From IMG/VR virus record IMGVR_UViG_3300027749_000155, positions 1 to 51,319 of that record: a stretch of 51,319 nt of DNA; one strand, 5' to 3'. This document shows positions 1 through 51,319 of this stretch, one piece after another. Each line of letters begins with the position of its first letter. Position 1 is the first letter of the stretch. The notes beneath the pieces were generated by a model. The model was given only the letters and a program-made list of their open reading frames with translations. It was not told the origin of the DNA and did no database searches. The position numbers and the translations under genes are program-made. The DNA comes from a virus.

Positions 1-490
1 CAACATCACCCTTAGAACCTGTATAACCAATAACACCTTGCGAGCCAGTATAACCAAACGAACCAGTATATCCTAGCGATCCGGTGTAACCAAATGATCC
101 ACTGTAACCAATATCACCCTTAGAACCTGTATATCCTAGTGATCCAGTATAACCCAATGATCCAGTATAACCCAATGATCCAGTATAACCCAATGATCCA
201 GTATAACCTGTTACGCCTTGAGACCCTGTATAACCGATTGAGCCAGTATAGCCCATCGATCCGGTATAGCCTGTCGCGCCTTGCGAGCCAGTATATCCAG
301 TTGTTCCCTGAGAACCAACATAACCGCGCAAACCACCATATGACAAAATGTTCCATGATGTAGAGCCGTTGCCGATCTTGAACAGTTGTGTATCAGTTTC
401 AATACCGATTTCACCAGCAGCAAGAGTTGTGTTAGCGGCTGTCCACTGTGCAGCAGTGCCTCTTCTAAGTTGGAATTGAATGTTAGCCAT
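1..490 (-). CDS. Collagen-like tail fibre protein with Mtd-N-type N-terminus (3' end outside window)
   Basis: The frame is open from an ATG at 490 to the left edge of the window, so the C-terminus is missing. Residues 1 to about 52 (start MANIQFQLRRGTAAQW, then GEIGIETDTQLFKIG) resemble the N-terminal domain found on many phage receptor-binding proteins (major tropism determinant N-terminal type), which attaches fibre proteins to the virion. From about residue 55 the protein is pure six-residue GYTGSx repeats, a collagen-like Gly-X-Y pattern that should form a trimeric fibre shaft. An 18-bp DNA unit is repeated almost perfectly four times near 139-205. The start overlaps the stop of the upstream fibre gene as TAATG, implying coupled translation. 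Fibre role is inferred from domain and neighbours; the receptor-binding tip lies outside the window. Confidence 0.85.
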   Translation of the reverse strand, partial: MANIQFQLRRGTAAQWTAANTTLAAGEIGIETDTQLFKIGNGSTSWNILSYGGLRGYVGSQGTTGYTGSQGATGYTGSMGYTGSIGYTGSQGVTGYTGSLGYTGSLGYTGSLGYTGSLGYTGSKGDIGYSGSFGYTGSLGYTGSFGYTGSQGVIGYTGSKGDV

Positions 491-1302
491 TAATAAACTC
501 CTCCGCAATCAAATGCTGGACCTAATGAATAATCTGCTGTTGGGCTACCACCATCAAATACATATGATGTCGTGATGCCAGCAGAACCTGTGTAACCGAT
601 GCCTTGTGATCCAACGTAGCCAGTCGCGCCCTGAGAACCTGTGTAGCCATTAGAACCATTATACCCGATTATCCCATCAGTTCCTCTGGAACCTGTGTAA
701 CCGATAACACCTTGAGAACCAGTATAGCCAATTGAACCATTATAACCAATAATCCCATCAGCACCCTTCGAACCAGTGTAACCTATAACACCTTGAGAAC
801 CTGTGTAGCCGTCTACGCCAATCGTACCATCAACACCTTTAGAGCCAGTATAGCCAAACGAACCCGTGTAGCCGAATGAACCTGTGTAGCCGAATGATCC
901 TGTATAACCGATAACACCCTGCGAGCCAGTGTATCCAAACGATCCTGTATATCCTGTAAATCCAAAAGAGCCAGTATAACCAATAACACCCTGTGATCCT
1001 GTATAACCTGGATTATTAGACCAATAGATAGACGTGCCGTTAGAAGTCAATCCTTGTCCAGGAAGACCAACTGCGCCATTTGCGCTAAGTGTGAAGATAC
1101 TAGCCGTATTGATCGTTGCGGTGTTGCTCACGTTTAAGTTTGTGAGATTTCCGCCTAGTTCAAAAACTGCTGTTGTGTTTGCTGTATAAAGTTTCTTATC
1201 GACCAGATTGATTGCAAGTTCACCAACACTAATGTCGGCAAGCGTCGGCACCTTTCCAGGAACAGACGTTCTCTTAAACTTGACATCTTTAATAGCAGCC
1301 AT
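490..1302 (-). CDS. Collagen-like virion fibre protein, 270 aa
   Basis: The N-terminal ~95 residues (KFKRTSVPGKVPTLADISVG, then a TSNGTSIYWSNN segment) form a small globular domain often seen at the start of T4-like marine phage fibre proteins. Residues ~95-245 are GYTGS(Q/K/F)GV(I/D)G collagen-like repeats. A short C-terminal cap ends in DCGGVY. Neither a S74 chaperone nor a recognisable lectin is present, so this may be a shaft or adaptor subunit. The ATG at 1302 is preceded by AGGAGAG, and a TATAAATA late promoter lies 76 nt upstream on the same strand. It is the first gene of a short transcript with the truncated fibre gene. Assignment as a structural fibre is by sequence type; its partner is unknown. 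Confidence 0.8.
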   Translation of the reverse strand: MAAIKDVKFKRTSVPGKVPTLADISVGELAINLVDKKLYTANTTAVFELGGNLTNLNVSNTATINTASIFTLSANGAVGLPGQGLTSNGTSIYWSNNPGYTGSQGVIGYTGSFGFTGYTGSFGYTGSQGVIGYTGSFGYTGSFGYTGSFGYTGSKGVDGTIGVDGYTGSQGVIGYTGSKGADGIIGYNGSIGYTGSQGVIGYTGSRGTDGIIGYNGSNGYTGSQGATGYVGSQGIGYTGSAGITTSYVFDGGSPTADYSLGPAFDCGGVY

Positions 1303-1354
1303 ATGGCTCTCCTAGTCGATATGTATCTTTATGAAGACAACTATATAGTTGACT

Positions 1355-1385
1355 TACTACAGAATCTATAGTAGACTTATTTATA
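1355..1385 (-). promoter_or_regulatory. Late promoter TATAAATA with immediate 5' hairpin
   Basis: On the minus strand TATAAATA (1385 to 1378) matches the T4-type late promoter. Four nt downstream is a hairpin with TACTA and TAGTA arms (1373-1369 and 1359-1355), so the stem would sit at the extreme 5' end of the mRNA for the 490-1302 fibre gene. The element lies inside the upstream in-frame extension of the plus-strand glycosyltransferase ORF, supporting the later ATG for that gene. Confidence 0.7.
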
Positions 1386-1408
1386 AGAATGATTTATTGG
1401 AGTGTGAA

Positions 1409-4400
1409 ATGAAGATTGCGATTGTTGATGTGTTGGGACTTTCATATGATGGAAGCACTTTAGAAAAACGTGGGCTTGGTGGCTCTGAGTCTGCTGTTAT
1501 TCTTATGGCAAAAGAACTTGTCAAAGTAGGATTTGATGTTACCGTTTACAATGACTGTAGCAGTGATAATTCTGTTCCTGGAGAATATGATGGAGTTCTT
1601 TACAGACCTTTATCATATATCGAGGGAAAAACATTAGAATATGATATTATTATTGCTTCAAGGTCAGTTGCAGTATTCTCTCCTCCAGAACTTAAACAAT
1701 CGTTTAAGTCGTTTGTAAATCTTCCAAACTTTGATAATTTTAAAGCCAATTACAAAGTACTGTGGATGCACGATACTTTCTGTGATGGCGATCAATTAAT
1801 TGAGCCTTTCTTGGTTGCTGGTAGAATTGATAAAGTATTTACTCTGTCAGACTTCCACACTTCATATACTAGTAATTGTGATCATGGCGGCAAGCGTATG
1901 TTTGAGACCATGAAGAAGTATATCTTCCAGACACGCAACGGAATGAAGAAGCATATTGATTGGGTTGATGTGCGCGACAAAGACCCTGATTTGTTTGTCT
2001 ATAATGCATCAGTGTCAAAGGGTATGATTCCTCTTATCGAAAGAGTGTGGCCAAAATTTCTTGAACGAGTTCCACATGCGAAACTTAAGGTTATTGGTGG
2101 ATATTACAAGTTTCGTGATGATTCACCACCAGATGAGTTAGAGGAAAAATACCACGAGTTAGTTGCAAAGTATGGCGATAAAATCGACTTCACTGGAATC
2201 ATTCCTCAAAAAGAAATCGCAGAGATTCTTGCTAAAGCATCTTATATGGTCTACCCTACCGCGTTTCCTGAAACATTTGGCATCTCTACGCTAGAGTCTC
2301 TTTTTTATAATACGCCTCTTGTCACTTGCAACTTCGGTGCATTGGAAGAGACTGCTATTGATATGGCTTGTTACAAGGTTCCATATCCGATTGTGCCGAA
2401 CAGTTTGTTTCCAAATATTAATACCGATTTTCAAGTAGAGCGGTTTGTTGATATGCTCGAACGAGCGTATAACGACAAGTACCTTCACCAGCAGAAGATG
2501 TATGCTTGCAATCAGATCAAGGATATCTGCACATGGGATACGGTTGCTCTTCAGTGGAAGCAGCACTTCTATAAAGCATTAGGCGATTATCTTCCTGTTT
2601 CAGAATATCGCAAAGTCTCGAAGATCAATCATGATGTGCATAAGGTATTTGGTCGCCGCTTCACTAATCCAGAAGAGTTGCAAGAGCCAAGATATCGTCG
2701 GTCCATGCATATTGATGTGATCGTTCCGGTTTATAATGCTGAGAAATATATCGAGAGATGTATCAAGTCAATCGCTGCACAAGATTATTCACATTATACC
2801 ATTTGGGTAATCGATGATTGTTCAACAGATAACACATACGAAGTTGCTAATAAAGCAATTCAAATGTATTATAATACTGAGATAGATTTCTTTCTTCGTA
2901 AAAATGAAGAAAATAAAGGTGCTGTTTGTAACCAAATCGAAACGATGTTAGAAAGCGTAAGTATGCATTATGGCGAGTCTATAATTATGCTTGTTGATGG
3001 TGATGATTGGCTAATAAACGATCCTAATATCTTCCACAAGATTAATAATTTATACCAAGAAGGTGCGGAATTTACTTACGGAAGTTGCTGGTCTGTTGTA
3101 GACAACATTCCTCTTATTGCTCAACCATATCCACCTGAAGTAAAACAGAATAAGTCATATCGTGATTACCGATTTGCATGGAACATGCCTTACACTCACC
3201 TCAGAACATTTAGTTCTAGTCTGGTTAAGCGACTTGAAGATACGTCTGCGTTCAAAGATGAGAATGGTAACTGGCTAAAGGCTGGTGGTGATACTGCTGT
3301 ATTCTATACGATGCTTGAACTGGCTAATCCAGACAAAGTTGTTTGTATTCCAGACGTGCTATATAACTACAATGACGCCAACCCATTGAACGATTACAAA
3401 GTCAATGGTGAAGAGCAAACAAAAAATGCAAATAAAGTGATAGGAAAAAATGAAGTGAGTGGACCAAAGAAGAAGATTCTGATTGCAATCCCAACAGCCA
3501 AATATATTGAAGTGCAAACCTTTAAGTCAATCTATGATCTTGAAGTGCCTGATGGCTATGAGGTAGATTTCCAATATTTTTATGGCTATGCCGTTGATCA
3601 AGTCCGCAACCTTATTGCTAGTTGGGTTGTTAACAGTTATGATTATCTTTTCGCAGTGGACCATGATGTTATTTTCACTCCTGATACTTTAAAGAAGATG
3701 CTCTCACATGATAAGCACGTTGTTAGTGGTATATATCGTCAACGCCTTGAACCCCAAGTTATCGAAATTTATGATAAGAACTTCCGAAATGTTCCTTTTG
3801 AATCTCTTGAACACGGGGGTCTCATTGAGATTGGTGGTTGCGGTTTCGGTTGCGTCCTTGTTAAAAAAGAAGTTTTAGCAAGCGTTGGTTATCCTCAGTT
3901 TGTCTATCACCAAACTTTGGATTTTGCTAACACATTTAGCGAAGATTTGGACTTCTGTAAAAAAGCAAATGCAAAAGGTTATGGTATTTGGGTTGATACT
4001 TCTATCGTTTGTGGTCATATTGGCGAACGTGTGTTTCGAGTGGAATCGCAAAACACAAATCTTTACAACGGCAAACCTATAGCAGATATGAGCGGTTTTA
4101 AAGAAGCGGTAGCGGAATGCTTTGGGGAAACTCCAGAACAGACCAGACTTAGAGAACTAGGCAAAATGGATTTGATACCAAAACAACATATAGATTATCT
4201 TTTCAAGATGAAAGAAAGCGGTATCAATCCAAAAGTAATCTATGACATTGGCGCATGTGTACTTCATTGGACAAATGCTGCAAAACCAGTTTGGCCAGAT
4301 TCCGAGTATGTGTTATTTGAGGCGATGGATGCTGTTAAGTTTCTGTATGACGATTATGGTCACAAATATTCATTGGGTGTTCTATCAGACACAAACTTTA

Positions 4401-4807
4401 AAGTTGTAGACTTTAATCAAAACACAGAACATCCTGGTGGCAACTCTTATTATGATGAAAATGTAGAGTTAAGCCCACGGGCAGCAGAACTGTTTCCGCC
4501 ATCTGCAAAAGTTCAAAAGATCGCGATGACATTAGATACTGTTGTTAAAAACAAAAGATTGCCTCTGCCTGATCTGATTAAGATGGATGTTCAAGGTGCA
4601 GAACTTGACATATTAAGAGGTGCTACTGAAGTTCTTAAGAACTGTAAAGACATTATTCTAGAGATGCAAACAGTTGATTACAACATTGGCGCACCAAAAG
4701 TCCAAGAGATTACAGATTATTTAATCTCTATTGGCTTTGTAAAAGTTGGCGGAATGTTTTGTGGTGGATTTATGGACGGCGACTATCACTTTACTAGAGC
4801 GAATTAA
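1409..4807 (+). CDS. Multidomain glycosyltransferase / FkbM methyltransferase fusion, 1,132 aa
   Basis: Four enzyme-like segments in one chain. Residues 1-~400 are a GT-B, GT4-like glycosyltransferase (GLGGSESAVILMAKEL near 27; EX7E-like FPETFGISTLESL near 287). Residues ~433-660 are a GT2-type GT-A domain (IDVIVPVYNAEKYIERC; metal-binding LVDGDDW near 528). Residues ~688-890 are a second GT-A-like domain (KKKILIAIPTAKYIE; FAVDHDVIFTPDTL near 747). Residues ~940-1132 are an FkbM-type SAM methyltransferase (VIYDIGA; DLIKMDVQGAELDILRGA near 1055). I chose the ATG at 1409 because GGAG lies six nt upstream; the frame extends to a TTG at 1349 but overlaps a promoter. It is the only plus-strand gene within the fibre cluster and its stop overlaps the opposing gene by 4 nt. 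It likely builds and O-methylates a glycan; whether the acceptor is a virion fibre or host surface is unknown. Confidence 0.88.
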   Translation: MKIAIVDVLGLSYDGSTLEKRGLGGSESAVILMAKELVKVGFDVTVYNDCSSDNSVPGEYDGVLYRPLSYIEGKTLEYDIIIASRSVAVFSPPELKQSFKSFVNLPNFDNFKANYKVLWMHDTFCDGDQLIEPFLVAGRIDKVFTLSDFHTSYTSNCDHGGKRMFETMKKYIFQTRNGMKKHIDWVDVRDKDPDLFVYNASVSKGMIPLIERVWPKFLERVPHAKLKVIGGYYKFRDDSPPDELEEKYHELVAKYGDKIDFTGIIPQKEIAEILAKASYMVYPTAFPETFGISTLESLFYNTPLVTCNFGALEETAIDMACYKVPYPIVPNSLFPNINTDFQVERFVDMLERAYNDKYLHQQKMYACNQIKDICTWDTVALQWKQHFYKALGDYLPVSEYRKVSKINHDVHKVFGRRFTNPEELQEPRYRRSMHIDVIVPVYNAEKYIERCIKSIAAQDYSHYTIWVIDDCSTDNTYEVANKAIQMYYNTEIDFFLRKNEENKGAVCNQIETMLESVSMHYGESIIMLVDGDDWLINDPNIFHKINNLYQEGAEFTYGSCWSVVDNIPLIAQPYPPEVKQNKSYRDYRFAWNMPYTHLRTFSSSLVKRLEDTSAFKDENGNWLKAGGDTAVFYTMLELANPDKVVCIPDVLYNYNDANPLNDYKVNGEEQTKNANKVIGKNEVSGPKKKILIAIPTAKYIEVQTFKSIYDLEVPDGYEVDFQYFYGYAVDQVRNLIASWVVNSYDYLFAVDHDVIFTPDTLKKMLSHDKHVVSGIYRQRLEPQVIEIYDKNFRNVPFESLEHGGLIEIGGCGFGCVLVKKEVLASVGYPQFVYHQTLDFANTFSEDLDFCKKANAKGYGIWVDTSIVCGHIGERVFRVESQNTNLYNGKPIADMSGFKEAVAECFGETPEQTRLRELGKMDLIPKQHIDYLFKMKESGINPKVIYDIGACVLHWTNAAKPVWPDSEYVLFEAMDAVKFLYDDYGHKYSLGVLSDTNFKVVDFNQNTEHPGGNSYYDENVELSPRAAELFPPSAKVQKIAMTLDTVVKNKRLPLPDLIKMDVQGAELDILRGATEVLKNCKDIILEMQTVDYNIGAPKVQEITDYLISIGFVKVGGMFCGGFMDGDYHFTRAN

Positions 4808-5052
4808 AACTCGCCACCATCAATCACAAGTTGCTTGACTTCGTAAAGATCGTTATTGGCGTTGTACACTAGAGTTGCGCCGTCCGTAACGCTTATCTCC
4901 GCAACATCTGGTAAATCTTGAATGCTGTTAAAGATTTGTTCTTGGATTTGATTTCTGATTACAATAGGTGGAACAGGAGTAATGATTCCACTAGTCGTAT
5001 TGACTCTGGCTGTGATGTTGTTTACTGTTCTCAGTTTAGCATTAAGAACCAT
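4804..5052 (-). CDS. Conserved small phage protein, 82 aa
   Basis: A short protein (start MVLNAKLRTVNNITARVN, end VKQLVIDGGEF) with no catalytic motif visible. A mid-section with GATLVYNANNDLYEVKQL resembles a strand-rich phage virion-associated domain. It is translationally coupled to the preceding 110-aa gene (shared base at 5052) and converges on the glycosyltransferase gene with a 4-nt overlap of stops. Position within the fibre/accessory structural operon suggests a minor virion or fibre-assembly protein; that is inference only. Confidence 0.7.
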   Translation of the reverse strand: MVLNAKLRTVNNITARVNTTSGIITPVPPIVIRNQIQEQIFNSIQDLPDVAEISVTDGATLVYNANNDLYEVKQLVIDGGEF

Positions 5053-5384
5053 TATACCCTCGTTACTTGTGGTGTTACTGTAACAATGCCTTCAACGATT
5101 CTTGTGACAACATTAGCAGAACTTGTCAGTTCACAATCCCAAACATATCTACCCGATGCAATATTAGCAGAAGTTGCTGCTGGCATTGATAGAGTAACAG
5201 TTCCAACTAATGGTGAGATATTAACACCAAAGTTATAAGCAGTTGTTGATGTATAGTGCTTACGCATCTGTGCAGCACCAGTATAGCCCGTTAGAACTAC
5301 AATGTCTCCATTGTCGTCTGTGATATCAATAGTGACTTCGTAGTCGGCACCTTGATCGATTACAATATTTGCTTTGATAGACAT
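5052..5384 (-). CDS. Beta-sandwich virion protein, BppU-N-like, 110 aa
   Basis: The sequence opens ANIVIDQGADYEVTIDITDD and continues VVLTGYTGAAQMRKHY, then TVTLSMPAATSANIASGRYV and WDCELTSSANVVTRIVEGIV. This strand-turn-strand pattern is typical of the small beta-sandwich seen in phage upper-baseplate (BppU N-terminal-like) and fibre-attachment proteins of T4-like phages. It has an ATG at 5384 after GGAACACCA and overlaps the next gene by one base. A structural role in the baseplate or fibre is inferred from fold type and neighbours; no homologue name is assigned. Confidence 0.72.
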   Translation of the reverse strand: MSIKANIVIDQGADYEVTIDITDDNGDIVVLTGYTGAAQMRKHYTSTTAYNFGVNISPLVGTVTLSMPAATSANIASGRYVWDCELTSSANVVTRIVEGIVTVTPQVTRV

Positions 5385-5393
5385 TGGTGTTCC

Positions 5394-5978
5394 TTAGTTC
5401 CAGTTTACAGTTACTACAGAACCTGCACCACCAAAAGGATTTGTTGCAGATGTTGCGATATTCCAAGTGGTATACTGCGGAGTTGATCCACCACTAAGTG
5501 TATATATTGCGTCTGCTCTTGCAAATGACACACCTCCAATGATAATATTTGTCCACCCACTATTACTAACCAATCCTTCTACAGAGAAACTGATATAATT
5601 CCCTGTTCCTGTGTTTGTATTATAGTTCAACTCTAAAATACTAGCGCCACTGTATAAATTGCTCGTTCCATCCGTTATAGAACCTGTAGAAAGGAAACCA
5701 GAAAACCCGGAATATACAGTGTTTATGCCGCCTGGACCACCGCCAACAACACGAGAGCCAACTGTAACTGTTTGTGTGTCTAAGTAACTAACAACAGAAC
5801 CACCATAAAACTTACTGAAACTCATGTTTGATGTAGTTGATGGAATATTAGTGTTTGTGGCTGTAGACGGAACATAACTGCCACCTTTTACATACTCAGA
5901 CATAGATATAGGATTCGAACCGCCAAACTCGGTTTGAATGTTCCCTAAACTAATAGCGCCAGATGTCTGTAAAGTCAT
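5394..5978 (-). CDS. Virion structural protein with SGAISLGNIQTEFGG motif, 194 aa
   Basis: The N-terminus (MTLQTSGAISLGNIQTEFGG, then NPISMSEYVKGG and a SFSKFYGG motif near residue 57) is a signature repeatedly seen at the start of tail-fibre-like or virion proteins of marine and freshwater T4-like phages. Residues 65-194 are Gly/Ser/Thr-rich and predicted mostly beta. There is no catalytic motif. It lies between two small structural genes with 9-11 nt gaps. A role in the fibre or an adhesin is likely; the exact position in the virion cannot be read from the sequence. Confidence 0.75.
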   Translation of the reverse strand: MTLQTSGAISLGNIQTEFGGSNPISMSEYVKGGSYVPSTATNTNIPSTTSNMSFSKFYGGSVVSYLDTQTVTVGSRVVGGGPGGINTVYSGFSGFLSTGSITDGTSNLYSGASILELNYNTNTGTGNYISFSVEGLVSNSGWTNIIIGGVSFARADAIYTLSGGSTPQYTTWNIATSATNPFGGAGSVVTVNWN

Positions 5979-5989
5979 TTATTTTCCTA

Positions 5990-6304
5990 TTAAAAGTTCG
6001 GTATTCTTGTTTCCACAACAGGAACTTTAGCACGTTCTAGTTGATCTCGCACAACAACTTTCAATTCATCTTCATTTACATGGCTCTTTATCCATGAAAT
6101 CAAAACATCTTTTGTTAACTCTTCATAAGAAATAAACTCAGCAGAATTTGGTGCAGAAAGATTGGTGTAACCAGAATATAAAGAAGAATCATTGTCATCT
6201 GAACAATGATAATCCCACTCAACTTGTTTAATAACTTCTGTTAAACCATCAGAAGATGGTGCAACTTGAAAAGACTTTATGTCCCAGTGATATGTGTAAG
6301 TCAT
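5990..6304 (-). CDS. Conserved phage protein following the fibre gene, 104 aa
   Basis: The protein begins TYTYHWDIKSFQVAPSSDGL and continues TEVIKQVEWDYHCSDD, matching in style a small family found next to tail-fibre genes in cyanophage- and pelagiphage-like T4 relatives (YxWxI...V.. pattern followed by E(L/D)V..WI.SHVN). Residues 60-90 look helical (SYEELTKDVLISWIKSHV). GAGG stands 7 nt before the ATG. It follows the S74 fibre gene by 2 nt, so it is probably co-translated; it could assist fibre assembly, but no function is established. Confidence 0.72.
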   Translation of the reverse strand: MTYTYHWDIKSFQVAPSSDGLTEVIKQVEWDYHCSDDNDSSLYSGYTNLSAPNSAEFISYEELTKDVLISWIKSHVNEDELKVVVRDQLERAKVPVVETRIPNF

Positions 6305-6306
6305 AA

Positions 6307-8235
6307 TTAACCCTCAATCATTTTAGTAAGTTTATCGATTTGGATTTGTTGTTCTTTGATTGCTTCAATCAGCAACGGAACAATGCGTTCATATTTAACT
6401 GCAAGAATTCCATCTTCTCTTTCGCCAACCGCTTCTGGCAACACTTCTTGAAGTTCTTGAGCAATAACACCGACATCATTTGCTCTAACAAAGTAACCAT
6501 CAACGCCGCCTTTTGACGCCAGATATTCTTCTGTCCAATCATATCGAATACCTCTGATTGCCTTAACGCCTTCGATAGCATTTGCGATAGAGACAATGTT
6601 CTTCTTGAGTGATCTATCAGAAGATGAATATGCAGTGATATCGCCAGTCGCAGTTAGTGTTCCAGTTACAGCAGCACCAGAAGCATCAACTCTCAATTTG
6701 GTTGTTCCTGCTGAAGACAGTCTTATCGCGCCCCCGCTTCCGTCAAGCGTTGGTTCTCCGCTTACGGCTTTTAAATTCATATATGCATCGCCAGTGCTTC
6801 CTGAGTTTATTCGGAAAGCGATAATATCAGTCCCACCATCATATATAAGATGCTTATTGGTACTATTGAATAGCATATATGGCGCTTGAAACTCTCCGGC
6901 TATATTTGCAAAACCATTGCCTGTGATGTTTCCAAGAGTTACAGCAGCGCCAGAAGTGAAAGTTCCAGTTGAACCAGTATCACCTTTAGAACCAGTTAAT
7001 CCTATAGAGCCAGTTGATCCTACAAGCCCTTGAATACCTTGAGAGCCAGTATCACCTTTAGAACCAGTTAATCCTATAGAGCCAGTTGATCCTACAAGCC
7101 CTTGAATACCTTGAGAGCCAGTATCACCTTTAGAACCAGTGTATCCTCTGGGTATACTGAAATTAAGAGAAGCCGCGCTCGACGTGCCTCCGTTGGTAAC
7201 GCTGGCGGCAGGAGTAACAGCAGGATCAGTTGTCGTTGTACTATTGACAGAAATTGTTGCAGCAGGACCAGCAACAGTACTAGCAGGTCCAGTTAATCCT
7301 GTTAATCCAGTATCACCCTTAGAACCAGTGTATCCTCTAGGTATACTGAAATTAAGAACAACAGCAGAAGACGTGCCTCCGTTGGTAACGCTGGCAGCAG
7401 GAGTAACAGCAGGATCAGTTGTCGTTGTACTATTGACAGAAATTGTTGCAGCAGCACCAGAAGAGCCAGTTAAACCTTGTAATCCAGTATCACCTTTAGA
7501 ACCAGTGTATCCTCTGGGTATACTGAAATTAAGAGAAGCCGCGCTCGACGTGCCTCCATTGGTAACACTAGCGGCAGGAGTAACAGCAGGATCGGTTGTC
7601 GTTGTACTATTGACAGAAATTGTTGCAGCAGCACCAGAAGAGCCAGTTAAACCCGAGCCAGTTGAACCAGTTAATCCTGTAGAACCAGTTAATCCTATAG
7701 AGCCAGTTGATCCTACAAGCCCTTGAATACCTTGAGAGCCAGTTAATCCTGTTAATCCAGTATCACCTTTAGAACCAGTTAATCCTGTGCCTCCAGTTGA
7801 TCCCGTTAAGCCAGCACCCGCAGGACCAGTCGAGCCAGTGAGACCTTGAATACCTTGATTGCCTTGGCTACCTTGAATGCCCTGAATACCTTGTGGTCCC
7901 TGTGAACCTGTATAACCTTGTGAAGCAGATGCTCCAGATGATCCAGTGTACCCAACACCTTGTGATCCTGAATATCCAAGAGAGCCTGTATATCCACGAG
8001 AGCCTGTATATCCAGCATTTGGTGCCCAAGAGATAGAAGTCCCATCAGTGACAAGAGAATATCCAGGAGTGCCTAGAGAGCCGCTCGCTCTTAGCCCCGC
8101 CCCGCTAGGAAGTTGCAACTCTGCGCCAGAAGCAACAGCCGTATTCGCATAAAAAGTTGCTATTGTGTAAAATTCACTATTACCAGTAGGACCAGTAACA
8201 AGACCATTATCAACTTTAAATCTATTGTTTGCCAT
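6307..8235 (-). CDS. Collagen-like tail fibre with C-terminal S74 intramolecular chaperone, 642 aa
   Basis: Residues 1-~75 are a globular head domain. Residues ~75-430 are collagen-like GYTGS / GSTGLTGS / GIQG repeats, broken by three near-identical ~40-residue modules ([20 protein letters not shown] followed by [10 protein letters not shown] and [13 protein letters not shown]). Residues ~430-530 are a beta-rich shaft or tip. From ~530 is a Peptidase_S74 endosialidase-type chaperone: [45 protein letters not shown], then a helical tail. S74 domains trimerise the fibre and cut themselves off at the Ser of the SDRS-type site, so the mature fibre should lack the last ~105 residues. This is a good candidate for a receptor-binding or side fibre. 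Tandem DNA repeats in the shaft suggest length variation by recombination. Confidence 0.9.
6989..7132. repeat. Perfect 72-bp tandem duplication in fibre gene
   Basis: Positions 6989-7060 and 7061-7132 read identically. A partial third copy begins near 7690. The unit is 24 codons, so gain or loss keeps the frame and changes shaft length only. Confidence 0.9.
7141..7631. repeat. Three ~125-bp near-identical dispersed repeats in fibre gene
   Basis: Copies lie at 7141-7265, 7330-7454 and 7507-7631 and differ by only a few substitutions. Each encodes the [16 protein letters not shown] module ending in [11 protein letters not shown]. They are separated by collagen-like linkers of different length, indicating duplication by recombination rather than a simple microsatellite. 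Confidence 0.9.
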
Positions 8236-8242
8236 GTTTCTC

Positions 8243-10411
8243 TTACTTTATTAGATTTGCTATAATTTTAACAGCCGAACTTGCTATTGTTTGATTAATT
8301 AGAAGATCAATATTTGAACCGTTTACGTTAGCAACAAAATTTCCAAGAGGAGACACACTTCCGTTTGCGGCATTAGGAGATGCCACTGTACCAAATACTG
8401 TCACATAAGCAGTGGTATTATCATGTGCAATAAGCATATCTGCGATCTGTGTATTGCCTGTATTTTTAACTTGAACAGTAAATTTACCAGAAGAATAAGT
8501 TGCTTTAGGGAAACTATAGATAGGAATAAGACCAATAAATGTGCCTATATTTGCGTTCGATGACACATCAATAACATTTTCATTTTGAATTGTTATTGTG
8601 TTTGCAAAAGAAGATGTACCGATAACCGCAAATGTGTTTGCAAAACGAGAAGCACCAGAAACGTTTGCTGTACCAGTAACTGCTAACTTAGCATCGGGTG
8701 TGGTGTTACCGATGCCTGTATTGCCACCAGCATCAATACGCATACGCTCTAGCGCATTCGTTGAAAGCACCATCGAGGTGTTATCGCCATTATAAAGCGT
8801 CACAAGCCCTGTTGCTTGATTTTGAACAAGTTGAAGCCCTGTCCATCCTTGAGCGTTCATTGAAATGGTTGTCTGTGCTGAAGCACCAGTGTTCGAGTTG
8901 GTAACGATCAATCCTTCATTACCATTGGTATTCGCAGTTACAGAAAGTCTTCTTGTTGGAGTAGTTGTGCCTATTCCAAGATTACCGTTTGTGTCAAGGC
9001 GCATCTTTTCGGCATCATTAATATTAAAAGTAATCGTTCCCGCAGATGGACCATTGAGCGTTGTTGTAGTTGTGCTTCCAAATAATGAATAGTTTGTAGC
9101 ACTAGCAACAGTTGCAGAGAAAGCGATATAACCAGAAGTTTGTAATCCTAAGTTACCAGCAACAGACAACTTGTTTGTTGGAGTTGCTGTACCAATACCG
9201 ACTTCGCCAGTTGCCAAAACACGAACACGTTCAAGTGATGTGGTTAGCACTACGATAGGAGCGGCTTCAGTGGATTGAATAGTGAGAGCACCAGTACCGC
9301 GATGGATCATTGAACTGTTGGCATTTGCGCCAGTATCAGCGCGAATGAGTCTCAATCCACCTGTGTATGTCGCATCGCCCTGAAGGTCAATGTAACTGTT
9401 ACCATTTCCAGACCGTGCTTCACCAATTCTGAAATACTGATCAGCAGTGCTTTGTCCAGAAAGCACTGCATTTCCCACAACGTCAAATGCTTGTATTGGG
9501 GTAGTTGTTCCAACGCCTACTCTGTTATTAATTTGATCGACAAACAATGTGCCACTATCAACATTAAGATTCGCAGAATTAATATAGATAATATTGGCAG
9601 TGCTTGTCGAAGAACCACCAATGATAAAGAGTCCACTAGTATTTGATAAGAATCTGTAATCGTAATCATCAGCAAGTGGAGCCTTAAAGTCAATAAGACC
9701 GCCAACAGTTCCTCCAATTTCAATAGAACCTGTGCTATTGCTTTGCACATTAATGATAACTTGACCATTAGATGTGGCGTTGGCTGAATAGGTTGTGAAT
9801 TGTGTTGCATCTGTTAACGAATATGAATATGCACCATTTACAAAATATGTTGTCGCATTCGCAATAACATTTGCGCCTACTGACATTGCTATCGTATTAC
9901 CTGTGAAGATACCAGTTTTGAAACTTGTTGGCGTTACGTTGGCAGTTGATGTAGTGTTTGCGATCTGGATTAAAATAGGGCTAATATTTGTATTGACTTG
10001 TAATCCAGATTGGGTTATAATAGAAATTGAGTTAATAAGACTATTAGCAGAAGTATTACCGAAATATCCACCAATAGGTGTCATATAACTGAATGATGAA
10101 CTGTTAATAACCATTGAGTTAAGATTAGCAGCATTGTTATTAGAGACCATCGTATTCGTGCTGATCATCAGATTAGCATATTGACCGTTGACGTTACCGC
10201 CCTTGAGCCAGTTGCTTACAACTAGATTATTTGCACCAAACTGACCCCACAGTTGAGCCGTTCTGCTAACAGTAGAGTTTCCTGTATTAGCATAGGTTAC
10301 ATTTGCAGTAAGGATTTCTGTAGACAACGCATTAAGAAGTTCATTGGTTTCTAGCAACCAAATTTCAAAACTGTCTGTAATGATATCGACATTAGATACT
10401 TGTCTTGACAT
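8243..10411 (-). CDS. Large tail fibre / virion protein with GIGTTTP repeats, 722 aa
   Basis: The N-terminus ([20 protein letters not shown], then [14 protein letters not shown]) is a short helical module that opens long fibre proteins in T4-like marine phages. The middle is Asn/Thr/Ser-rich. Between about residues 295 and 580 there are repeated GxxGIGTxTPxxxLxV segments ([57 protein letters not shown]), a motif typical of fibre shafts and of proteins that carry S74 domains; here no S74 domain is present. The end ([19 protein letters not shown]) is beta-like. It overlaps the preceding 75-aa gene by 20 nt. A virion fibre role is well supported; its receptor is unknown. Confidence 0.82.
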
Positions 10412-10619
10412 TTCGGTTTCCGTCTATTAATTGAACTAGCAGATTTTTAATCTCGGTTATCTCATTCTCTAATGATTGCATTTTCTGTTGCAACTCGGCA
10501 TTCTTTTTGGCTTCCGCTCGCATCGCTAATATACGTTTGTAGCCTTCATCAGATGTATTTATGATTACTCCAGTGTCGATATTTTTTTTAAAACCAGGAA
10601 CATTAGTTTCCACAAGCAT
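10392..10619 (-). CDS. Small coiled-coil virion-associated protein, 75 aa
   Basis: An N-terminal segment (LVETNVPGFKKNIDTGVIIN) is followed by a long helix (residues ~30-65: ILAMRAEAKKNAELQQKMQS, ENEITEIKNLLVQLI) with heptad spacing of Leu/Ile, consistent with a trimeric or dimeric coiled coil. Similar small proteins precede the long fibre gene in T4-like cyanophages. Its start overlaps the stop of the 696-aa gene (TAATG) and its end overlaps the next gene by 20 nt. It probably links or helps assemble the fibre; this is inferred from form and position. Confidence 0.75.
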   Translation of the reverse strand: MLVETNVPGFKKNIDTGVIINTSDEGYKRILAMRAEAKKNAELQQKMQSLENEITEIKNLLVQLIDGNRNVKTSI

Positions 10620-12709
10620 TATGCAGAAACTCCGATCACTTGAATCTGACCAACTTTTGGTGTTACATATGTCTTATCAGCCAAAAGAACAATCTTTAAC
10701 TGCATAGAGTTGTAGGTATCATATTCAACAAGTGAAGTGCTGACATATCTAGCCACATTTGCATTAGCAATATTGTTCCATGCAATGGTTTTATATCTTA
10801 ACTTATCAACAGCCATGTTGCCGATGATGTTGATATTTGTGATTTTCTTATTGACAGTGATAGAAGTGCTATTCGAACTTAACGCAATAAACACTTCATG
10901 GTTATTCGGCAATAATGGATCATAAACTCTTACAAGATCACCAGTACCAACAGTACCAGATTGATCTGCCGAAGTGAGAATAACAGCATTTGCTGGATTT
11001 TGAACAGTGAAAGTTCCTGGTAAAACAGTAAGAGTTTCAGGATATTGTGGAAGCCCATAAGTATATTCAATATAATCTTTTTCGTCTGCACTATATTTTT
11101 CAAGATTATTCATAATTTCTAATGGCGTCCAAGACTTATCATCAAACGATTCTTTATCAGAAGAGTTGTGAATCTTAGCATAAACCTGAATGGAAGTTCC
11201 TGCTGGACGATATCCAGTTAGATAGACAAGCGTATCTTCGGCAAACTTGTTTTCAGCAAACGTGATCTTCTTAGAGATATATTTGCTTTCTGAAAGACCA
11301 TTCTTAGCCGTTTCAGTATCAAATCCTGTGCCATCTTTTGTGGTTGTTGACACTTTATTTTGATACACAAAGATGTCAAGTTCATCTGCGTTGATATAAG
11401 GAACAGAGAAACTTGTTGTTCCAGTTGTTGTTGTTGAGATAGCAACATTCACAACCATTGATTTTCTATTTGTGCCATAAAGCGTCAAGCCGAGTCCAGT
11501 ATCAACTTCTTGTGATCTCGAAAGAATATAGGCATCCCAGTTTGTTTGCGCTTCATTGTTGTAAAGGTTTAATAGACTACTTGTTGTATCAACCAAGTTG
11601 TACGTTTCATTAACAGTCTTATAAGAAATGGTATAACTTGATTGTGAAGAAGTCTTGAGGTGCAACTTAGGAGTTACGTTATCAGCCGAATATGCCCACA
11701 TAGACTTGAGGTTTGCACTAGCACCAGATCGTTCACCGATCAATCTTGTGCCTGTAACAAACTTAAAAGTTGCATTAGCAGCATTTGAATCTACGAGAAA
11801 TAGTTTCGTATTTGAACTGTTTGTATAATCTGTATAATCAACTTTACCGATTGGTGGAACTTTATAGTTGAAACCAGTTCCAGAGAATGATGGAACTGTA
11901 ACAAGTGTCATGCTTGTTGTGTTTGTAATACCAGCAATCTGTACAAGAGTTTTGAATGTCGCATTAGCCACAAGAATATATTGTCCTGCCGCATGATTTG
12001 TGAATGTTGTTCCAGAACCTGTAACAGTCGAACTCGAACTTGATACCGTAACTGTGCCAGTTGCGTTTGCAACATCTTGATATACAGTCTCGCCACCTAA
12101 GAATGAACCGCTTGTGCTTTCAATAGAAAAGAACTCGTAGTTTTTGTTTACAAAAGAAAAGTTTGTGTTATTGACGGTAAACTTGGCAATATTAACTTTA
12201 AACTTTAAATCTCTGTCTGTGTAAGCAGTCTTATCTGTTGCACTTGTAGCCTTATACATCATACCAATGAATCTGCCTTGAGAACCCTGTGATGCTGTTA
12301 TGGTTTTACCAGTTGTTGCTACAAGGGCATCATTCTGTTTATTGTACCAAATCTCAAATGCTGGATCATCATATTTAACAACGATGCCATATGATTTACC
12401 AGTCTTGACAATAACTGGAGCCTTGAACGAAACAGTTGTTGCGGTCATTGCATTCGTTGATGTATTGATTCTATCATAAGGAACAGTCGTGATCGAGTTA
12501 TTCATAACTCTTTCTGGGCTTGGCTGATCATTAGTGACCTCACAAATCCAAGCAGAAATACTTGGACCAGCAAGGTTGCTAATGTTGGAAGCAAGAGAAG
12601 GCTTGCCCTTAAAATAGAGTTCAACAGACGTAATCATAATCTCTTCTGCATTATTGACTGCATCAGGATTTACATAGAACGTTTGGATATAGTCAAAAAA
12701 TGCGGACAT
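10619..12709 (-). CDS. Virion structural protein of the baseplate-fibre interface, 696 aa
   Basis: The start (SAFFDYIQTFYVNPDAVNNA, then EEIMITSVELYFKGKP) is typical of a large structural protein found between the DUF4815 protein and the fibre genes in cyanophage-like T4 relatives. The chain is strand-rich, with a jelly-roll-like first ~180 residues (APVIVKTGKSYGIVVKY). Around 215-270 is a phage module with GTVTVSSSSSTVTGSGTTFT. The distal third contains AKIHNSSDKESFDDKSWTPL, a pattern common in baseplate outer proteins. No enzymatic motif is seen. AGAGGA lies 5 nt before the ATG. A role as a gp10-like fibre attachment protein is possible but not demonstrable from sequence alone. Confidence 0.8.
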   Translation of the reverse strand: MSAFFDYIQTFYVNPDAVNNAEEIMITSVELYFKGKPSLASNISNLAGPSISAWICEVTNDQPSPERVMNNSITTVPYDRINTSTNAMTATTVSFKAPVIVKTGKSYGIVVKYDDPAFEIWYNKQNDALVATTGKTITASQGSQGRFIGMMYKATSATDKTAYTDRDLKFKVNIAKFTVNNTNFSFVNKNYEFFSIESTSGSFLGGETVYQDVANATGTVTVSSSSSTVTGSGTTFTNHAAGQYILVANATFKTLVQIAGITNTTSMTLVTVPSFSGTGFNYKVPPIGKVDYTDYTNSSNTKLFLVDSNAANATFKFVTGTRLIGERSGASANLKSMWAYSADNVTPKLHLKTSSQSSYTISYKTVNETYNLVDTTSSLLNLYNNEAQTNWDAYILSRSQEVDTGLGLTLYGTNRKSMVVNVAISTTTTGTTSFSVPYINADELDIFVYQNKVSTTTKDGTGFDTETAKNGLSESKYISKKITFAENKFAEDTLVYLTGYRPAGTSIQVYAKIHNSSDKESFDDKSWTPLEIMNNLEKYSADEKDYIEYTYGLPQYPETLTVLPGTFTVQNPANAVILTSADQSGTVGTGDLVRVYDPLLPNNHEVFIALSSNSTSITVNKKITNINIIGNMAVDKLRYKTIAWNNIANANVARYVSTSLVEYDTYNSMQLKIVLLADKTYVTPKVGQIQVIGVSA

Positions 12710-12731
12710 TCATTCCTCTTGTTTTAAATAT

Positions 12732-12739
12732 TATTTATG
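12732..12739 (-). promoter_or_regulatory. Possible variant late promoter CATAAATA
   Basis: CATAAATA on the minus strand ends 22 nt upstream of the ATG at 12709, in the gap after the DUF4815 gene. It differs from the strict late consensus in the first base, so it is weak evidence for an internal start serving the distal fibre genes. Confidence 0.35.
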
Positions 12740-12747
12740 CTGTTGGA

Positions 12748-15700
12748 TTACTTATTATTGAGTCTAAAGTCTTGTCTATCCCCGTAAATATTACCAGCGC
12801 CAACAAAATCAACTGTCTGAACATTGGTGTCCGTCTTTGTATTTGTGGTATAATCTGGAAGTGTTCCTGTATTATAGTTATAATCATTAACTTTTGTATC
12901 TCCAACAGTGGTTGTTTGAGTTACATTAAGCGTGTCATATGATCCAGTAAGAGCATCCGTAAGACCAGAGTAATATTTCATTTCAATACTACCAGCAGCC
13001 TTAGAGTTTCCATCGCCATAACTTTGAATAGTGAACGATTTTGGTCCAGCAATCGCCGCAGCAAGTTTGTTCTGTTGCATTAGATCGCTCGTTGCTTCTG
13101 TGATACCAGCATCATAATAGAAATCAAACGTCAACGTTCCGTAAGCATCTGACAACAGACCTGTTCCTGAGTTTGTACCAGACGTTACCTTTTGAACACA
13201 TTTGCCAGTCTTATCAACATTATCAAAAATAAACTGATGGTATGTAGATGGCTTAAGACCTGTTACAGAAATCACAAATCTTTGAGCATCCGCAACATAA
13301 ACATCTGCATTATTTGAATAAAGATCGAAATTGGCAAATGTTGTTATCAGAGTGAATGTTTTTGGATTGACATCAAACACTGTTCCCAAATATTGGAAGT
13401 TAGTTGGTGTTGTTGTTGTTACCGTTCTTGTTGTTACTGTATCAGATGGATAGAACATCTTAAATCCATAAGAACCAGCCTTGCCTTGTGATTTACCATG
13501 GCGACCGCCCTTGTAAACTCGAACACGCACATATATTCCAAGACTTGGATCATGTGTCCAAAGAATCTTTTGACTATCTTCAATGTAAGGAATGCCAGCC
13601 GCATAGACGCTCTTTATATTCAAGATATCGATACTTTCTGCAACACCACCGCTGTATTGTGCATTAAGCCCTGTGATGCCCTTTGATGCATAAGCGGCTT
13701 GTCCAATCGCTTGAGCAGATGCTGAAGTGATCGTAGTTGTATATGGACCGCTAGCCGCTGTTCCTTGTGAAATCTCAAACGCCATATAGTTATCGCGATA
13801 GATTGCATAGAGTTCGGCTGGACCAGACAATGAACTAAACACATAGAAGAAGTCTTCATAAACAGAACCGTCTTCAGGAACATTTGCAAATGTCTTTTGT
13901 TGCTCTGTAACTTCGGCTGTTGTTTGTGATATAACTGGAACCGTAATATCTGTATTAGCGACTGTTGTATTAGCAGTTGTGTTAGATGTCGTATTAGCAG
14001 TTGTGTTAGCTGTCGTTGGTCCCACAATTTCAATAATACCATCTGTAGCATCATTCTGAGAGATAAGATTGTATTCAACATAAGGCATAGTCAGGATAGA
14101 TTCTGATGTACCAGAATCTGGCACAAGTTGGAAAATATGTTCAAACTTCTGAGTGCCTAGTGTATTATCAGTCACAGTGGCTTTAAACTCTGGGCTGTTT
14201 GTATCAGCAAAACTTAAATCAGTAAATGGATCAACAAAGAAACCAAACTTGAAGCGGTCAATAGCATTGCTAGCAGAACTAGGAATGAACTTGGCATTTG
14301 TGATTGCTTCAACTAGAGTAAACGAAACATAATATTCCAAATCTTTAATACGCTTTTCAAGAGAAGCGATATCATTCATCTGATAGTTCTTGATTTGAAT
14401 ACGAGCCTGTTGATTTTTATCCAGAGGAGTTGTAACTCTAAAGTTGCTTTTTCTTCTGCCATACTTCTCATTAGCAACACGAGTATCAACAATATCTACC
14501 ATCTCTGCTGAAAGTGAAGCAGGAAGAGATGGATATGGAGGAATAGTTAGATATTGAATAGTGATGCTGTCTCTTGGTTCGTCTGGGAATGCATTCAATG
14601 CACCGGGAACACCCTTGAGTGTTGTAAATCTACCATTCTTATCAAGAACAACACGATCATTACGCCCAACATAATAACTAATGTTTGCGGTCAAATCGGA
14701 GTTTGGCAATGGGAACTTTTGTTCAACAGCACTAAAACGATTTGCATCTGATGGTTCTGTTGGGTTAACAATAGACGTATTGCTCAGTTCTGAGGTAAGC
14801 GGAATGGTATTTGAAGATACTGGACGGAAGTCAAACTGATCTCTCAAGTCGTAATACTTGCCACTGATGCCTGTTGCTTCTGGGATTTCCATTGTGTGGA
14901 TTTCAGAACCAGTGGACAATGTGGCTAGATTAGCAGCATCATTTACATTATAAGAACTTACAGTCTTTACACCAGTACCTGAAGTAAATGCATCGTACTT
15001 AATCAGATAAACATCGTTTACAGAAGTGGCAAGTCTCTTTGGCTTCTTGTACAGATAAGAGATATCCAAATAATCTTCTGTTTGATTGTTATCAATATAG
15101 AAGTCGTTAGTGATATCAGCAACACCGTATGTATCAGCGGCAAAGTAAAGTGGTGCACCTGTGAATGTATGTGTCTCACTGATAGATGATGCGGTAATAG
15201 ACAACGCCGATCCATTACGAGTGGAAGCAAACTTTGATCCTGATGAGTTGGCAAGAACCGCATAATAGGTTGTATTGTTAGCCAAACCCGTTAAGATTGT
15301 TCCGTCTGTTCCAGTTGTATAGACCAAAGAATCACCGTTAGCAAATGGATTGTTTGGAATAGAAACAAAACTTGCTACGACACCAGTGTTTGCATTGAAT
15401 GTCTTGGCAACAGAAGCGCCATTTGCTTGATACACTTTTTTCAAGCGGAATGCATCAGCAACACCCAATACCCATGGACCAGTTGTTGTGGCAGCATTAT
15501 TAGCAGCACGAATTCTGGTGTAGATGTCTCTGTGTGATACTTTTGCGCCAGTTGATGTGTTGTTGGCTGTAACGTTATAAAGAACAGTGACGTTGGCTGA
15601 AGAAGGGCTACCGATAGAGTTGGCAATATTATTAGCCAGATTGATAGTCAACTGTTGTCCATTAGCCGCTACTGTAACTGTCCTTTCGCTTCTTCTACCA

Positions 15701-18135
15701 AATGAGATAGGAACATTATTAGGGAAGTAAAGAACAACGTTAGCATAAGCAAAAGTTGTGCCTACACTTGAATACATGTTCATGCTTGTAGCATTGATTA
15801 CTTGCCAAACTTGTTTTACTACAGATGCTGTAGAGTTTGCAATCTTGATATAGTCGCCTGTCTTAAACGAAGCAACAAAATTTGTCCCAATAATACCCGT
15901 AACTGTTGCACTAGCAGAAGATGTTGAAACGTTACCAGCAGCATTTGCTTGTGCTTGATAATCTGATCTTGGTATTACAATAATATCACGCTCTTGTGTG
16001 TCATTCAAAACACCACCAGCGTTATATGGGAAGTATTCACCAGCACCAACATTTAGATCAATATAACCTGTGGTGTTAGCCTGTTCTGTTTGGTTCATTG
16101 TTCTGTAAGTATAGGTAATGTTATTTGCATACTTAGTGGCATTTACTGTCTTAAACAAAAGACTGCTATCAGCACTGTCATTAAGAACTGTTGTTAGTCC
16201 ACCAGCATTTAGAAGAATATCAGCAATACCCTTTGTGCTTCCTGAGTAATACACTGAACGAACGTCTGCAAAGTTCTTACCAGTTGACATTACGATATCG
16301 AACAGATACATTCTATAAACAGCACCTGGCGCGCCTGGCTCACCGCTGTCATGAACTAACGAACGAATTCTTGCAACACCAATCTTATTTCCAGTTGGCG
16401 CGATTGAGCCAGTTGGCGTTGATGTCAAGAAGCCTTTTGCTGTATCATAAAGATCGATTTGTGCGCCATAGTTGAATTCAAACACGCCAGCAAGTTCTTT
16501 AACGCGGATGAAGTTTCCATATCCAACCTTGATAGAAGTTTCAACGTTGCTTACTGTATCAACTCCTTTGGCAATGTTGGCCGTATAGTTAGAAACAGTT
16601 TCAACTCTATAGCCATTGATGTATGCTAGACCTGGATCGATATAGATTTTGAATACAGATGGAGTTTCTGTAAATACGGTAGAATCTTTTGTGGTAAGAT
16701 TGAATTGGTCAAGCACATAGTTGCCAGACTCTTCATATGTTCTCTTAGCCATCTCATCGCCAAGAACGTTGTAAACGGTTTGCTTAGTTTGCTTATAAGC
16801 AGAACCATCGGCAAATTCTACGATTGGCAAGAAGTCTGTATTAGCGTCGGCATCAACCTTATCAAGAACCGTAAGAACAGGAGACAACTTCAAACGATCA
16901 GCGCCAGGAGCCGCATAGTTGAATGAGCCAGTTGCATTATCTAACAGAGTTGCGTCTTGATTGCTGTTAATGATTGATTCGCTTGTGTAGAATCCAACAG
17001 ACTTGGTAAAGCCTGTATTAGAATATTTGTTAACGATTGTTAACTGTGGATCAACTCTAGAGAAGAAACCTTTCTGATAGATCGTGCCTTCGTTGACGCT
17101 CATGCCATAACCAAAGCCGATTGACAACTGTGCAGAGTTTGCCACAGTGATGTTAGTCAGATAGTTTTGACCAGTGATATTCAGTTGTGTGATTGCAGAT
17201 GTGGTTGTTGCGCCATTGCTTGTAATAGAAGTTGTGACATGTGGCTGAATGTAATATCCGGCACCCATATTTGTTACAGCAATCGAAACAATCTTACCGA
17301 GAGAATCTGTGGTCAAAGAACCAGTCGCACCAGCACCGATAGTAGAGACGACATTCGCGCTTACAGAAGTTGTTGCATTTCTGATTGTTTCGCCAGCCGT
17401 AAATCTCCACTTGACTGTGTTAGCCGTTTGAAGGTCAATAGCAAGTGGCTTGATCTTAAGAATGAGTGCAGAAGCATTGGCTGTATTGTTGGCTTCAATG
17501 ATCGTAGCATTAGCAACACCATTCTGAATAACGTCATTAACGTTAAACGCACCACCAGCAAAGGCTGATCCGCCTGTTGAGTTCTGAACAGCAATAGCCG
17601 AAATAACCGCAATAGTATCAGAGTTAGAGAATCCTGTTGATCCGTCATTAACTCTCATATGGAAGATAGGATAAGATGGATCAAAAACAGTCAAAGTATC
17701 ATCTGCTGCAAACAACGAAGCGTTGCTTGTAATACCAGTACCATTATATTTAACAAAAAGTGTATTAAGATTTGGTGAACGCGACTCATAACCAACCGCA
17801 GTCTTAACAATAAACGCGCTCACATTAGCAGCATTCTTGACGTATAGGTTATTGTACTGAGTAATGTTTACAGGAGTTCCATCAGTTTCAACATCTTTAA
17901 TCTTGATATATGGAAGATTGTTATGAAGAACAATATTACAGCCTTCAATGATCGTACCACGCTTGAAGATGTTATCCCCAAACTTCTCGATTTGATTTTG
18001 AAGGATTGACTGGAGTTGATTTAACTCACGCGCCTGTACAGCCACACCTGGCTGAAACAGAATACGATGATAACTCTTCGCAGGATCGAAGTCGTCGTAA
18101 TATGGTGATACGTTTAAGTCGGTTTGTAGAGCCAT
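12748..18135 (-). CDS. DUF4815 giant baseplate-associated structural protein, 1,795 aa
   Basis: The N-terminus (DLNVSPYYDDFDPAKSYHRI, then GVAVQARELNQLQSILQNQI) is the hallmark of the DUF4815 family, very large virion proteins in T4-like phages. DUF4815-like core continues through ~1-700. Around residue 928 is a copy of the NPFANGDSLVYTTGTDG module also found in the gp7-position protein. RSNFRVTTPLDKNQQARI near 1225 precedes a coiled segment. A Thr/Asn/Ala-rich low-complexity linker (TANTTANTTSNTTANTT) lies near 1380. The C-terminal ~350 residues are beta-rich. Length and position directly after gp8 suggest it occupies the peripheral wedge/fibre-network position held by gp10 in T4, but homology to gp10 is not visible. 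It follows gp8 by 5 nt. Confidence 0.87.
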   Translation of the reverse strand: MALQTDLNVSPYYDDFDPAKSYHRILFQPGVAVQARELNQLQSILQNQIEKFGDNIFKRGTIIEGCNIVLHNNLPYIKIKDVETDGTPVNITQYNNLYVKNAANVSAFIVKTAVGYESRSPNLNTLFVKYNGTGITSNASLFAADDTLTVFDPSYPIFHMRVNDGSTGFSNSDTIAVISAIAVQNSTGGSAFAGGAFNVNDVIQNGVANATIIEANNTANASALILKIKPLAIDLQTANTVKWRFTAGETIRNATTSVSANVVSTIGAGATGSLTTDSLGKIVSIAVTNMGAGYYIQPHVTTSITSNGATTTSAITQLNITGQNYLTNITVANSAQLSIGFGYGMSVNEGTIYQKGFFSRVDPQLTIVNKYSNTGFTKSVGFYTSESIINSNQDATLLDNATGSFNYAAPGADRLKLSPVLTVLDKVDADANTDFLPIVEFADGSAYKQTKQTVYNVLGDEMAKRTYEESGNYVLDQFNLTTKDSTVFTETPSVFKIYIDPGLAYINGYRVETVSNYTANIAKGVDTVSNVETSIKVGYGNFIRVKELAGVFEFNYGAQIDLYDTAKGFLTSTPTGSIAPTGNKIGVARIRSLVHDSGEPGAPGAVYRMYLFDIVMSTGKNFADVRSVYYSGSTKGIADILLNAGGLTTVLNDSADSSLLFKTVNATKYANNITYTYRTMNQTEQANTTGYIDLNVGAGEYFPYNAGGVLNDTQERDIIVIPRSDYQAQANAAGNVSTSSASATVTGIIGTNFVASFKTGDYIKIANSTASVVKQVWQVINATSMNMYSSVGTTFAYANVVLYFPNNVPISFGRRSERTVTVAANGQQLTINLANNIANSIGSPSSANVTVLYNVTANNTSTGAKVSHRDIYTRIRAANNAATTTGPWVLGVADAFRLKKVYQANGASVAKTFNANTGVVASFVSIPNNPFANGDSLVYTTGTDGTILTGLANNTTYYAVLANSSGSKFASTRNGSALSITASSISETHTFTGAPLYFAADTYGVADITNDFYIDNNQTEDYLDISYLYKKPKRLATSVNDVYLIKYDAFTSGTGVKTVSSYNVNDAANLATLSTGSEIHTMEIPEATGISGKYYDLRDQFDFRPVSSNTIPLTSELSNTSIVNPTEPSDANRFSAVEQKFPLPNSDLTANISYYVGRNDRVVLDKNGRFTTLKGVPGALNAFPDEPRDSITIQYLTIPPYPSLPASLSAEMVDIVDTRVANEKYGRRKSNFRVTTPLDKNQQARIQIKNYQMNDIASLEKRIKDLEYYVSFTLVEAITNAKFIPSSASNAIDRFKFGFFVDPFTDLSFADTNSPEFKATVTDNTLGTQKFEHIFQLVPDSGTSESILTMPYVEYNLISQNDATDGIIEIVGPTTANTTANTTSNTTANTTVANTDITVPVISQTTAEVTEQQKTFANVPEDGSVYEDFFYVFSSLSGPAELYAIYRDNYMAFEISQGTAASGPYTTTITSASAQAIGQAAYASKGITGLNAQYSGGVAESIDILNIKSVYAAGIPYIEDSQKILWTHDPSLGIYVRVRVYKGGRHGKSQGKAGSYGFKMFYPSDTVTTRTVTTTTPTNFQYLGTVFDVNPKTFTLITTFANFDLYSNNADVYVADAQRFVISVTGLKPSTYHQFIFDNVDKTGKCVQKVTSGTNSGTGLLSDAYGTLTFDFYYDAGITEATSDLMQQNKLAAAIAGPKSFTIQSYGDGNSKAAGSIEMKYYSGLTDALTGSYDTLNVTQTTTVGDTKVNDYNYNTGTLPDYTTNTKTDTNVQTVDFVGAGNIYGDRQDFRLNNK

Positions 18136-18140
18136 CTACG

Positions 18141-20543
18141 TTAAAACTCCAATATGATTTTGATTATCTCTGATTTATTATCACTTCTTGTAATCGCATC
18201 TAAGTTTTCATAATATAGAACTTCGCCACTGCCTACAACGAAGTCACCTGGATATTTAGACAGCAAAGTATCAAGCGTTGCGCCGCTTGTATTCCCTACG
18301 ATTGTTCTAACTCCGCCTGGATCAAGATTGTAAATACCAAACTTATTACTGATATAAAGAGTATCATCATTAATACCGCCAACAATCTCTGCATGATGCA
18401 ACTGCCCATGTGGCTTTGCATAAGAAATAAGACTGTTCTGACTTATATATTCGTCTTCAATAAATGGCGAACTACCAGTTGTAAAGTTGCCAACAAGGCG
18501 AGTTAACTGTACAGCCGAAGTGAACGCACCAGCCGCTTTGTCGTTGATCTGAATACCACCAGTATCAATAATAGAAGTTGCACCAGATGTAGTACCAATA
18601 ACTCTGCTTTCTGTGGCAAATGTTCCGCTTACATTAGAGAGAGTGATTTGACCAACACTGATCGAAGTCACTGTTCCAGATGCTTGAAGTTTAACAGATG
18701 ACAGTTGTGAAGAGGTAGAAGAATATGCACCATTTGTTGATGTTGTGATCTGATAATCATAAGGAACGCCATCAACCTTAGTCAGATAGTTTGTTGTTCC
18801 ATTATTGACCAGAGCATAATCTCCAACGTCAAATGCGTCTTTGTAGAATGTCACAAGAGGATTTGCTAATACAGAAGTGAAGACTGCATTACTACCACCA
18901 GTAGCGGCTGTTGGATTCACAGTGAATACTGGAGCAGACAGATATCCAGAGCCTTGATTTGTTACAGTAACAGAAGTGATCACACCGCTTCCGTTATTTG
19001 AGAATGTAGCAGCAGCACCTGTTCCACCTGTGCCTGTGTTGTTGGCTACAAGTTGATTGTTTGATGTGTTGTTGTATCCAGTACCAGCATTCAGAATAGT
19101 GATTGTGCTGGAAATCTTACCTTGATCGACTTTGACCAGAGCCTTATTGGCTGTAGACACAACCACATTACCAGCAAGTTTGACGTGCTTATATTGATAC
19201 ACAGTTTCTCCGATAGAGAAAGATCCTACCGTGTTAGCCGTCTTGAGCAGTAAGTCAACATTGGTATACAATGGGTCTTTGATCAAACCAATCTGACGGA
19301 AATCGTTCTGAGTTGGAATTGTGCCAGATTCGCTTTGATTGAACTTTGTACTGACACATACACGCCTTGCGCCTAACTCGTTCAAAGGATCAGAACCATG
19401 CCCGTCTTTTGGGGAGAGGATTGGTTCAAGTGATGCTTGCTGGAAATGCACATCTTGAGTAATAACTTCTGGAAGTTGAATGTAAATACTGTTGATGGTA
19501 ATGGGAACGGTTGATGGTGTTGCTCCAGCAACTCCTACTGCATAGCGGTAGTTCTTGCCTACGCTTAACATTTCAACAGACGAAATCGCATTAGCCGATG
19601 CTGGATCAATGATCGCTCTTGCATCAGCAACAGTTGATTCGTTACCGTCGCCCCAAACATAAATGTATGGATACACTTCAAAGTGATTGCCAACTTCTGG
19701 CGTCACAGAGAAACCAGAATCAAGGATAAACTTCTTTTGTGCGCCTACGCCTTCGTAGTTAACAATACGTCTATATTGATCAATACCGGGACCAGATGTA
19801 ATCTTTAGAACGCAGCCTTGGTAATAGTCATCAATATCTGGCAAATCTTCAGGAGCGCCATAAATAGTATTAACACCGCCGATATTAATATCACCAGTCT
19901 TAAATGTCGCATCAGCAATATAGTTTGCGTACCCAGAACCACCATCAAGAATCTTGATTACTTCAATAGTACCAGGTGTTGCGCCAGCAATAACATCTGT
20001 ATTCGCTGTAACTGGAATATAGTTAGACGTTGAAAACTTATCGTAATTGGTCTTGGTAATAGTGTACATATACTTCCAAGTATAATCATCACCAGTTACC
20101 ATTGGCTTTAAGTCAGCAGCACTGCCAACACGAGAAGGAGCAACGGTTGAGTTTGCACCGTTGTTATTGAATAAACATTTATAAACGTTGTATTCATATG
20201 TATCATCGACCATTACATAGAAAGACTTATCTAATAAAGCGCCATCTAAGTGAGAATATTCTGAATAAACCGTGTTTGCTACCCAAGTATGTTTTGGAAT
20301 AACATGGACCACATCGCCAGAAGTAACTCTTTTGGCAAACAACATATCATTATATGCGTCAAAGTGAGTCTTCTGTACACTATTATCTGGTGTTGTGATT
20401 GCCGCATCACTGTTTACATATGGAGTATGCTTACCAGCATAGACAAAATATTGAGACCCGTTTGCTTCCGAAAAAGATTCAACAAACTGTTTTGCGCTAT
20501 GTACATTAAAGTTTGATGTAACAAAGTTTTGAGTTACAGCCAT
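18141..20543 (-). CDS. 8: Baseplate wedge protein gp8-like, 800 aa
   Basis: The N-terminus (NFVTSNFNVHSAKQFVESFS, then YFVYAGKHTPY) and the following AYNDMLFAKRVTSGDVVHVI, TVYSEYSHLDG and VYKCLFNNNGANSTVAPSR motifs are diagnostic of T4 gp8 family wedge proteins. gp8 dimers sit on the gp6/gp7 wedge and help bind the outer baseplate. T4 gp8 is 334 residues; at 800 this one is much longer, the extension being strand-rich insertions (for example GSGYANYIADATF and GTGYNNTSNNQL, repeated 'GxGYxN' beta modules). Cyanophage gp8 proteins are also enlarged. The start overlaps the previous gene's stop at 20543. A TATAAATA on this strand lies 65 nt upstream, giving a private late promoter inside the upstream gene. 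Confidence 0.9.
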   Translation of the reverse strand: MAVTQNFVTSNFNVHSAKQFVESFSEANGSQYFVYAGKHTPYVNSDAAITTPDNSVQKTHFDAYNDMLFAKRVTSGDVVHVIPKHTWVANTVYSEYSHLDGALLDKSFYVMVDDTYEYNVYKCLFNNNGANSTVAPSRVGSAADLKPMVTGDDYTWKYMYTITKTNYDKFSTSNYIPVTANTDVIAGATPGTIEVIKILDGGSGYANYIADATFKTGDINIGGVNTIYGAPEDLPDIDDYYQGCVLKITSGPGIDQYRRIVNYEGVGAQKKFILDSGFSVTPEVGNHFEVYPYIYVWGDGNESTVADARAIIDPASANAISSVEMLSVGKNYRYAVGVAGATPSTVPITINSIYIQLPEVITQDVHFQQASLEPILSPKDGHGSDPLNELGARRVCVSTKFNQSESGTIPTQNDFRQIGLIKDPLYTNVDLLLKTANTVGSFSIGETVYQYKHVKLAGNVVVSTANKALVKVDQGKISSTITILNAGTGYNNTSNNQLVANNTGTGGTGAAATFSNNGSGVITSVTVTNQGSGYLSAPVFTVNPTAATGGSNAVFTSVLANPLVTFYKDAFDVGDYALVNNGTTNYLTKVDGVPYDYQITTSTNGAYSSTSSQLSSVKLQASGTVTSISVGQITLSNVSGTFATESRVIGTTSGATSIIDTGGIQINDKAAGAFTSAVQLTRLVGNFTTGSSPFIEDEYISQNSLISYAKPHGQLHHAEIVGGINDDTLYISNKFGIYNLDPGGVRTIVGNTSGATLDTLLSKYPGDFVVGSGEVLYYENLDAITRSDNKSEIIKIILEF

Positions 20544-23500
20544 TAATTATTTTCCTCAATAGTCTTAGATAAGAAGTGCCCAACTTGCGAACTTCCTGAT
20601 GCAGTTATATTTATAATAGGCAATCCAGTGGCACTTGAAGACAGTTGTAATGATAATGGATTTGTGTTTGTCACAAAATAATGTGCGCCATTTGCAAGTC
20701 CAGTAACGGCTGTGTTGCCTGTTGCCGTGGTGTAATAAACATAATCACCATTTGCAAATGGATTCACATAACTTCTCAACCAATGCCCTCTTTCAGAAAC
20801 AGATGAAGCATTATTTGCATCAACTGGAGTTCCACCACGAGTTACTGATAACTTAACACCAGTTGAATTGGCTTGAACAACATAATACAGAGAGTTGTTT
20901 GATAGCCCCTGTAAAACTGTGTTACCGCTGTCTGTATAATAAAGAACTAGATCATTGTTAGAGAATGGATTAGCCGTAATCGTAATAAACTCGATTTCTT
21001 GATTGACATTTGCTAATGGATCGAATGCTCTATAACTCTTCTCAATGTTCATCTTGATTCGATCAGAAGCAGAGTCCACATCATCATGTGCATCAAATGC
21101 AACTTCAGGACCATTAGCAAACTCGATCACTGAAAGCGGAAGGTTGCCTTCTTCTTCAACTTGAGCCGAACCAAAGAACTTCGTACCAGCAACGTGCATG
21201 ACCTTCTTGAACATATCAGCATATTTGTCAAACGACATCTTAGAGAGAATCTCATAAGAATACTCTTGATAGTAATCACCATCATGAATGTACATATCTT
21301 CTGAGATGAAGCCCTTAGAACTCTTGTAGTATCCTTTACCTTTACCGTGCCCATCAAGAATAACCTTGATCGAACCAGAGCGAGTAAGATCAGCAGAGTT
21401 GAATTGAATGATTTCAGAGTTGACGTAACCGAAGCCAGAATCGACAACTTGAAGCGATGTTACTTGACCATTAGCAGTCACAACGTTAGCCTGAATATCA
21501 GCATTCAACCCAATAGGATAAAGTTCGTTGAAGTCTGGAGCAATCCCCATAACATTTGCAGTGGCACCAGAAACATCACCGATTACATTCACGCCTTCTT
21601 TAAATGTATTTTCAAAAGAAAGACGCTTAACTTTGAGAACAGAAGTGTTGCTTCCTGCTTTGATGATGCCTTTAGCCGTAGAAGTCAACGACACAAATGT
21701 CACTGCCGAAACTGTAGAGTTGACATATGGATTAGAATATGAATACAGGATTTGGTTTGTGGCTAATGGTCCAGTATTGCCAGACACTCTAACGAACTGA
21801 TTGCCGCTTGTGATATAGACAGACTGGACAGTTGCATTTGATGATCCTTGATACACCTTATCATTTGGCAGATATCCAGGAATGGTAGCAAAATACTGTT
21901 GCTCGCCGCCTGTGCTATTTGCAGTGATGTTGATATTAGCGCCACCAACTGTTGAAGCCAAAGCCATACCGACCGCATTTGCATACACAACATAATAAGG
22001 TGTATTGTTTGCAAGACCGCCGATAACTGTGTTACTTGCTAATGTGCTGTAAATAACTCTATCATTATTGGCATATGGATTTGCATAGTTCTTAAGGAAG
22101 TGCCCAGATTCACCAGTAACAGCAGCAGTAATATTAAGATTTGCGCCTCCTAATGTAGAAGAAAGGGCAATTGTACTTGTGTTTGCAAATGAAACATAGT
22201 ATAATGTATTGTTAGCAAGACCACTAATAACAGTATTTCCAGTTGCTGTATAATAACGAATGTAATCATTAGCAGCATATGGGTTGCCAGCAATAGAGAT
22301 AGTGTCAGCCGCACTAGAAACATCTGTTCCAGAGTTGATTGTAACAGTGTTTGATGGAATTAGAATAAACTCTGTTGTTCCATTGACATCCATCTGTGAA
22401 TCGATTGAGCGTGTTACTTCGCTATACACATTTGAATACACGCCGCTTGGAACCTGTAGATCATAGAAGATTAGATTTGCTTGAACTTGATTGATCTTTT
22501 CGCCAACAACGAATGTGCTGGTTGGAGTATCAATCGTAATCAAGAAGTCATTACGATCAAACGCAGAGATGTATGGCTGGTAAGCAAGAACATATGGATC
22601 AACGTTATATTCTGATCCAGGGTCAATACCCTTCAATGCTCCAATAACACCAATCTCAAAGCGACCGAATGTCAAGCAACTGTAGATGATATCAGCCAGA
22701 TCACCTTGTGGATTTTTTGGAAATCCGTAAGCAGGAGCACGAATAGACAGAGACGCATATGCTTGATTGGCTTGAACGATTGTTGGATAAACACCAACAG
22801 CCGAGATAGCCGTGTTTGTTGTTGTCGCGCCGTACTTGATCAGATTGCTGTTGGCTGATGTTGTTGTGGATGTCGTGCCTCCAGTGACTGAAAAATAGTT
22901 AACACGATCTTGAATTTTCACATGTGTTGAATCTGTTTCAAAGACAGTGCCATAGATTTGCTTATACAGATAATGACCTGTTTCTGAAACAGCACCATTC
23001 GCAAATCCAGGAGAAAGTTCCGTATAAGGAGACACCGGCATGTTTGTTGCTGGGTAGTTTGTTATGTTGAGATAATCTGTCTTGCGATATGGATTGGAAA
23101 GTATCAATCCCGTGGTATTGGCAAATCTAACATGATAATAGTTATTCGAAACCATCATGTTTAATGCGGTATTACCAGCCGCAACTTCATATTTAATGTT
23201 GTCCCCAACAGTAAACTTTGAGTTTGCGCTAGGAATCGTAATAAATCCAGTTGTAGCATTAACAGAGGTATTGCTATTAAACGCTATTTTATTTACAGTT
23301 TGATAAACAGGATCACCAATAGCAAATCCTGTATTAGCCCCAACTGTTAAAATCTTTCTATCATAATCAAGTGTTCCAACATTATTTGCGCCGATAAGAT
23401 CAGTACCAATAAAGATAACTTCTGTATCACCAATAGTTGAAACTTTAAAACTTGCACCAGAACCATAACCAATACTGTATGGAATAGAAGAGGTGTTTGT

Positions 23501-25258
23501 TGTTTGTGTTATCATTCTTGCATTAGCAGAAGAAATATAATCTCCACCAGAGTTGGAAGTTGCATAAGAAACAACATAAGCCTCAGCAGTATTACCTTGC
23601 GTGTAGACTTTCTTTGTACTCAAGAAATACCCAGACACTGGAATAAAAGTGACATTACCTGTGTTAGAAGTAAATGAAGATGTCAGCACAACACCTTTTG
23701 CTGAAACATTTCCACTGCTATTATATTGATAGATGTATGGAGTATCCAATATTTTGTTGTTGTTAGCCGTAGAATATTTAACGGTATTAACATATTTTCT
23801 AATATTGTAAAGACCAACGGTAAGATCGATCAGCCCAACATTTGCATATATTTCAGAGTTACTTCCCTCAACATACATTAAGTCTGTACTGGTTACACTA
23901 TTCTTAAATGCACCACGAGCATTTACAACAGTAATATTGGTATTGTCTACAACATCAGTGATTGTTCCACGAGCATAGATAACACCTGTTGCTGTATTCT
24001 TTTGGTAGACATTAGCACCAACAGTCAAGGTTTCGCTCGGATTAGAAATAGAGATATTGTATATCTCAGGAATACCCATGACTTTACCACCAATAGTTCT
24101 ATCTTCTATTGTGTTCGCATAGAAGGATATAGCATTTCCTGTGGTGTAATATGTTGCTGTATTAGTGAATGAGCCATTAACATGTGAAATGGTAATCGTG
24201 CCATTTGCTGTGGTCTGATCTAGATCGAGAATCTTGCCCGCCGCAACTTGTGTTCCGCTGTTGTAACGATAGATAGTATCACCTACAGCAAGATTTGCTG
24301 TTGCGCTTGTGAATGCGACGTTGATGATAGGCTCGACCATTTGTTCAAACAGCCTGAAATATTGATAACTGTTTGCACCAGCCACAACATTAGACAGAGA
24401 CACAACCTTCTCAGAGATAAGAGATTCTGCATCAAGCGTATAACCATAACCACCATCAACGAAAATGAAATCGATGATGCCTGTAGCAGAACCAACGCTA
24501 GATACTCTAGCCAAACCACCATTGCCGCGCTCTGATCCGCTAAATGAAACGATATCACCAACAGCAAACTCCACGCCCTTGTCAATGATTTCTACTCTAT
24601 TAACAGAGCCAATCATTTTTGCGCGTTTTGTCGAATCAAAGACTGGTGTGTTGTTTATGTTAAGACCGATAACTTCTCCGTTACGGAATGCTCCATTAAT
24701 ATTCGTAATGTAAAGAAGATTTACATAGCCACGATCTGTTCTTCTACGAATATATCTTTCAACAAATCCTGTTGCACCAGTTAACGCGCCAATAACTTGC
24801 TTGCCAACGTAGTCGATATTGTATTTTGAATACGAAACTTCTAAGTAAAGTGGGAGTTCATAGATGCCATCTGATAATCTAAAGATATTTTCAGCAGGAT
24901 AGCGAACATCTGCATTTGTACCGTAGACAAGTTTGAAGAATAGATCGATAGAACGTTCTGTTCCCTTTGATCTATACAAGTCAAGAGAGTTCTTTACCAG
25001 CAAAGTTTTATTACTAGCCGTATCAAACTGAATGTTTTTTAGATATTTCTCTTTAAAATAAACAATGAACTCATCAGGAGTCGTATCAATATCTCTATAA
25101 TCACCAAGACTGCGAACTTGATTCAGTACATTACCAGACTGTTCCATCCATTCATAATACGCTTTAACGAACGCAATGAATTGATCTCCCTCTTCTTGAT
25201 AGAATGCTGGGAATTGGCTGGCAACTAGCGGAGAAATTAGTTTTTCTATGTTTCTCAT
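20543..25258 (-). CDS. Giant baseplate wedge protein in the gp7 position, 1,571 aa
   Basis: The N-terminal ~150 residues (IEKLISPLVASQFPAFYQEE, KAYYEWMEQSGNV, SKGTERSIDLFFKLVYG) are the conserved opening of a large wedge protein in cyanophage-like T4 relatives. It lies between gp6 and gp8, where T4 has gp7 (1,032 residues), so I infer a gp7 analogue. The rest is repeated beta modules. One type (YRYNSGTQVAAGKI / YQKNTATGVIYARGTI / YQYNSSGNVSAKGVV) occurs between residues ~330 and 560. Another (NPYANNDRVIYSTLASNTVI ... GLANNTPYYVVYAN) occurs near residues 690, 990, 1055, 1425 and 1495, the last two at the extreme C-terminus. These modules are absent from T4 gp7. The stop shares a base with the gp8 ATG. 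Confidence 0.82.
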   Translation of the reverse strand: MRNIEKLISPLVASQFPAFYQEEGDQFIAFVKAYYEWMEQSGNVLNQVRSLGDYRDIDTTPDEFIVYFKEKYLKNIQFDTASNKTLLVKNSLDLYRSKGTERSIDLFFKLVYGTNADVRYPAENIFRLSDGIYELPLYLEVSYSKYNIDYVGKQVIGALTGATGFVERYIRRRTDRGYVNLLYITNINGAFRNGEVIGLNINNTPVFDSTKRAKMIGSVNRVEIIDKGVEFAVGDIVSFSGSERGNGGLARVSSVGSATGIIDFIFVDGGYGYTLDAESLISEKVVSLSNVVAGANSYQYFRLFEQMVEPIINVAFTSATANLAVGDTIYRYNSGTQVAAGKILDLDQTTANGTITISHVNGSFTNTATYYTTGNAISFYANTIEDRTIGGKVMGIPEIYNISISNPSETLTVGANVYQKNTATGVIYARGTITDVVDNTNITVVNARGAFKNSVTSTDLMYVEGSNSEIYANVGLIDLTVGLYNIRKYVNTVKYSTANNNKILDTPYIYQYNSSGNVSAKGVVLTSSFTSNTGNVTFIPVSGYFLSTKKVYTQGNTAEAYVVSYATSNSGGDYISSANARMITQTTNTSSIPYSIGYGSGASFKVSTIGDTEVIFIGTDLIGANNVGTLDYDRKILTVGANTGFAIGDPVYQTVNKIAFNSNTSVNATTGFITIPSANSKFTVGDNIKYEVAAGNTALNMMVSNNYYHVRFANTTGLILSNPYRKTDYLNITNYPATNMPVSPYTELSPGFANGAVSETGHYLYKQIYGTVFETDSTHVKIQDRVNYFSVTGGTTSTTTSANSNLIKYGATTTNTAISAVGVYPTIVQANQAYASLSIRAPAYGFPKNPQGDLADIIYSCLTFGRFEIGVIGALKGIDPGSEYNVDPYVLAYQPYISAFDRNDFLITIDTPTSTFVVGEKINQVQANLIFYDLQVPSGVYSNVYSEVTRSIDSQMDVNGTTEFILIPSNTVTINSGTDVSSAADTISIAGNPYAANDYIRYYTATGNTVISGLANNTLYYVSFANTSTIALSSTLGGANLNITAAVTGESGHFLKNYANPYANNDRVIYSTLASNTVIGGLANNTPYYVVYANAVGMALASTVGGANINITANSTGGEQQYFATIPGYLPNDKVYQGSSNATVQSVYITSGNQFVRVSGNTGPLATNQILYSYSNPYVNSTVSAVTFVSLTSTAKGIIKAGSNTSVLKVKRLSFENTFKEGVNVIGDVSGATANVMGIAPDFNELYPIGLNADIQANVVTANGQVTSLQVVDSGFGYVNSEIIQFNSADLTRSGSIKVILDGHGKGKGYYKSSKGFISEDMYIHDGDYYQEYSYEILSKMSFDKYADMFKKVMHVAGTKFFGSAQVEEEGNLPLSVIEFANGPEVAFDAHDDVDSASDRIKMNIEKSYRAFDPLANVNQEIEFITITANPFSNNDLVLYYTDSGNTVLQGLSNNSLYYVVQANSTGVKLSVTRGGTPVDANNASSVSERGHWLRSYVNPFANGDYVYYTTATGNTAVTGLANGAHYFVTNTNPLSLQLSSSATGLPIINITASGSSQVGHFLSKTIEENN
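20608..20615 (-). promoter_or_regulatory. Internal late promoter for gp8
   Basis: TATAAATA reads on the minus strand inside the 3' end of the 1,571-aa gene, 65 nt upstream of the gp8 ATG. An exact match to the late element here would boost gp8 and the distal structural genes relative to the 12-kb upstream message. Confidence 0.55.
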
Positions 25259-27045
25259 TATTCTCTGATCTGTTCGATGGCAATATTGATATCTGGTTCA
25301 AGAATATTTAGTATGACATTTTTAGACGACGAGATATCTTTGGTTCTTGGTGTAGCATAGATTTTCATTGAAGTGCCAAAGAAGTTTGAGATATTGAAGT
25401 TGTTGATGCTAACAACGCCTGTGTCATAGTTAACTGTTCCTACATCGGCAAGTTTCTTGTGATTAGAACCAACAGGCGCGACAACTCTAACAATACCATC
25501 ACCATTGTCTTCTAAGATACAATTTACCTGTCCATTATATGTAAATGGAGTTGATGAGATTGCATGAACGTCAACAATAGGATGCTCATCTGATAATAAT
25601 GGAACTGATTGAATCAATGGTGTCTTGAAGTCTGCATAAATCTTTTGAGCAACATTCAATGTTGGTGTTACATACTTGATCAAGAACACATCTGTTTCAT
25701 TACTCACAATACTAGCCTCAATCGCATCAATTGCTTTAACGAATGCTGAATACCGAAGCGTTTTATTGAAGTTGTTTAGGTATGTTGTTGCATAGGTAAG
25801 CATACTTGATACAGCAAGAAGTCTAATATCTTCAGGATTCAATCCAGTCTTGTTAATGTTGTATTTGATATTAGACACAATCTGAAGATAGATGTAATCA
25901 GGAGAGATAAAGATTGGTTCCATAGCAACTGATGCTCTTGATTTCAGGAATCTTTTGTATTCAAGTTCTTTCGATTGTGGAAGCCCATCAACATCCTTAA
26001 GGTCAACTGTAACAAAAATACGACCATATTGTGGAGGAGTTGCGTCTTCACCGCCGTATGCAGCAACAGCATTGATTTCTGGGTAGTTAAGCCGCAACAG
26101 ATTCTCATAGTCCTCAGAGGTAATAGCACGTTCTTGAGTTGTGAATGCTCTTGGTGCATTGTACTTGATCGACTCGATAGATTCTGAAACTGCGCCACCA
26201 GAAGCCGAAGACGTTGTGACAATAGACACATTTGCTTCACCGTCAATCAGTTGCGCCGCTCTGAATACTCTTGCACCATTTGGAAGTTCGCCGTTACAGA
26301 CACGATATTCTACGATAACAACTGAGTTATTCTTAGGCTTTGCGCCAACAATACCATCACCAAAGATGATTTCATAAGTATCATTAATATATGGTTGAAC
26401 AAAGAATACCTTCGATGTTGCTTCAATATTAAACAACGAAGTTGCTCTGGCATATGAATACAGATTAGCGCCGTTGTTTTCAATAACAGTTACTTTGACA
26501 CTAGAAATGTCAACAAGTTTATTATTGATAACATAGTTGGTTGGATTTGTGTAGTTGACAGAATAGGTGTCGGTAAGAGTATCACCCTCATAAACACGGA
26601 GTGATGTGGTAAATACATTACTAGAACTTGTTGTAACAACGCTTTCATCTGTTGTAAACGTGAAGTTGTTAGAACCAACTCTTGTGCTAAAGATTGTGCC
26701 TCTAGGTATCGTAATGTTCTTCTTGGTTGGATCAGCAGAAGTGATTGTCAATGCAAGTTGTGCTTCAGCGGACTTGAACGAGAATGGAACATAGTTAAGT
26801 TCTTTGGCATGTGATACCACACTGTCGCGCAACTGTGCGCTATCAAGAAACATTTCGTTGCCGACCATGTTCATATAGAAAGCATTTAGATAGGTGTTAT
26901 ACGACAATACATCCAGCAACACACTCATGTTACTAGCCTCAAAGTCATAGTCTTTGAATCTGTCTTGCTGCTTAAGATATGTCTTAAGTGAACTCTTGTA
27001 ACTATCAAAGTCCAACGAGGTCAGACTAATGCTAGAATTTGCCAT
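25258..27045 (-). CDS. 6: Baseplate wedge subunit gp6
   Basis: Recognised by the opening LTSLDFDSYKSSLKTYLKQQ followed by FKDYDFEASNMSVLLDVLSY and MNMVGNEMFLDSAQLRDSVV, which is the gp6/J-like wedge signature. T4 gp6 (660 residues) dimerises into the iris-like ring that holds the baseplate together; this protein is 595. Middle domain motifs include YEIIFGDGIVGAKPKNNSVV and PRAFTTQERAITSEDYENLL, both typical of the gp6/gpJ core, which is shared with contractile injection systems. It directly follows gp25 by one base, as expected since gp6, gp25 and gp53 form the wedge core. Confidence 0.95.
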   Translation of the reverse strand: MANSSISLTSLDFDSYKSSLKTYLKQQDRFKDYDFEASNMSVLLDVLSYNTYLNAFYMNMVGNEMFLDSAQLRDSVVSHAKELNYVPFSFKSAEAQLALTITSADPTKKNITIPRGTIFSTRVGSNNFTFTTDESVVTTSSSNVFTTSLRVYEGDTLTDTYSVNYTNPTNYVINNKLVDISSVKVTVIENNGANLYSYARATSLFNIEATSKVFFVQPYINDTYEIIFGDGIVGAKPKNNSVVIVEYRVCNGELPNGARVFRAAQLIDGEANVSIVTTSSASGGAVSESIESIKYNAPRAFTTQERAITSEDYENLLRLNYPEINAVAAYGGEDATPPQYGRIFVTVDLKDVDGLPQSKELEYKRFLKSRASVAMEPIFISPDYIYLQIVSNIKYNINKTGLNPEDIRLLAVSSMLTYATTYLNNFNKTLRYSAFVKAIDAIEASIVSNETDVFLIKYVTPTLNVAQKIYADFKTPLIQSVPLLSDEHPIVDVHAISSTPFTYNGQVNCILEDNGDGIVRVVAPVGSNHKKLADVGTVNYDTGVVSINNFNISNFFGTSMKIYATPRTKDISSSKNVILNILEPDINIAIEQIRE

Positions 27046-27471
27046 TTATCGTACTCTATCTAATTGGACGTTGAAGACAACTACTGTTGGATTATTTATG
27101 ATAGTAAAATAGATATCAACCATATAGGAATATTGATCATCGCTTAGTCTGACAACCACATCAAGAATGTTCGCACGAGGCTCATAGTTCTTAAGAGTGT
27201 TTGTGATAGACTCTTGAAGATTATTCTTGGTAACTTCTGTTGCATCTTCAAACAAATATTTATTAACATTTGAACCGAGATTTGGCTGAAACATTCTTTC
27301 ACCAATATCAGTGAGCAATAGATTTCTCATGGCACGTTTAACAGAATCTTCATCCGAACGCTTAAGCAACGCACCAGTATTTGGGTGTGCATTAAAGTTC
27401 GTCAAGAAATCGCTGTAGATTTCTTTTGGACGATTTGCAGATGTATTTTTATCTACTCTTTCGATAGCCAT
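27046..27471 (-). CDS. 25: Baseplate wedge subunit gp25
   Basis: A 141-residue protein with the GPW/gp25 fold. Visible motifs are IYSDFLTNFNAHPNTGALLK, DEDSVKRAMRNLLLTDIGER, and the classic EPRANILDVVVRL near residue 100. T4 gp25 is 132 residues and sits at the inner wedge, where it nucleates sheath polymerisation with gp53. ATG at 27471 follows AGAGAATAG. It is immediately followed by gp6, an order widely conserved in contractile tail systems. Confidence 0.95.
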   Translation of the reverse strand: MAIERVDKNTSANRPKEIYSDFLTNFNAHPNTGALLKRSDEDSVKRAMRNLLLTDIGERMFQPNLGSNVNKYLFEDATEVTKNNLQESITNTLKNYEPRANILDVVVRLSDDQYSYMVDIYFTIINNPTVVVFNVQLDRVR

Positions 27472-27490
27472 CTATTCTCTCTTTTAACTG

Positions 27491-28732
27491 TTATTTAGTT
27501 GCTGGCTCATAGCCATAATCTGTATAGATAACTTCAAACACATCACTAGGAATAAGTTTATATACCAAACCAAACAGATCAAAGATCACGGGTAATATTA
27601 TCTTTATGACCTCGCAGACCTTTACATTACCTGTAAGAATGTCAATGATCAACTTCAATGCAGCGATAATGTCTTTAAGTATTGGGAACTTGTCTAGAAT
27701 CTTTTGCACCAGTTTCATTAACAGATTGTAAAGTTCTTCTAACCATCCATAAGCAAAGAACTTGCGAATACGTTCCATCAACTGATTCCACAGATCATGG
27801 ATACGAGCAAGTAACAGTTCTTTCATATGAACCTTGAACTTGCGAGCCTCAGCCTTGATATCAATACCAAGCATTTCTCCGAGCGTTCCGAAGATCGGTA
27901 CAGGGAAGTTTAGAATCGAATCGATCAGTTCATCTATGGCTTCCATAGCGGCTTTCTTGGCATCTGCTATAGCCTGTAGCACATCATCCCATATTTTGTC
28001 CATAGCCTCTTGAATAGCCTTGGTAGGGTCTTGAAGAAACTTCAGCACACCAAGAATCTGTTTGATAATAGGAAGATTACGAATGAACTCGATCACTTCA
28101 GCCAACCAGTCATTAATGATCTTCTGAATGTATGCAATAAGTTTTTGCCAAATCTCTTCAGCAGAATATTCTGGTATGTTCAATGTCAACTTGCCTGTAA
28201 AGAACAGTGCTATTCGTTTATCAATCTTGTTCAATGCTTCTACAATGTCGTGGATATTCTCAGCGATCATAGCCTTGATCTTTACCTTACCCTCCTTTGT
28301 AAAGAAGTCAAAGATACGAATAGGCGGTAGAAATGGAATAGGAAAGTTGATAATGTCAACAACTTGCTTGAACAGTTTTGTGATGACTTCAATAATCTTC
28401 TTTTGAAAGTAAATATCAATCTCTTTCATGAACTCGCGGATCTTGTATTCCATCTCGTGTTCGAAGTTCTTGATACGTTGGAACACATCAGTCAGAAGCC
28501 AGCCAGTGATTTCATTAATCAAGTCTTCAATGTCTTGGATTAGTTTGTAAAGATCAGCGACTGCCTCATCAATCATTTCATATGCTAGGGCTTTTAGTTG
28601 TGCTTTCAACTGTCCAGGAATAGTTCCCAATACACGAAAATAATCATGCAAACTCTTATAGTCGATGTTTCCATCTGGAGTACATTCTAACTCTAGTGGC
28701 TTTGGGACGTATAACTTGATTCTTTTAACCAT
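27491..28732 (-). CDS. Amphipathic helical protein of the baseplate operon, 413 aa
   Basis: I do not recognise a named family. After an N-terminal strand (VKRIKLYVPKPLELE) nearly the whole chain is amphipathic helix: ADLYKLIQDIEDLINEITGW, KNFEHEMEYKIREFMKEIDI, KKIIEVITKLFKQVVDIINF. Pro-rich hinges (FPIPFLPPIRIF near residue 130; ILNFPVPIFGTLGEMLG near 265) separate helical bundles. The C-terminal part has hydrophobic stretches (KIILPVIFDLFGLVYKLIP). It sits between the gp5-like hub spike and gp25 and overlaps the former by 8 nt. It could be an internal tail component such as a tape-measure or hub plug. Position and helix content are the only support. Confidence 0.7.
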   Translation of the reverse strand: MVKRIKLYVPKPLELECTPDGNIDYKSLHDYFRVLGTIPGQLKAQLKALAYEMIDEAVADLYKLIQDIEDLINEITGWLLTDVFQRIKNFEHEMEYKIREFMKEIDIYFQKKIIEVITKLFKQVVDIINFPIPFLPPIRIFDFFTKEGKVKIKAMIAENIHDIVEALNKIDKRIALFFTGKLTLNIPEYSAEEIWQKLIAYIQKIINDWLAEVIEFIRNLPIIKQILGVLKFLQDPTKAIQEAMDKIWDDVLQAIADAKKAAMEAIDELIDSILNFPVPIFGTLGEMLGIDIKAEARKFKVHMKELLLARIHDLWNQLMERIRKFFAYGWLEELYNLLMKLVQKILDKFPILKDIIAALKLIIDILTGNVKVCEVIKIILPVIFDLFGLVYKLIPSDVFEVIYTDYGYEPATK

Positions 28733-29450
28733 TGATATTTACCAATGGTGCAAGAATACTGAGAGTTCCACCAGAACTAATTTCAACATCACCTTTGGCT
28801 TGTATAGTAATCTTTCCATTTATCGCAACAATAGACATATCACCAGATTCCACAATAATGTTCTTGTCTCCGATTGTAATATCAATATTGTCTTTAACAG
28901 CCTTTGCTACAACCGTACCATCTGGATTGATTTCGATGTAACTTCCGCTTGTATGATATACATGAATTCTTTCAGACTTAGGTGTATCATCAACTTCGAT
29001 TACATGCCCAGCAACAGTTGTCATTGTCTTGTTGAAGGGGTAGACTGCTTTATAGTTTGTTTGCGGCTCATAGTCTAAGTAATCTTTTTGGACTGGCGCT
29101 AGCCCTCTAGCAATCTTGGACACGTCATTATTCTTTTCGTTGCCACCTCTTGCAGAAAGATTGAACGTTCCCATGATTAATGGTTTGGCTTTCTCTTTAC
29201 CATCGAGATAAAACCCAACAACGTATGATCCTTTGAAAACGCCAGTGGGTGAAATTCCAACACCATCAAACGCCGCTGATGTGATAGGCATCATCACGAT
29301 TGCCCACGGAAGATCAGCAGTCTCAATTTTATTGAAATGCTCGTTTAAGATTCTAACGCGAACTCTTCCATTTTTTAGTGGATCTACGATATCTTCCACG
29401 ATACCAACAAACCAAGTGAATCCTTCTTCGCCCATATTTTGTGTTGTCAT
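28725..29450 (-). CDS. 5: Baseplate hub spike protein gp5-like, lacking lysozyme domain, 241 aa
   Basis: Residues ~10-105 form the gp5 / VgrG OB-fold domain (FTWFVGIVEDIVDPLKNGRV, RVRILNEHFNKIETADLPWA, GSYVVGFYLDG). The C-terminal third consists of short beta-strand repeats (IHVYHTSGSYIEINPDGTVV, DNIDITIGDKNIIVESGDMS, GKITIQAKGDVEISSGG), the triple-stranded beta-helix needle. T4 gp5 is 575 residues with a lysozyme domain between these parts; here that domain is absent, so the spike is purely mechanical, like VgrG or P2 gpV. A separate lysozyme-like domain is encoded at 36249-37757. The gene lies 2 nt after the gp27-like gene, its expected partner. Hub identity is strong; the symbol is by analogy. 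Confidence 0.88.
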   Translation of the reverse strand: MTTQNMGEEGFTWFVGIVEDIVDPLKNGRVRVRILNEHFNKIETADLPWAIVMMPITSAAFDGVGISPTGVFKGSYVVGFYLDGKEKAKPLIMGTFNLSARGGNEKNNDVSKIARGLAPVQKDYLDYEPQTNYKAVYPFNKTMTTVAGHVIEVDDTPKSERIHVYHTSGSYIEINPDGTVVAKAVKDNIDITIGDKNIIVESGDMSIVAINGKITIQAKGDVEISSGGTLSILAPLVNING

Positions 29451-29452
29451 GA

Positions 29453-30709
29453 TTAACTTTCCAAAAATCCAGTTCTTACGATTTCACAAGATTGTGAGTA
29501 CTTTGGTTTTCCTGAAGGATGGATAATGTGTCTGAGTTTTGTGATGACATAACTTCCCGAAAGAAGTCGGTTCTTGCTCGCCTTCGTCAAGCCATCGACT
29601 TTTGGAAATTCAACATTTATTACAGACCCAGCAACCAAAACAGAATCACCATGAATATGGATATTTATCATGTTGCTTAACATTTTCATCACATAATCTC
29701 TTAGATAACTGTTCTTGGTAATACGATCATAATCACTATCATTTGAAACTGGCACCAGCATATTGACAGATGCAGAATCTTTATCGTTTGCTAGATCGTC
29801 TGCCATAACTTTTTGGATGTGTGTTGCCTCAGAATTCAAAGTGCTGGTCTCACTACCCTTAAGAGCATCAAACTTGACTTCTTCATATTGCCCTGTGTTG
29901 ATATTGAATGACCATGTAGAGTTAGTTAAACCACCACGTCCAACGGTGTCCATTAGATTTTCCATCTTGACGTGTTCAACAGCAAGAACTTGTCTCCAAT
30001 CTGAATCAGAGAAGTTTCTTTTATTCGCGCTATTAGAGAAAAAGTTTCTATCACCAGAAACAACTGATGGATGTTTCTTTCCTTCAGCAATGATCTGCTC
30101 AACAGTCAGAAAGTTGTATCCAAGCCTATTTTCATAAAAACAATATGGAGATGCCTTGCCTTTTTTTGATACCGATCTTCTTCTTACCTTATCAATCGCT
30201 TTAAATATGTTCAACTTGGAAATAGGCACAAAGTCAACATTCTTTGTTCCTTCAATAGTAATCTTCTTGTCGCTCTTTAAACGTGCAAACAAGTTGGCAA
30301 CCATTTGTTCATGTGACATATCAACAAAGTTTTGTGTCACGTTCATACTTGAAGATTTGATATATTCTTTACTGGCTAGAGACACAGTATAAGTTTTAAA
30401 CTTATCCACTTCGTTTGACTTGCCATTCGCAATAGATAATATCTTTAACTTGAATGATGATGGAGTCGAGTCACCTTTACCAGTATATGAAAGAAAATCA
30501 ATTTCTACATCACTGTACCCAAGCAATAGATTGTCACTGAACCCAATGGTATCTACCATGAGCATAGTCCCAAAAATTGCAGGTGACATAATACTTTCGA
30601 AAATATCGATTTGCTTTACATATGGAATAAGATTGATTCTGTTACCACTGGTGTGAATCAACTCAAATCGTTTAATATTTACTTCGCCTGGATTTAAATT
30701 TGTTGTCAT
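29453..30709 (-). CDS. 27: Baseplate hub protein gp27-like, 418 aa
   Basis: An early segment (VNIKRFELIHTSGNRINLIP, IDIFESIMSPAIFGTMLMVD) and the tandem 'tube-like' domain style match T4 gp27, the trimeric hub ring (391 residues) that docks the gp5 spike. The middle part has KVRRRSVSKKGKASPYCFYE and YNFLTVEQIIAEGK, which resemble the hub domains of late-control D / gp27 proteins. The end (KNRLLSGSYVITKLRHIIHP) is typical of gp27-like C-termini where a strand joins the hub sheet. It is translationally coupled to gp53 (shared base at 30709) and followed by gp5. Primary-sequence identity to T4 gp27 is low, so the call rests on these patterns plus gene order. Confidence 0.82.
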   Translation of the reverse strand: MTTNLNPGEVNIKRFELIHTSGNRINLIPYVKQIDIFESIMSPAIFGTMLMVDTIGFSDNLLLGYSDVEIDFLSYTGKGDSTPSSFKLKILSIANGKSNEVDKFKTYTVSLASKEYIKSSSMNVTQNFVDMSHEQMVANLFARLKSDKKITIEGTKNVDFVPISKLNIFKAIDKVRRRSVSKKGKASPYCFYENRLGYNFLTVEQIIAEGKKHPSVVSGDRNFFSNSANKRNFSDSDWRQVLAVEHVKMENLMDTVGRGGLTNSTWSFNINTGQYEEVKFDALKGSETSTLNSEATHIQKVMADDLANDKDSASVNMLVPVSNDSDYDRITKNSYLRDYVMKMLSNMINIHIHGDSVLVAGSVINVEFPKVDGLTKASKNRLLSGSYVITKLRHIIHPSGKPKYSQSCEIVRTGFLES

Positions 30710-31584
30710 TATGATCTCAATAGTTGTGTAAGTTGTCTGTCAACGCCATCTTTAATGCTGTTTCTTAACAAAAAGATATTTCTTTTATCTTCGTTATGTT
30801 CTATTTCAAAGTCATATACGTTTACAGGTGCCCAATACTTCATCTCATTTGCTGGAATACAAGTAACAAGATCAGTGACTGTATTGACTGAATATGTGCC
30901 TACGCTCCCATATTTACCGTATAGAGTATTAGTAGCAGTAGTTATAAATGCGCCTTCAATATGCTTTACAGTGATAGTGGCAGTGTCAACATCAGATGAA
31001 ATCAATTCAGCCTTGGCAACAATGCTTCCATTATAGACTTGATATATCTTATCGCCTGAAACAAATGCATTAGATGCAAAAGCGCCAATAGTCAACTGCT
31101 TTATATAGTTTGTAGATGCAATCCAATCGATTTGTTTTCTGGAATGCCCTATGATCTGATTTGCATAATCTATAATAGGCGTATAATATTTCTTCAAAGG
31201 ACCTGATAACATTTCATATGCATAGACAGTAATAGTTTCTTCATCGACCCAATTGTTTCTGTAATAAAGAACAGTGTCTCTGGCTTTTTCTAATGTACCA
31301 TACTTGCCCTTGATGTATTCATTCAGTGCGATAGAATTTTTGAACACATCATGATATGGATCAACAGTTCTATTACTGAAGTGATAAATCCAGTCATAAT
31401 AAGAATCGCCGTAATATGCATCTGCAATGTGATCTGCTCTATGAACCGAATCTTCTATTCTATGAGGAACAAAACTTGTTGCATCATTCATGGTATTTTC
31501 AGAGAACTTTATTCGAGCCATGATATTCTTTACAGGGCTGCCGTTATACATCACAACAGGAAATCTATCGAAATACTTAGACAT
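30709..31584 (-). CDS. 53: Baseplate wedge subunit gp53
   Basis: Recognised by the N-terminal SKYFDRFPVVMYNGSPVKNI, then IADAYYGDSYYDWIYHFSNR and DPYHDVFKNSIALNEYIKGK, all hallmarks of gp53 (YYxD..YDW.I...N). T4 gp53 is 196 residues; this one carries ~90 extra residues in a strand-rich insertion (GDKIYQVYNGSIVAKAELIS) related to the small beta modules seen in the gp7-position protein, before a conserved C-terminal ending (YWAPVNVYDFEIEHNEDKRN). gp53 joins wedges to the hub and helps recruit the sheath. Genes on both sides overlap or abut by one base. Confidence 0.93.
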   Translation of the reverse strand: MSKYFDRFPVVMYNGSPVKNIMARIKFSENTMNDATSFVPHRIEDSVHRADHIADAYYGDSYYDWIYHFSNRTVDPYHDVFKNSIALNEYIKGKYGTLEKARDTVLYYRNNWVDEETITVYAYEMLSGPLKKYYTPIIDYANQIIGHSRKQIDWIASTNYIKQLTIGAFASNAFVSGDKIYQVYNGSIVAKAELISSDVDTATITVKHIEGAFITTATNTLYGKYGSVGTYSVNTVTDLVTCIPANEMKYWAPVNVYDFEIEHNEDKRNIFLLRNSIKDGVDRQLTQLLRS

Positions 31585-32763
31585 TTATGCTCCAGTTCCT
31601 GTTGTGGTTGAACCTGTTAATGTATTCAATGTGGTCTTCAGATTTCCTAATACCACTTCTCCCGCACCTTGTTTAGCCACACCATAATCGTTTGCAGTGA
31701 AGTATTCGACCTCTAATAAAGCGATTGACAATGTGATAAACCCTGGTGCCGGTCCCGCACCTTTAGATGCAAAGAATGCTGGCAGTTCTGGCGCATAGTT
31801 GACACTCACAGATTCGATCACGCAAGTCTTAAAGACATACATGTAAGAATCATCATATCCTGTATTTGGATTCCAGTTTCCATTTCCCCATGGGTGCAAT
31901 GTTACCTGGCACATATCAGGAAATGCTAATGCAGCAGTTGTATCCGAGAATACTTTTGGTAATGCACTCTGCTTAAATCTTTTGATAATATCTCGAATGG
32001 TTCTGCTTTCACTTTCGTTATTAGGAGCAAAGGTCCATGAGAACTTATGTGACCGCATTTTAGGAGACTTGAACACAGTTGCGATATTTGGGTTTGCAAC
32101 CGCGCCTGCCGCTTGTTGAAGAGACATTAAGAAATCGTTACCAAGTAATGATGCAGCAGTCTCTACACCATATGCAGCAGCGGCGATGCCTGCTTGGCCA
32201 ACTGTGTTTCCACTCAAGCCTTCAGCAGCAGAAGGAACACCATTGAAAACAGACCCCGCCATTCCAGTAGTGCCACTGTTATAATCAACTTCATGACTCT
32301 CAATCAAATCTCTTGGCAATGGCAGAGAGATAGAATCTTTTTCTATTTTTTGTACGGGGTAAAATGGTGTTGGTCTTTCATATGCTTTGAATGCGAATGA
32401 TACGTAATACTTGTTCAAGTCTGCTGGATAATGAAGATTGTTGATTGTGGATGGCTGCGAAAGCGTATCACCAATAGAATCAGTGGCAGCAAAGCCTGTA
32501 TTTTTAATGATATCTTTTTTTGTTATTCTGTCGAGTTCTCCATTAAAAGCGCCGAAGAACTCACTAGCAATACCAGATAGAATAGAATCGCCAAGAGCCG
32601 CTAAATATTTGTTTCTGCTATTTGAACTTAATCCAAGTCTGCCCAAACTATCACCAACAGCATCGATCAAAGCATTCTCTGCTTTGTTGATGTATCCGCT
32701 GATATTGTTTTTTACCATTTTTTCTAATGGATTGATTACAATTTTTTTGAAGAAATCGGTCAT
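31585..32763 (-). CDS. 48: Baseplate tail-tube cap protein gp48-like, 392 aa
   Basis: Located upstream of gp53 as in T4-like gene clusters. The N-terminus is helical (MTDFFKKIVINPLEKMVKNN). The central and C-terminal part has the tube-protein-like fold with KYYVSFAFKAYERPTPFYPV, MRSHKFSWTFAPNNESESRT, IRDIIKRFKQSALP, and SVNYAPELPAFFASKGAGPA, the conserved gp48 region. T4 gp48 (364 residues) and gp54 form the platform on which the tail tube starts. The frame extends five codons to a TTG, but the ATG at 32763 has AAGG 7 nt upstream and lies 26 nt from a perfect late promoter, so I take it as the start. It opens the 20-kb minus-strand baseplate operon. Confidence 0.9.
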   Translation of the reverse strand: MTDFFKKIVINPLEKMVKNNISGYINKAENALIDAVGDSLGRLGLSSNSRNKYLAALGDSILSGIASEFFGAFNGELDRITKKDIIKNTGFAATDSIGDTLSQPSTINNLHYPADLNKYYVSFAFKAYERPTPFYPVQKIEKDSISLPLPRDLIESHEVDYNSGTTGMAGSVFNGVPSAAEGLSGNTVGQAGIAAAAYGVETAASLLGNDFLMSLQQAAGAVANPNIATVFKSPKMRSHKFSWTFAPNNESESRTIRDIIKRFKQSALPKVFSDTTAALAFPDMCQVTLHPWGNGNWNPNTGYDDSYMYVFKTCVIESVSVNYAPELPAFFASKGAGPAPGFITLSIALLEVEYFTANDYGVAKQGAGEVVLGNLKTTLNTLTGSTTTGTGA

Positions 32764-32788
32764 CTGATGCCTTAACAAGAGTTTCTTT

Positions 32789-32802
32789 TATTTATATAAA
32801 TA
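32789..32802. promoter_or_regulatory. Palindromic back-to-back late promoters
   Basis: TATTTATATAAATA is a perfect 14-bp palindrome containing TATAAATA on the plus strand (32795-32802) and on the minus strand (32796-32789). It fires leftward into the gp48 baseplate operon and rightward into the gp4-like gene, whose ATG (32807) lies only 4 nt beyond the element, so the rightward transcript would be leaderless or nearly so. Confidence 0.8.
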
Positions 32803-32806
32803 ATCC

Positions 32807-33256
32807 ATGGCTTACAAAACACACAAAGGAAAGTTTAAACCATTTCATCCTGAGAAGTATCTCGGCGATCCGAGTAATATTGTCTACAGATCAAGATGGG
32901 AACTCAAGTTCATGAGTTATCTAGACGGTCATCCAAATGTTATCAAGTGGTCAAGTGAAGAGTTGGCTATCCCTTACAAGTCTCCAATAGACAATAAGAT
33001 TCACAGATACTTTCCAGATTTCGTGATCAAGAAGAGAACGCCTGAAGGATTGATTGAGACTACTGTAGTCGAGATTAAGCCTAAAGTCCAGTGTGCACCG
33101 CCTAAAGTTCAGACCAAAGCAACTCGCAAATATATTACAGAAGTCCAAACATGGGGTATAAATAGTGCTAAGTGGGCTGCATGTAGTAACTACTGCAAAG
33201 AACGCAAATGGAAGTTTGAGATTATAACTGAAGTAGAACTAGGAATCGCTCGTTAA
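32807..33256 (+). CDS. 4: Head completion nuclease gp4-like, 149 aa
   Basis: T4 gp4 (gp50/65) is 150 residues, and this matches in length. A PD-(D/E)xK nuclease core is visible: RSRWELKFMSYLDGHPNVIK (helix with Glu near residue 33), RYFPDFVIKKR (the acidic D near 65), and TVVEIKPKVQ (ExK near 88). gp4 is needed to finish DNA-filled heads before tail joining, and its putative nuclease may trim DNA ends. The ATG lies 4 nt after a TATAAATA element, and no Shine-Dalgarno is seen upstream. Its stop overlaps the next gene's ATG (TAATG). Divergently placed from the gp48 baseplate operon. Confidence 0.9.
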   Translation: MAYKTHKGKFKPFHPEKYLGDPSNIVYRSRWELKFMSYLDGHPNVIKWSSEELAIPYKSPIDNKIHRYFPDFVIKKRTPEGLIETTVVEIKPKVQCAPPKVQTKATRKYITEVQTWGINSAKWAACSNYCKERKWKFEIITEVELGIAR

Positions 33257-33852
33257 TGGCAAATGTATTTGATACAATCATCACTAAAGGCGTTCGTTCT
33301 GGACAGATTCCAGCGCGGACTAAAGAGGCGCGTGATTGGTTTCGTACAACTGCTGGCAAGATCAGTAGCATCAACGAACGATCATTGTTGAACTCTGATA
33401 AAGACAGGCTCCAGAAAGAGCCGTTGCCTGGACAGATGTACATGTTCTATTACGATCCAAAGCACAAAGACACACTGCCATTCTATGACAGATTTCCACT
33501 GATCTTTCCATTCAAGAAGATTCCAGGCGGCTTTCTAGGATTGAATCTGCACTATCTGCCACCACAACTCAGAGCGAAGTTGATGGATGGGCTGTATGAA
33601 TATGCAAACAATAGCAGATATGATGAATCAACCAAACTGAAACTGAACTATGAACTGCTATCTAAAGTGTCAACTCTGAAATATTTCTCTCCATGCATCA
33701 AGCACTACCTGACAAGCCATGTTAGATCAAAGATGATGTATGTGTATCCATCTGAATGGGATATTGCCCTGATGCTTCCTACAGCCAGGTTTGAAAAAGC
33801 AACCACATCACAGGTTTGGGCTGATAGCAAGAAAAAAATCAGACAGATTTAG
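33256..33852 (+). CDS. Conserved T4-like protein coupled to gp4, 198 aa
   Basis: The protein opens FDTIITKGVRSGQIPARTKE and holds MYMFYYDPKHKDTLPFYDRF, PLIFPFKKIPGGFLGLNLHY and LPPQLRAKLMDGLYEY, a pattern conserved beside gp4 in T4-like cyanophages and relatives. The Lys/Arg-rich C-terminus (DSKKKIRQI) may contact DNA. Coupling to gp4 (TAATG overlap) suggests a role in head completion or DNA-end handling. In T4 the neighbour of gene 4 is gene 2 (DNA end protector), so a gp2-type role is possible by synteny, but I see no direct sequence link and give no symbol. Its 3' end overlaps the convergent HNH gene by 14 nt. Confidence 0.8.
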   Translation: MANVFDTIITKGVRSGQIPARTKEARDWFRTTAGKISSINERSLLNSDKDRLQKEPLPGQMYMFYYDPKHKDTLPFYDRFPLIFPFKKIPGGFLGLNLHYLPPQLRAKLMDGLYEYANNSRYDESTKLKLNYELLSKVSTLKYFSPCIKHYLTSHVRSKMMYVYPSEWDIALMLPTARFEKATTSQVWADSKKKIRQI

Positions 33853-34399
33853 GACATTTCTTTTCGTGTCTGGTTATGTTTGATACATTTGATACCATAT
33901 CACAATAACTGCATTTTCTTCTATTGTTTTTTATTATTTCCGAGTGTTTTTTGCGACCTTCTTCATTAAACCGTAAAACATTCGCTTCTCTCAGTTTTTG
34001 TTTTGTTTCATCCGTTCTTTCGTATTTTCCTATATTACCTTTATCTGATTTTGGTTTACGCAGTGCTTGTTTATGTTTTTCTGTTTTTGGTTTACACATT
34101 TTATCAGCACTCGCTTTAATTCTTGGATCTGATTTTGTTAATCCTTTATTCCAAGGAATTCTTCCTATATTTTTTTTACCTAATTTTTTTCCATTTTTTA
34201 CATATATTTCTTTTAATATTTCTTCTTTATCAATTTGTCCAGATAATCCTTTCCAAGCGAGATAATCTTCTTTTCTTTCATGTTGTTCATAAAGCATTCT
34301 ATGCGCTTCTGCATGTTCTTCAACACTCAATTCAATAAGATTATCTGTGTCGTCTGTGCCGCCCATATGCTTGGGAATAATATGATGTTTATGAATCAT
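33839..34399 (-). CDS. HNH homing endonuclease with NUMOD3 and zinc-finger motifs, 186 aa
   Basis: The N-terminus carries the HNH active site (HKHHIIPKHMGGTDDTDNLI, ELSVEEHAEAHRMLYEQH). Residues ~80-155 contain NUMOD3-type DNA-binding repeats (GRIPWNKGLTKSDPRI, KPKTEKHKQALRKP, RTDETKQKLREANVLR). The C-terminus is a C2H2-like zinc finger (CSYCDMVSNVSNITRHEKKC). The layout is that of free-standing phage homing endonucleases. It sits opposite the flanking late genes, overlaps the gp4-partner gene by 14 nt, has AAGG 9 nt before its ATG, and has its own minus-strand TATAAATA. The composition (poly-T runs on the plus strand) is more AT-rich than the flanking virion genes, consistent with recent transfer. 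Confidence 0.9.
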   Translation of the reverse strand: MIHKHHIIPKHMGGTDDTDNLIELSVEEHAEAHRMLYEQHERKEDYLAWKGLSGQIDKEEILKEIYVKNGKKLGKKNIGRIPWNKGLTKSDPRIKASADKMCKPKTEKHKQALRKPKSDKGNIGKYERTDETKQKLREANVLRFNEEGRKKHSEIIKNNRRKCSYCDMVSNVSNITRHEKKCPKSV

Positions 34400-34411
34400 T
34401 GGAGTAACCTT

Positions 34412-34438
34412 TATAAATAGAGTATGATGATATTTATA
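34412..34438. promoter_or_regulatory. Face-to-face late promoters for HNH gene and gp54
   Basis: TATAAATA on the plus strand (34412-34419) drives the gp54 operon; TATAAATA on the minus strand (34438-34431) drives the HNH gene. They point toward each other with 11 nt between, so each polymerase must cross the other's promoter. The two form a 9-bp inverted repeat (TTATAAATA / TATTTATAA). Confidence 0.75.
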
Positions 34439-34501
34439 ATAAATCTACTTTCTAGAAGCAAAAATAGAACAACTAAGAGACAAGAAGAAGGTTAGAGGGT
34501 A

Positions 34502-35365
34502 ATGGCATTATTTGGATTGATTTCATCAGATGAAGAACTGTCGGCGGACAGAGCGCGTCTTGCTGCTTCTAAAGATTTCGCAACTCGATCAATAGAAGAC
34601 GCTTCTAAGTATAACATGAGCGATTCTCAAAGACTTAATCCTCAAACGGGTAAGCCGTATGATCCGATTAACAAAAAAGCAATATCAACACAACAAGAAA
34701 TACAGAATTTAAAATCTGTTCCAAATCCTAATATTGCACAAAAAACTTCTTTTGATATACAAAACTTCAGAACAGAAATAAACGAGAACGGCATTCTACC
34801 AACAAATAGATTTTTGGTAGTAATGCCTCGACCACTTATTTTTGCCAATGATCCTATGACAAATCAGTATTTTGATTTAAGAAACGAGTTTTTGACATTG
34901 AGATGTGAAAATGTTGTTTTGCCTGGAATGTCTTTTAATAACATGGATATCTTCAGATATGGATATGGTGTTAGAGAACAACGCCCATATGGTGTCAAGT
35001 TTGACAGTATAGCATTGACATTCGTTGTTGATAGAGAAACCAAAGTGATCGACTATTTTAATAAATGGACAAATCACATCATAAACTATGACGTGTCAAA
35101 AGGCATGGCACCTGCAGGCGGCAATATGCCATTTGAACTAACATATAAAGATGACTACATCTGTAAGCAAATGCAAATATATGTGTATGATTACAACAAC
35201 AACAGAAAAACCAAAGTCACACTGTTTGATGCATACCCAGAATCCACAAATCCTATTAACTTAGATTCTGGTAATGGAGATATGATGAAGTTCACAACAA
35301 CTATCAAATATACATATCTCACTATTGAAACATCTGCGGACGATACTGCAACCAAAGGAAAATAA
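34502..35365 (+). CDS. 54: Tail tube initiator gp54-like, 287 aa
   Basis: Residues ~90-275 have the tail-tube/gp54 fold signature: GILPTNRFLVVMPRPLIF, LTLRCENVVLPGMSFNN, YGVKFDSIALTFVVDRE, KVIDYFNKWTNHIINYD, then DAYPESTNPINLDSGNGDMM, the loop conserved between gp19 and gp54. The helical, polar N-terminal ~80 residues are what distinguishes gp54 from tube protein gp19. T4 gp54 is 320 residues and with gp48 starts tube polymerisation on the hub. AGAGGG lies before the ATG, with a late promoter 83 nt upstream. An alternative is a divergent gp19 tube protein; gp48 in the neighbouring operon and gp26 after it favour gp54. Confidence 0.82.
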   Translation: MALFGLISSDEELSADRARLAASKDFATRSIEDASKYNMSDSQRLNPQTGKPYDPINKKAISTQQEIQNLKSVPNPNIAQKTSFDIQNFRTEINENGILPTNRFLVVMPRPLIFANDPMTNQYFDLRNEFLTLRCENVVLPGMSFNNMDIFRYGYGVREQRPYGVKFDSIALTFVVDRETKVIDYFNKWTNHIINYDVSKGMAPAGGNMPFELTYKDDYICKQMQIYVYDYNNNRKTKVTLFDAYPESTNPINLDSGNGDMMKFTTTIKYTYLTIETSADDTATKGK

Positions 35366-35367
35366 TC

Positions 35368-36081
35368 ATGGCTTTACCAAAAATCCAATCTCCAATATTT
35401 GAAATTGAAATTCCTTCATTCAACAAGACTTATGAGTTTAGGCCTTTCCTTGTCAAAGAGGAAAAGATTCTATTGATGGCCCAACAATCGGATAGCAATA
35501 GAGATATTCTCAAGTCTATTAAACAGATAATCAATAACTGTTGTATCTCAGAAGATTTGGATATTGACAGTCTTACCATGACGGACATCGAATTCATCTT
35601 CTTAAAACTAAGATCACGGTCGGTCAACAATATCATTGAAGTCAAATACAAAGATAGAGAAGATGAAAAAGAATATACATTTAAGATCGATCTAGAAGAA
35701 GTCCAAGTTACTCGCCCAAAAGCCATCGATAACAATATTCAACTTGGTAATGGTATTGGTATGATTATGAAGCATCCAACAGCATCAGTATTTGATGAAG
35801 CAGACGATCTAGAAGATGGATTGGATGATGTTTTGAATTTCTTTGTTAAGAAATGTATTGTTGAGATTTATGATGAAGAAACTGTTTATCCTGTATATGA
35901 ACATACCGATGAAGAACTCCAGACCTTTATCGATAGCATCGATACCAAAAGTTTTGAGAAAGTAAAAGAGTTCATTGATAACACACCAAAACTTATCTAC
36001 ACGATCAAATATAAAAACTCACTTGATAATGACAGAGAGATTGTGTTGGATACGCTCCGTGATTTTTTTACCTTGGGCTGA
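35368..36081 (+). CDS. 26: Baseplate hub assembly protein gp26-like (zero-frame product), 237 aa
   Basis: Contains the T4 baseplate-hub (gp26/gp51) family pattern: PIFEIEIPSFNKTYEFRPFL, VKEEKILLMAQQSD, IKQIINNCC, LTMTDIEFIFLKLRSRSVNN. This family acts in forming the central hub. The zero frame stops at TGA (36079-36081) right after RDFFTLG. Immediately before, T TTT TTT (36063-36069) is a canonical -1 slippery heptamer in the right phase, and the -1 frame then stays open to 36248, encoding the usual family C-terminus. So two products are expected: 237 residues and, after frameshift, 293. AAAGGA lies upstream of the ATG; the gene follows gp54 by 2 nt. Confidence 0.88.
   Translation: MALPKIQSPIFEIEIPSFNKTYEFRPFLVKEEKILLMAQQSDSNRDILKSIKQIINNCCISEDLDIDSLTMTDIEFIFLKLRSRSVNNIIEVKYKDREDEKEYTFKIDLEEVQVTRPKAIDNNIQLGNGIGMIMKHPTASVFDEADDLEDGLDDVLNFFVKKCIVEIYDEETVYPVYEHTDEELQTFIDSIDTKSFEKVKEFIDNTPKLIYTIKYKNSLDNDREIVLDTLRDFFTLG
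36063..36069 (+). promoter_or_regulatory. Programmed -1 ribosomal frameshift site (T TTT TTT)
   Basis: Seven T residues with zero-frame codons TTT TTT (36064-36069) preceded by T form the X XXY YYZ heptamer. Re-pairing one base back gives TAC CTT GGG CTG in the -1 frame. The zero-frame stop is 9 nt downstream. No strong downstream pseudoknot is evident by eye. A homopolymer indel in the source sequence is the alternative. Confidence 0.75.
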
Positions 36082-36248
36082 GTCATACTAGTCTTAGTAA
36101 TTATTATACCGTGATTTTCTCAATGGTTCAGCATCATAAATATTCAATAACAGATTTAGAAAATCTCATGCCCTATGAACGTGATCTATATGTTGATATG
36201 CTTCTTGACTTCTTAAACAAACAAAAACAAATAATAGAAGAGACCTAA
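36069..36248 (+). CDS. 26: -1 frame C-terminal extension of gp26-like protein, 59 aa
   Basis: After slippage the frame reads YLGLSHTSLSNYYTVIFSMV then QHHKYSITDLENLMPYERDL and ends LLDFLNKQKQIIEET. This GLSHTSL...QHH.YS.T.LE...PYERD pattern is what T4-like hub proteins of this family carry at their C-terminus, so the segment belongs to the same protein. The frame runs without stops from the slip site to the TAA at 36246-36248, which abuts the ATG of the next gene. An internal ATG at 36123 could give a 41-residue product but lacks a convincing ribosome site. The parallel with lambda gpG/gpGT tail chaperones is positional: tube-type gene, frameshift gene, then a tape-measure-like gene. Confidence 0.78.
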   Translation, partial: YLGLSHTSLSNYYTVIFSMVQHHKYSITDLENLMPYERDLYVDMLLDFLNKQKQIIEET

Positions 36249-37757
36249 ATGGGACTACCTACAGTATATAAATCGCCGGAAGTTTTAGAGGCAGCAGGGT
36301 TTTCTCCTAAAGCAATGGAGCAAATCCGTGCTCAAATGTCTGTTCCTATGCCTCTTCCTGCTGGTAAGACTGTTCCGTATTCTGCTATTTCTGACACATC
36401 ATCGGAACAAAGCATATCATCTCCATCAGCCAGTAACACAGGTCTGATCAAATCTATCTTAAGTCGCGCCAAATCTATTGATACAACTTTACAAGATTCA
36501 ATGAATCTTCAAAAAGACCAATCGTTACAAGCAAATCGTTTAGCAACAGAGAATGCACAAGAAAAACACGCAGACAAAGTTCCCAAAGATGGCGAAGAAG
36601 GCGATAAAAAAGAAAAAGGTAAAGAAGGTTTCTTAGATAAAGCGATCAGAGAGGGCATCAAGTTTGCCGTACTAGGTGCAATGCATCTTATAGGTCCTAT
36701 AGTCAATAGCATAAAGACTGCGATCCAAAACATCAAAGATGGATTTGCTGTTGTTTCTGAAAAGTTCCAGAACATCATTGATTCAATCAAAGAGTTTTTT
36801 GGACACCTTGGTGGCAAAGTAAAAGAGGGCGCTAAGAAAGCGGTTGCTGTTGGTAAACAGGTTGGTGAAGGTGCGGTTGCTGTTGGTAAACAGGCTGCTG
36901 AAAAAGTTGGTGAAGGCGCGACTGCTATTGGCAAAGGTGTTGGTGAAGGTCTTGGTAAAGTTGCTGCATTCTTTGAGAGTGGCGGTAAATCAGGAACTGT
37001 GTCAACTGGCAAAGGCGATGCTGGTGGAAAAAGTTACGGCAAATTCCAACTGTCATCTAAAACAGGCGATGTTCAAAAGTTTCTAAAAGAAAGTGGATAT
37101 TCCAAACAGTTTGCTGGTATGGAAGTTGGGTCAAAAGAGTTTGATGCTAAGTGGAAGGAACTAGGAAAGACTAAAGAGTTTGGCGCCGCTCAACAAGCAC
37201 ATGCTGCTAAGACTCATTATAATCCACAAGTTGCAAAATTACAAAAAGCGGGCATAGATTTATCTGGTCGTGGTGCTGGTGTGCAAGAAGCAATCTTCAG
37301 TACAGCCAATCAATATGGCGCGAACACAAGTGTCATACAAAAAGCATTAAAAGGCAAAGATACCAAATCTATGTCTGATAAAGAAATAATCAATGCTATT
37401 CAAGATTACAAATCCAGCACTGTTTCAACAAGATTCAAGAGTAGTGATGATAAGACTAGAGCGGGTGTTGCCAAACGAGTTGAAGAAGAACGCAAAGTTC
37501 TTCTTGCTGTTGATGACGGTCCTAAAGGAAAACCATCTCCTGCTGAAACTCCTAAAGTAGCGATGGCATCTAATGATGTTGCTCTGTCTCAGACACAAAA
37601 GCCTATCGTTAAGAAGCAGACAACTCAAACCGCTGCCACAGGAAAATCGGGAACTGGATCAAGCCCAAGAATGATGGCAGGCAATGGAAAGAATGTTCCG
37701 CCTCCAGCATATCATGATCCTTCTTCTGGATATCATATGTATTTCGGCACAGCATAA
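36249..37757 (+). CDS. Tail-associated peptidoglycan hydrolase / tape-measure candidate, 502 aa
   Basis: Residues 1-120 are polar with an acidic-basic linker (EEGDKKEKGKEGFLDK). Residues ~125-235 contain a hydrophobic helix (IKFAVLGAMHLIGPIVNSIK) and 'VGEGAxAVGKQ' alanine-glycine helices that could line a tail tube. Residues ~240-385 are a lysozyme/lytic-transglycosylase-like domain: VAAFFESGGKSGTVSTGKGD, AGGKSYGKFQLSSKTGDVQK, FLKESGY, with the FESGG Glu the probable catalytic residue. The remainder is a low-complexity tail ending YHDPSSGYHMYFGTA. Because the gp5-like spike lacks a lysozyme domain, this protein likely supplies cell-wall digestion at injection. Its place straight after the frameshifted hub/chaperone gene also fits a tape-measure role. 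Its ATG abuts the preceding stop. Confidence 0.78.
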   Translation: MGLPTVYKSPEVLEAAGFSPKAMEQIRAQMSVPMPLPAGKTVPYSAISDTSSEQSISSPSASNTGLIKSILSRAKSIDTTLQDSMNLQKDQSLQANRLATENAQEKHADKVPKDGEEGDKKEKGKEGFLDKAIREGIKFAVLGAMHLIGPIVNSIKTAIQNIKDGFAVVSEKFQNIIDSIKEFFGHLGGKVKEGAKKAVAVGKQVGEGAVAVGKQAAEKVGEGATAIGKGVGEGLGKVAAFFESGGKSGTVSTGKGDAGGKSYGKFQLSSKTGDVQKFLKESGYSKQFAGMEVGSKEFDAKWKELGKTKEFGAAQQAHAAKTHYNPQVAKLQKAGIDLSGRGAGVQEAIFSTANQYGANTSVIQKALKGKDTKSMSDKEIINAIQDYKSSTVSTRFKSSDDKTRAGVAKRVEEERKVLLAVDDGPKGKPSPAETPKVAMASNDVALSQTQKPIVKKQTTQTAATGKSGTGSSPRMMAGNGKNVPPPAYHDPSSGYHMYFGTA

Positions 37758-37791
37758 AAAAAGGGGAGAGCCGAAACTCTCCCCTCTAGTT
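37758..37791. terminator. Bidirectional intrinsic terminator
   Basis: An 8-bp GC-rich stem, GGGGAGAG (37763-37770) and CTCTCCCC (37777-37784), with a CCGAAA loop, is flanked by a seven-A run on the left and CTAGTTTT on the right. It ends the convergent plus-strand tail operon and the minus-strand gp32 operon. Reading leftward it is a textbook terminator with a seven-U tail. Confidence 0.93.
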
Positions 37792-38691
37792 TTAGTCCTC
37801 TTCAGCGAGTCGCTTGAAGAACTCTAGCCCGTCGTCATCATCGTCATCAGTTGACGCAATAGCCTTTGCGGGAGCAGCCTTAGCCGCAGGCGCAGGTGCT
37901 ACATAATCATCTTCGACAAAACTATTCCGTGTCTCAGCCACAGTCTTGGTCTTACCCAACACCAGATTGAGACGAGCCTGAAGTTGCTCGTAGGTCTTGA
38001 AGACCTTAGGATCGATCAGAGCCTGTAGAGATTGCTCTTGCTTCCAGATTGTTTCCAACTTAGAGTCATCTTCAAACAATGCACCAACTGCATCAAACTC
38101 GGACTTATCGTAGTTACGATAGCCTTCGACTTGACGAATCTTCAACTTGAAGTTCGCGCCAGCCCAGAAGTCAAATGGGTTCATTGGCTTTTCATCATCA
38201 AACTGTGGGTTCATTGCATCATTCAACTTGTCGAACACCTTCTTACCATACTTAAAGAGTTTGACCTTTCCTTCGTTTTCAGGATTAGCACCATCCTTGA
38301 TGATATAGATGTTAGAGACAAAGGTCAAACGGCGCTTCTGAAGGCGAGCGATTTCCTTATCAGAGTCAATACCAGAGTTCCACAACTTTGAGTTATACTC
38401 GCCGAGCGGATCAGCCTTACCAAGAGTCGATAGCGACTTCTCGATATACCACTGTCCAGTATCTGGATTCTTGAAACTGTGGTCCCAGATGCGGACGAAT
38501 GGAATATCTTCGCCTTCTGCTGGTGGCAAGAACCGAATAACAGCATAGCCGTTACCAACCTTGTCGGTGTCTGGGTACCAGTACTTATCCTTGTCGTCAT
38601 CATTGTATGACTTTGTGTTCATCTTTGAAAGTTCTTGGTTCAACTTTTCAAAGTTGCTGGAAGAAGTACGCTTTAGGTCTGCAAATGACAT
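37792..38691 (-). CDS. 32: Single-stranded DNA-binding protein gp32
   Basis: 299 residues against 301 in T4. The N-terminal basic segment (SFADLKRTSSSNFEKLNQEL) corresponds to the cooperativity domain. The core holds YWYPDTDKVGNGYAVIRFLP, the OB-fold start, then VRIWDHSFKNPDTGQWYIEK and FVSNIYIIKDGANPENEGK. The C-terminal tail is acidic and low-complexity (Ala/Pro hinge, then DDDDDDGLEFFKRLAEED) and recruits gp59 and other replication proteins. T4 gp32 has zinc ligands in the core; I see no convincing Cys/His cluster here, as in cyanophage gp32. The last gene of the 33-59-methyltransferase-32 cluster; AAGGA lies before its ATG. Confidence 0.95.
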   Translation of the reverse strand: MSFADLKRTSSSNFEKLNQELSKMNTKSYNDDDKDKYWYPDTDKVGNGYAVIRFLPPAEGEDIPFVRIWDHSFKNPDTGQWYIEKSLSTLGKADPLGEYNSKLWNSGIDSDKEIARLQKRRLTFVSNIYIIKDGANPENEGKVKLFKYGKKVFDKLNDAMNPQFDDEKPMNPFDFWAGANFKLKIRQVEGYRNYDKSEFDAVGALFEDDSKLETIWKQEQSLQALIDPKVFKTYEQLQARLNLVLGKTKTVAETRNSFVEDDYVAPAPAAKAAPAKAIASTDDDDDDGLEFFKRLAEED

Positions 38692-38726
38692 TTTTATTTC
38701 CTTGTATGTTTATGTTAAGTGTATGA

Positions 38727-39629
38727 TTATGTGTTTTGTTTGATCGTGACATACTTGGTGCCACCATCCCAAGCCATATATGGTACATCGGTAAACTCTG
38801 TATCATAGCCGACTTTGAACCGTGGAAGCAAGTTCTCACGGATGTATTTATCGTTATCAAATCCGAAGATTTCATTAGAATAGGCAATGAGCCAATTCTT
38901 CGTATTCCCGATCTTGTCTACAATCTGATCTCTCAAATCCATAGGCATTTCGGTCAATGACCAAGTAGCGATGCATAGATCAGCGTCTACCAGATCATTA
39001 ATATTATCAGTATGTACCACGTTTGTCAACCCAAGTTCATCGTGATACCACTTTTGAATCTTACCAAGTTCAGGGAAGTCATAGATGATATACTTACCCT
39101 TGAATCCCAACTTGTAGACAACATCAGCCATATCACCAACACCACCGCCAAGTTCAACGATTGTGTCCATACGCTCAAGGTCAGCAGCAGAGATACGATT
39201 GATTTTAAGATGTGCGAATGCTTGGATACGATTCATGGTTGTCTTGAAGTCATCAAAGACTGCATAGATTGGATAATCTTTTTCAGTTATACCAATCATG
39301 GGTTCGGTTAATGCAATCTCAGTACGAGTGGGTCCATCGACTGCCTTAAGTTCAAGAGCATCCAAAGCAATCTTCATATAAGCAGTTAACCGATTGCGAC
39401 TCATGATAGGAACAGTCATAGTGGAAGCCCAGACCTTGAAGCGTTCCATAGGAAGCGTTTCCAGGTCTTTAGCAAAGACTTCACGCATAGAAGCCCAGAA
39501 AGTGTCGTCATTGATTTGCTTTGCACGAGCCATCTTATCCGCTGTCTCTTTATCAGAGAACAAAGGAGCAGGAGCATCCATGAAAGGGTTGGATGGCAGT
39601 CCTACATTGTATTGAAAGTAATCAGTCAT
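38727..39629 (-). CDS. SAM-dependent methyltransferase (putative sugar O-methyltransferase type), 300 aa
   Basis: The class I methyltransferase motif I is clear (DTIVELGGGVGDMADVVYKL near residue 155), followed by YIIYDFPELGKIQKWYHDEL (motif II with Asp) and DADLCIATWSLTEMP (motif IV region). The fold and the PELGKIQ-type segment resemble 'putative sugar O-methyltransferase' proteins often found in surface-polysaccharide clusters. It sits between gp59 and gp32, where T4 has no such gene, overlapping gp59 by 4 nt (ATGA). The substrate is unknown: a glycan made with the phage glycosyltransferases or a small molecule are both possible. A DNA methyltransferase is unlikely because no DPPY/NPPY motif is seen. 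Confidence 0.82.
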   Translation of the reverse strand: MTDYFQYNVGLPSNPFMDAPAPLFSDKETADKMARAKQINDDTFWASMREVFAKDLETLPMERFKVWASTMTVPIMSRNRLTAYMKIALDALELKAVDGPTRTEIALTEPMIGITEKDYPIYAVFDDFKTTMNRIQAFAHLKINRISAADLERMDTIVELGGGVGDMADVVYKLGFKGKYIIYDFPELGKIQKWYHDELGLTNVVHTDNINDLVDADLCIATWSLTEMPMDLRDQIVDKIGNTKNWLIAYSNEIFGFDNDKYIRENLLPRFKVGYDTEFTDVPYMAWDGGTKYVTIKQNT

Positions 39630-40219
39630 TCATCACCTGTAAATATGTCTCTCATGATCTGTTTACACTTTGCAGTGTCATAACGAAAGAACGGTTTATA
39701 TTTAATGCACTTCTTATATATTGATGGCCAGATAATCGTTTCAGTGATTGTCTTGTTCCAATGTGGAAAGAACTTGCATATGTCATTCAAAATGATCAGT
39801 GTTTCAATACTGATCTGTTTCTGTAAGTATAACTTCAATGCATGTGGTCTCTGCCCACTCTTTACTATAAAGTTTTCATTGAAGTTTGTCAATAGTTTAT
39901 TGCAGTCTTCAGTAAAGATATATGTAATAGCCTGCTGCCGCTTAAGCCAGTCTGAATATACAACATCCGCTTTATCAGTTGCTAGATCACCAGCATAAGA
40001 AATAGAATTGCCAACAAAGTTAGCCAGCATAAAGTTTTTCGAGTCTTTATGTCTGGCTATTTTGTAAAAGAAGTTGGCATCTCTTCTCTGTTTAAAGACA
40101 TCTTGTGTGATATTTTTTGTATTACCATTATTTTTAATATAATCATAATTGGTCTCAAAGTGTGCCTTAAGAGCAACGAATGTCTTGTAAGTCTCAAAGG
40201 GAGTCATAGCAACTCTCAT
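39626..40219 (-). CDS. 59: DNA helicase loader gp59-like
   Basis: The chain MTPFETYKTFVALKAHFETN, YDYIKNNGNTKNITQDVFKQ, RRDANFFYKIARHKDSKNFM matches the gp59 pattern in T4-like cyanophages, including the two-domain all-helical organisation. T4 gp59 is 217 residues; this is 197. It loads the gp41 helicase on gp32-coated DNA, and the genes for its partners gp32 and gp33 lie next to it, as in T4. The first ATG (40219) overlaps gp33 by 4 nt; a second ATG at 40207 starts MTPFETY, where relatives begin, and is equally plausible. Confidence 0.88.
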   Translation of the reverse strand: MRVAMTPFETYKTFVALKAHFETNYDYIKNNGNTKNITQDVFKQRRDANFFYKIARHKDSKNFMLANFVGNSISYAGDLATDKADVVYSDWLKRQQAITYIFTEDCNKLLTNFNENFIVKSGQRPHALKLYLQKQISIETLIILNDICKFFPHWNKTITETIIWPSIYKKCIKYKPFFRYDTAKCKQIMRDIFTGDE

Positions 40220-40461
40220 CCGAAGTTCAGTTTAGCCCGCTTTGGCAAATAGTTAAGACTCTCATACTCAGACTCTAGTTGAGCCTTCATCTTAAGATTT
40301 TGCTTGATTATTGTGGCTGCGCTTTCGACTTCAATGTTGTTGATGTTGCAATAATGAATGACCGCATCAACATAGTTAAGTTTATGTTGTGCAATCAGAT
40401 TTTCAATATCGGCTGTAAACTTTTCACTCGATAGAGCCTTTTCTAGTACGATTTCTTCCAT
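40216..40461 (-). CDS. 33: Late transcription co-activator gp33-like
   Basis: 81 residues (T4 gp33 is 112), highly helical, with the C-terminal KMKAQLESEYESLNYLPKRA typical of gp33 from T4-like marine phages, the region that contacts the RNA-polymerase flap. gp33 couples the gp55 sigma factor and the sliding clamp to late promoters. Its presence agrees with the many TATAAATA elements here. It opens the 33-59-methyltransferase-32 operon and has AGAAGG upstream, somewhat far (11 nt) from the ATG. No gp55 gene is in the window. Confidence 0.86.
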   Translation of the reverse strand: MEEIVLEKALSSEKFTADIENLIAQHKLNYVDAVIHYCNINNIEVESAATIIKQNLKMKAQLESEYESLNYLPKRAKLNFG

Positions 40462-40476
40462 GATGTATTAGCCTTC

Positions 40477-40504
40477 TCTATAAAAGATGTGGTGTTGGTT
40501 TCAA
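40477..40504 (-). promoter_or_regulatory. Sigma70-like promoter for the 33-59-32 operon
   Basis: TTGAAA (40504-40499) and TATAGA (40482-40477) with a 16-bp spacer on the minus strand, directly upstream of gp33. This fits early or middle expression of replication genes; no MotA-like box was identified. Confidence 0.55.
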
Positions 40505-40509
40505 GTTTT

Positions 40510-40555
40510 TATAAATAGAATGTAGATCGCGAGGACTCCCCAGAACTCCATCTAC
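40510..40555 (+). promoter_or_regulatory. Late promoter plus 5' hairpin for GIY-YIG gene 1
   Basis: TATAAATA at 40510-40517 is followed after 4 nt by a 6-bp hairpin, GTAGAT (40522-40527) and ATCTAC (40550-40555). Then comes a 29-nt stretch ending in AAGGAGTATCAGCAATG that is nearly identical upstream of the second GIY-YIG gene. Confidence 0.78.
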
Positions 40556-40581
40556 TCTAACACTTGCAAGGAGTATCAGCA

Positions 40582-41211
40582 ATGAGTATTTATGTCTATT
40601 ATGTGTATGCTTATCTTAGAAAAGATAACACGCCTTATTATATCGGTAAAGGTAAAAACAAAAGAGCATATTCAAACGAGCATAGAGTAAATCTTCCTTC
40701 TGAAAAAGAACGAATCATAATAATGGAAAGAAATCTTTCAGAACTTGGCGCTCTTGCGTTAGAAAGAAGATATATTCGTTGGTATGGAAGAAAAGATAAT
40801 AACACTGGAATATTAAGAAATATGACAGACGGTGGAGAAACTGCTGCCGGAAGAACACCTTGGAATAAAGGAAAGACGGGGTTGAAAGGTCATCCTTGTT
40901 CTGAAAAAACAAAACAAAAACTCAAAGAATCTCGTTTAGGAAAACCAAGGCCTAAAGATGTTATTGAGAAAATGAAAAAAACTAAAACAGGAGTGCCAAA
41001 TCCATCAGCACGAAGACCTATGTCACAAGAAACAAAGAACAAAATAAAAGATAAAAGAAAACTACAGACAATACCGCCGAGAACAGATTTTCATAAGAAA
41101 GCCATAAGTGATTTTCAAAAACAAAATAAAAATGTGTGTGCTAAATGTGGCAAAGGTTTTAATCCAGGAAACTACAGACAACACATCACATCAAATAAAT
41201 GTTCTTTATGA
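40582..41211 (+). CDS. GIY-YIG homing endonuclease with NUMOD3 repeats and zinc finger, 209 aa
   Basis: The GIY-YIG core is [20 protein letters not shown] with the following catalytic helix ([15 protein letters not shown], Arg and Glu conserved) and the Asn/Asp-rich end LRNMTDGGE. Residues ~97-175 hold NUMOD3 motifs (TPWNKGKTGLKGHP, EKTKQKLKESRLGKP, QETKNKIKDKRKL). The C-terminus is a CxxC...H...C finger (VCAKCGKGFNPGNYRQHITS). The frame extends six codons to a TTG, but ATG 40582 follows AAGGAG by 8 nt. Placed between gp33 and the SleB gene with its own late promoter and hairpin, and overlapping the convergent SleB stop by 6 nt. It is paralogous to the gene at 42117. Confidence 0.92.
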   Translation: MSIYVYYVYAYLRKDNTPYYIGKGKNKRAYSNEHRVNLPSEKERIIIMERNLSELGALALERRYIRWYGRKDNNTGILRNMTDGGETAAGRTPWNKGKTGLKGHPCSEKTKQKLKESRLGKPRPKDVIEKMKKTKTGVPNPSARRPMSQETKNKIKDKRKLQTIPPRTDFHKKAISDFQKQNKNVCAKCGKGFNPGNYRQHITSNKCSL

Positions 41212-41760
41212 TTCTGAATAAAATATATGATCTTCTATTTTTACCGTTTGCTTAAATACCTTTGACCAAAAAGGATAAGTTTTCATCCAATTGGCATGGT
41301 AGAACGTTGCTCCAGCAGTTACATCTCCAATGTTTTGGATATAAACTTGTTCGGCAACTCGTTTGCTTTCTGTGTAAACATCAACGTCAACTACCTTTTT
41401 CTTCTCACAGACCCATGAGAACTGGCAACGACCTTGCTTCTTTTGTTTGACAACTCCACATGGAGTACTTGGAAAACTATCGTCACTTGTCCTATTCATT
41501 ACGACATTAGTGACGGCAATCTTTCCTCTTGTTGTTTGATTACCAGCCTCAAAGTATGCATTATCAGCAAGACACTTGATCTGCTTCTTATCTTGCACAC
41601 TTAGGTAGACTGGGACTTTAACGATAACTTGTCTTTCAATAACTATTGGTTCCGATGGTCTATGGAACACTTGTTGGACAGTCAGTGTTAGTGCGAGAGA
41701 TATTGCAATACCAACAAAGATGTCTTGAAGGGTTTTAGATTGCTTGAATCCATTCGTCAT
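41206..41760 (-). CDS. SleB-type cell-wall hydrolase with N-terminal signal anchor, 184 aa
   Basis: Residues ~12-32 form a weakly hydrophobic segment (LQDIFVGIAISLALTLTVQQ) suited to a signal-anchor-release endolysin. The catalytic domain is the SleB / Hydrolase_2 type: KQIKCLADNAYFEAGNQTTR (Glu of YFEA probably catalytic), GKIAVTNVVMNRTSDDSFPS, CQFSWVCEKK and AGATFYHANW. Such enzymes cleave glycan strands and act as endolysins in some phages. It has its own late promoter (41890-41897), which leaves a ~120-nt leader with a five-codon mini-ORF just ahead of the ribosome site. No holin is next to it; small membrane proteins at 47.6-49.8 kb are candidates. Confidence 0.88.
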   Translation of the reverse strand: MTNGFKQSKTLQDIFVGIAISLALTLTVQQVFHRPSEPIVIERQVIVKVPVYLSVQDKKQIKCLADNAYFEAGNQTTRGKIAVTNVVMNRTSDDSFPSTPCGVVKQKKQGRCQFSWVCEKKKVVDVDVYTESKRVAEQVYIQNIGDVTAGATFYHANWMKTYPFWSKVFKQTVKIEDHIFYSES

Positions 41761-42047
41761 TATTCTTCCTTTATTTGTCTTCGAACATTCTCTTCTCTAA
41801 ACTGATAGGATAGGGAGCGAAGAACCACCGTACAAAAGTGTGTAGGGTGTTTTCAATAAAGACCGCGTTTTACGATCTGGTTAAGATACTATTTATAAGT
41901 GCTGGTTACGCAATCCAGCGAATGTCTTTCGTGCATTCCGTTCTCTACGTTTCACGGCGCTTCTAAGCCTCAGCGCATCGGCTTACTCACTCAATATACT
42001 ATGATACCGAGCGAATGGCAATCATTATTTAGTAGTTTCCTGAAAAA
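41761..42047. other. Non-coding leader / intergenic region between SleB and GIY-YIG 2
   Basis: Contains the SleB leader, its late promoter, and ~150 nt with short hairpins (GCTGG/CCAGC near 41901-41919; GCGC/GCGC near 41958-41977). On the minus strand an Arg-rich open frame of ~29 codons (VKRRERNARKTFAGLRNQHL at its end) stops inside the promoter; it has no clear start and I do not call it a gene. No tRNA is visible. Confidence 0.5.
41890..41897 (-). promoter_or_regulatory. Late promoter for SleB hydrolase
   Basis: TATAAATA on the minus strand, 130 nt upstream of the SleB ATG. A small ATCT/AGAT hairpin follows within a few nt. Confidence 0.7.
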
Positions 42048-42090
42048 TATAAATAGAAGTGTCTGTCACGATACGTCAATATCCACAGAC
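42048..42090 (+). promoter_or_regulatory. Late promoter plus 5' hairpin for GIY-YIG gene 2
   Basis: TATAAATA at 42048-42055, then after 5 nt a 6-bp hairpin GTCTGT (42061-42066) and ACAGAC (42085-42090). The hairpin sequence differs from that of the first GIY-YIG gene but keeps position and stem length, while the following TCTAACACTT-CAAGGAG block is conserved. Confidence 0.78.
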
Positions 42091-42116
42091 TCTAACACTT
42101 TCAAGGAGTATCAGCA

Positions 42117-42677
42117 ATGTTTATTTATTACGTCTATGCCTATGTCAGAAAATCTGATGGAACGCCTTACTATATTGGTAAAGGAAAAGGCAACAGAGCA
42201 TATTCACCACAACATAATGTGTCTGTTCCCAAAGACAAATCAAAGATCATATTCTTAGAAACGAACTTATCAGATATTGGTGCATGTGCATTAGAGCGTA
42301 GATATATCCGTTGGTATGGACGAAAAGATTTAAGTTCTGGAATATTGTATAACAAAACTGATGGAGGAGATGGTGTGTCCGGGTGGATTCCATCGATTAA
42401 ACATAGACATCAGTCGTCTATTCGTTTGTTAGGAAATCAACTTGCAAAAAATACTGTATATACAGAAGATATGTGTAAAGCGAGATCGATTCGTGCCACA
42501 GGCAATCAAAATGCCAAAGGTAGCAAAAGTAAAACAGGTCAAAAGTTATCCGAATCTACTAAACAACTTATTGGAACAAAACGCATTGGTGCCATTTGGT
42601 GGACTAATGGCTATATCAACAAAGTAGTAAAAGACTGCCCCGGACCTGATTGGACTCGAGGCAGAACCCTTACATAG
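42117..42677 (+). CDS. GIY-YIG homing endonuclease, 186 aa
   Basis: The core [20 protein letters not shown] and [20 protein letters not shown], then [10 protein letters not shown], parallel the first GIY-YIG protein. The downstream part differs: one NUMOD-like segment ([20 protein letters not shown]) and a terminal [20 protein letters not shown] module that is common at the end of phage GIY-YIG enzymes, in place of a zinc finger. The two genes therefore share a 5' half and diverge in the DNA-recognition half, as expected when homing enzymes change target site. It overlaps the convergent metallophosphoesterase stop by 8 nt. Confidence 0.9.
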
Positions 42678-43269
42678 TGGGACCGTTTCCGTTCTTAAAT
42701 CCGACAGTTCCACCTTGGTCGATGATACGTTGCCTCACTTCTTCAAATAAAATAGGACGAAAGTCTGTGGCTTCTACACAAACGCTAATGTATCTTGGAT
42801 CGATCTGATTTCCATACAGCACTTGACCAGTTTTCTTGTCAAAGCCGTTGGCCTTCATCACACGATTGCTATGCAGATGTCCGTGGATGTTCGTGCCAAA
42901 TCTTCCAAGACTTGCTTCATGGATAGGGATATGACTTAGAATCATACCGTCCATAACCTGGTATGCACGAATCTCACGGAAGTGTTGCGTATAATCATCC
43001 AACTTAAAGATGTCATGGTTGCCCTTGATCAGCACCTTATCACCGTTAAGGCGATGCATAATAGCCAGAGCCTTGCGGTTGATCACAACATCACCAAGAT
43101 GATAGACCTTATCGTTTGGCTTCACGGTTTCATTCCACCGCTTCACCATATCTTCGTCCATATCATCTGGATTGTCCCATGGGCGCAACTTCTCACCAGT
43201 GTTGGTAAGAAAGCGACACACTCCAGCATGACCGAAGTGTGTATCAGATGTCAAAAATACAGAGGGCAT
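42670..43269 (-). CDS. Calcineurin-like metallophosphoesterase, 199 aa
   Basis: All metal-binding blocks are present: [10 protein letters not shown] (DxH), KVYHLGDVV (GDxx), VLIKGNHD (GNHD), [10 protein letters not shown] and INIHGHLH (GHxH). The family removes phosphates from a wide range of substrates; phage members are common but rarely characterised. It lies at the end of an RNA-related locus (RNA ligase, kinase, tmRNA). Because the kinase here lacks the 3'-phosphatase domain of T4 Pnkp, this enzyme is a candidate for the missing 3'-end-healing step, as bacterial Pnkp uses a metallophosphoesterase module; that is inference. It has its own early promoter and AAAGGA before the ATG. Confidence 0.9.
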
Positions 43270-43298
43270 AATCTTTCCTTTTCGCTAACTTATAACTT

Positions 43299-43327
43299 AC
43301 CATAGCATATCAGAAATAATAAGTCAA
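43299..43327 (-). promoter_or_regulatory. Early sigma70-type promoter for metallophosphoesterase
   Basis: TTGACT (43327-43322), 17-bp spacer, TATGGT (43304-43299) on the minus strand. The downstream TAAGTTATAAGTTAGC stretch is shared with the promoter at 45992-46020. Confidence 0.85.
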
Positions 43328-43336
43328 CACCTGTTT

Positions 43337-43464
43337 AGAAGAACACACCACTAACACCCGATTGTGCAGCACAATACGGAGCGACCGCATTCAAACACAA
43401 TCACCGTATCCCCTGTTAGTTGGGTAGGAAGCGACTCCTGTTTCCTTTGGTAGTGTGTTCATCT
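43337..43464 (-). ncRNA. Candidate structured RNA of unknown class, ~128 nt
   Basis: The ends pair in a ~14-bp helix with one mismatch (AGATGAACACACTAC with GTGGTGTGTTCTTCT). Inside, in order on the minus strand, are a hairpin AGGAA...TTCCT, a helix CTAACA with TGTTAG enclosing ATACGG with CCGTAT, and a hairpin TTGTG-CTG-CACAA. The result is a closed multibranch of four helices. It follows the 49-residue ORF and precedes the metallophosphoesterase promoter, in the transcript that starts at the tmRNA promoters. No U-run follows, so it is not a simple terminator. I do not recognise the class. Confidence 0.55.
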
Positions 43465-43471
43465 AAAAAGG

Positions 43472-43621
43472 TTATCGACACGTCTCTCGGACATCATCTA
43501 TAAACTCTTGACATTCGGCTTCAGTTACAGGAAACTGACTTTGGAAATCATATTTAAAAATATTTTTGAATACCGTTAAAAAGCGTTCCCATAGTTCTGG
43601 ATTTGTTTCAGAGCAACTCAT
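43472..43621 (-). CDS. Small hypothetical protein, 49 aa
   Basis: ATG at 43621 with AGAGG 6 nt upstream, stop TAA at 43472. The protein reads MSCSETNPELWERFLTVFKN, IFKYDFQSQFPVTEAECQEF and ends DDVRETCR. It is acidic, probably helical, with three Cys. It starts about 20 nt after the 3' hairpin of the tmRNA coding piece and would be translated from read-through of the tmRNA transcript. No family is recognised. Good ribosome site and ordinary codon use make it a likely real gene. Confidence 0.7.
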   Translation of the reverse strand: MSCSETNPELWERFLTVFKNIFKYDFQSQFPVTEAECQEFIDDVRETCR

Positions 43622-43640
43622 TAATGCCTCTTGTGAAAAT

Positions 43641-43990
43641 AGGTGGTGGGATTATTTGATACGGTTCCCACCTGACCGCAGACTTATTGCTTAAGCAGCG
43701 ATTTTCATCGCGGAATAAGGAACGTTGTCGTTAGATGCAGTAATAGCATTTACGTTTTTTGAACTAATTGTCGGTCGTATCTTACCGGAAACCTACTCTT
43801 CGTCGCCATTGCGTATCGAAACTATTCGCCCCCATCATAAACACACCATCCTTATTCTTTATTCCTTGCGGGTCCTCTATATGGGGATAATCTCGGGAAA
43901 GAGATTGGTTTTACCCTGATGTGCTTATGGTGGAGGCGACGGGATTCGCACCCGTGTCTACGCCAACTTTGATCCTGTATCAACAGTTTC
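43641..43990 (-). ncRNA. ssrA: Circularly permuted (two-piece) tmRNA gene
   Basis: On the minus strand the acceptor piece comes first (~43990-43928). It ends in CGCCTCC-ACCA with a T-arm ACGGG-TGCGAAT-CCCGT. A ~94-nt intervening segment with a hairpin (AATCTC/GAGATT) follows. The coding piece begins at 43833 with GGGGGCG, which pairs with CGCCTCC as a 7-bp acceptor stem (one G-U). TACGC in the coding piece pairs with GCGTA in the acceptor piece (helix P2). A tag frame of up to 22 codons (43759-43694, KNVNAITASNDNVPYSAMKI then AA) ends at TAA 43693-43691. The exact resume codon is uncertain. A hairpin GGTGGG/CCCACC near 43645-43672 closes the coding piece. tmRNA rescues stalled ribosomes and tags products for proteolysis. 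Confidence 0.85.
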
Positions 43991-43996
43991 AATCTC

Positions 43997-44004
43997 TATT
44001 TATA
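43997..44004 (-). promoter_or_regulatory. Late promoter for tmRNA
   Basis: TATAAATA on the minus strand, just upstream of the acceptor piece and overlapping the predicted initiation region of the early promoter at 44009-44037. Confidence 0.7.
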
Positions 44005-44008
44005 TCTT

Positions 44009-44037
44009 ACCATACCACGTCTGGTTTAATAAGTCAA
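44009..44037 (-). promoter_or_regulatory. Early sigma70-type promoter for tmRNA
   Basis: TTGACT (44037-44032), 17-bp spacer, TATGGT (44014-44009). The -35 element overlaps the stop of the polynucleotide kinase gene. Confidence 0.85.
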
Positions 44038-44534
44038 GCAAAATCTTCGTATTTGTCATGAAACATAAAAGAGTCAATACCCTCTTCATAGGATGGAGTT
44101 TCATAACTAAACATCATTGAACCAATAACATGCGAAGGAATCGTCTTGCCTTCACGAGCAGTAAGGAACTCTTTCCACTTTGCGTTATCGTAGAAATGCG
44201 TTTCAAAGACCTCAGCAGAAATGAAGTAGTCTTTTGCCTTTGCCATATCAATGATACGCTTACGGCTCTTTACAGTGAGATTGGTCCGATCAACAACGAT
44301 CTTTTCATTAAGATCAATCGCTTTCTGAAGTTCTTGCCAGAAAAGTTTATCAGCAATCTTAATGCTGTCGTTAAAGACCTCATCATAAGTTTTGCCAGCA
44401 TCCTTGGCAATCTCTTCCAGGATCGCATCAGACGAATGCAACCGATAATCACCGTAAAGGCGAGTAATAAACTCTTTCACATAATAAGACTTTCCAGAAG
44501 CGGGAAGCCCTACCAACAATACTAAAATAGACAT
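44034..44534 (-). CDS. Polynucleotide kinase-like P-loop protein (kinase domain only), 166 aa
   Basis: The P-loop is LVLLVGLPASGKSYYVKEFI at the N-terminus. DYRLHSSDAILEEIA supplies the Asp expected for the 5'-OH acceptor site, and KIVVDRTNLTVKSRKRIIDM is the lid/Arg region typical of T4 PseT-type kinases. T4 Pnkp is 301 residues with a C-terminal 3'-phosphatase; this protein ends after the kinase. I use the ATG at 44534, which overlaps the RNA ligase stop (TAATG); the frame extends eight codons further into the ligase gene. With the ligase it forms an RNA-repair pair. Confidence 0.88.
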   Translation of the reverse strand: MSILVLLVGLPASGKSYYVKEFITRLYGDYRLHSSDAILEEIAKDAGKTYDEVFNDSIKIADKLFWQELQKAIDLNEKIVVDRTNLTVKSRKRIIDMAKAKDYFISAEVFETHFYDNAKWKEFLTAREGKTIPSHVIGSMMFSYETPSYEEGIDSFMFHDKYEDFA

Positions 44535-45754
44535 TACCGATACATCCCAACAAACCACTGTTCTTGCAACTTAGCATAATTACTGTTGCTGTTAATGTTC
44601 TTCCGAACTATTTGCTCGATAGCCTTGCGAGTGTTATACATGGTGTTATCATCCCAAATGGCAAAGATCAAGGCTTTGTCCATTGAATGCGTTATCGTCG
44701 CTTTGATCGCAAAGTCTTTCTTGGTCCAATTAAGTTTCTTACGTTCCGCAACAAACTGAACCGCAGTTCTGGCTAAGTTTTCCATAGCCTCAACGATTTT
44801 AGTCTCAAACACATTCAAAGAATCCAAATCTTCTTTTGACAAGAAACCTTTGACATCATCCAAAGTGTTATCGAGGATCATGGCAACAACGTGACGATCT
44901 TGAAGAATCTTTTCCTTAGCCTTATGGATTTGAACATACCACTCAGTCTTGATCTTAAGCATTTGCCCATTGTCAAACCGAATGACATAGCCTTCAAAGT
45001 CTTTTTGCTCACGAGCAACTTCCATGAAGGACTCTAATCCAAACACAGTTCCAAAATTCTCAACAACAGGAATATCCCAATGTTCAGTTGCGCTAACCAG
45101 ACCTTCATATGTAAAGTATGCGCCAGTCTTTATGAACCTAATACCAGTCAAGACAAGTTGGTCTTCTGGATAATCAAGAACGATCTGTTGCTTACGCGAA
45201 CACCATTCAAAGATAAGAGTAACGCCTTGATTACACCAAATACGAGCAAACTCGTTATAATGAGGATTAAGAGCAACAAACTCTTCAACCTGTTTAGCCA
45301 CATCAGTAGCGCCCATCTTAGTATGCCATTCGATCTTATCCAGCATAACAGGAGTGATCATAGAGCCGTCCAACTTGTCTAAGATAACGTGTGGATCAGC
45401 CATCTTAAAGTTGCCAGGCAACGTCTCCTCACGCTCACCGACGTTAAAGAACTTGTGGTACTTGCGAGCAAGAATGTAACCAGTCTTTGAACAGAAAGTA
45501 ATGCCTCGGCATTCGCGGCGGATCAAATCTTCTTTGGTAAGTTTACCAGAACCAAACGTATCAGCCTTCGATACCACATAGTTAATGACGGTATAATCGC
45601 CCTTATCAACTACGATAAACTCATCACAGCCTTCGATTGCAGGAAGCACGTCACTGATGTTTTCGATATACGGAAACCCAGAACGAGTTTTGTGTTTTTC
45701 CCACATACGATCGAGACGTGCTTGCATCTCAGGAGTCAGTTCTTCTTCATTCAT
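44534..45754 (-). CDS. T4 RNA ligase 1-like protein, 406 aa
   Basis: The nucleotidyltransferase motif I is VILDKLDGSMITP (Lys near residue 130). Motif III-like TLIFEWCSRKQQIVLDYPED, motif IV FEGYVIRFDNGQ and motif V MLKIKTEWYVQIHK follow at normal spacing. The upstream RRECRGITFCSKTGYILARK (motif Ia/RG region) and the helical C-terminal ~130 residues match the Rnl1 family (T4 Rnl1, 374 residues), which reseals tRNAs broken by host anticodon nucleases. The TTG two codons earlier is ignored in favour of ATG 45754, which has GAGGA 7 nt upstream. Coupled to the kinase gene, with the tmRNA next. Confidence 0.92.
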   Translation of the reverse strand: MNEEELTPEMQARLDRMWEKHKTRSGFPYIENISDVLPAIEGCDEFIVVDKGDYTVINYVVSKADTFGSGKLTKEDLIRRECRGITFCSKTGYILARKYHKFFNVGEREETLPGNFKMADPHVILDKLDGSMITPVMLDKIEWHTKMGATDVAKQVEEFVALNPHYNEFARIWCNQGVTLIFEWCSRKQQIVLDYPEDQLVLTGIRFIKTGAYFTYEGLVSATEHWDIPVVENFGTVFGLESFMEVAREQKDFEGYVIRFDNGQMLKIKTEWYVQIHKAKEKILQDRHVVAMILDNTLDDVKGFLSKEDLDSLNVFETKIVEAMENLARTAVQFVAERKKLNWTKKDFAIKATITHSMDKALIFAIWDDNTMYNTRKAIEQIVRKNINSNSNYAKLQEQWFVGMYR

Positions 45755-45764
45755 AATCAATCCT

Positions 45765-45962
45765 CTAAACTACAAAAGTGTCAATCATCCAATCGTCGTT
45801 AACACAGTCCCCCCATCGACTGACAAGCACCTGAACATGAGACGTAGCATCACGTTTGGTGTCCCAACGACCAGCAACCACCGATACATCATTCTGGTCA
45901 GTGGCAACAACCTTCCAAATAGAATGGGCAGTATATGGGTCTTTTTGAACCGCGAATTGCAT
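45765..45962 (-). CDS. Small hypothetical protein ahead of RNA ligase, 65 aa
   Basis: The protein (MQFAVQKDPYTAHSIWKVVA, then DVSVVAGRWDTKRDATSHVQ) looks like a compact beta-alpha-beta domain. I prefer the ATG at 45962, which has AAGGA at 6 nt; the ATG two codons earlier overlaps that ribosome site. It is first in a transcript from an early promoter and is followed by RNA ligase after 10 nt. No family recognised. Confidence 0.75.
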   Translation of the reverse strand: MQFAVQKDPYTAHSIWKVVATDQNDVSVVAGRWDTKRDATSHVQVLVSRWGDCVNDDWMIDTFVV

Positions 45963-45991
45963 TTTCATTCCTTTTTGCTAACTTATAACTT

Positions 45992-46020
45992 ACCATAGCA
46001 TATAAAAAGAAATAAATCAA
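45992..46020 (-). promoter_or_regulatory. Early sigma70-type promoter for the RNA-repair operon
   Basis: TTGATT (46020-46015), 17-bp spacer, TATGGT (45997-45992). The downstream box TAAGTTATAAGTTAGC and following AAAAGGAA are nearly the same as in front of the metallophosphoesterase. Confidence 0.85.
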
Positions 46021-46028
46021 GCACTATT

Positions 46029-46141
46029 TTAGCGCCATTTAGGTCCATCGAACCATGCCGCGATAGAATGTCTCTTACCTTCAGTCACTGGTACTGACTT
46101 TTCGTAAAGTGTGATTTAAAATAACACCACTCACCTCTCAT
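46029..46141 (-). CDS. Possible 37-aa frameshifted micro-ORF
   Basis: From ATG 46141 the zero frame reads MRGEWCYFK and stops after 18 codons. At T TTT AAA, a canonical -1 slippery heptamer in phase, a slip gives ITLYEKSVPVTEGKRHSIAA then WFDGPKWR and a stop. The -1 segment has coding-like composition but no own start. It is either a recoded micro-gene or a decayed gene. AAGAG lies 9 nt before the ATG; an early promoter follows directly downstream. Confidence 0.3.
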
Positions 46142-46142
46142 A

Positions 46143-46352
46143 TTATGCTCTTTTCTTATCTGCTACTTTGTAAATGCTGCCTTCATCGTTACAGACGAAT
46201 AGCCGCTTTTCAGGGTCTCTATCTGTGATCATGCTGGTAAGGAGAATGGCTTTCTTGTGATCCTTGGTCTGAAACCGTACAGGAAATATCACCTCTTCAC
46301 CATCTTCCATTACGCATAATGCTACAAAATAAAACTCATCGTCTGATATCAT
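46143..46352 (-). CDS. Small hypothetical protein, 69 aa
   Basis: The sequence (ISDDEFYFVALCVMEDGEEV, IFPVRFQTKDHKKAILLTSM, RLFVCNDEGSIYKVADKKRA) looks like a compact mixed alpha/beta protein. No motif is recognised. GGAG lies 11 nt before the ATG, directly at the base of a 6-bp leader hairpin, which might control access to it. A late-promoter-like AATAAATA precedes the hairpin. Confidence 0.65.
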   Translation of the reverse strand: MISDDEFYFVALCVMEDGEEVIFPVRFQTKDHKKAILLTSMITDRDPEKRLFVCNDEGSIYKVADKKRA

Positions 46353-46364
46353 TTAAATATACTC

Positions 46365-46389
46365 CAGAGGTATTCCTCTGATATTTATT
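46365..46389 (-). promoter_or_regulatory. Variant late promoter AATAAATA with 5' hairpin
   Basis: AATAAATA (46389-46382) differs from the late consensus in the first base. One nt downstream a 6-bp hairpin CAGAGG/CCTCTG (46380-46365) would form at the start of the message and abuts the GGAG of the 69-residue gene. Confidence 0.45.
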
Positions 46390-46440
46390 GCTGTTTAATA
46401 ATGGGTTTCGGAAACACTGTCACATAAATTTATTCTTGAT

Positions 46441-46473
46441 AATGCAACTTTTTGCATTCTAGATTTATAAATA
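46441..46473 (+). promoter_or_regulatory. Late promoter for glycosyltransferase, preceded by a hairpin
   Basis: TATAAATA at 46466-46473, 34 nt before the ATG at 46508. Just upstream is a 7-bp inverted repeat AATGCAA/TTGCATT (46441-46458) with a short loop and no U-run; it may insulate the promoter, but its role is unknown. Confidence 0.65.
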
Positions 46474-46507
46474 ATATCATACATCCATCTTTTTCAAGGC
46501 GTAACTT

Positions 46508-47572
46508 ATGTCAAAAGTCCTGTTTATTCTAAAGCGTCGTGAAGATTATAGTGCAGTATTGCACAGTCAAGTTGGACTAAGCACAGGACTTTTCAACAGC
46601 GCCAATTTTGTTAACAACATGCTAGTAAACTCTGGCGTTGAAAGTGTTATTGAAGTCGCAATCGACAACAACTGCATTGATGGATTCGTAAACAAGCATA
46701 AACCCACTCATGTTATCATTGAAGCATTGTGGGTAGTACCATCCAAGTTTGAAGTATTGTGCAAACTACACCCCAACGTAACATGGATCATTCGCTTACA
46801 TAGTGAAATGCCATTTATGGCTGGTGAAGGTATTGCGATGGATTGGATTGGTGAATACAGCAAGTTCAAGAACATTGTTGTTGGTGTAAATGCGCCGCGC
46901 ATGTTACACGAAATTCAAATGTATTTGCGTCATTTGAACGGTTGGTCAAAGAAAGAAACAGCCAATCGTGTTATCTATATGCCAAACTATTATCCACAAA
47001 AATATAAATCAGTACGAAAAATTAATAAGAAAAAGAATACGATTGATATCGCATGTTTTGGTGCCATTCGCCCACTTAAGAATCATCTAACACAAGCATT
47101 TGCTGCTATAAAGTTTGCAGAGAAGAACGGTAAGAAACTTCGCTTCCATGTTAATGCTGGTCGTATTGAAATGAACGGAAGTCCTGTTCTACACAACCTT
47201 AAAGGTTTGTTTGATCAGATTGCAGCAAATGGGCATATCATGGTCAATCACGATTGGTGCCCACATGCCGAGTTCTTAGAACTGTGTCGCAAAATGGATA
47301 TTGGATTGCAATCTAGTTTCAGCGAGACATTTAACATTGTTGGAGCAGACTTGATTAGTCAAGGTGTTCCACTTGTAACTAGCCCTGAAATACCATGGTC
47401 TGTTCGTGTATTCGAATCAGAGCCAACAGATAGCAAACATATAGCAGAAAAACTTCAACTGGCATATGATCTAAACTGGTTAAATGTAAAGATGCACCAG
47501 AGAAGTTTAACTTGCTATACTAACAAAACCAAAAAGATTTGGGTAAAATATTTCAAATCAAAAAAGAAGTAA
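46508..47572 (+). CDS. GT-B type glycosyltransferase, 354 aa
   Basis: The C-terminal half has the GT4-like donor-binding pattern: TIDIACFGAIRPLKNHLTQA, FHVNAGRIEMNGSPVLHNLK, VNHDWCPHAEFLELCRKMDI, and the E-x7-type segment SFSETFNIVGADLISQGVPL followed by VTSPEIPWS. The N-terminal half has KVLFILKRREDY and WIIRLHSEMPFMAGEGIA, plausible for the acceptor domain. AAGG lies before the ATG. It is an isolated plus-strand gene with a private late promoter between minus-strand early genes, and ends 7 nt from a convergent gene. Acceptor unknown: cell-surface glycan, virion fibre or modified DNA base are all possible. Confidence 0.85.
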   Translation: MSKVLFILKRREDYSAVLHSQVGLSTGLFNSANFVNNMLVNSGVESVIEVAIDNNCIDGFVNKHKPTHVIIEALWVVPSKFEVLCKLHPNVTWIIRLHSEMPFMAGEGIAMDWIGEYSKFKNIVVGVNAPRMLHEIQMYLRHLNGWSKKETANRVIYMPNYYPQKYKSVRKINKKKNTIDIACFGAIRPLKNHLTQAFAAIKFAEKNGKKLRFHVNAGRIEMNGSPVLHNLKGLFDQIAANGHIMVNHDWCPHAEFLELCRKMDIGLQSSFSETFNIVGADLISQGVPLVTSPEIPWSVRVFESEPTDSKHIAEKLQLAYDLNWLNVKMHQRSLTCYTNKTKKIWVKYFKSKKK

Positions 47573-47579
47573 GAACTTT

Positions 47580-47786
47580 TTACTTATTAAACCATGTCTT
47601 CTTGATAAACAAACCAACAGCCACCGAACAAAGAAGCACAATAGACACTGGCCACCAGATAATAGATAGCACTGAAAATCCAACAATATTAATCTTATTG
47701 CGGCTATGTAAAATAAATTCATATTTAACGGTAAGAACTACACCAAGAACGAAAGCATAGAACAAAGCACCACAGATATACAACAT
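47580..47786 (-). CDS. Two-TM membrane protein, paralogue of the upstream gene, 68 aa
   Basis: The start MLYICGALFYAFVLGVVLTV forms one membrane helix; NIVGFSVLSIIWWPVSIVLL plus CSVAVGLFI forms a second hydrophobic stretch, ending in a basic KKTWFNK tail. The same length and layout as the 68-residue neighbour (GALFYAFV...WPV...) show tandem duplication. The ATG at 47786 is one nt beyond the upstream stop (TGATATG); the in-frame ATG further upstream is ignored. It could be a holin-type or membrane-remodelling protein; nothing in the sequence proves it. Confidence 0.75.
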   Translation of the reverse strand: MLYICGALFYAFVLGVVLTVKYEFILHSRNKINIVGFSVLSIIWWPVSIVLLCSVAVGLFIKKTWFNK

Positions 47787-47787
47787 A

Positions 47788-47994
47788 TCAATCACCTTTC
47801 TTAAACATCTTCTTGAGTGTAAAAGCGACACCCAAAGCACCAAGAATAACCAAACCTACTGGCCAGATGAACATTGCCAAAAATCCAGCCACAGATATCC
47901 CAGCAATCAACTCGCCGTCAATATCCTCGATTGTCAAAACTAAAGATATCACAAAGACGAAAGCATAGAACAAAGCACCATAGATATACCACAT
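47788..47994 (-). CDS. Two-TM membrane protein, 68 aa
   Basis: MWYIYGALFYAFVFVISLVL is the first membrane helix; an acidic linker (TIEDIDGELIAG) is followed by ISVAGFLAMFIWPVGLVILG, the second, then a basic TLKKMFKKGD end. The layout (two helices, short acidic loop, basic tail) is holin-like but also common in small phage membrane proteins. GAAAGGAAAT precedes the ATG; a TTG five codons earlier is unlikely because the ribosome site would lie inside the gene. Coupled to its paralogue downstream. Confidence 0.75.
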   Translation of the reverse strand: MWYIYGALFYAFVFVISLVLTIEDIDGELIAGISVAGFLAMFIWPVGLVILGALGVAFTLKKMFKKGD

Positions 47995-48016
47995 ATTATT
48001 TCCTTTCAATAAAATA

Positions 48017-48062
48017 GTGGTTGTTTAAGGCACAACCACCAAAGCCTGGGGTGTTGCCACCC
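48017..48062 (-). terminator. Hairpin pair after SPFH gene, terminator-like
   Basis: On the minus strand GGGTG-GCAA-CACCC (48062-48049) is followed by an 8-bp stem GTGGTTGT/ACAACCAC (48039-48017) and a T-rich TATTTTATT. It lies between the SPFH gene and the small membrane pair and probably attenuates read-through. Confidence 0.6.
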
Positions 48063-48072
48063 TCGCCAGTCC

Positions 48073-48891
48073 TTACTTAAGCGAAACGAACGGAGTACCG
48101 CCGCTTGTCACTTGAGGAAGAACACCGTCCCACTTTTCAATGGATCGCAGTTGCAAAACTTGTGGGTTTGCAGAAATAGCAGCGGCTTCAATTCGCATTG
48201 CTTGAGCCTTACCTTCAGCCTTAGCCACAGCAGATCGTGCTTCCGCTTCAGCAGTTGCAACCGAAGCCTGTGCAGCAAGTGCCGCTTGTTCGTTAGCAAT
48301 CTTCTGATTGATCTGTGCAGTTACCGCTTGAGGCACCTTGATATTCGATGCCCAGTAAAGTTGCTCGACAACCAAACCATAGGGCGCAAAATACTTCTGA
48401 ACATCTTCTAGTGCAGCAGCAGAAAGTTGAGCCTTCTTTGGACCATAGATTTCTTCCACACCCAACTTAGAGGACTCATTGCCGATTGCTGACCGAACAG
48501 CGTTCCGAAGAGGACCAGCAACGATACCATCCATATCTGTACGATATTTCTGGAACAAAACAGGTGCCTTAGATGGATCAACGCGGAAAGCGATAGAAAC
48601 ATCAGCAGAGAGGTCTAGACCATTCTTGTCTTGGAAGTGGAAAGATTCGTCAACACCATCACGACCTTCGTTTGTAGCAGTCCATGCATAGGTACTGGTA
48701 AAGACGGGATACTGGTAGATGTTAGTGCCGGGACCAGCCATATATACGCCAACTGGTAGTGCTTGATTGCTTACACCAGCACTACCGCCGTAGTTCTCGA
48801 CCTTGATGCCAACATGTCCAGGTTCAACCTGAGTACATGCGACAAGTGAAAGTGCAGCAGCACCAACGAGGAGTAGATTCTTAATCTTCAT
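48073..48891 (-). CDS. SPFH/Band 7 (prohibitin-like) lipoprotein, 272 aa
   Basis: An N-terminal lipoprotein signal (MKIKNLLLVGAAALSLVAC) with lipobox LVAC puts the mature protein, from Cys19, at a membrane facing the periplasm. Residues ~20-190 are an SPFH/Band 7 domain: EPGHVGIKVENYG, NGLDLSADVSIAFRVDPSKA, VAGPLRNAVRSAIGNE, YGLVVEQLYWASNIKVPQAV. Then comes a charged Ala/Glu helix (QAALAAQASVATAEAEARSA) typical of prohibitin and HflK/HflC coiled coils. Host HflKC regulates FtsH protease; a phage homologue might influence membrane proteolysis, lysis timing or superinfection. That is inference. Its ATG overlaps the preceding membrane-protein gene by 11 nt. Confidence 0.88.
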   Translation of the reverse strand: MKIKNLLLVGAAALSLVACTQVEPGHVGIKVENYGGSAGVSNQALPVGVYMAGPGTNIYQYPVFTSTYAWTATNEGRDGVDESFHFQDKNGLDLSADVSIAFRVDPSKAPVLFQKYRTDMDGIVAGPLRNAVRSAIGNESSKLGVEEIYGPKKAQLSAAALEDVQKYFAPYGLVVEQLYWASNIKVPQAVTAQINQKIANEQAALAAQASVATAEAEARSAVAKAEGKAQAMRIEAAAISANPQVLQLRSIEKWDGVLPQVTSGGTPFVSLK

Positions 48892-49090
48892 TTGTATTTT
48901 CCTTTGTCATGATAAACTTGTTATAGAGATAAGAGGCGATCCATCCAAAACCAGCACTGATAAAAAAGATCAGTGTTAGATTAGCCACGTCGTTGTGAGT
49001 GTTGATCAGTGTAGCAACTCCAGTTGGAATGAGATACACCGCAACAAACAGAACCACGGGGAACATTGCGAACTTTAGAAATGTCTTCAT
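48881..49090 (-). CDS. Two-TM membrane protein upstream of SPFH gene, 69 aa
   Basis: KTFLKFAMFPVVLFVAVYLI and DVANLTLIFFISAGFGWIAS are two membrane helices; the tail (TKENTNED) is acidic. I use the ATG at 49090, since GAAAGGA falls between it and the ATG at 49105. It is first in the operon from the 49112-49139 promoter and overlaps the SPFH lipoprotein start, suggesting the two products work together at the membrane. No family recognised. Confidence 0.75.
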   Translation of the reverse strand: MKTFLKFAMFPVVLFVAVYLIPTGVATLINTHNDVANLTLIFFISAGFGWIASYLYNKFIMTKENTNED

Positions 49091-49111
49091 TGTGTTTCCT
49101 TTCATAGTTAC

Positions 49112-49139
49112 ATTATAGCCAGCGAGACAGATAAGTCAA
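49112..49139 (-). promoter_or_regulatory. Early sigma70-type promoter for the SPFH operon
   Basis: TTGACT (49139-49134), 16-bp spacer, TATAAT (49117-49112), a near-consensus sigma70 promoter beginning right at the stop of the upstream gene. Confidence 0.85.
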
Positions 49140-49421
49140 TCAGATATCAGCAAAAAACTTAAAGTCTTTTGATTCTTTTACATGAGTCTTAAGATGCTCA
49201 TTATCGTAAATATCAGCAGCAGTAGATGGGTCAACAAATGTTTCTGGATTGATCTGTGAATCTCCATCAAACATTTCACACAGATGCTTATGCATCTTCC
49301 GCAACAACTTTTCTTCTTTGCTGCCTTCTTTATAGTTAACTCCTTCGATAATCTCTTCAGCCGCTTCTAGGATCGACCAATCATCAAAATCGTCAAGGGT
49401 AACTTCTACCATATATCCCAT
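49140..49421 (-). CDS. Hypothetical acidic protein, 93 aa
   Basis: Strongly acidic (VEVTLDDFDDWSILEAAEEI, CEMFDGDSQINPETFVDPST), with a mostly helical prediction. No motif recognised. The ATG at 49421 shares bases with the preceding stop (TAATG). Fourth in the DUF932 operon. Acidic small early phage proteins sometimes mimic DNA or bind host enzymes, but there is no specific evidence here. Confidence 0.7.
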   Translation of the reverse strand: MGYMVEVTLDDFDDWSILEAAEEIIEGVNYKEGSKEEKLLRKMHKHLCEMFDGDSQINPETFVDPSTAADIYDNEHLKTHVKESKDFKFFADI

Positions 49422-49615
49422 TACATATATTCCTTGACGATCTCGTCCATCAGAGCCAACTTGGCATTCTCCATGGATTTCTTAAGATTGTCGGCTTTTT
49501 CCATTTGTTTGACTGATACATGGCGGTCTTGGAACTCCAACTCGCCTTCGAATCGCCAGTAATTGGCAACTGCGTTTCCGTATTCGCTGATCTTTTGTGA
49601 AATACCTGGAGTCAT
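49421..49615 (-). CDS. Hypothetical helical protein, 64 aa
   Basis: The protein (TPGISQKISEYGNAVANYWR, QDRHVSVKQMEKADNLKKSM, ENAKLALMDEIVKEYM) is predicted to be helical with a charged coiled-coil-like second half. Preceded by the 72-residue membrane-protein gene with a 1-nt gap, and coupled to the next gene. No family recognised. Confidence 0.7.
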   Translation of the reverse strand: MTPGISQKISEYGNAVANYWRFEGELEFQDRHVSVKQMEKADNLKKSMENAKLALMDEIVKEYM

Positions 49616-49616
49616 A

Positions 49617-49835
49617 TTACTTATCTTTCTTAAAAACTGGAGTTTTCCAGAAATTTTTGGGCAAATCTGGAATCAAAATACTACAAACAGCGACGGCAGA
49701 AACGGGACCACATAGAGACATTGTTAGACCAAAAGCCAAATCACCATATGTCAAATCTTTACCTCGCATAATGACAACGAAACCCAAAGAAAAGATGGCT
49801 CCTACTAAGAGCCACCCGATCACAAACATTCCCAT
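49617..49835 (-). CDS. Small membrane protein, 72 aa
   Basis: Two hydrophobic stretches are visible (MFVIGWLLVGAIFSLGFVVI and DLAFGLTMSLCGPVSAVAVC), joined by a polar loop with MRGKDLTY, and the tail is basic (WKTPVFKKDK). The start overlaps the DUF932 gene stop (TAATG). It could be a holin or accessory membrane factor; no motif settles it. Confidence 0.72.
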   Translation of the reverse strand: MGMFVIGWLLVGAIFSLGFVVIMRGKDLTYGDLAFGLTMSLCGPVSAVAVCSILIPDLPKNFWKTPVFKKDK

Positions 49836-50785
49836 TATGCCGCCTCCGCCATTTCGATTGCGACTTCAAGAGCCTTAGTCTTCAGAGACTTATTGGCACC
49901 GAACCAGGCGGAGTCCAAACGAGCATCAACTGTACGACCGATGACGTGGTCAGTCATGAAGGTGACAGTGTTGAATGCTGACCACCAACTGCCTTCAGCG
50001 AAGTTTGCTCCAGGCTGTTGATCAATAACCTCAAGAGCAATCTTTGCGTTCTTAGAGATTTCCTTACCCTTTGTGGAGTTCATTGGGAAGACACGCTTGA
50101 AGTAGTCAACCACCGTCTCTTCACTGTAACGCTTAGAGCCGAGATATTGAGCCATTTCCTTGTAAGAAGCCAACTTGTCGCTAGCAACGCCAAGCATTTC
50201 CTTGACCTTATCGCCATCGAACTCGTTACGGTGAGAAACCTTAACCATCTGATTGGCATTCTTTGAGAGAGAAAGAGTCAGAGTGTTGTTGCAGACAACT
50301 CGGATGGGAGTAAACCGAATGTCAATCGATTGACCGTAAGAGTGAGGATTGGTAAACAGAAGATAACTGTCAACCTTATCACCCTTGAACAACTCAAAAC
50401 TCTCGTTGACCTTCGCAAGACCCCAAACGATCTTACCGCCGCGGAGTGAGCCAGCAGTATGCATTTCCATATCGCCATTGCCAACAAAGTCATTGAAGAA
50501 CTCGAATGCATCAGCATTCTGGTTTGGTTGCCAATCGTCTGTGATCACATCCAAAATCTTGTTGTCAAAATCGCGGACGAGAGCAGAGCGACCGATGTCA
50601 ACCTTCTCGCCATTGATATCAGCATACGCTGGAATCTTATTGACGCGCCAGTCAAGACCAGCAGCCTGAAGCATTTGTTCTGGAGTTAGATCAGCAGGAA
50701 CTTGTGTGCCAAGTCCGTGCCAAGGAGTCTCGCCAGCCCAGGCCATTTGAGCCTTACCGCCGAGCATTTCAATCATATGAGCCAT
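49835..50785 (-). CDS. DUF932 phage/plasmid-like protein, 316 aa
   Basis: The N-terminus (KAQMAWAGETPWHGLGTQVP) with PWHGLG is the DUF932 signature, followed by IGRSALVRDFDNKILDVITD and FTPIRVVCNNTLTLSLS, also conserved. The C-terminal third contains WWSAFNTVTFMTDHVIGRTV. DUF932 proteins occur on phages and plasmids; their biochemical role is not settled. It is first in a four-gene operon (DUF932, membrane protein, two small proteins) driven by an early promoter and has AAAAGGAAA before the ATG. Confidence 0.9.
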   Translation of the reverse strand: MAHMIEMLGGKAQMAWAGETPWHGLGTQVPADLTPEQMLQAAGLDWRVNKIPAYADINGEKVDIGRSALVRDFDNKILDVITDDWQPNQNADAFEFFNDFVGNGDMEMHTAGSLRGGKIVWGLAKVNESFELFKGDKVDSYLLFTNPHSYGQSIDIRFTPIRVVCNNTLTLSLSKNANQMVKVSHRNEFDGDKVKEMLGVASDKLASYKEMAQYLGSKRYSEETVVDYFKRVFPMNSTKGKEISKNAKIALEVIDQQPGANFAEGSWWSAFNTVTFMTDHVIGRTVDARLDSAWFGANKSLKTKALEVAIEMAEAA

Positions 50786-50827
50786 TTTGTAGATTTCCTT
50801 TTCACGGGCATCATTGCCCTATAACTT

Positions 50828-50856
50828 AATATAACTTATCAAGAGAAATAATGCAA
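50828..50856 (-). promoter_or_regulatory. Early sigma70-type promoter for DUF932 operon
   Basis: TTGCAT (50856-50851), 17-bp spacer, TATATT (50833-50828). Downstream, a GGGCA-ATGA-TGCCC hairpin lies in the leader ahead of the AAAAGGAAA ribosome site. Confidence 0.8.
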
Positions 50857-50863
50857 GCACTAT

Positions 50864-51301
50864 TTACCAACTTGCATTATAATAAAAATCATATTCTCTT
50901 TCGTCAAGTTGCAAAGCCCGTTCTAGTTGCTCAATGGTGGATTCAATATCCATCATATAGGATTCGTCGTACTCGGTTGGACCAAAGAAAAATCCAGATC
51001 GAGTTGGAAGCAACTGTTCAGCCAGAGTTGGATCGGCTTGGACTTGCTTACACAATCCAATCAATTCCAACAACTGTTCTCGGTCAACACTGTATGACCC
51101 ACAGTCATCCTTGCCATCCTGGACATTATCAACGAACCACTTGTGAATCTGATTAGCCTTGCGCCAGTAAGCGGCTTTAACATTCACTTGTTCCACTTCA
51201 AGCCCTTCAGGCAAAGCAAGAGGAGCGCCAAGTTGTCCCTTCAGTTCCGTCTCATTATACCACATATAACGCTTGGCGGAAAGATACATATCCAAACCCA
51301 T
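50864..51301 (-). CDS. Conserved phage protein (MGLDMYL family), 145 aa
   Basis: The opening MGLDMYLSAKRYMWYN, then VKAAYWRKANQIHKWFVDNV and SYSVDREQLLELIGLCKQVQ, GFFFGPTEYDESYMMDIEST is a well-conserved phage and bacterial family of unknown biochemical role (sometimes mis-annotated as phosphoglycerate kinase). I start at ATG 51301 because AAAAGGA lies 8 nt upstream; a TTG at the very window edge would add six residues. Its promoter is outside the window. Confidence 0.85.
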   Translation of the reverse strand: MGLDMYLSAKRYMWYNETELKGQLGAPLALPEGLEVEQVNVKAAYWRKANQIHKWFVDNVQDGKDDCGSYSVDREQLLELIGLCKQVQADPTLAEQLLPTRSGFFFGPTEYDESYMMDIESTIEQLERALQLDEREYDFYYNASW

Positions 51302-51319
51302 AACAATATTCCTTTTCAA

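Follow-up and report, generated by a model that had tools for sequence, protein, structure and literature searches.

A circularly permuted tmRNA gene behind a T4-type late promoter box in a T4-like phage

Judged from its sequence, the minus strand of a virus record of 51,319 bases (a fragment, analysed in full and called the window below) carries at about 43991-43645 an intact circularly permuted alpha-type tmRNA gene of a phage, with an exact TATAAATA box of the T4 late promoter type just upstream. We consider it likely that a T4-like phage carries here a complete permuted tmRNA, expressed as a late gene, which rescues ribosomes via the SmpB of the host. Comparison with other viral and bacterial genes suggests that many viral permuted tmRNAs sit under a T4-type late promoter and are without the bacterial 5' element, and this evidence is what the analysis adds. 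There is a reasonable probability that a phage-specific class of two-piece tmRNA occurs in many T4-like phages whose hosts are alphaproteobacteria or neighbouring groups. In this class, a late promoter that starts transcription at the 5' end of the RNA would replace the bacterial promoter and 5' element; trans-translation would then be a late function that outlives the host ssrA. This differs from the proposal for the tmRNA of Methylophilales phage Melnitz, which assigns it an early role. If true, the placement under the late switch would give this RNA a dated and testable role, namely ribosome rescue in the virion-building phase as the host chromosome is lost.

A phage-borne permuted tmRNA has already been published for Melnitz (PMC9004378; MZ577097.1; this and the other papers given by PMC number are cited from extracts). 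In a survey of the January 2021 database, the two-piece form accounted for 53 of 133 distinct phage tmRNA structures (PMC9004378), and the tmRNA database holds 79 phage sequences of all forms (PMC11915505). Two-piece tmRNA in phages is already known, and the window gene is a further example. The literature searched on phage and permuted tmRNA, which lies mostly outside the subscription journals and is represented by extracts, yielded no report of late-promoter control of a phage tmRNA.

The initial annotation of the window had claimed a circularly permuted tmRNA on a T4-like phage. An Rfam cmscan of the whole window bears out the RNA: RF04321 (tmRNA_permuted) matched at 43990-43691 (-) over the full model (1-213) and scored 96.2 bits (E 1.7e-17), where the gathering score is 47. 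RF01849 (alpha_tmRNA), the model that the annotation had proposed for a check, gave a significant match at 44041-43642 (-) that is barely over the cut-off (51.1 bits vs 50), and all five pairs of the 5' hairpin of this model are non-standard in the window sequence. ARAGORN, proposed for the same check, reported no tmRNA gene anywhere in the window and so missed this one. Folding of the 365-nt stretch beats 100 of 100 dinucleotide shuffles (z -4.1). The coordinates, the part order and the 94-nt spacer given by the annotation were all correct from the sequence; it was silent on the TATAAATA box at 44004-43997 and on the 3' pseudoknot. Table 1 lists the features of the gene and its surroundings.

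Table 1. Features of the permuted tmRNA gene and of its surroundings, in window positions.
Feature	Position	Strand	Basis or remark
Late-transcription co-activator (phrog_254, gp33-like)	40219..40461	-	E 1.8e-14
3' H-type pseudoknot, stems of 6 and 7 pairs	43645..43680	-	sequence and shuffles
Coding piece through tag stop, including stem-loop and tag	43691..43833	-	cmscan alignment
Tag frame, AITASNDNVPYSAMKIAA-stop	43691..43747	-	stop TAA 43693-43691
Acceptor 5' strand GGGGGCG	43833-43827	-	sequence, cmscan
Spacer (IVS), 94 nt, expected to be excised	43834..43927	-	sequence
Acceptor piece (tRNA-like 3' half)	43928..43991	-	cmscan alignment and sequence
Acceptor 3' strand CGCCTCC (43938-43932) and encoded ACCA (43931-43928), together CGCCTCCACCA	43938-43928	-	sequence
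T arm	43955-43939	-	cmscan alignment and sequence
Inner P2 strand GCGTA	43963-43959	-	partner TACGC 43815-43811
Outer P2 strand GAAAC	43990-43986	-	partner GTTTC 43792-43788
TATAAATA, T4-type late promoter box	43997..44004	-	ends 6 nt before tmRNA model start
Sigma70-like TTGACT-17-TATGGT, TG before second hexamer, possible second promoter	44009..44037	-	9/12 consensus matches
Polynucleotide-kinase-like P-loop gene, directly upstream of tmRNA	44034..44558	-	phrog_505 E 2.8e-12, AAA_33 E 3.2e-14
T4 RnlA-like RNA ligase	44534..45760	-	phrog_562 E 4.9e-70, PF09511 E 1.4e-32

The acceptor stem GGGGGCG/CGCCTCC is paired at seven of seven positions, with G.U as the third pair. The resume codon is predicted from its context to be GCU at 43747-43745, which follows GUAAAU. 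In the pseudoknot, TGCGGT (43680-43675) pairs with ACCGTA (43665-43660) in stem one and GGTGGGA (43672-43666) with TCCCACC (43651-43645) in stem two, and 0 of 300 dinucleotide shuffles reached its score. The D-side linker falls one base short of the consensus, and some pairs of the model are non-standard in the cmscan alignment, including three of the middle P2 segment.

The tag of the window gene, AITASNDNVPYSAMKIAA, has 18 residues, with extra residues preceding the NDN, and its frame ends in NDNVPYSAMKIAA-stop as the annotation had read it. Tags could be parsed in 70 of 98 viral and 37 of 57 bacterial genes of the sets described below. Among the parsed viral tags, 43 have 13 or 14 residues and 13 have 9 residues, and many run ANDN. 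An IAA end was found in 3 of 70 viral tags, that of the window among them, and in 4 of 37 bacterial tags; R at position -4 occurs in 12 of 70 viral tags and 1 of 37 bacterial tags, while K at -4 occurs in 1 of 70 (the window itself) and 0 of 37. ClpX reads the last three residues of the tag and ClpA additionally the residue before them, and a basic residue at -4 might disfavour ClpA. By these counts the 'KIAA' end is only mildly unusual, its rarity being confined to the K at -4. The suggestion that a distinctive tag could change which protease clears tagged proteins is therefore weak, with the IAA end shared by other tags and the terminal AA intact.

To judge whether the structure is maintained, P2 pairing was compared in 98 distinct viral genes, window included, against shuffles that ignore relatedness; the acceptor stem was required by the searches and filters that built the gene sets. 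All 98 genes retain the first inner P2 pair (shuffle maximum 94), and 84 of 98 retain the third (shuffle maximum 79). The second is kept in 97 of 98 genes as TA (46), AT (32), CG (18) or GC (1), where the shuffles average 45 and reach at most 56, so that the P2 covariation in relatives on which the initial annotation had let its claim depend is present. The fourth and fifth inner pairs did not exceed their shuffle maxima in these 98 genes.

The gene families of the window agree with the claimed carrier. We call the phage T4-like because of its structural families (baseplate wedge, tail tube, head closure and DNA end protector), its replication families (single-strand-binding protein and the helicase loader T4 Gp59), a late-promoter regulator and the RnlA-like ligase. 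Neither gp55 nor gp45 was found among the 36 reading frames of the 51-kb fragment scanned against PHROGs, and the fragment shows no SmpB gene. By RnlA and a baseplate protein, the nearest named phages include Caulobacter phage Cr30 and the Sinorhizobium phiM12 group, at about 36-42% identity; Ruegeria phages are also among the nearest by RnlA, within the same range. From Cr30, phiM12 and DSS3P8 as nearest phages, the host is probably an alphaproteobacterium. Naming the host through the T arm failed: the exact 28-mer had no match in a collection of genome contigs, and the 27 stretches obtained with a looser pattern came mostly from Elusimicrobia and other distant bacteria. RnlA relatives were found in three IMG/VR contigs at 42-45% identity, whereas the PNK-like protein, used as a query against IMG/VR, returned no relative there. 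These two neighbours prompted the idea of an RNA-repair link, in which the phage would mend or join the two RNA pieces. This idea was not supported and was dropped because the tmRNA lies far from RnlA in DSS3P8, RHph_I1_18 and the IMG/VR contig G002. In Cr30, RnlA is followed by an ATPase gene, yet there is no RF04321 match. The window also holds three homing-endonuclease-like genes, at 33839-34399 (-), 40564-41211 (+) and 42117-42677 (+), each with its own TATAAATA box upstream.

The T4 late box starts at -13 (PMC2988020). If the first base of the window box is likewise placed at -13, the predicted tmRNA start is 43991, the first base of the acceptor piece. With respect to T4-type late genes, the window thus has TATAAATA at predicted -13 to -6 and a gp33-like gene, and gp55 and gp45 were not seen in the fragment. 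The window contains 12 exact TATAAATA boxes where 3.5 are expected, and 0 of 100 shuffles reached 12; with one mismatch allowed the motif is not enriched (94 seen vs 86 expected). Eleven of the 12 boxes end at most 110 nt from a same-strand gene start, compared with 5.4% of random sites, where the gene starts are a list that we chose from the open reading frames with the tmRNA counted as one gene, and the twelfth lies 129 nt upstream of the same-strand start of the endolysin gene. In a flipped-orientation control, 5 of the 12 boxes were also near a start under the 110-nt limit.

The late promoters of T4 and the NATAAATA promoters of phage S-PM2 consist of 8 bases roughly one turn of the helix upstream of the start, with no conservation at -35, and the window box with its predicted start resembles them in this. 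They were described for late genes that encode proteins, structural proteins among them, while the gene behind the window box is an RNA gene (PMC2988020, PMC2984593). The late promoters of S-PM2 use NATAAATA (PMC2984593), and in T4 the first position is A instead of T in nine late promoters (PMC2988020).

The surroundings of permuted tmRNA genes were then compared in viruses and bacteria. Of 13 records scored with RF04321, seven exceeded its cut-off (Melnitz, RcSimone-Hastad, DSS3P8, phiCbK, RHph_I1_18, Gurke and contig G002), and Cr30, phiM12, B23, Atu_ph07 and two shorter IMG/VR contigs did not. In IMG/VR, each of three pattern scans for tmRNA gave at least 120 matches; permuted tmRNA genes are therefore common in viral contigs. 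From the rescanned loci of the first set we obtained 110 genes, 99 of them distinct and one of these bacterial, which left 98 viral genes after a structural filter, with the window, Melnitz, RcSimone-Hastad and phiCbK among them. DSS3P8, RHph_I1_18, Gurke and G002, found with the Rfam model, failed the filter and are outside the counts. Two later sets came from 120 listed matches per scan, of which 63 distinct new genes (with another acceptor sequence) and 88 (with short spacers) passed the filter; for these the motif rule was unchanged and the filter was slightly altered in flank length and spacer range. Among the alphaproteobacterial genomes sampled, 174 of 190 were over the RF04321 cut-off. 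The bacterial set consists of 57 of 76 loci that passed, the 76 being the 30 best-scoring of the 190, 40 others picked mostly from small genomes, and 6 more.

In the first set, 70 of 98 viral genes have NATAAATA at a distance of 40-95 nt upstream of the acceptor strand, 56 of them as exact TATAAATA; in two windows further upstream it occurs in 1 of 98 and 0 of 98. The 40-95 nt range and the N of NATAAATA were picked after viewing this set, and the two later sets alone are a clean test: here NATAAATA was present in 27 of 63 genes (control windows 2 and 1) and in 44 of 88 (control windows 0 and 2), for a total over the three sets of matches listed of 141 of 249. The alphaproteobacterial permuted ssrA (RF01849) resembles the window gene in part order, in the G.U acceptor pair and in the NDN of the tag. 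It differs in that NATAAATA preceded the RNA in 0 of 57 genes, including 0 of 23 low-GC ones, and in that the 5' element CTATG-N(3-4)-AT-N-AA is present in 34 of 57 bacterial genes vs 1 of 249 viral genes. It is this sequence element that separates the two groups; loss of the 5' hairpin as such was rejected as the difference, a generic stem search failing to separate viral from bacterial genes. Before the RNA, TATATT occurs in 19 of 57 bacterial vs 10 of 98 viral genes, and TATAAT in 9 of 57 vs 16 of 98.

The box is not a mere copied flank, because the 40 nt preceding it have a median pairwise identity of only 0.30 in 68 genes; 45 of these 68 flanks are distinct at the 60% level. Distinct flanks were counted in place of single-linkage clusters of the RNA, which chained 77 of 98 genes into one group even at the strictest level. 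Over the rest of the viral stretches the enrichment of TATAAATA is only mild (60 vs 41 expected in motif loci, 38 vs 28 in the others), as judged by dinucleotide expectation, a reversed-motif control being invalid since ATAAATAT overlaps TATAAATAT. As a sign of T4 ancestry, gp23 was looked for in 50 of 54 IMG/VR motif contigs and in 40 of 40 non-motif contigs and was found in 3 of 50 and 4 of 40 records, most of them short fragments; in records longer than 100 kb it was found in 3 of 3 motif and 2 of 3 non-motif records. Few of the comparison contigs are thereby shown to be of T4 ancestry. Spacer length (94 nt in the window against a bacterial median of 27) is not claimed as a phage trait, because viral genes with short spacers are plentiful and a spacer of 80-110 nt was a selection rule for the first viral set.

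Among individual phages, Melnitz is a close parallel: it is a T4-like phage with a permuted alpha-type tmRNA (RF04321, 113.4 bits), and TATAAATA lies 5 nt before the tmRNA model start, as it does at 4 nt in contig G002. It differs from the window in that a glutamine riboswitch follows its tmRNA, whereas the window gene is without an Rfam riboswitch match, and in its tag, ANDNYVPVDYALAA, compared with the 18 residues of the window. Its tmRNA is directly upstream of a transcription co-activator gene (PMC9004378), while that of the window lies behind the RnlA and PNK-like genes. Pelagibacter phage Mosig (MT647606.1) likewise has an annotated SsrA, which adjoins a gene annotated as late promoter transcription accessory; unlike the window it is without TATAAATA before the RNA and seems to keep a host-like 5' hairpin there, as judged by eye (locus L357, 1268-1606). 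It is possible that the Mosig tmRNA is an intermediate between the bacterial and phage types. Exact TATAAATA at that place was found in none of Mosig, RHph_I1_18, DSS3P8, RcSimone-Hastad, phiCbK and Gurke.

The same RNA could instead be an early or constitutive gene, with the sigma70-like TTGACT-17-TATGGT at 44037-44009 (TTGACA-17-TATAAAT in relatives) in use and TATAAATA as a -10 variant. A match of 5-6/6 to TTGACA at sigma70 spacing accompanies 20 of the 56 viral TATAAATA genes vs 2.6% of random positions, and therefore the box may act as a plain -10 in these genes, either instead of or alongside its late role; the other 36 of 56 are without such a -35. In the window, the sigma70-like -10 differs from the box in sequence, and none of the 57 alphaproteobacterial ssrA genes showed NATAAATA at that place. 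A sigma70 -10 should tolerate loss of its first T poorly. Nevertheless, 14 further viral genes keep ATAAATA with this T replaced (A 7, G 6, C 1), a change that T4-type late boxes tolerate, at least for A (PMC2988020). The paper on Melnitz also favours early expression, with the tmRNA following an early promoter and the tagging of host proteins early on as its suggested role (PMC9004378). On balance we regard a purely early or constitutive gene as unlikely. Dual control, with low early transcription from the sigma70-like element and a late burst from TATAAATA, is a serious rival, because overlapping early and late promoters are known in T4-like phages, RB49 being a described case and S-PM2 a proposed one (PMC2984593). 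The window contains both elements, as do the 20 viral genes just mentioned. Against this, the sigma70 element alone is not above chance, as 1 such site was found in 43400-44150 vs 2.2 expected by shuffling, the one site overlapping the end of the PNK-like gene, and some of the S-PM2 genes with such promoters are without a middle profile (PMC2984593). Dual control is thus possible but somewhat doubtful; it shares the late burst with the explanation that we prefer, and the probabilities of the two do not add.

The irregularities of the RNA, namely the short D-side linker and the non-standard model pairs, could also point to a captured host ssrA in decay, or to a decoy that jams host trans-translation like the frameless tmRNA of DS6A, a precedent cited in PMC11915505. 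We find this very improbable: the tag frame, resume context, stop, G.U pair, T arm, inner P2 and pseudoknot are all intact, the window tmRNA has a reading frame where that of DS6A has none, and viral copies are common with P2 kept by compensation.

The preferred explanation, a late-expressed rescue RNA, can be set out along known tmRNA and T4 pathways, from which its timing, processing, charging and benefit are taken, the box, the anatomy and the comparison being read from sequence. When replication begins, the late machinery (the gp33-like protein seen here, with gp55 and gp45 assumed) would open TATAAATA, and transcription would start at, or one or two bases from, the 5' end of the acceptor piece; with such a start there would therefore be no 5' leader to remove. 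Host tRNA-processing enzymes would excise the 94-nt spacer, leaving the acceptor and coding pieces joined by the acceptor stem and P2. The RNA would be charged by the host alanyl-tRNA synthetase through the G.U third acceptor pair and delivered by host SmpB to stalled ribosomes. The ribosome would resume at GCU 43747, append AITASNDNVPYSAMKIAA and exit at UAA, and the tagged product would go to a host protease of the ClpXP type. The phage would benefit in that rescue persists late, after loss of the host DNA and the host ssrA template. The earlier suggestion that the RNA keeps ribosomes recycling while host mRNA is degraded fits this scheme, and late-promoter control would make that role more specific.

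Several further observations were made along the way. A 49-residue reading frame at 43475-43621 (-), without a PHROG or Pfam match, begins 23 nt past the tmRNA pseudoknot and has AGAGG immediately 5' of its ATG; a late tmRNA transcript may run on into it. In two loci (L207 and L254), part of the coding-piece start (GATGGGGGCGAACTAGGAT[TC]GAC) recurs just upstream of the acceptor piece, resembling what a tandem duplication would leave behind; permuted genes could arise from such a duplication. A GOLLD RNA (RF02032) lies within about 0.2 kb of the permuted tmRNA in Roseobacter phage DSS3P8 (L137, 875-1308, 150.7 bits) and within about 0.5 kb of it, on the opposite strand, in Caulobacter phage phiCbK (L138, 2328-2814, 165.3 bits). 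The permuted tmRNA is unannotated in the deposited records of phiCbK (JX163858.1, 104215-104533) and RcSimone-Hastad (MW677525.1, 32190-32477).
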